Under the pieces are notes generated by a model. That model did not search any database. It was not told the DNA's origin and saw nothing but the letters and a program-made list of their open reading frames with translations. Position numbers and translations under genes: made by a program. Source: Saccoglossus kowalevskii (lineage: Eukaryota > Hemichordata > Enteropneusta > Harrimaniidae). Taken from it: a stretch of 32,471 nt of DNA. Location: positions 119,991 to 152,461 of the forward strand of contig NW_003114469.1 of NCBI RefSeq assembly GCF_000003605.2, read 5' to 3'. This document shows positions 1 to 32,471 of the stretch, piece by piece (within the stretch, counting starts at the first letter, position 1; each line of letters starts with the position of its first letter).

Positions 1-147
1 TAGCTAATTATCATGCAAATTAGGTAATTAACGAGCATGGATTTTTACCAAAACCTAATCAAATCTGCGCATTGGCCCAGAGCCATCTATGCACCAAGTT
101 TCATCAAAAACCGATGTATGGTTCTTGAGATAGCAGTGGAACAGTCA

Positions 148-190
148 GACACACATACACACATACACACATACACACATACAGACACAC
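148..190 (+). repeat. (ACACAT)n microsatellite
   Basis: Repeated ACACAT/ACACAC units inside the dispersed repeat, forming a potentially length-variable tract. Confidence 0.85.
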
Positions 191-200
191 TAACTGCAAA

Positions 201-232
201 GACTCCCATTTTGTGCTTCGCACATGGGAGTC
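201..232. repeat. Hairpin with TTCG loop at the end of the dispersed repeat
   Basis: Nine-base perfect arms GACTCCCAT / ATGGGAGTC enclose TTT, GTG, CTTCG, CAC. The UUCG-type loop would make a stable RNA hairpin. Confidence 0.6.
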
Positions 233-309
233 AAAAATTGTTAATTGCGTAAAACAGGGTGTGAATGCAAAATAGCTGTGACAGCTTTCTGCCTTCGAGC
301 AAATCGTAT

Positions 310-595
310 AAGGAACTTGAGAGCCGCTGAGCAAGTGTCGTACTCATTCGACTTTAGCATCGTCGATAATGAAACCAATGTTGCAATATTGTAGCAATCC
401 GTACCTGGGAGAGTGGTTGAAATCATGTTATTTTGGCTTTATAAAATATTTTGTAGCAGCTTGCGAATCTATAACTGGGGCCAGCAATTTTGTAATGTCA
501 CGTCGAAAACTGCCAACTTTTTTACCATTTTTCATCACCGCTATTGCATTTCTGTCTGATAAGTTTGATAAGAAAGCAATGTCACGATTTGACCT
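310..595 (-). pseudogene. Decayed coding remnant, resembles HIRAN-like transposon-associated proteins
   Basis: A 55-codon open stretch (595 to 431) reads DIAFLSNLSDRNAIAVMKNG, then KKVGSFRRDITKLLAPVID, and stops with TAA. The same frame goes on past that stop with RYGLLQYCNIGFIIDD, then meets TGA. The DxNAIAVxKxGxxVGxxxRDI pattern recalls a HIRAN-like domain family found in repeated invertebrate proteins of unknown role. In-frame stops and the lack of exon boundaries argue for a dead copy. It is on the WDR3 strand but is not WDR3 sequence. Family assignment from memory is tentative. Confidence 0.35.
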
Positions 596-833
596 TTATG
601 ATTTAAATACTAGTAGTGATGTCATTCTTAGCCAATCAGTAAAGCAGATGCATAAAGGTCAAAGATGATTGCTAGACTGTAAACAAAAGCATTGTGTGCC
701 ATCGCAGCAGAGCGACCCCATTTTTCTTGTTTCTCTATTATGATTAGACATGAATAAAAAGTGTCAAGCTGACAGACTGCGAAATCCGTGGATTAAAAGT
801 GCTAAATCCAAATTGTGTTGGAATAAGTTGTAG

Positions 834-949
834 GGATTTTGTTCGACGGCTACAGTGACGCCGACTTGGACTTTGAGGGTTTTGAGTTTGACGAAGATGG
901 CAATGAACGTTCAAATAAAGATCTGAGAAGTTTTTTCAAACAGCTTTGA
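834..949 (+). pseudogene. Acidic coding-like exon fragment ending in TGA
   Basis: After a possible acceptor (GTTGTAG) the plus strand reads ILFDGYSDADLDFEGFEFDE, then DGNERSNKDLRSFFKQL and TGA. Composition and codon order look coding: acidic, with repeated SDxD/FEGF/FDED. No upstream exon is visible. It may be the tail of a transposon-encoded or unknown protein. Unidentified. Confidence 0.3.
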
Positions 950-1533
950 ATTTTTATAATTTTTACTGTGTAAATTTGTAAATTATTATTGACCTTGTAT
1001 GACGGTTGATTCGTAATTTGTCGAGACCGGAAATCATTTTACGCAGTTTAACCCCTGACATTTTAATTCATTTTTAGTTCACGCGTATTGGGCGTGTTTG
1101 TCGGCGGGAAATCCTAATTCAAATGATTCCTCACTGTCGATTTTTATTATTTCTGGTTTATTTGTCACATTATAAGCAATACATTATTTTTGTTTTACTT
1201 CTAGTGTTGCATATTGTTCATTTATTTCCGTTGCATGTTTTCATTTGCCGTTCTATTCCCTGCCGCAGTTTGATCTGCGTGTTGTTAATTTTTGCCGGGG
1301 ATCTCCTGGCAAATGCCCACCCCTTCTTTTTGGCAATTTTCCATGTTCAGGACCCTGGGCTTATACCCGGATAAATACGGTATGTGCTTATGTAAATGAC
1401 AGAGACGTGTCTATAGTAACAAAAAAATATCTGATCTGATATGAACATTTCACAGGAAGTACTACCGGTATGTTATTAAAGTACAGGTAAAATCATAAAT
1501 ACCAAGTAAAATATATCAAAATATATTTATCAC
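950..1533. other. Gene-free stretch, presumed WDR3 intron
   Basis: No exon of WDR3 or other gene is recognisable. The segment 1285-1375 (GGGGATCTCCTGGCAAATGC and following) has an unusual higher-GC composition that suggests an old repeat. No terminal repeats are visible. Confidence 0.4.
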
Positions 1534-1619
1534 CTTGATTCAGTTACTTTTTCATCTTTGATTAGCTCAAACTCCCAGAATTTCACTGTATGATCAGCAC
1601 TGCCTGTTACAAAACCCCT
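1534..1619 (-). CDS. WDR3: WDR3 exon 13 (residues 502-530), last exon in window
   Basis: 86 nt: RGFVTGSADHTVKFWEF then ELIKDEKVTES. Acceptor TTATTTCAG, donor GTGATA. Two bases of the next codon carry over into an exon not found in the window. Confidence 0.94.
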
Positions 1620-4600
1620 CTGAAATAAATTAAAAAGTAAGAATGCAAAAAATTTATTTACCACATCACATTATTCTATAATTCATTTTAAGGAGTTGTA
1701 CATGCAATCATCATCTAAAAACTGTTAATTGGACATTTAATAAATAAACTGTTATTATACAGTAGAATGACTAACCAATTACCACTTACCTTATCAGGAC
1801 TGAGAGACAGAGACCACACCGCACCATCATGGGCATCCACTGTTTCCAATAAGTCTCCTGATGCGATATCATACAGACATACCTTGCCTGCCTGGAATTA
1901 TAAGCACAGACAAAAATTTTGTTGATTCAGTATCTTTGTCTTTGCACTCAATGGTAATGATCTAGCAGTAACACCAATGTAAAATGTGATGATTTACCTC
2001 TTACCTGTACCCACAATGCAAAACCTATCACCTGGCACAGAATAATTGTAACACCAATGTAAAATGTGATGATTTACCTCTTACCTGTACCCACAATGCA
2101 ATGTCTATCACCTGGCACAGAATAATTGTGACACCAATGTAAATGTGATGATTTACCTCTTACCTGTACCCACAATGCAAAGCCTATCACCTGGCACAGA
2201 ATAATTGTGACACCAATGTAAAATGTAATGATTTACCTCTCATCTGTACCCACAATGCAAAGCCTATCACCTGGCACAGAATAATTGTAGCACCAATGTA
2301 AAATGTGATGACTTACCTCTTACCTGTACCCACAATGCAATGTCTACACCTGGCACAGAATAATTGTAACACCAATGTAAAATGTAATGATTTACCTCTT
2401 ACCTGTACCCACAATGCAAAGCCTATCACCTGGCACAGAATAATTGTAACACCAATGTAAAATGTGATGATTTACCTCTTACCTGTACCCACAATGCAAT
2501 GTCTACACCTGGCACAGAATATTTGTAACACCAATGTAAAATGTAATGATTTACCTCTCACCTGTACCCACAATGCAAAGCCTATCACCTGGCACAGAAT
2601 AATTGTGACACCAATGTAAAATGTAATGATTTACCTCTTACCTGTACCCACAGTGCAATGTATATCACCTGGCACAGAATAATTGTGACACCAATGCAAA
2701 ATGTAATGATTTACCTCTCACCTGTACCCACAATGCAAAGCCTATCACCTGGCACAGAATAATCGTAACATCAATGTAAAATGTGATGATTTACCTCTTA
2801 CCTGTACCCACAATGCAATGTATATCACCTGGCACAGAATAATTGTGACACCAATGCAAAATGTAATGATTTACCTCTCACCTGTACCCACAATGCAAAG
2901 CCTATCACCTGGCACAGAATAATCGTAACATCAATGTAAAATGTGATGATTTACCTCTTACCTGTACCCACAATGCAATGTATATCACCTGGCACAGAAT
3001 AATTGTGACACCAATGCAAAATGTAATGATTTACCTCTCACCTGTACCCACAATGCAAAGCCTATCACCTGGCACAGAATAATCGTAACATCAATGTAAA
3101 ATGTGATGACTCACCTTAGTACCCACAATGCAATGCCTATCACCTGGCACAAACATAGAACATAACACATAACCACTCTTCATAGTACGAATACATTGCT
3201 GGGTAGATCTGAAATAAAACATACAACAAATATGAAATGGGCAAAGGATGATACACTATAGTAAAGATGCCATTTGAATTTTATTTCTACTTTTAGTGAT
3301 ATTTATTCATTCTATGCATGTACAATATTCCTGATACTAAAATATTATTACAGCAAGTGACAAATCTGTTCTTCAGGCTTCTCAACATCATTGCAAATTG
3401 TATGTCAACCTGTATGTTACCAACTTTTATGGTATCAAATTTGGTAAATATTTACACAAAGACCTGTAGCCAACAAGACCCATTCAGTCGAAAATAAACA
3501 AATATGTGAAACTTTAGCACCAGAGTTTTGACTTTTAAAGGGTTGTTGAAATACAATAGGTATAAAAATCCATTGCATGTATCAAGGCTTTCTGCTGCTA
3601 TGGTAACTTACAAAATTTTGCTGCATCGGTAATTCAGGTAAAAACTAGAAACACATGACAAATTTTCCCCAAAGATTCAGTTAGTGCGCCCTCGCTGCCA
3701 GATCCTGGTGCAACCTAGCCAAATGAGTTACTGCACTCGTAGACACTGATGTGAAGTAATGCACTGCCAAGCTACCATTCAGGTTGTCAATATTATTTGC
3801 ATGTATGAATCTCATCAAAGAAGCCATGAAACCCTGATACACTAATCTGAACATTAGGTGGCGCTATACTAACTAATTCATTTTCACTGTGCCTACCTGT
3901 TCCATATTTTAACTGCTTCTCCTGATGCAGATAACAATGCTGTGTCATCTGAACTGAAACATACAGTTCTCACATCGCTACGGTGACCAGGCATGCCCAA
4001 TGAACTTTTGTTCGATGGTTCAGGCTTCTTTTCTCCAATGGACAAACTGAACACTTCCAATGTGTTGTTTGCTAACAAGAGCAAAATTTTTATACTTTCT
4101 CCTTTTTCAAGAATAAAATCACATGATCTGAAATGAGAAAGAATAAAATCAAATTCAAATAATTAAAACCATATTAAGATGAAAAAAATATTAAAAAATT
4201 TACTGTATTAACTCATGAGGTCCTTAAACTCACCTGACTTTATGTGTTGCTCTCACTACAGCAAGTTTTCTAATTTCATCTTCCAATGATAGCTTCACAT
4301 CATTCTCTGTATCTTCTGCTTCTCCTTTTGCTCTAAAAAATAATTTAAAATTATCATAAAAAATACATGTACAGTAGCGTATCATTTGAACCAACATGAC
4401 TAATTACAATTTTTGGTTGACATTTTTGTCTATGATTTCACGTCCTTGAATCTATGCTGCTCCACTAATACCTTGATACAACCTCCCTCCCCCATGAATA
4501 TGACAAGATATTACTAGCGTCACACCTAGGCATTTGTGGAATGCTGCACAGACTCTAAGGTAATGGATTGCAAAAAAATTATTTTCATTAAAATTCATGA

Positions 4601-7600
4601 TTTAACTCTCTTACTTTTGTTTCTTTCTTGATTTCTTCTGTTTTTTCTTCAATCTTTTCGCTAATTCTTCCTCATTACACAAGACAAACACTTCTAATTG
4701 TGAGTCTGTGCCCTAGATATAGATAAAAACATGTCACACAAAAACTTCATCAAATGAAAATAAGGTACCAGTATTGTAGCATCATCAAACTTTGTGAGAA
4801 TCCTATTTAATTTCATTGTCGTTTTACAGACGAATCAAAATAAAAAAATCCAGCATTACTGCTTTACATTACTGGGTATGTGCAGGGCCTAACTACAGGT
4901 TGTCTCATGCAACATCAGCAAAGACATGAAGACATGTTTCCGTTTCTGTCCTAAGTGTCATTCAATACATGTTCTGATGACTTGGCATCATGGTCATTTT
5001 TGTTCAATTTAAGTACATTTATGCAGGATTTCAGGAGTTGACCGGATGCACACAAGTTGCATAAACATATACATAATCTTTCTGGGAGCTCATTCCAACA
5101 AAGGAGTAACTTTGTCGGGAGTCAATATTTTGGAGTGTGCATTTCTGCTGTGATTATTTTAAAATCACAAAAACAAAATTTTTTTGTTCTCTTTGATACA
5201 ACAAAGGCTGTAGGTTGAGATATGCAAATTTAAATTGGGTAGTACAGGAATCGTACAGCAAAAGTACTAGAGACTATTTTCAGTAGCGAAGCGAAGAAAC
5301 AGACGGAGGAAGCTGGGACATTACCAAACTATGTTCAAGGCAAAACAAAATATTTTCATTGGGGGGGGGGTCCAAAGCAAATCAGGAAATTAAAAAAATG
5401 AATATTTAATGGTTCTACAAAAATCTATAGATACATCATCTGGTGATGAAGTAGAATTTTGCTGTTTTATTGTGTTTAATCTTTTATTTTCTGTACACAA
5501 AAGTTATAAATTACACTCATCAATGCCATTCACATCAGGATTTCAACACAAATGAAACTTACATGACATGTTAAAACTCTACCAGTACTATCCATCGCCA
5601 TGGATACTACTCTTTCTCTACTCTGCCTCATAAGTGATCCTACTCGGCTACAGGACAATAAATTCTAGAAATTAAAACACAATAATTGAAATTAATGATC
5701 ATAATATGAAATCACAACAATTTTCAAAGTTTTTAGTTTTTATTAAAACTTTCCAATCTCTACAAACAGTCGGCGTTGATGGTAAAATATTATTATAGTG
5801 GAATTTTTGATAGCGGACAGTTTTTATTTATCACAAAAACAAATTAATGACAACGACAACAAGAAAGACATATTCTTCCTCGTATACTATTCCCTTCATT
5901 AACATTATGGACAGGATGAAAAAGGGTAAACTTCATGGCCACTCTACTGAATGAACTAAGAATGTTTTGTGATGGAATACAACATGTAGTCTACTATGAT
6001 GCAAATATGTATCAGGTATGATCAGACCATTAGTCCAATGTCCTGCTATAAAAAAGGAGTTACGTAACACACACATATGCAGTGACCACTAACATAAACA
6101 TTCATGATTTTGCCCAATCTGATTAAAATAAGATCCTGGTTGGTTTCATTTTTTTAAATATTTTTTTTTATATAATTACTTATACAACTGTAATTATTAT
6201 TTAATTTAATTAATTTTTGACGTTGCAATTATTTTTCTGCAAGAATTGTTTTGCTTGTGAAAGCAAATTTATTGTAAAAACAAATATTAAAAAAATAATA
6301 ATTAAAATTATTATTAATAATACATTAAAATAAAATTTGAAAAATTAAGCCAATCAAAATCTTGTTTTAATCAGATTAGATATTGCCCCAAGGAACCATT
6401 TTTTTTTTCTAACCGGCATTGTACATGTATAAATGCAATTGTATGATAAAATAAACATAATAAACACTGCTACAATACTAATGTCTAATGCCTAATGATA
6501 GATTGTAAAACCATTATTTAAAATTTCAAGAAAAAAACAAGCAGCCTGTCAATTAAAGAACTGAAGATATCATTAGAAAATGAACAATATGTATAGTACA
6601 TTGTATCAAAGCAATCAGACTTGCTGTTCTCAACAAGAATTCAAAAAACTATAATAACTTTTTACCAAAAATATTCATCAAAATTATATAATTATATAAT
6701 CACGAAATGAACAAATCTGACAGAGGTCCACATGTAGTACCTATATATGTAATATCAAAACAATCAGACTTGCCGTTTTTAACAAGAAGTCGAAAATATC
6801 ATTTTGTACCAAAAATGACAAAAATATTCACCAAAATTAGAGAATTAAATATATCATTACAAAATGAACAAATCTGAGAGTGGTCCACATGTAGTACCTA
6901 TATATGTAATATCAAAACAATCAGACTTGCCGTTTTTAACGAGAAGTCGAAAATATCACTTTTTACCTAAAATGACAAAAATATTCACCAAAATTAGAGA
7001 ATTAAAGATATCACCACAAAATGAACAAAATTAGAGAATTGAAGATATCATCATGAAATGAACAAATCTATAAGAGGCCTACCCAAGGTACATATACACC
7101 AAGTATAAAAGCATTCAGGCTTGTAGTTTTCAAAAAGAAGTCGAAAAAGTAAAACATTGACACGGACGACGACGACGGACAATCACTCATACGATAAGCT
7201 CTGCACGACAAAGTCGACAGCGAAGCTAAAAAAAAAGAGATGTAATCTCCTCACGAGCATGCGGGGAGACATCACATGTCTGACATATAATCATTTAGTG
7301 AAATTCAGATTTTAAATATGGCGAAATTGCTGACTTTTTCAATATACAGTGAAAGTGGGACTTGTAGGCCGATCAAAACTTACAGTTTCTTCTTCTTCCT
7401 CGTCTTCTCCAAATATGGAAGTAGACTCTTCAGTTTTCATTTTTTTGGCTGGTTGAGGACCAGGCTCATCACCATCCTCTTCAACCTGCAGAAATATTTC
7501 ACAATTTTATCTTCTCTGCGATGAGAGCATGCGTACTGACCAAATCACAAAGAAATTACATTCTCCATAATTCTTCACAGCTTATGTCTCAGCATAGTAT

Positions 7601-10600
7601 ATGAATGAATTGTGTAATAAATTGTCTGTAATTTTGTTTAATTTGCTATGGCTTTTTCCCTTGAGCAAGATACACTCTAGTGTTCAGTTTATTTCTATCA
7701 TGTGTTTTCCCCTATCTCCCCCCCCCCCCTTTAAGCATGGTAGTACTGCCATTATCTCAAAATTAATAAAGACGTCACAAGAATGATTGTCACCTGATCT
7801 TGATATGTGATATCCCAGACTCTGAGTTCACTGTCCATACAACCTGTTATCATCCGCTTCTCATCTGGTGTTAAACAAAACCCCCACACCTGCAATGAAA
7901 TAAGATTACGTTTATGAAAGCTGCAACCACAATACATGTGAGCTTTGAGTCAGTACAATTTACAGACTGACCAATGAGATATGGCTTGCCCTAATTGAGA
8001 TACGCTTATGAGCAATGAATTGTGCATAGCGCACCTGATGGCAACAAGATCATCCAGAGAACATATAAGATCAGTTGTGATGAGGGGCCACTTTAAAGGC
8101 TTTCATAAGAACAAAATTTGACAAAAGTTGCTGGGATTTGTTCATTGATGTGATGATTCTCACTAAAATATGATCATTTCTCTCTCACAAAATTGAAGTG
8201 GCTACAGTATATTTCAATATATATCGCAACAAAAATAACTACCGATGATACAATGTACTATAATATTCTAAATTCACAAAGAAACAAATACATGTCATAG
8301 TAATTGTATTGGTTATCTGCTTCTAATGATCAGTCTGTTCAATGAAATGATCACTTGTAATAGAATAAATATGGTACATGTATACAAGAAACTTACCTCA
8401 GTTCTGTGTCCCACCATGGTTTTAAAACAATGCTGTGTGTCTAAATCCCAAAACTTTATATAAGTGTCTTTAGAACTAAAGTAATAAATGGAACTCACAT
8501 TATTGAAATGTCTTAGTCGTATTCATTTTTGGCTGAATCAAATTTCAAACCTATGCACAGTTGTATGGTCAAGTATTTGTAAAATGTGCTTTCAGTCAGT
8601 GAAACATAATATCAAATCTCTAGACTACATACAACTGTTATGATCTATCCATCTTAACATTCTAATCTCACAAATATTAGACAATAATTAATCAACTCTT
8701 TCAATATTTTGATTTGATTTTGCCATTTTGAATATTACATTTGTGTAATATCAGAGGTACATTACTTGGGGTTTGCAACGCTCATAGTACTGTATGGTGA
8801 CATCATGCCAAGATCCCATTCAAGTCTCATCTCGTAGATAGCGAGACTGATGCTACGACCTTCTGACATGACATAGGTGGTTTGTAATAAAACAATAAAA
8901 CATGTATTACCACATTCATAATGAAAAAATGTAATACATTAAAAATGTACAGAAAATATAGTTATCGTAATCCGTCATATCGTGATCAGCTATTTTGATC
9001 CACCTGGACATCCCTGTATCCTAGTTACCTTGGGCATGCGCATTCGCACTTTTCTGAATTGGAACGCTTATATGAGAGCAAGATTGAAACAGGATCTTGG
9101 TATCATGTCACCGTAGTTGCAAACCCCAAGTAATGTATCTCTGGTAATATACACCGGTACTATCTAGTGATGTGGAAGAATTTAAAGAATCAATAATCCT
9201 GAAAATAACTTTTCTTGAAATTAGGTTTTAGGTCTGGATAGAAACAGGTGAACTGACTGGTTTTATCAAGTATTTCAGTATGCCACAAGGCAATATGTGA
9301 TAAATTGTGCAAAACATAAATTACATTTGAAGTTTAGAGATGCTGGTTTATATGATATGAATTCAAATATGAACAAATGATAGTGATGTAATGTCATCAT
9401 AAATCCACTTCAGATTCCGATGAAATACAAAACATTGCAAAAAACTGCAGCTATTAAGATCACCTTGAAATAAGAAAATTCCTATTCGCCATAAATTGGC
9501 ATTGTGTAACCATTCCTTTATGACCTTTCAATCGATACAGACCACTTTCATTGACGACATCCCAAACTATGACATCAGTATCCTGCAATGGAGAAATCAA
9601 AATAAATATAATGATAAATCTCCCAGATTAAAACTCAAGCAGAGTGTGAAATTAAAAGTATTCTGGGGGCATCCAATTTCATAGTCAAAAGTCCCAAAAT
9701 TGAAATTGTCAATGAAATATTTGACTATAATGAAGAGTATCAATGCATTCGGATGAGGCATCAAGACAATTGCCTTCATGGCGTCAATGAATTAAAGTTC
9801 TGAAAAGAAATGAGTGATAGACACTCTCTGAGACTGATGACTCAAAATGTAAATTAGTCCAAAATATATTCAAATTAATTTCAATCAACAAAATTAATAT
9901 GTCAGTCAAATTACCTTGGATCCTGAAACCAGTCTAGTGCCATGTGTGTCAAAATTGAGTGCAGATACAGCAGATTTATGCCCATTAAATGTGACAGTGG
10001 AGTCTCCAGTCATCAAATCAAATAACTTAATTGTACCGTCTTGATATCCAACTGCTATACTAGTCTTGTTTGGACTTTTAGCAATGCATGTCACTTCGTA
10101 GTTGTCTCCTTGTAATACCATTACCTGCAATAGATCATTTTGGTGGTTATTTCATTTGTTGTAACTGGTGATATATTAAATTTTATATTTCAATATCAAA
10201 CATGTAAGCCAATTCGTGTAATTTGTTTGTCTATAAGCTTATTGCATTGTGGTTTTTTTTTGTTTTGCCAATCACACAGTCAAGTCTTTTTACAAAATTT
10301 TTAGAAATCTTGTATTTAAATTTAGAGAGCGTATATACATACATTGGTGAGCTTATGTAACTCTGATGTCTGTTGGAAGTCTGCCTTGTTCCAGCATTGG
10401 AATAATATTTTGTACTATTAATATTGTCATACGCACACTTGTTGGCAAACGTGACATTTTTTTTTCTTCATTCATTTCTATATACATATATTTTTTGTTT
10501 TATTTATTTATCATACTAGTTATATGGACTTTAAAATGTTTTACAGTCTGAAATAAAGATAATAATAATAATAATTGAGGGCTGAAAATACAAATAAACT

Positions 10601-10938
10601 AAATCAGTCCATGAAGGTATCCTCCCATAATCAGTCCAATTGATTATAACCGTTCCAGATTACTTATCCTTGCTGCACTAAAATTAGTGTAATGGAGCAA
10701 TGACAAATATATAATTTAGTACTAACTACTTGTATGTACCGCCCTTGAGTGACAGAAGCTATCTCACCTTCTCTGACTTCCGGATGTCCCAAATAAACAC
10801 ATGCTCTACAGCTGGCACGGCAGCGAACTTTCCCTTCTCTTCTTCTGCTTCTAGGTACACCAGGTTTGACTTAGGACTACCGATAACGCCAAAACATGCG
10901 CTACCTACATATCGTAAATACTGCTTCGTTAAACCCAT
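1534..10938 (-). CDS. WDR3: WDR3 (Utp12/Dip2 homologue), 5' 13 coding exons; gene continues past left edge
   Basis: WD40-repeat protein of the UTP-B subcomplex of the small-subunit processome, needed in the nucleolus for 18S rRNA maturation (known for the family). Thirteen exons with GT-AG junctions join without a frame break into 529 codons plus 2 nt: 10768-10938, 9915-10124, 9464-9582, 8397-8475, 7794-7889, 7384-7485, 5563-5664, 4615-4712, 4234-4332, 3897-4127, 3115-3208, 1790-1891, 1534-1619. The start MGLTKQYLRY, the stretches TQHCFKTMVGHRTE and SDSELRVWD-type blade ends, an acidic linker (residues 226-259), a basic run (KRLKKKQKKSRKKQK, about 308-322) and GHRSDVRT match animal WDR3 as I recall it. 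Family members are about 900-940 residues, so the C-terminal WD blades and Utp12 domain are missing here. No further exon is visible in 1-1533, so the next intron probably crosses the edge. The start codon has A at -3 and G at +4. Confidence 0.97.
1790..1891 (-). CDS. WDR3: WDR3 exon 12 (residues 468-501)
   Basis: Thirty-four codons: AGKVCLYDIASGDLLETVD, then AHDGAVWSLSLSPDK. This is a WD blade matching the GKLQLYD...DAHDGALWS region of WDR3. Acceptor ATTCCAG, donor GTAAGT. Confidence 0.96.
1969..3114 (-). repeat. 80-bp minisatellite, about 14 copies, derived from WDR3 exon 11 and its splice donor
   Basis: Intron 11 is almost filled by units of about 80 bp (78-80). On the gene strand each starts with the last 36 nt of exon 11 (GTGCCAGGTGATAG... 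to GGGTAC). Then come a donor-like CAG|GTAAGA or CAG|GTGAGA, a second AG|GTAAAT, and about 40 nt of intron. The true exon junction (3115) is the last unit of the series. Units 10-15 alternate two variants, giving a 160-bp dimer: 2781, 2941 and 3101 begin the same segment. Reading through from the true donor meets TGA ten codons on, so use of the copies would break the protein. Confidence 0.93.
3115..3208 (-). CDS. WDR3: WDR3 exon 11 (residues 436-467), source of the 80-bp minisatellite
   Basis: 94 nt: STQQCIRTMKSGYVLCS, then FVPGDRHCIVGTK and donor GTGAGT. The acceptor is ATTTCAG. The last 36 nt (3115-3150) and the adjacent intron bases recur about 14 times in intron 11. The true exon is told from the copies by its continuous frame, its acceptor and the AAG|GTGAGT junction. 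Confidence 0.95.
3209..3896. other. WDR3 intron 10, no feature seen
   Basis: AT-rich intron of 688 bp with no coding-like frame, clear inverted repeat or known repeat recognised. Confidence 0.6.
3897..4127 (-). CDS. WDR3: WDR3 exon 10 (residues 359-436)
   Basis: 231 nt, the longest exon here. It carries LLLLANNTLEVFSL, then GHRSDVRTVCFSSDD, and ends EAVKIWNR, one complete WD blade. Acceptor CATTTCAG, donor GTAGGC. Two bases of the Arg codon carry into exon 11. Confidence 0.96.
4234..4332 (-). CDS. WDR3: WDR3 exon 9 (residues 326-359)
   Basis: 99 nt: AKGEAEDTENDVKLSLEDEI then RKLAVVRATHKV. The LxDEI segment matches the SLQDEI stretch that precedes the second WD propeller in WDR3. Acceptor TTTTTAG, donor GTGAG. 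Confidence 0.93.
4615..4712 (-). CDS. WDR3: WDR3 exon 8 (residues 294-326)
   Basis: 98 nt, starting GTDSQLEVFVLCNEEE and ending in a strongly basic run KRLKKKQKKSRKKQK, as expected for a nucleolar protein. The acceptor is TATCTAG and the donor GTAAGAG. Two bases of the last Lys codon carry over. Confidence 0.94.
4713..5562. other. WDR3 intron 7, possible old repeat
   Basis: 850 bp. It contains a ten-base G run (about 5361-5370) and the stretch 5281-5340 (AGTAGCGAAGCGAAGAAAC...), which looks repeat-like. No terminal repeats or gene found. Confidence 0.4.
5563..5664 (-). CDS. WDR3: WDR3 exon 7 (residues 260-293)
   Basis: Thirty-four codons, including LLSCSRVGSLMRQSRER and MDSTGRVLTCH. Two AG acceptors lie 17 nt apart. 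Only the upstream one (TTTCTAG) keeps the frame and the conserved LSC residues, so it was chosen. The donor is GTAAGT. Confidence 0.94.
6117..6376. mobile_element. Inverted-repeat element (MITE-like) in WDR3 intron 6
   Basis: The left end ATCTGATTAAAATAAGATC is mirrored by TCTTGTTTTAATCAGAT at the right end. The inverted repeats are about 25-30 bp and surround a very AT-rich core of about 200 bp. No coding capacity, so it is a non-autonomous DNA-transposon type. Target-site duplication not resolved. Confidence 0.65.
6537..7235 (+). repeat. Tandem-module dispersed repeat, copy 1, hairpin-tailed
   Basis: Starts ACAAGCAGCCTGTCAATTAAAG, then has about four modules of roughly 157 bp. Each has ACCAAAATTAGAGAATT, AAATGAACAAATCTGA, GTCCACATGTAGTACC, CAATCAGACTTG and AACAAGAAGTCGAAAAT. 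It ends in ACGACGACGGACAATCAC, an AGCT...GTCGACAGCGAAGCT hairpin and an A run. Copies 2 (16941-17486) and 3 (18395-19050) share the modules. No long open frame. It lies in WDR3 intron 6. Confidence 0.8.
7384..7485 (-). CDS. WDR3: WDR3 exon 6, acidic linker (residues 226-259)
   Basis: Thirty-four codons with no WD motif: a low-complexity linker with an AKKMK basic patch and an EDEEEEE acidic run. Vertebrate WDR3 has a similar acidic, lysine-containing insert here. Acceptor TTCTGCAG, donor GTAAGT. Confidence 0.92.
7705..7732 (+). repeat. Poly-C tract
   Basis: A run of about ten C residues in a TCTCCC-rich context within WDR3 intron 5; simple sequence only. Confidence 0.7.
7794..7889 (-). CDS. 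WDR3: WDR3 exon 5 (residues 194-225)
   Basis: Thirty-two codons, starting VWGFCLTPDEKR and ending in the blade strand DSELRVWDITYQDQ. The acceptor is ATTGCAG and the donor GTGACA. Both flanking introns are phase 0. Confidence 0.96.
8397..8475 (-). CDS. WDR3: WDR3 exon 4 (residues 167-193)
   Basis: 79 nt, with acceptor TACTTTAG and donor GTAAGT. It completes the split Ser codon, then reads SKDTYIKFWDLDTQHCF and GHRTE, nearly the same as vertebrate WDR3 at this place. It ends in phase 0. Confidence 0.96.
8743..9154. mobile_element. 412-bp inverted-repeat element in WDR3 intron 3
   Basis: The left end GTGTAATATCAGAGGTACAT and the inverted right end (GTGTATATTACCAGAGATAC on the other strand) pair. 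Pairing continues through ATTACTTGGGGTTTGCAAC and more weakly through TGGTGACATCATGCCAAGAT. The arms are over 40 bp and reach about 80 bp with gaps. No transposase frame, so MITE-like. Confidence 0.75.
9464..9582 (-). CDS. WDR3: WDR3 exon 3 (residues 128-167)
   Basis: 119 nt, with acceptor ATTGCAG and donor GTGATC. It encodes DTDVIVWDVV and the next blade start LKGHKGMVTQC. Two bases of codon 167 (Ser) are carried into exon 4. Confidence 0.95.
9583..9914. other. WDR3 intron 2, no feature seen
   Basis: 332 bp, AT-rich. A short GACAATTGCCT motif (about 9764-9774) also occurs near 24293, too short to define a repeat. Confidence 0.5.
9915..10124 (-). CDS. WDR3: WDR3 exon 2 (residues 58-127)
   Basis: Seventy codons between acceptor TTGCAG and donor GTAATT. 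It carries one full blade (VGYQDGTIKLFDLMTG) and the next FNGHKSAVSALNFD segment, ending in GSK, so the blade is finished by the DTDVIVWDV of exon 3. Confidence 0.96.
10125..10767. other. WDR3 intron 1, simple repeats only
   Basis: AT-rich intron with T runs and an (AAT)n tract at about 10558-10576. No other structure seen. Confidence 0.6.
10768..10938 (-). CDS. WDR3: WDR3 exon 1 (residues 1-57)
   Basis: Begins with the start codon at 10938 and ends in FIWDIRKSEK, the last strand of the first WD blade, before donor GTGAGAT. It is exactly 57 codons, so intron 1 is phase 0. The N-terminal ten residues are the strongest single match to WDR3. Confidence 0.96.
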
Positions 10939-11242
10939 AGTTATAATTATCTTTCTAAATAATTACAACGTTTCATCATAAACTAAAATCGCGATTGTAA
11001 ACGCACATGTGTGAGGTCAAGGGTTAAAGACTCCCTAGTCTAGACATGTTTCTTCCCACTAAAAAATGTCTTCAATTTTTTATCTTTAATTGTTTACCAA
11101 CGCGTATGCTCTCATTTACGAAATAGTTAATGCAAGGATCTTTCTCAAATTGTTATTCTATTTTTTTACTAACGTTATGTCGAATCATTTAAGTTTTAAG
11201 AAAATGTGCATTCACTTAGGAGTTGATAATTGTCTGAGCAAT
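10939..11242. promoter_or_regulatory. Probable divergent promoter between WDR3 and the TMEM35A-like gene
   Basis: The two start codons face away from each other across 304 bp, so both 5' UTRs and promoters must fit here unless there are non-coding first exons. No clear TATA box is visible. A direct repeat of nuclear-receptor half-sites spaced by one base (AGGTCAAGGGTTA, 11014-11026, second half imperfect) lies inside. Shared control is inferred from the layout only. Confidence 0.6.
11014..11026 (+). promoter_or_regulatory. DR1-like nuclear-receptor site (imperfect)
   Basis: AGGTCA-A-GGGTTA: one perfect half-site and one with a single mismatch to GGGTCA, spaced by one base, as bound by HNF4/RXR-type receptors in animals. 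It sits in the divergent promoter. A 13-bp degenerate match can occur by chance. Confidence 0.3.
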
Positions 11243-11353
11243 ATGGCGTCCAATGTGCTGATCGCACTGTCCATAGCTATAGGAATCTTTTTTGTTTTCA
11301 CTGGTAGCTTGAAGGTCACGCCTGCACTTAATAAGCAGATACACGATGAACTC
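11243..11353 (+). CDS. TMEM35A-like exon 1 (residues 1-37)
   Basis: Thirty-seven codons covering the first membrane segment and VTPALNKQIHDEL. Donor GTGAGT follows directly, phase 0. No copy of this exon is seen near the inverted duplicate. Confidence 0.92.
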
Positions 11354-13905
11354 GTGAGTATTGTTGAATCGTGATAGAATTTTACGCACTTTCAATGGCG
11401 AATGTTATTCTGTCGTACATCGTTTTATGAAAAGCGCCCTCCCCGTCGACCCAAACAAAATTCTAATTTTAAAATTCCCACGTGAAATAGCAAGGTTGAT
11501 TTTACTAGTAGATTGCATTTCATTCGCTCATTATATATGTGTTGACAGTCATTTTTTAAGCAATATAGCATCCTAGATTCAAAACTGCAAAACACAGCAA
11601 AGAATCCAGCGCAGGACTAGAATAAACAGCATACATACAGCATGTAGTATTCAACTACTGTTTTAACAGTTTTTTGACGGAAACATCAAATTATCCTGAC
11701 ATGTAGGCGTGAGTAGCGCCCTCTCAGACCGTATGGCATCAGACCTCACTAACGCCTGACAGAATAGTGTATGTCTCACCGGCAGGATCAATACTGACCC
11801 AATACTGCAAATTCGCAAAGTTCACGCCTTTTTCAATGAGTTCAATGAATTTTCATTTTTGTGGTCATGGTAACACCGTCAATCAAAGCCGTGTTTGCAT
11901 CATCGGCAAAAATCACAGACCGTTTTCAACAAAATGATAAACATTAGGCGGAAATTTGAAATATTGAATTAGTATTTTTAGAAATGCAAATGCTTGCTTT
12001 TTCACATTTTTGCGCGACTTCTTAAATTCATGCATAATCTTAGTCACATAACACAATTTGTTGCATCCTAATCTTATAATTCTTTGCGATATTTATCTAC
12101 CATCATTATTTATTAATAATGAAGCCCGACATTTATTTGGTAGTCCTATGATGCATCTCTTTTATATTTCATAGAGGAATTAGCTTGATGAGATGCATCA
12201 TGGGAGTACCACCATTTTGAGATGCATCATGAGAGTACTGCTATGTTGAGGTGCATTATTTTCAGATGCACCATGGGAGTATAACCATGTTGAAATGTAT
12301 CATGGGAGTGCCACCATGTTAACATGCATCATGGGAGTACAACCATGTTGAGATGCATCATGAGAGAATCACCATGTTAAAGTGCATCATGGGAGTACCA
12401 CATGTCTAGAGGCACCATGGGAGTAATGTCTTGTTGTAGAACTAATTCATTAATTAACTAGTTTTTAACCAATTTGTGTAATCACTAACATACATGAACT
12501 GACGTTACATGAAACTTTTCTTTCTCAAAGTAATAATTCCATGAATATTTTGATCATGGATAATCATTTAATTATCACCCTTTAAAGCTAGGGAGTCATC
12601 ACTTGCACATTCGGCTGAAAGTGTCTGTGTTTACAAACAAGCATCTACCCATGAGCCTTCACATTTTCAGTGCACGTTGTTATTGTTGTTCAGCACTCCC
12701 GCTCATGCTAATTATATAATTCATTATGATCCACTCATTTTTTTTTCTTGCAGAGAAAAGATTTTGGTAAATATGCCAGAGATTTCCCGTTGAGACAGTA
12801 CACTGGATGGAAACCCAAGTCTAAACTTTACATGAAGACTATTGGATGGTTTGAAGTGATATGTGGTGCAGTACTGGTATTTTTACCAAGCTCTAAACTT
12901 AAAAACCTTGCAAACTTGATACTACTAGGAATAATTACAGGTGAGACAACATCCTTGATATTTTAGATGATTTATTAATGAATTATTAGTTATGGAAATT
13001 ATTAATATATATATACATAATAATATCTGCCAAGTACTATTTGGTTAACTTTTGGTTGAAAAATGATGCTATTATTCGCTTTTAAACATGTCAGTTTATC
13101 ATATTATTATTATACATCTGTCACCGTAACGCCATACGTTACAGCGTGCCGTAATTTTGCGGTATTTTACGGGGTATTTTCATCCTACCATATTAGGAAA
13201 TGCTATTTCCAAATATTGAATGATTACACGCGTAAGCGTCTTCTAATAATAAAAACAAACATGGCTGCCACAAGGGTTTGACCGGACTCCATACAAGGAA
13301 GTTCGCTGATTTCGGCATTCCCATAATGTATCCTTGGTAGAAAAAGAAGTATAATAATAAGGTTATTACGAAGATACCTCAAAGTATGCACTCAGACAGT
13401 ATGCTGTCGCATCGACCTCTGCTGCGCGTCGGTCGATACTGCCGCTGTACTGTCTTCGTGCATACTTTGAGGTATTTTCGTAATAACCTTATAATATTGT
13501 CAGTACCTTGGTTCTGTATTGTATGTATGAATTAATTTAACAATGCTAGTCTATGTTAGTTTTGTTCTTCTCAAAATTATTTGGTGGGTTTCTTTATTGC
13601 TAATTTATTCATTTGTCGCAGCTTGATTAAACCACAGTGAATATGTAAAGTTTAAGGCTGGATCTATTGTTTTTACCACTAACCAGTTAATTTAAAAAAT
13701 AGTGAATATGCCTGCAACATCAAATACACTAACATTATTGTTTTACATGATCTGATTTACTACAGGTGCAATCTACACCCACCATATTATAGGAGATCCT
13801 ATCGCAAAGTCCACTGGTGCCATTATTTTCTGGCTATTACTGGTCACTAGGTTTATAATTGCTGTTAAATTCCAACCCAAGGAACGAAAGTTAAAGTCAC
13901 GATAG
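11243..13905 (+). CDS. TMEM35A/NACHO-like ER membrane protein, three exons, 145 aa
   Basis: Exons 11243-11353, 12754-12940 and 13766-13905 join in frame with GT-AG introns (phases 0 and 1) and end in TAG. The product resembles TMEM35A (NACHO), an ER-resident DoxX-type chaperone that helps nicotinic acetylcholine receptors assemble (known for vertebrates; inferred here). Visible: membrane segments at about 5-22, 67-82, 90-108 and 117-133; the N-terminal IGIFFVFTGSLKVTP; a GWFEVICG helix with the family G..E..G pattern (68-75); HHIIGDP (105-111). The C-terminus KLKSR fits a KxKxx COPI retrieval tail. The frame stays open upstream to 11090, but this ATG (caatATGG) puts the start where the family begins. 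The AATAAA at 13939-13944 is only 34 nt past the stop. TMEM35A rather than 35B, because of the FFVF.G..K.TP start and the HH.IGDP motif. Confidence 0.92.
12191..12440 (+). repeat. 29-bp minisatellite, about 8 degenerate copies
   Basis: Unit close to GATGCATCATGGGAGTACC + ACCATGTTGA, repeated with substitutions. An inverted single unit (GGTAGTCCTATGATGCATCT, 12139-12158) lies just upstream, so a stem could form. It is in the first intron of the TMEM35A-like gene. Confidence 0.85.
12583..12705 (+). mobile_element. MITE-like element, copy A
   Basis: TTAAAGCTAGGGAGTCATCA, then GTTTACAAACAAGCATCTAC and CCATGAGCCTT. These match, in opposite orientation, the element at 25436-25595 (TTTAAAGCAGGGGAGTCGTC-type end, GTTTACAAACTAGCGTCTAC, CCATGATCCTT). 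The far end here is degraded. Confidence 0.6.
12754..12940 (+). CDS. TMEM35A-like exon 2 (residues 38-100)
   Basis: 187 nt after a pyrimidine-rich acceptor (TTCTTGCAG), ending ATTACAG|GTGAGA. It encodes the loop RKDFGKYARDFPLRQY and the second and third membrane segments. Confidence 0.94.
13357..13492. mobile_element. Near-perfect 136-bp fold-back element in the TMEM35A-like intron 2
   Basis: ATAAGGTTATTACGAAGATA... at the left is mirrored by ...TATTTTCGTAATAACCTTAT at the right. The arms are about 60 bp, with an inner pair ATCGACC / GGTCGAT around a GC-rich centre. Transcribed as part of the intron, it would fold into one long hairpin. No coding capacity. Confidence 0.85.
13766..13905 (+). 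CDS. TMEM35A-like exon 3 (residues 100-145) with stop
   Basis: 140 nt after acceptor TTACTACAG. It encodes AIYTHHIIGDPIAKSTGAII, the last membrane helix and the basic tail ending KLKSR, then TAG. Confidence 0.94.
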
Positions 13906-13938
13906 AGTGCCATGATGTTACACAATGTAATAGCTGGC

Positions 13939-13944
13939 AATAAA
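13939..13944 (+). terminator. Candidate polyadenylation signal AATAAA of the TMEM35A-like gene
   Basis: First AATAAA after the stop codon at 13905. It would give a very short 3' UTR, so a later signal may also be used. Confidence 0.4.
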
Positions 13945-13950
13945 AAATGG

Positions 13951-14094
13951 GTTAAATCATAGTAAAGGTCAAATCATTAGTGAAAGTTCAAGTGTCAAAT
14001 CATAGTGAATGACATTTTTAGAGTCAAATTATTAGTGAAATGTTAAGTGTCAAATCATAGTAAATGAAATTCCCAGGGTCAAATCATAGTGAAG
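13951..14094 (+). repeat. Degenerate GTCAAATCATAGTGAA repeats, about six copies
   Basis: Copies start at about 13951, 13968, 13994, 14022, 14049 and 14078, mostly spaced 26-29 bp, just after the TMEM35A-like stop codon, so they may be in its 3' UTR or flank. They are absent from the inverted duplicate's flank. Confidence 0.75.
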
Positions 14095-14099
14095 GATCT

Positions 14100-15450
14100 G
14101 ATCAGAGAGGTTTTATCTGAGTAAGATAATTGTGTAAATTTGTAATTGTTGTTGGTCGACCATTAAAATTTAGTTTAAAACTATAATTGAAGGAAAAGCA
14201 AAATTTAATAGGTCTTCTCCAAATCTGAAGTTTTCAATTGTCATCTCCTTGCCACTATGAATAGAATGAATATTCACAGTGTTCTGTTTGTAAATAATTT
14301 TATATTAATTAAAAGATAATTTTAAAGTTCGTTGATTGCAATGTGAAATTTAAATAACTCTTTTTCAGTATGAATTATATGCACCTTTTGTATGTTCGAG
14401 TTCCCTCACTCCCCCTCCCCCTCCTCCTCCTCCCTACTTCACTCACTGGCAATTCTATAGCCATATCAGCAATTTATAAACAAAGTCAAAATCCAATTTC
14501 TAGTACGTCATTTCAAAATCACCTTTTAATCATGTCATTGTGGCAATATATTTACCGGTATCCCTTATCAATACACAAAATAAATACATATAAAAATTTC
14601 CACATTTTTAAAAACTTTGAATCTTATTCTAGTAATATATTTCATTTGGTCTAAAAAAGAAATTATAGAAAAATGCAATAATGTTGAAAATATTGATGAG
14701 TCAAATTATGGAATTTGAATAATTGTGTGCAATCCTTCTGCAATCTTACATATTGACATGTTTGGGAACATAGTTTGTTTCGGCTTTCTAAAAACTTCTA
14801 CAGATGTCAGCTACTGTGAAGACTAATTTGCATACTGTGAATCATGGCAATATTCTCTAATACAATGTACTTGTCAGTCAGATGTTTCAGATTTTAGTTG
14901 GATGGGGGGCAATTTATTAATATATCCTCCATCATAAAAAATGAGAAATCTCAAATTACTCTGATTAGAAATGTTTTTCATGTATACAGTGCAACTATGC
15001 AATGTTTTTAATTACAGTTTGAATGATTACATTTTATATACATTAAGAGATAGAATTGTACTTTCATGATTGGGTGAAAAATGTTTTATTGTCGATTTTT
15101 AAATAAACAATTTGCCATTCACATTAGATATGCTTGATCGAATTACTTTCACATGCACACTAGCTTACATGAAATATACCTAGCAATCTCACAAATATTT
15201 GGTAGATATTTAGAAGAATTTTTGATTAACTATGTCGAACTGAATGCAAAACAGAGTAGAAACTTTCTAAAATCGCACACATTCGTTTTTAATCAACTGA
15301 ATAAGTTCTTTTTAGCATACAAACCAAAAATTACATTAATTGTATGCTTTTTCGTAAACATATTGGTTATTTAGACAATGGACACATGCCACTCACTTAA
15401 AAGGCATTAGTCACTGTGCCACAAGATATATGGGTCTCATATAAACAAAT
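14100..15450. other. Gene-free AT-rich stretch
   Basis: Only a CTCCCCCTCC-type pyrimidine tract (about 14409-14434) and AT-rich sequence are seen. The open frames here have AT-driven composition and no recognisable motif. Confidence 0.5.
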
Positions 15451-15564
15451 ATGGCCGCTTTGACTGTTGAGCAGATCAACGAGTACACTGAGACATTACC
15501 AAGCTTTAATTATGTGTTTTCTATGGGATTGGAAGGTATCAAAGGAGTCACCGGCGGTAATTAG
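15451..15564 (+). CDS. Orphan short coding-like exon or micro-ORF, unidentified
   Basis: ATGGCCGCTTTG opens a 37-codon frame: MAALTVEQINEYTETL, then PSFNYVFSMGLEGIKGVTGG, and TAG. A donor-like G|GTAATT at 15556/15557 just before the stop suggests a first exon that ends in frame. Base composition is higher in GC and more coding-like than the flanks, and the ATG has A at -3 and G at +4. I recognise no family and find no second exon. It could be the relic of a duplicated first exon or a chance frame. Confidence 0.35.
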   Translation: MAALTVEQINEYTETLPSFNYVFSMGLEGIKGVTGGN

Positions 15565-15666
15565 TGTGAGTCGCACCCAGGTCAAACCTCATACTTGTGA
15601 TTTACATTTGAAGAGTGCATTGGATTGTGGGAAAATCAATGTTTATCAACACAAATGTCGCACATG

Positions 15667-15692
15667 AGCAGTGCGACGACTACTGCCCTTTA
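15667..15692 (+). repeat. Short repeat GCAGTGCGACGACTACTGCC..., shared with 21276-21302
   Basis: GTGCGACGACTACTGCCCTT-TAAG matches the reverse complement of the 21.28-kb CpG-rich segment (CTTAAAGGGCGGCAGTCGTC-GCAC) with few changes, which marks a dispersed module. Confidence 0.5.
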
Positions 15693-15699
15693 AGCAGAG

Positions 15700-16940
15700 T
15701 TTGCTACTAATTGAGCAAATTTCATAGTAACGCATTGAATCATAAATGGACAAAGAACAGATACTATAGAAATTATCAAACATTTGATTGATGGTTCATA
15801 ACAACAGCGATACGACCAGTATCTCACTACAAAGCATATATTGTATTCATCATCTTGTGGGATAGTCTTGTGAATAAGTGGTTGGTATGACAACATACTC
15901 TGTGTCCCATGATTTTTTTCTTCTTTTCTTCTGTTGTTCTAAATAGTGACCTCTAACACTAGTTCTGATTTGTTGCTGGTTTTGCAAGACTAGAACATGA
16001 TTTGCATATAGATACTGTAAAATACTTCGCTATTTTCGCTAAACGATCATACTGCGCATTATGAAAAGGTTTAATAATTTTATTGACCAAAAGCAACCTG
16101 TTATTTCAGTTTGAATTTGTGAAACTCACATAACTTTTGTAATCAAAGAAAGCTTAGAAAGAACTCCCGTGTGCTGAGAGTATTTGGAGACGCATTAAAA
16201 TTAATTCAAAATTTAAGATTTGCCTCTCAACCGAGAAACTTGGCAACTAATATTTGTCTGCTATTTGAGATGTGCAACATGAAAACGGTTCTTGAGATAT
16301 CTGTGGAACAGACAGACACAGGGAGTAAAAAATGAAGAGATTTGTATGCTTGTGTCTAACAAGAACAAGTTTTATTTACAGACTTTTGAATACACTAACT
16401 AAAAATACAATATGTACAAATTAGAAATAAACAAAACACATTTAATCCAATAAATCCATTAAATGTAATTGCTTACTTATTCTGTTCCCTGTAACAGGAT
16501 TTAAATTTCTGAGGTGACAAGAATTTATTATATCATTTTTCATATATGATATTGTAATTGCATTCATAATTATTTATAAATTGTACACACGATTGTAAAC
16601 AATTTGCCACCAAGATGGTTGAAAACTAGACTCATTTAAATAAATTAAAATAATTAAATAAAATGTGCAAAGTTTCCACAATATATTGCAAAAAAAACAT
16701 ATTTTCTTTATATAATACCCCTAAATCTATTTAAAGCATATTTGTTTCAGTATTTATTGATATATTTGTATAGCAGGTTCATTTTTGAAAAAATTCATGC
16801 AATGGAAAACAAAACTTGTTTAAATGAAAAAGGGGATATTGAAAATGTATACATTTCAATAATATATTTAGATGGTGCACTACATAATACAAAAATGTAC
16901 TTATGAAAAGTTGCATATCTAGAGAATGAAAAGTGATATA
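15700..16940. other. Gene-free AT-rich stretch with one repeat fragment
   Basis: Contains the GGTTCTTGAGATATCTGTGG fragment (16286-16320) shared with the left-edge repeat and ACTGTAAAATACTTCGCTAT (about 16016), a common end motif shared with the 29.5-kb element. No gene is recognisable. Confidence 0.5.
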
Positions 16941-17486
16941 AACAAGCAGCCTGTCGGCTTACATAGCTCCGCTGTTAGCAATGCACATTTCAATTAAAGA
17001 ACTGAAGATATCATTAGAAAATGAACAATATGTATAGTATCAAAGCAATCGGACTTACAGTTTTTAACAAGAAGTCGAAAATATCACTTTCTATCAAAAA
17101 TGACCAAAATATTCACCAAAATTAGAGAATTGAAGATATCATCATAAAATGAACAAATCTGAGAGAGGTCCACATGTAGTACCTATATGTATACCGGTAA
17201 TATCAAAGCAATTGGACTTGTGGTTATTAACAAGAAGTCGAAAATATAACTTTTTACCAAAAATGACAAAAATATTCACCAAAAATAGAGAATTAGAGAT
17301 TTTGACATGAAATGAACAAATCTGAGAAAGAACCATCCAAGGTACCTGTACTTGCATATCAAATTTGAAAACATTCTGACTTGCGGTTTCGAAGAAGAAG
17401 TTGAAAATGTAAAGTTGACGACAACGGACAATCAGTAATATGAACAGCTTCGCTGTGTCGACTTTGTCGACAGAGAAGCTAAAAAA
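16941..17486 (+). repeat. Tandem-module dispersed repeat, copy 2, hairpin-tailed
   Basis: Same family as 6537-7235 and in the same orientation: start ACAAGCAGCCTGTC, two to three modules with AACAAGAAGTCGAAAATAT, then ACGACAACGGACAATCAG. It ends in a hairpin AGCTTCGCTGTGTCGAC / GTCGACAGAGAAGCT (17446-17480) and AAAAAA. Confidence 0.8.
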
Positions 17487-17898
17487 CTGTAAATTGCATT
17501 CTCCTATATTTGTGGAGCTCTTTCATCTGGAGCATAATACTGTTTGCATTGACTTCCCATTTAATATCTACTTGTAGTACTATATTTCACAATAATGACC
17601 TTAATATGTTGTCTTGTGAGCATATTTGACTGTATGATAAAGGTGTTAACACCATCTACACCAATATGTCACCTGAATAAATTCTACAACAAGGTAAGTC
17701 GTTGTAATGAGTGTGATCTATATCCGAAGTATTGCATTCATTAACATTTCCACACCATTACCAGCATCAATCAATGCTGATTGACCCACCACTGGCGATG
17801 AAGAATGACAGCATTGGATGTGAAAACCACTACATCCATCCACAACCTGATTCTAAAGTGACCCACTGTCTAAGACAATGTGTATCATCATGGCACTG

Positions 17899-19503
17899 TC
17901 ACTGCGTCTTTAACTTGTATTCCTTGTATTGGGATTTAACAGCAATTATAAACCTAGTGAACAGTAATAGCCAGAAAATAATGGCACCAGTGGACTTTGC
18001 GATAGGGTCTCCTATAATATGGTGGGTGTATATTGCACCTGTAGGAAAAAAAATAAAAGTCAGATTCTGTAAAACAAAAAAATATTCAGTGAGTGTAATT
18101 TTAGATTTGACGGATTCATAAAGTTTTAAAATCACTAGTTTGTAAAGAAAAACAAAATTATTATATTTTACATATTCATTGTCTTTTAATTATGTTGCTA
18201 TTTATATAGTTGACGTCAACAGACACTGGTAATTTGTATTAATTTAAGCTGCAAGAGTGACTAATAATAATTCTGAAAATAAACACATGCATCCTTTGCC
18301 AAAATCAACCATTGTTAGTACAACTCGTAGACCATAAACTTGAAAACTCAATGAAAAAAGGTTGGCAGTATGTGATTTAACACTACAGTGATTTGATTTG
18401 ATCTGTCCTGTGGTGATACACATGTAATAATCAAAATATAATTTTGTACTGAAAATGACAAATGTATTTATCAAAAAAATGAAAATAATAATATTGTCAC
18501 GAAATGAATAAATCTGAAAAAGGTACATGTACACCCAAGTATCACAACAATCAGCCTGGTAGTTTTCTAGAAGGTGAAGTTTTTTACAAAAAAAAATGAC
18601 ATAACTATCCACTATAAATAAAGTATTGATGATTTTGTCACAAAATGAACAAATTTCACAAGGGTATATCAAGTATTAAAGCAATGAACCGGGTAGTTTT
18701 CAGGAAAAAATATATTATTTCTTACCAAAAAACATCACTAAAAACAAAGATTTAATGATGTTGTCATGAAAATTTACAAATCTGACTGAGGTATCCCATG
18801 GTACCCAAGTGTCATTTATGAAAGTATTTGAGTTGGTGGTTTTCAAGAAGAAGTCAAAAATATAATTTTAAACTAACTATATGGCAAAATTATTACAAAA
18901 AATAAAGAATTATTGGTATCATTTATCAAATCAGTTAGGTTGATAACTCTCAAGTAGAAGTAGAACATGTTATTGTTGATTGGCGGATGGCGAATGAACA
19001 ACAGGCACTTACTCTACTCTGTCATCTTCAGTGATGGTAGAGCTAAAATTATAAATTATGATTGTAAAACAAATACATTTATTAAGAGATCCCAAATACT
19101 GACAATGTCAATATGATCACCTGACATTTCAGAAATCAATTGCATCACTTTTTAACCAAAAATGAACAAAACAGTATTAATTCGCAAATATTTCTTTGAA
19201 ATATGTATTCACGTATTGCAGGTCTTTGATATATTTTCATATTTTCCATAAACTACTAATCAACGGCCAACATCTAAAAGATGAAGATGTTATTTCTCCT
19301 GTAATTATTCCTAGTAGTATCAAGTTTGCAAGGTTTTTAGGTTTAGAGCTTGGTAAAAATACCAGTACTGCACCACATATCACTTCAAACCATCCTATAG
19401 TCTTCATGTAAAGTTTAGACTTGGGTTTCCATCCAGTGTAAAGTTTCCATCTTGTGTACTGCTTTAACAGGAAATCTTTGGCATATTCACCAAAATTTTC
19501 ACT
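17899..19503 (-). pseudogene. Inverted partial duplicate of the TMEM35A-like gene (exons 2 and 3 only)
   Basis: Exon 2 copy 19299-19503 and exon 3 copy 17899-18038 lie on the opposite strand to the parent and are nearly identical to it. Exon 3 has the same 140-nt length, seven changed residues out of 46, and stop TGA in place of TAG. Similarity continues into the 3' flank (GTGCCATGATG). Exon 2 carries an 18-nt in-frame insertion (RWKLYT) after QYT. Acceptors are intact (TTTGCAG, TCCTACAG), but the exon 2 donor reads ACAG|GAGAAA where the parent has ACAG|GTGAGA, so GT has become GA. No exon 1 copy is visible up to about 22.5 kb. Retained introns show this is a DNA duplication, not a retrocopy. 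The reading frames are still open, so the event is recent, or a distant exon and a cryptic donor rescue it; pseudogene is the likelier reading. Confidence 0.85.
18395..19050 (+). repeat. Tandem-module dispersed repeat, divergent copy 3, inside the pseudogene intron
   Basis: Four decayed modules with TCACGAAATGAATAAATCTGA-like, GTACCCAAGT and GTTTTCAAGAAGAAGTCAAA-like motifs. The tail TTGGCGGATGGCGAATGAAC...GTAGAGCTAAAAT matches the hairpin-tail position of copies 1 and 2. It sits between the two duplicated exons and explains why this intron is longer than the parent's. Confidence 0.65.
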
Positions 19504-21170
19504 CTGCAAAAAAAAAAATGGGTATAGTTTTGAGGTCATATTAGCAACTGGTTGGAAAGAAAAAAATGAGGACAACATTCTTATTTTTATCCTATCATAA
19601 AAAACTTATTTCTTTCAAACTGAAAGCATTTAGGGAACACAAAATATGGTTTTAACCAAACACTGGTGTTGTCAAGTTTTGTCAGCATCCAAAAAATTAG
19701 TTTTGTTCATTATAGTTGCTTCTATGAAATATTAAAAGGCCACTGTCAACAGAACTGCACATGCATCATTGTGGATTTTTGGCTTCGCAGCCAGTTGGAA
19801 GAGTTCTTTTGCCTAAAAATTCCTTAAATTTTTGTAAAATGCCTAATAATCTCCCTGGGCCTACCAGAAAGGTAATGGCCATGCATTGCAGATTAATACT
19901 TCCCATAGAAGAAGAGATCACCAAGGTCTGAGTGATAATCTTTTTAGTCGTCAATTTCATCTAGATGTGATTAGTGAGTGGGGATCTAAATCATGATGTC
20001 ATTTGCGTATTATATTCAGAAGAGTGCCACCTAAGCATTATGTTAAAATTTGTCATGTTCAAACTTTTGAAATAAGAATAAAATGAATGGTAATGAATGT
20101 TTAATGTTCATTTCTCATATTTTAAATTTAAATTCTAATATTTTAACATGCTTTCTCATATGTTAAATTTAAATACTCATATTTTAAATTGGAATGCTTA
20201 TAATTTAATGTTCCAATTTTAATTACAGCTCTAATCACACACCATAGGCAGTATATATATATTCAGTCATCGCCCACTCAACACAGCCATGCATCGCATG
20301 GATATAGCAAAATGAGATGGATGTGCGCAGCAAATAGATGCGCATTGTTTTGAATCAAACAGATGAACCAAACGCAAACTAATAACTGCAAGAACTTCGA
20401 TTTATCCGAAATTACTTCGAATTTTGGCTCAATTAAATAAAATATCGTGTAAGTGGAATTGATGTTATGATATTGCTGGTGAACGCATGCGCATTCCGCG
20501 ATTGTGCCTAACCCGTCCACCTCATTTCGCCAAGGTGCGGTGTTGTTTGGACATATAAATTGTTTTGATCGCATTTGAAAATAGAAACATACTTTAACAG
20601 AAATAACAAACTTCGGCCTTTGGAGAATTGTGAATTAACAACGACCAAAAATTCATTAAAATACTACATGCTTCATACACATAAGTTTTCAAATAAAATA
20701 AAGCTATTAACCCTACAGTGGGATAATCCTAAATATTTTTTTTCCTATTAATCTTTTAACATCTTAATTTATTTTTTATCTTTATCATAGTTTAGTTGAT
20801 TTAGCTGCTGTATTTTGTATGATTTTATTTTATTTACCATACTGTGCCATCTGATGGTTACTGCCACTACATATGGGAAATTATCGAGAAGCTATCAAAT
20901 GATATATCCAATAATATTTGAAGTACAATGATCATAAACAACAATTTGTAACAATGTAACAAATATACAGTACAATTATATTTTTTTATGTTTTACTGTA
21001 GATTTTAAGCTTAAATGTTTTTTGTTTTATTTTAAATTTATGCATAATTTAACAAGCAAATAAAGACACAACGAAGAAAAACAATGATAACAAACAAATA
21101 GAGGTTAATTTTGGAACGTTTGGTCAAAATGTTCTAGAATTATGAAAACCATCTCGTTATAATGAGAATA
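19504..21170. other. Gene-free stretch upstream of the inverted duplicate
   Basis: Searched for an exon 1 copy of the TMEM35A-like gene on the minus strand and none was seen. A GGCTTCGCAGCC hairpin (about 19780-19792) and low-complexity TATTTTAAATTTAAAT sequence (about 20115-20220) are present. Nothing else supported. Confidence 0.45.
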
Positions 21171-21175
21171 CAACC

Positions 21176-21440
21176 ACATAATAACGGAATACGTATTTTT
21201 CCTTGATGGGGGGAAAAACGATCTAGTCGCTTATTGGGGGGTTTCAAGCGCATGGGGAAATTAGCCGCGGAACTTAAAGGGCGGCAGTCGTCGCACCGCG
21301 TCCTGTTCGGTATGGGACTCATAGCGACGTATACAACGCGTGTAAAATACATTGTTTATTTACATGAAATTCGAGCACGCGCTGCGCTACGACCACCGCG
21401 CTTTAAGTACGTTACTCGCATACCGCTGTATAGTTGGTAA
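21176..21440. other. CpG-dense islet in AT-rich DNA
   Basis: A short block with many CpG dinucleotides (CGTCGCACCGCGTCC, CGAGCACGCGCTGCGCTACG) in CpG-poor surroundings. It contains the module shared with 15.67 kb. It may be an unmethylated orphan promoter or a young repeat; the open frames across it on both strands resemble nothing I know. Confidence 0.4.
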
Positions 21441-24400
21441 TTTGAATGTCTGAGTAGTCTGTGCATCACATGACGTCTTCCTGGAGCCGTCATCGTGAAC
21501 ATACAATGTACCTTGATTATCTATTCACACTCATTCATTACTTTTTTTTCTATAAAACGCAAAACACTATTTTTAAATTTAAGAAGATGTGATACGGTTT
21601 CACAAAAACATTGAGAATGTTCTTATTTGTTGTACATTTGCAGATTATTCTAATATAAACTATTATCAATTAATAACTGTTCAATTAAAGTCTTTGGAAT
21701 TTGTTGAAGATTATGCAAATATGAGATTGGTTATTGCTATACAAGTCATGTATGGGAAAACATGTAGAATTTTTTTTATAATTGTGATTTATGCTGATTA
21801 CGGAGTTGATATACATGTGACTTAATAATGAGCATTTTTTTGAAACGCGAGATAATGACACAATACGTCTGGGTAGGATAACGGTCCTCTTTGTAACGAT
21901 ACGCCGAGTACTAGTAGTTACAGTGATTCTCCGTACGCTATTTTTTTGGCTTATATTACGTGTTCACACATGAAATCTGCTCGCCTGTTTAGAACCCAAT
22001 AACGATTTTGATGATGTTTGTGGTACTTACATTTACGACTGTTTTGATTTACAGCGACTTTCACCGTCTCTAGAAATATTAATCAAAATATGACTTTTTT
22101 TAACCAAAACGGCATTACATCTAATTATAGATTAATACATTCTTACAACATTGGCAAAACACGAAGCGATCTAACACATAAACACGGGATAATTTATAAC
22201 TATGACATACTTGTTCATTTCACTATTGATTCAAAATAATAGAAATGCCATGAAAAAAGTCAAACAAGATGATAAGTTCATTTCGTTTACATGTGTCATA
22301 CTTGAAACAAATAAGCGCTAATATTTCAAATAATTCTCAGAAAAGTAATTATTATTATTATTCACCAAAAAATATGTTTTTTCCGAGCAAATTTCGAGTT
22401 TTCGTAATGACAAATAAAACCACAGAAAACGCATGTCACATAAAAAACATTTTGGGTTCAAAAGTTCAACAACAAAAAACAACATGTACCCAGAATGCAT
22501 TTCTTCGGAATTGTGAATAATATGAACTCTTTACCGGTGTACGTAAATTTGTCACCAGCCTTGGACATATTAAAATTCATCTAGGCTTGATTGGAGGAAC
22601 GCTATAAATATTAATTAGACTACTTGGAAATATTCTCACCATGTGTACACACTATTGTTCTTTTAGTAGTTTTGCAAGTTAAGACCAACGCTAGGCATCA
22701 GTCTAAATGTTCTATCACTTACTGCAAAATCATTTATTTTCACTGACATGTAATTTCACTATTTTGATGTTCTGAGCATATTCACTGTGTTTTAATTTCA
22801 CGAATTTGTCAAGAAAACAATGAGTTTTATTGTCATGTTACATGTTCACATGGATTTAATTTAGCGGATTTTACTTATATGGAAACTAGCGAAATTAAAA
22901 CCCAGCGAATAATTATTGCGTTAAAAGTATTATTATTATTATTATATAAACTCGAAAGCTCTGAACAACTTTCAGGTGGAGTGTACATTGAAAAAAACAA
23001 ATCTGGCAATAAGTGACGTCAAACTATGTGATATGCATTTTTGTCACATTGCATTACAATAAGAGTAGCTAAAGTCCTGATAATATTGGTATGACTTATG
23101 TTATAATTCTAATAGCTCAACTGTCTTTGCACCAATCTGGTTTAAATCCAGTTAAGGTATCAACTTCAATTCTTTTTTTCAATTATTTAAAAAAAAATTA
23201 TGATATTTCATTGTTATTTTTTTATTATTTATTTATGACTGTTTTATTAATGTTTCAAATTTGTGTTCAATATTGTAGTAAGGCGACCAAAATGCAATAT
23301 ATAAAGAGAAAACTTAATATAAAAAAACACAAGTCCCCAAAAAGGATAGACAGGAAAGATCAACTTTAATAAAATTGTATAACGCAACATTGTCAAATCT
23401 AATATTAAAGTAAATGTGGGCACAAAGTATAGTCACGTATCCCTTTACTTTAATCCAAGAGAAAGATTAAATTAAACTTAGATATTTGAGGGGAATTTAA
23501 GTTATAATGATACAGTTAATTTAAAGAATTACAATTTAATTAGTTTAATAAAATTGTGAAAAAATTTAATTTGTGTATAGCATTGCATTTTAATTAAAGT
23601 TTCTCCACAGATTTGGTTCTGGTTCTGCGTTTTATAGACAACTATATATACCATGGTTTTCAAATTGTCCAGTTTTAGGATTTATAGATAAATCCTCAAA
23701 AGAATGGTTTTCGAAATAAGTTTTTAATTGTAAAAACAGTTTTATGAAATATGTAATGTTTAATATGCAAAGAAAAGATGAATTCATAAAGCCATCAATT
23801 CTATAGAAGAAGTAATGATACAGGATTGGTATAGGTTCTACCATGTTTGTTGTATTAATTTGATTTGTATTAATTTGTATTACTGATTGTAGCAAACATG
23901 CTTACATAATTTGTATTTTTGGACAAAAGTCATATTTTCACCCAATTTTGTCGTTTGGCTCTGGCTCAAAAATTAAGGTTCATTTCCAAAAATTTTAAGG
24001 AATAAAAGAAAAAAAATGCAGAAACATTTGGGAGAGAAAGTCTGGAGATGAAAAGGTTAATGATGTAGCATAAAGTAAATAATTTTTCGTAACGAGTTTG
24101 AATGAAATTACTCGGCAAAACATGGCTATTATGTATTATAGAAAGCCAATAGAAGCCAAATTTAGTTTTTAATATTTCAAATACACTTATGTATCTTCGA
24201 ACCACTAATGCTGACTGCATATGTCTGTACTTGTAATAGAGCAAATGTGATACAGTACGTTTAAGCAGTGCTTAAACTTCAGAGGCATTGAAGACAATTG
24301 CCTAGATTTCCAAGGAGTTAGTTTTGGTGCCTTCCAAAAGCACAGATTTTTCCTATACTATTACTACGATAAGGTAAATTTTTGCCTTGAAAATGGGATT

Positions 24401-25435
24401 TTTTGATCGATATGTATGATAAATTTATCAGTAATCACAATAATATATTACAAATTGTTTATTCCCATAACTATAAATACCTTACAAAAATTCTTTAATT
24501 CTTTAGATTAATCTAAAGATTACATTTACCATCACATTTCATCAAAATTTTACACAAAAAGTGTTCATGATTCAGTTTTATCATAAACAGGATTCTTCTA
24601 ATATTGTACATCAATGATTTTTGCCAAAAAATACAGCAACCACCCTGAAAGTCAGCCGAATAGTGCCCTTTTATTATGTTAATTGGACCAGTACCTGTAA
24701 ATGGTAGATTAAATATCATAGCTTAGAGACTTGATTCTCATTGGTTCAGAAGCACATGACACAGACATGTGATATGCAAATTTATGTTACACCAGGGCCA
24801 GTCAATTCAGTTCAATTCAAGATGGTGTAGATTAAAGAACACATTTCTACCATAGTATTAAATTTACACTGTAATCTTCACTGAAACTTAAGCACCACAA
24901 GCACAAAAGATACAAAAACTCGAAATCATACATTAAATAAACAGCTGTTGACTTAAATTTAAAGCTACAGTCTATCAAAGACTGGGAATGGTGCAGTCAA
25001 AATGATTTCAGGGTATTGAAGGTAGCATGTAAAATATAATATCAGATTTAGAATACATATACAATACAATTTCCAAGTAAAGACTACTTCCCAATATATA
25101 GGATTTGTCAGATGTGGAGCACGATGTTCCAAAATATCACTGCTCTGCTATGAGCCTTTAGGTGCATAGATCTTCTGCTCAATAATCAGAAAATGAATCA
25201 GTGTCACAGATGTCATATTGCAAAGCTCAAATTACATGACAACAAGGAAAGCAGTTTACAGTTATATATGTTGCATGGGACCCATATCAGATGCGCCACA
25301 ACAACTGTAGTGCTTTAATGTAGCCAATTTAGGGACAACCACATCATAATATACATATATAAATAAAAACAGATTTTTTGCTGAATTAGCTACAACTTGA
25401 ATTAGTATAAAATACATGATGTTAAAATGACCTAT
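21441..25435. other. Gene-free AT-rich stretch
   Basis: No convincing exon on either strand. Open frames here (for example 23091-23369) are rich in F, L, I, K and N as expected from AT-rich DNA. TTATTATTATT tracts occur near 22345 and 22928. Small palindromes are GTTTAAGCAGTGCTTAAAC (24259-24277) and CTTTAGATTAATCTAAAG (24501-24518). Confidence 0.5.
22735..22925 (+). repeat. Dispersed repeat (TTTCACTG...CATATTCACTGTGTTTTAA), copy 1
   Basis: TTTCACTG, CTGAGCATATTCACTGTGTT, TTAATTTCACGAATTTGTCA and ACAATG recur in the same order at 25835-25990, so both are copies of one element. The end GCGAAATTAAAACCCAGCG is an inverted version of the TTTTAATTTCAC part. Confidence 0.55.
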
Positions 25436-25595
25436 TAAATGGGAGGATCATCACCTGCGCATGCGCGAGAATTGAGTCCCAAGCGACGATAACATACGTT
25501 AAAAACACAAAGGATCATGGGTAGACGCTAGTTTGTAAACAATGACACGCTATGGCCATCTGACGCATGCGCAGGTGACGACTCCCCTGCTTTAA
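25436..25595. mobile_element. MITE-like element, copy B, with 23-bp terminal inverted repeats
   Basis: Left GGGAGGATCATCACCTGCGC-ATGCG and right CGCATGCGCAGGTGACGACT-CCC pair as inverted repeats. TTAA occurs just outside both ends (25436 and 25592), compatible with a TTAA target duplication as in piggyBac-type elements (inference). Internal GTTTGTAAACAATG and ATCATGGGTAGACGCTAG match copy A at 12583-12705 in inverse orientation. Confidence 0.7.
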
Positions 25596-25834
25596 CTAAA
25601 TTACCGATAATTCGCGTTAGCTAATTAAGATACATGTACTGTAAAATCTGCATCGCAATTTCTATTGAAATGGTGCAATGCAACAGAAAGCATGCTGCTT
25701 CTATTAGAGCATCTACACATATGAGAAATGATGAATTTTTGGTTCTCAATTGTTCAAAATAAATGGGTACAGCTTCTATTAGGGATGCAGGGATACAGAT
25801 TTTACAGTACTAGTTACACACATTAGAATTACTG

Positions 25835-25990
25835 TAAAATGACTAATTTTCACTGGGTTTAAATTTCACTGATTTACCATCTCAGGCATATTCAGTGGGT
25901 TTTAAATTCACGGTTTTGTCATTTAGATAATGTGTTCTATGCTAAATTTTACATATTCACTGTGTTACTGTCAGTTCCAAAATGGTAACA
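25835..25990 (+). repeat. Dispersed repeat, copy 2 of the 22.74-kb element
   Basis: TTTCACTGGGTTTAAATTTC, CTCAGGCATATTCAGTGGGT, TTTAAATTCACGGTTTTGTC and ATAATG align in order with 22735-22830. Function none seen. Confidence 0.55.
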
Positions 25991-27353
25991 AATTTGTGTT
26001 ATATGTGAAACTAAAAGTAAGATACAAAATGAGAAATAAACGTGCATATCATCACTAGCAAAAACAGAATCCTATGTAAATCACATACCCAAGTAGTGCA
26101 ATACCATAAAACTTATAGAAATTAAATGTGAAATTTGATCACCATATTTGCTCTATTAGTAACGCATGCACTTATGTCAGTTAGGTAATCGTAGTCTTAA
26201 GTAATTATTCAACAGATAATCAGACATTCAGGACAAGTTATGTTTCAGGTATAGTTGTGTTTCTATGGTCAAAATAAGTAATATTTTAATGAATCAGTAA
26301 GTATGTGGGTTCTAATAGAGCAAATACGGTACACATATTTTAAGTTTGAAGTCCTGTTTTTTTACAATCTTTTGTAAAGTATTTCAAGCCATAATGCTAA
26401 CATTTATATAAATGAAGCATTGTGTGGCAGTGTAACCAACTGTTTACATGCCTTCCTAGTTTTTTTTTTTAGTTCGAAAATGAGTTTGAATGAAAATAGT
26501 ACTAGAGGTATGCAACTTAGTTCAATGAGCAATTTAAGAAACATCGTCAACTGCAATTTGATTATTGGTGACATCCCTGAAGGTCACACATCCTGGTACT
26601 TATTGATGACCCCCCTTGAATTTCACACATACTTGTATTCAGGGATTTTTTTAAACAAGAGAACAGGAGTGCAGCGCCCTAATGCCATGGCCATGAGCCC
26701 CCTTACCCTGGGGAGCAGATCAGATCCTCTGGCAACCATAAAATTATGATTATTAAACCAGGGATCACATGTGGGCAGTCTTCAACTGTGATCTGTCTGA
26801 TAGTAATTTTGGCCCCAAGGAAGCCATAGAATGCTCCAATTTAACTTTGAATTATCAAAAACGACATGTACCCTAATAGGGAGAATTCTATTTCCCCACT
26901 TGGTGGCGTCGCTGAATTGCAGTGCTCCCTCTTGCAGTTTTTTTCTAGAAAAACCCTTCTGTATGAATTATTATTTTTGAAAAAAACAAACTGTGATTAC
27001 CTGAAAACCGCCAATAATTAGTGACAACTATGAAACTATTGGTAACTCATATTTCGTACATGATTCGGTTGTTTTGTGAGATTTTTCACCCCAAAAATTT
27101 GCTCACATAAACTGGGCATTTCATACCCTAACAATTCATAGGTTAAGTACAGTACTGTACACTGTTAACCAGTTTAATTTAATGAGTGACAAATACTCTT
27201 GAATTCGACCAGTCAGTGAAAATCACAAAACTTTGTAGCAGCGAGATTAGTGATTTTCCAAAAATGTCATTAAATGTTTACCGTTAAATTACAAAAATTT
27301 CTAGCATTGAAAATGAAATGGTTTACAGTTTATACATGGAGTTGACAGCATAT
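25991..27353. other. Intergenic, 3' of the TMEM35B-like gene, one coding-like remnant
   Basis: Contains the frame described at 26480-26749 and AT-rich sequence. No clear AATAAA close to the TMEM35B-like stop on the minus strand; ATTAAA (about 27176-27181) is a weak candidate. Confidence 0.45.
26480..26749 (+). pseudogene. Coding-like remnant after a polypyrimidine-AG, unidentified
   Basis: A T10-AG sequence (26461-26472) resembles an acceptor and is followed by an open frame: MSLNENSTRGMQLSSMSN, then LRNIVNCNLIIGDIPEGH, TSWYLLMTPLEFHTYL and on to TGA. The LRNIVN...PEGH layout vaguely recalls the conserved LR-I-----P stretch of some KDZ-like transposon proteins, but I cannot confirm it. No partner exon seen. 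It may be a chance frame. Confidence 0.25.
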
Positions 27354-27656
27354 CTAGTCTTCCTTGCTTTTGACTTCACACTGACATAAAATTCCAATCA
27401 GTGTCAGTCCAATGACCACAGGGAAAGCTATTTGTGCCGGCGGCTCATGAAGCTGTTGCAGGGTAAATGTAGCTCCAGCCATGATGACGATCAATAATAA
27501 GGCAGTGAACTTCTTGAGTCTCAGAGGTCCAACCAGTAGTATCAAACCTCCAACTGTTTCAACAATACCGACGACAAACTGGTACATTGCCGGTTCCGGT
27601 TTTATATCAAAGCGAAGTAGTGGAAATACAGTTGAGAAACGAACAAATGCTTTTGT
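27354..27656 (-). CDS. TMEM35B-like exon 2 (residues 34-133) with stop
   Basis: 303 nt from acceptor TTTTCAG to TAG. It carries the family core (TVFPL...P.Y.FVVGIVE) and three hydrophobic segments, with a short polar tail ending KSKED. Confidence 0.92.
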   Translation of the reverse strand, partial: TKAFVRFSTVFPLLRFDIKPEPAMYQFVVGIVETVGGLILLVGPLRLKKFTALLLIVIMAGATFTLQQLHEPPAQIAFPVVIGLTLIGILCQCEVKSKED

Positions 27657-28590
27657 CTGAAAATAGATGAAAATTAATTGTTATTGGTTTTTTGAAGCCA
27701 CAACAGCAGTTCATGTTGACATATGTTTTCACAATATCTGTTCATAAATCCCCTAGTGCTTAATACAAAATCTAGGCAATGTGGGGTTACCAAAAACACA
27801 ACATATTTTTTATTTAACTGAATTCAGATCTTGTGCTGTATGGATACAAGAATCTGTTGAAGATTTAATCTTCCCTGCTTATATTTCGGGATCAAATCCT
27901 GCATCCAATAATAGTGCGTGTAGCACATAGCAATGGAAAGAAGACAAAATGGGTGAATGTCAAATTAAATTGCCAACAATGCTGCACTTTAAAACACTGT
28001 CGCTAATTTGTAAAGATATAGTGATTATATTGATTTCTATCTGTTATAATATGACCAGTGCAATTTTTTTTTCATAGTTTCTTGTCTGAACATATTTTTT
28101 AAATGTGTCAACATTTTCCCTGCAACATCTTGCATGTAATTTTATTTTTCTCTCATTTTGCTCTTTGTGAAGTGGGAATTATCAGTGAGAATTACGTCCC
28201 AGGAAATACAAAATAATTTACATTGTGGAACCTAAAGGTCAACGCAGACCCAAAGCATATAATCAAAAAACATCTGGCTTTGTGCAGCATACACTGAACA
28301 GTGATACAGCTCCCAGCAATTTGCGTTTTCTATCGTATTTTAATAATTAGTTTTATAAATACTGTACTATTTTAAGGCTAGTGTTGTGTTGTTGTTGAAA
28401 ACAATTCACCTACAACACGGACCACATAATATCACATCATAATATTGTTGTGTTTTGCACAACAAGAAGTGAAAACAATTATTTTTCTCACCATTTCTTC
28501 GTGCATTACTCCGGCTGGACACAATTTTGAACCGCCCGCAACGATGAACAAAACGCCAAGCGCATACACAACATATCTGAAAACCCCCAT
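27354..28590 (-). CDS. TMEM35B-like membrane protein, two exons, 133 aa
   Basis: Exon 1 (28492-28590, 33 codons, donor GTGAGA) and exon 2 (27354-27656, acceptor TTTTCAG, 100 codons plus TAG) join in phase 0. The protein has about four membrane segments (about 4-20, 58-76, 84-100, 105-123). Its FVRFSTVFPL, KPEPAMYQFVVGIVE and AGATFTLQQLHEP segments line up with TMEM35B, a small DoxX-like membrane protein of poorly known function. The G..E..GG pattern at 63-70 is shared with the NACHO-like protein. The tail KSKED fits KxKxx, suggesting ER retrieval (inference). The start codon lies in GAACCATGG. The gene stands alone among repeats, with a perfect DR5 site about 90 bp upstream. I am confident of the family and less so of strict TMEM35B orthology. 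Confidence 0.9.
27657..28491. other. Intron of the TMEM35B-like gene
   Basis: 835-bp phase-0 intron, AT-rich, without clear repeats or coding frames. Confidence 0.7.
28492..28590 (-). CDS. TMEM35B-like exon 1 (residues 1-33)
   Basis: Encodes MGVFRYVVYALGVLFIVAGG, the first membrane segment, then SKLCPAGVMHEEM, followed by donor GTGAGA. The SKL..AGVMHEEM layout parallels VGLAKLSEEI-type sequence in TMEM35B. Confidence 0.88.
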
Positions 28591-28675
28591 GGTTCGTAGC
28601 TATAAGATGAAGTCTTAAAACCTTGAAGATTGAATCACCACATACGCCGAGATGCTATCTTTCGCGGGTAAAAAA

Positions 28676-28692
28676 AGGTCACGCACAGGTCA
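28676..28692 (+). promoter_or_regulatory. Perfect DR5 element upstream of the TMEM35B-like gene
   Basis: AGGTCA-CGCAC-AGGTCA, two exact half-sites in direct repeat with 5-bp spacing. This is the classical RAR/RXR retinoic acid response layout. It lies 86 bp before the start codon at 28590, in the presumed promoter. Function is inferred from the motif and position. Confidence 0.5.
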
Positions 28693-28710
28693 CGTAACGC
28701 TTCAAACAAC

Positions 28711-28718
28711 GCCGCCAT
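28711..28718 (-). promoter_or_regulatory. YY1-like ATGGCGGC core
   Basis: The minus strand reads ATGGCGGC, the core of the YY1 initiator-type site often found at TATA-less animal promoters. It lies 18 bp beyond the DR5 element, on the side away from the TMEM35B-like gene. Short motif, weak evidence alone. Confidence 0.25.
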
Positions 28719-29495
28719 TAGTTGAACTTTAATGTTTACTTTGTTTTCAATTGTCCCTTAACCGTGTTGATTGGCCTAGTTCAAGTATTGATTGATTGAA
28801 TGGCTGGAAAACCCAGGTGTTGATTTGTTAAATTAAACCGTTTAATTTTCATTTCTATAATCTTTTATGATTTCAGGATTTTATTGCATCCGTGAATTTC
28901 AAAACAAAGTTTCGCAAAAATCATCGACACTACATTTTGTAGGATTTCAGAGAAATCTGTTTCTCGCGTTATGAAACAAAATCCACAAAATTCAGATAAA
29001 AGGGATAACCGTGTAGATATTATTTAAAATATTCATCGCGTTCAAAATTAAATCAATTTTAGAACTTTCAAACAAAGCCCGTTACAGGTCAACAGTTATT
29101 GTAAGGAAACTCATTGATAAATTATCACTACAGTGGAAATAAACCAAACTACTACTAAACTGTTACATCTGCAGTCATTTATAATATGAATATGAACACA
29201 GACGATATTAAAAAATCAAGAGAAAAGTCATAGAAAAACTACCATAACAACTTTTGCTAATTACAGGACATTTACCCTAAGCGCGCACTTTCAGTTCACA
29301 ACGAATGTTCATGTTCCGGTGACGATGGTTCTTGATGGAAAAATCATAACAAAGAACACCCGTGATATTGAGTACATGCGCTTTTATATTGCAACAAAAA
29401 CAAACTGAGTCCCTAATACTAAATATTATTGGATACATTTTTCACTCGTTTTATTATATTGGATTGACACAAACAACGCATTAAACATACACGTA
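28719..29495. other. Gene-free stretch upstream of the TMEM35B-like promoter
   Basis: AT-rich; no exon, repeat pair or tRNA recognised. Confidence 0.5.
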
Positions 29496-29613
29496 TTACT
29501 GTAAAATACTTTATTTTCGCTATTTTCGCTGAAGGAATGAATCCACACAAAACACCCAAAAAGTGTTTTCACCGAAAATGAATTCCAGATAAAATAAAGT
29601 ATTTCACAGTATA
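29496..29613. mobile_element. 118-bp inverted-repeat element (MITE-like)
   Basis: TTACTGTAAAATACTTTATT at the left is mirrored by AATAAAGTATTTCACAGTAT at the right. The arms are about 25 bp, and the core contains TTTTCGCTGAAGG and TTCACCGAAAATG, also partly inverted. The TACTGTAAAATAC end motif also occurs at about 16015. Confidence 0.75.
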
Positions 29614-30850
29614 TTTAAAAAAGAATCTACCACCCACAATGGAATTAATGTCCATTAGGGATTGACGATTACGAACTCTGAAGGGGAACGATAGCAGAAT
29701 TGGAAAACTAAAATGGCGCTGAAAAAATCCTACAGGGATCAATAACTGAAGTGAAGCAAAAATATTTTGCACATTTTTTTTTTACAGGACCAGCCCTTAT
29801 TCTCACTTCTTGCATTGCATCATAGCTAAAATAAACAGTTGAAATACAGTGACGAGTGACACCACTCTATAAAACCCACTTGAAATAATCCCTCTTCTGT
29901 ATACCCTATAAGATGGTTTGCATAAAGCATGATCACAACTCAAATACGTGAACGCTATCGAACTTTGAATTAATGCGGTCCCGATTGGGGAAAATTCCAG
30001 CAGAGATTTGGCCGCAAAAATGGTTGCAGTTAGGGACGCACCCCGGGTACTCCCATGGTTGAAGTATACGAATATGCGTCGATGTTTTTTGATCCCATTC
30101 GCATGATCGAACCGATCTCTTTTACCCGCTATTAAAGATTTTAATTTCAGCAAAATTTAGGTCATTTTTTTGGCATTTACGCCAATTTGTGAACTAAAGG
30201 CGTCTCAGCGCCGATCTTGGTGCTCACTGTAAATATATTTATTGGTACGCCTCTGGAACGACTCGTACGGTTCTAAATTTATTGTGGTCCCTGGGAACTA
30301 TACAGCAAGCCAGTATTAGTAACGATTCACAAGGCTAATGTACAAATTAAAGTTTTATTGTCGATCTATCAGTACGACTAGCACTAATGGGCTCATCCAC
30401 AAACATTTATTGGATACAGTAATGCCGAAGTCGTGAAATGATTTACACATTCAAGACTTACATTATTCACAGTATAACTGCGTTTATAATTGGAACGTTA
30501 CTTTGCATTAATATCTAACATATCACAAGATATAACAGTCATGTTACGAGCGTATTGGTCTGCGTAAGTGCAATTTTATTGTTATTTTGGGGGTCATAAG
30601 GCAGATTATTAGCATATAAAGGAACAAGAATGGTTCTAAAATGAATTCCTGGGAAGCACCGGATATAACATCCGAAGAGCAGTCCTCTAACATTTTCTGT
30701 TTGTCAGATAAATTGGCAATTAAGCAGAGAGTGAGTGAGATACACTGTCAAAGGTTATTTTTATCGTAAACAAACGTTAAACAAAGCAAAAATGTATATT
30801 GCCCGTAACTCGAAGTTCTTTCAACTGTTAATTTAACACAGAGTTACAAT
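29614..30850. other. Gene-free stretch, one long minus frame without recognised homology
   Basis: The minus-strand frame 29803-30153 (KSLIAGKRDRFDHANG, then IKKHRRIFVYFNHGS) is open for 116 codons in moderately GC-rich DNA. It matches nothing I know and may be part of an old repeat. No other structure seen. Confidence 0.35.
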
Positions 30851-30851
30851 T

Positions 30852-30937
30852 TTGGCGCGGTTTCTCAAAATTAGGCGTGGTTTTAAAAACAGGGCGTGGT
30901 CATTAGGCGTAGTTTCTAAAATAGGGCGTTGTCATTT
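30852..30937 (+). repeat. Short GGCGTGGT repeats
   Basis: GGCGCGGTTTCT, GGCGTGGTTTTA, GGCGTGGTCATT, GGCGTAGTTTCT and GGCGTTGTCATT at about 30854, 30874, 30893, 30906 and 30925. Five degenerate copies spaced 13-20 bp. Confidence 0.7.
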
Positions 30938-31031
30938 TCAGTAGTACGGGTAACTAAATCACAAAATGTCTATGGATGTATGATTGTTGTGCAACCTGTA
31001 AACAGGTATAAAAAACAACATTCCATGAACG

Positions 31032-31112
31032 GTGCGTGATTTAGCGAACTCTCACACTATGCGTGATTTGATGTCTGATACTATGCGTGATTTCAGTAAA
31101 CTCTCACAGTGA
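31032..31112 (+). repeat. Short TATGCGTGATTT repeats
   Basis: Three copies of (TA/G)TGCGTGATTT, two of them followed by (C/A)GAACTCTCACA-like sequence, at about 31032, 31059 and 31083. Confidence 0.65.
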
Positions 31113-31153
31113 ACGCTTATAATATGCGCGAGTTCCAGTAGATCCGACCTTTT

Positions 31154-31166
31154 CAGAGTTGGAGTG
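31154..31166 (+). repeat. Poly-G tract
   Basis: Run of about ten G residues; simple sequence. Confidence 0.7.
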
Positions 31167-31505
31167 GGGGGGGGGGTCACTCTATATTAAAACCTTACAC
31201 CATGTGCGTTCTTGCTAAAAAAAATAATAGGCCCCTAGGGCTGGCAGCACATTGGCAAACCATACACCCTATTGCGGACCAATGTAAATTTAGTACCCCT
31301 AGAGCAGACATATTGAAGAAAAAATACCCACTATTTCAGACACATATTGAGAACATCCTACCCCATACTGCGAGCATTCTCTGCCTTTTTTTGCAATCAA
31401 GTGGAGTGTGATCAACTCAAATAAGTTCCTGTGTATGCAACTCCGTAAGCATGATGGGACTATTGACATGATAGTGAATATGATCATTTATTTAATAGTT
31501 TAATA

Positions 31506-31537
31506 ACAGTCCCTCTATCACGTGATAGAGGGACTGT
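31506..31537. repeat. 32-bp perfect palindrome centred on CACGTG
   Basis: Half-site ACAGTCCCTCTATCAC is followed at once by its exact reverse complement, with the E-box CACGTG at the centre. AT-rich flanks (TTTAATA / GGTTTAA) extend the pairing imperfectly. It is loop-free, so cruciform-prone. It may be an insertion relic or a dimer binding site. Confidence 0.85.
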
Positions 31538-31749
31538 GGTTTAATACACAATGCACACGACTTTGCCAGGATTCTTATTCCATCAGATATCATCACGCAA
31601 TTTTATGTTCAGCCCCGAGTGACTTTGGCATGAATACAGGGTAGAAAATCCAGAAAAAAAACAGGAGCTGGATGCAAATGAGACCGAGGTGCGAAAGAAG
31701 TTTCGGAAGTGTGGATGACACTGGGGAATGACTTTCTGTATGAGGCTTA

Positions 31750-32471
31750 TTGTAATCGACGAAACGAAACAAAACGGAATAACACACATAATGAAAATTA
31801 AACTGTAATCAGTGAAAATGGGTTTTATACGCACAATATTTACAAAATATTTGCCGAAAATAATAATATTTAATACGTATATGGCTCGTTTCGCTAATTA
31901 CAGATAATCACAAATCACTACAATATTAACAGCCGTCGGTTTAAACTTGACCGTGACCTTTCAGTAGTGTATATATAACAACATAAAACATATTCAAAAA
32001 TCTGTAATCAGCGAAACAAGGGTCTGACACGTACAATATTAACAATTGTCGGACAAAACATGACCAGTATATTTACCTTGCAGTCGTGTATAACTCAATG
32101 AAACATTTGCTGAAAATAACGGGGATTTTATGATTAGTAAATGGTTCGTTTCGCTAACTATAGATAATTGTTTTATGAAGTTTTATACACGACTGAAAGT
32201 TAAAAATACTGGTCATGTTTCGTCCGATATTTGTGATTATTGTATCTGTAATTTAATAAGACCCTGTTTCGCGTGATTGCAGATTTTCGATTATCTGTAA
32301 TTAGCGAAACGAACCATATACTGATTATATTGTTATTATCGGCAAATGTTTTATTACGTTATATACTCTTACTGAAAGGTGAATATACTGGTCAAGTTTC
32401 GTCGACAGTTGTGAATATTGTACGTGTCAGAGTGTATATACATGTAATAACATTTGCCGAAAATAACGGGA
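31750..32471. repeat. Array of inverted and direct modules, running off the right edge
   Basis: Three modules recur in both orientations. A is GTTTCGCTAATTACAGATAA (plus at 31886, 32146; minus at about 31751, 31803, 32002, 32290). B is CAATATTAACAATTGTCGGA then ACATGACCAGTATATTTACC (plus at 31922, 32033; minus at about 32183, 32361). C is ACATTTGCCGAAAATAACGG (31845, 32099, 32449; minus at about 32327). Segments 31997-32096 and 32183-32289 form a long imperfect palindrome about 32140. No coding sequence; it could be a satellite or the end of a large fold-back transposon. Confidence 0.8.

Follow-up and report, generated by a model that had tools for sequence, protein, structure and literature searches.

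Intron 11 of the WDR3 gene of Saccoglossus kowalevskii contains an 80-bp tandem array that overlaps exon 11 by 37 nt at its 3' end and includes the true 5' splice site of this exon: one unit (U00) is the junction copy itself, and 14 further units (U01-U14) are intronic decoys. The array was probably seeded by a duplication across the exon 11/intron 11 junction and is probably a mostly neutral minisatellite beside a true donor that is still used; the most likely view is that it arose as a by-product of repetition in the DNA and is tolerated. We infer from the sequence that the true donor is used in WDR3 and that the decoys are neutral. The features of the locus are as follows (a slash within a motif marks the splice junction).

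1534..10938, minus strand: WDR3 exons 1-13, 529 codons from the start (consensus splice-site model)
1790..1891, minus strand: WDR3 exon 12, AGKVCLYDIAS..., phase 0
1892..3114, minus strand: WDR3 intron 11, 1223 nt (array, 1147 nt; remainder, 76 nt)
3109..3117, minus strand: true 5' splice site AAG/GTGAGT (gene model and site scoring)
3115..3208, minus strand: WDR3 exon 11, 94 nt, phase 0 end at ...VGTK
1968..3151, minus strand: 80-bp tandem array, U00 and 14 decoy units, overlapping the 3' end of exon 11 by 37 nt
3077..3151, minus strand: U00, the junction copy, 75 nt; GTGAGT and intron sequence follow 37 nt of exon
2677..3076, minus strand: U01-U05; U01, U03, and U05 are exactly identical, as are U02 and U04
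1968..2676, minus strand: U06-U14, decoys without exact duplicates

WDR3 and the composition of the array

In the window (the whole stretch of 32,471 nucleotides that was analyzed), predicted WDR3 residues 1-528 of 529 were colinear with residues 1-535 of 943 in the human protein (E=4e-231), and this similarity over the stretch present identified the gene as WDR3 (Utp12). The join between exons 11 and 12 (...VGTK/AGKV...) showed no gap or insertion relative to human WDR3. The remaining coding sequence was not found in the window, and this 3' part presumably lies beyond its left edge. The gene identity given in the preliminary description and its exon number (11 in the 13-exon model) were supported. 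Intron 11 was the second longest among the 12 modelled introns, after intron 6 (1719 nt). Exon 11 was the only one of the 13 exons overlapped by a tandem array (by 37 nt) in a comparison with 13 of the 15 TRF rows, the other two of which overlap a row that was used and lie beyond exon 1.

TRF placed the array at 1968-3151 of the window, with a period of 80, 14.9 copies, 91% matches, and a length of 1184 bp. The units run head to tail, and their length falls within the range of 10-100 bp given for minisatellites in the accessible text of one source (PMC11506328). Cutting the array at TGTGCCAGG yielded 15 units, U00 and the decoys U01-U14, in line with the approximately 14 head-to-tail 80-bp units of intron 11 described earlier. 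The decoys were 79-80 nt long, except for U14 (72 nt), which is cut at GTTAC, where unique intron sequence begins again. In the sense direction, the sequence of a typical decoy is TGTGCCAG GTGATAGGCTTTGCATTGTGGGTACAG GTAAGAG GTAAATCATYACATTTTACATTGGTGTYACAATTATTC. U08 and U10 each had a 1-nt deletion within a 27-nt stretch (see below), and U11 had lost its first donor (CAG/ATGAGA).

The preliminary description had each unit begin with the last 36 nt of exon 11. The unit does enter the coding bases of exon 11, but the overlap is 37 nt; the decoys are derived from the junction, but are not exact copies of it. ACTAAG/GTGAGT of the true junction corresponds to ACAGGTRAGAGGTAAAT in most decoys through a 5-nt indel and substitutions, and in the 32 columns preceding ACAGGTRAGAGGTAAAT, the decoys differed from exon 11 at 1-3 positions. 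The units are joined by approximately 8 nt (AATTATTC), which, compared by eye, matched neither the upstream exon nor the intron past the array; we took these nucleotides to be filler, or intron sequence that had been lost at the distal end.

A degenerate pattern of the exon core fitted 12 of the 15 units and no other place in the window, and had no match in 100 shuffles. A dispersed element was rejected as the source of the array: in BLAST against the rest of the window, the best E value among the matches listed was 0.39. The exact core pattern (with one degenerate base) had no match in viral_contigs or genome_contigs; both collections consist of viral and prokaryotic sequence, and the result therefore has little bearing on animals.

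The window also contains other repeats. An A+T-rich unit of 157-163 bp forms short tandem arrays at 6549-7233 (WDR3 intron 6) and, approximately 10 kb away, at 16990-17486 and 18433-18923; these pieces, 65-88% alike, represent a dispersed repeat with internal tandem units. A small minisatellite of 29-bp units lies upstream of WDR3 exon 1 (12189-12425). A short sequence shared by 120-153 and 16287-16320 (91% identity) lies next to a (ACACACAT)n microsatellite (149-187) and may be one terminus of a short dispersed element. Palindromic, self-inverted stretches of 32-305 bp (6116-6377, 13354-13495, 31990-32294, and 31506-31537) are possibly non-autonomous DNA transposons. Inverted copies that are 83% alike were found at 12733-13012 and 19229-19523. 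The ORFs at 19237-19578 (minus strand) and 11090-11374 (plus strand), which we take to resemble exons of a TMEM35-type membrane protein, are perhaps two inverted paralogs, and neither had a match in Pfam. A 77-aa ORF at 27354-27587 (minus strand) matched Pfam DoxX_2 (E 6.8e-07).

Donor-like sites in the decoys

Donors were scored with general donor frequencies and by the energy of the U1 duplex, for which the program picks its own register. The true donor AAG/GTGAGT had a score of 12.56 and a duplex energy of -10.7 kcal/mol. The corresponding values were 12.06 and -11.1 kcal/mol for CAG/GTGAGA (four copies), 11.23 and -11.0 kcal/mol for CAG/GTAAGA (nine copies), 11.80 and -10.7 kcal/mol for GAG/GTAAGT (one copy, in U10), 7.04 and -6.9 kcal/mol for GAG/GTAAAT (13 copies), and 7.03 and -8.2 kcal/mol for the exon-derived CAG/GTGATA (12 copies). 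CAG/GTAAGA or CAG/GTGAGA, near the true donor in strength, was present in 13 of the 14 decoys. The decoys had been regarded as good as or better than the true donor: the first site of the unit is about equal to it, but no decoy in intron 11 reached its matrix score, while 13 sites paired slightly better with U1. Similarly, one or two donor-like sites had been assigned to each unit; multiple sites are indeed present, but the second is weaker in 13 of the 14 decoys. When the matrix was trained on the other donors of the gene, the strong decoys exceeded 9-11 of the 13 real donors, GAG/GTAAAT exceeded one, CAG/GTGATA nine, and the true donor 12. According to the accessible text of a 2025 survey of 25 species, the GT[N]4 hexamer explains about 60-85% of donor choice, largely via U1 pairing, and GTAAGT is the strongest (PMC12480690). 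GTGAGT of the true donor and GTAAGA of the decoys are each one base distant from GTAAGT, GTGAGA is two, and the site of U10 is identical to it.

Read-through past the true donor adds VSHHILH (seven codons) and then meets a stop, within the ten codons predicted previously; therefore, any extension of exon 11 into the array truncates WDR3. The decoys may then act on expression, by binding U1 and diverting some exon 11 splicing to truncated transcripts that are degraded, with the copy number tuning WDR3 output. We regard this as unlikely. The stop after seven codons agrees with it, as does the excess of sites. The 13 donors of WDR3 scored 5.81 to 13.68 (median, 8.35), and the 1223 nt of intron 11 contained 41 sites at or above the weakest of them (simulated mean, 2.2; largest, 7) and 14 sites, in 13 units, at or above the median (simulated mean, 0.5; largest, 3), these expectations coming from 400 first-order sequences per threshold that were trained on the 11 other introns and do not model repetition. 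The 14 strong sites also hold under the gene-trained matrix. However, the 41 sites are copies of approximately three per unit and, thus, are not independent evidence; the first donor of U11 has been lost; and the donor columns are as variable as the others. WDR3 is a ribosome-assembly factor, presumed to be essential, so that heavy leakage would be expected to be deleterious.

No excess conservation of the donor was found among decoys U01-U13: three of 13 donor columns were variable vs 16 of 80 overall (acceptor/branch, 6 of 30; pseudo-exon, 5 of 27; rest, 2 of 10). The earlier suggestions that the copies compete for U1, or that they slow or buffer splicing, gained no support. Column variability in these units gave no sign of selection on the decoy splice sites, and this candidate was rejected. 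Two other functions were also rejected. The three decoys that were folded (U09, U02, and U01, out of 14) did no better than shuffles (z=-0.87, 0.42, and -0.71, respectively), which argues against a structured RNA unit; Rfam at gathering thresholds and ARAGORN gave no match in the window. The decoys may have guarded against premature polyadenylation, but none of the three hexamers searched (AATAAA, ATTAAA, and AGTAAA) occurs in intron 11, leaving no evident site to guard.

Acceptor-like sites and possible 27-nt pseudo-exons

Each decoy also has an acceptor-like sequence, TTATTCTGTGCCAG/G (the variant ATATTC... in U08). In 11 of the 14 decoys, the 27 nt between CCAG/ and the strong donor are open in phase 0, as in the following example.

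3042..3068, minus strand: pseudo-exon of U01, 27 nt, VIGFALWVQ, from CCAG/ to CAG/GTGAGA

On the basis of these signals, it is conceivable that decoy units serve as an in-frame 27-nt pseudo-exon besides providing donors. In its full form, this reading would make the array a ladder of micro-exons (CCAG/...CAG/GTRAGA), each cassette adding nine residues, VIGFALWVQ or variants, after GTK. A human-type matrix rated the acceptor highly (9.60 in 13 of the 14 decoys and 7.78 in the other, against a median of 5.74 among the 12 real acceptors), and a branch-point-like TTTAC lies 29 nt upstream of it in 11 of the 14. Acceptor-donor pairs were concentrated in intron 11 (39, vs none in the 11 other WDR3 introns and one in 3161-32471 on both strands), at thresholds that were picked after the array scores had been seen. 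On the other hand, a gene-trained acceptor matrix, which rests on 12 sites only, scored the array acceptors between -5.6 and 1.0. Each of the 12 real acceptors, scored leave-one-out, exceeded them (the lowest had 1.08), and among 279 background AGs, the array sites ranked at most near the 90th percentile (1.24). In addition, random 27-nt intron pieces were open at a frequency of 0.53, and one open ancestor makes open copies. The corresponding stretch of U08 and U10 is 26 nt long and contains a stop, U11 lacks the donor, and a spacer intron would measure just 53 nt. The micro-exon reading is a long shot because the gene-trained acceptors are weak and approximately half of random pieces are open; we give it a very low probability.

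We consider it improbable, though less so than the micro-exons, that the number of decoys (through their donors and perhaps the 27-nt cassettes) sets the productive splicing of WDR3 as a rheostat, with selection shielding the true junction.

Copies of an exon end may also split an intron or create one. Intron gain via tandem duplication of an AGGT-bearing exon segment is covered in the accessible part of one source, with Rogers 1989, Hellsten 2011, and potato RdRp; its account of new introns arising by tandem duplication extends to fission yeast, with a 24-bp AGGT segment in multiple copies (PMC4974935). As far as that text goes, the WDR3 array is similar in that local tandem duplication copies splice signals and the duplicated exon end has AGGT, which lies within CCAGGTGATAGG in exon 11 and within CCAGGTG in each of the 14 decoys. 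It differs in that an existing intron was lengthened by many copies, with no second intron: the predicted gene model joins exon 12 to exon 11 across one intron, colinear with human WDR3, and no added intron interrupts the coding sequence. That these AGGT-bearing copies provide AG/GT points, by which intron 11 is gained or removed stepwise through recursive splicing, is the least probable of the readings considered here; against it stand the single intron position in a coding sequence colinear with human WDR3, the weakness of the acceptors by the gene-trained matrix, and a 1.2-kb intron without an evident need of steps.

Origin and growth of the array and its relation to known systems

The exonic part of the array encodes FVPGDR..GTK, which is shared with human WDR3 and partly with fungal Utp12, and the same exon-derived stretch has drifted in the decoys. 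Because the duplicated exonic stretch encodes this conserved segment, exon 11 is the source and the array is the copy, which supports the earlier proposal that the array had grown from the exon's own junction. Classified by one exon-derived position, the units from U00 onward read BABABABABABAABA. Among the 14 decoys, the type alternated in 12 of 13 neighbour steps (permutation p 0.0024), and the mean differences between the complete decoys U01-U13 were 6.8, 3.0, 6.5, and 3.7 at lags 1, 2, 3, and 4, respectively. Since unit types alternate and units at lag 2 are the most alike, the array grew mainly by 160-bp dimers. In its intronic half, U00 was identical only to U02 and U04, and differed at two or more positions from every other unit, indicating that exchange involved the intron flank of the true junction.

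The longest exact repeat was 296 nt, with starts at 3109 and 2949, and suggests a recent change in copy number, as seen in one assembly. Exact repeats of this length are hard for short-read assembly, and with a single assembly, the true copy number may differ or the array may be missing in most individuals. We nevertheless consider such an error improbable because the complete decoys differ at up to nine positions in an ordered pattern and the flanks of the array are colinear with WDR3; misassembly could alter the number of identical dimers, but could hardly invent the array.

Position 3109 is +6 of the true donor, and the exact repeat does not reach the exon, indicating that the array was homogenised to the donor, but not past it: the border of the exchange is at +6 of the true donor or downstream. 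In one consensus form of the array-type exon 11 end, use of the first donor would change the exon by -2 nt and use of the second by +5 nt, and both would cause a frameshift leading to a stop. Therefore, we infer that array-form exon ends would have been removed by selection, leaving the border at the donor, while the 5-nt heterology or chance could account for it instead.

The neutral minisatellite that we favor would have arisen in the following manner. A tandem duplication of approximately 80 bp across the exon 11/intron 11 boundary would have seeded it inside intron 11, the seed unit consisting of 37 nt of exon, the donor, and approximately 40 nt of intron and filler. Later growth, largely in two-unit steps of 160 bp by slippage or unequal exchange, would have extended as far as the true donor without entering it or the exon. 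The true donor would remain the productive site and the decoys would be mostly passive, while leakage by exon extension would give a truncated product, presumably cleared by nonsense-mediated decay. The decoys would keep a donor-like sequence because of their descent from the junction, not because of selection. The true donor would be productive because it is the sole frame-keeping site, is transcribed first, and alone has the full exon 11 and an acceptor upstream (exon definition). In the duplicated splice sites of Reed and Maniatis (1986), proximity reportedly can favor the inner site, and the strong decoys in WDR3 are all nearer to the downstream acceptor than the true donor is; therefore, one cannot simply assume that the decoys are silent, and active repression might be required to keep them so. 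Leakage from the strong decoys, or their active repression, is a fair second possibility. Those constructs resemble the WDR3 array in having tandem splice sites, with exon context, that compete for one partner, whereas the array is natural, with 15 copies in a full gene context.

The repeat units of human IFI6 (6-16, G1P3) are approximately 12 nt long, and Turri, Cuin and Porter reportedly described in 1995 a minisatellite in this gene giving multiple splice donor sites. The accessible text of a further source reports that two downstream repeat units serve as donors (PMC4526556). IFI6 is a precedent for repeats built from splice donors and, within what that source describes, the WDR3 minisatellite is similar in supplying donor sites to one exon: the donor consensus lies in units at the exon end, with the true donor in U00 and CAG/GTRAGA in 13 of the 14 decoys. 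It differs in that the unit is 80 nt, comprises intron as well as 37 nt of coding exon, and has an acceptor-like site; and, as far as donor use in IFI6 is described there, in that decoy use by exon extension in WDR3 is predicted to truncate the protein. In human segmental duplications, tandem repeats across exon-intron borders can alter splicing or form new introns, according to the part of the source available (PMC2812944); those described there lie in recent primate paralogs and have transcript support, whereas the WDR3 array lies in one gene, the predicted coding sequence of which is unchanged. The available text on earthworm metallothionein genes mentions an intronic minisatellite with an obscure role (PMC12783039). 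Among the literature matches listed, which left most subscription papers outside the scope, there was neither an approximately 80-bp unit that includes the end of a coding exon together with its donor nor a junction array in WDR3.

The array is homogenised as far as a coding junction, which has not been overwritten. It also represents a natural experiment in duplicated splice sites: a single true donor and, in 13 of the 14 decoys, 14 donor sites comparable to it in strength and sequence context lie within a 1.2-kb stretch of a conserved housekeeping gene. The donors used and the effect of array length would test the contributions of U1 pairing, exon definition, transcription order, and acceptor proximity.
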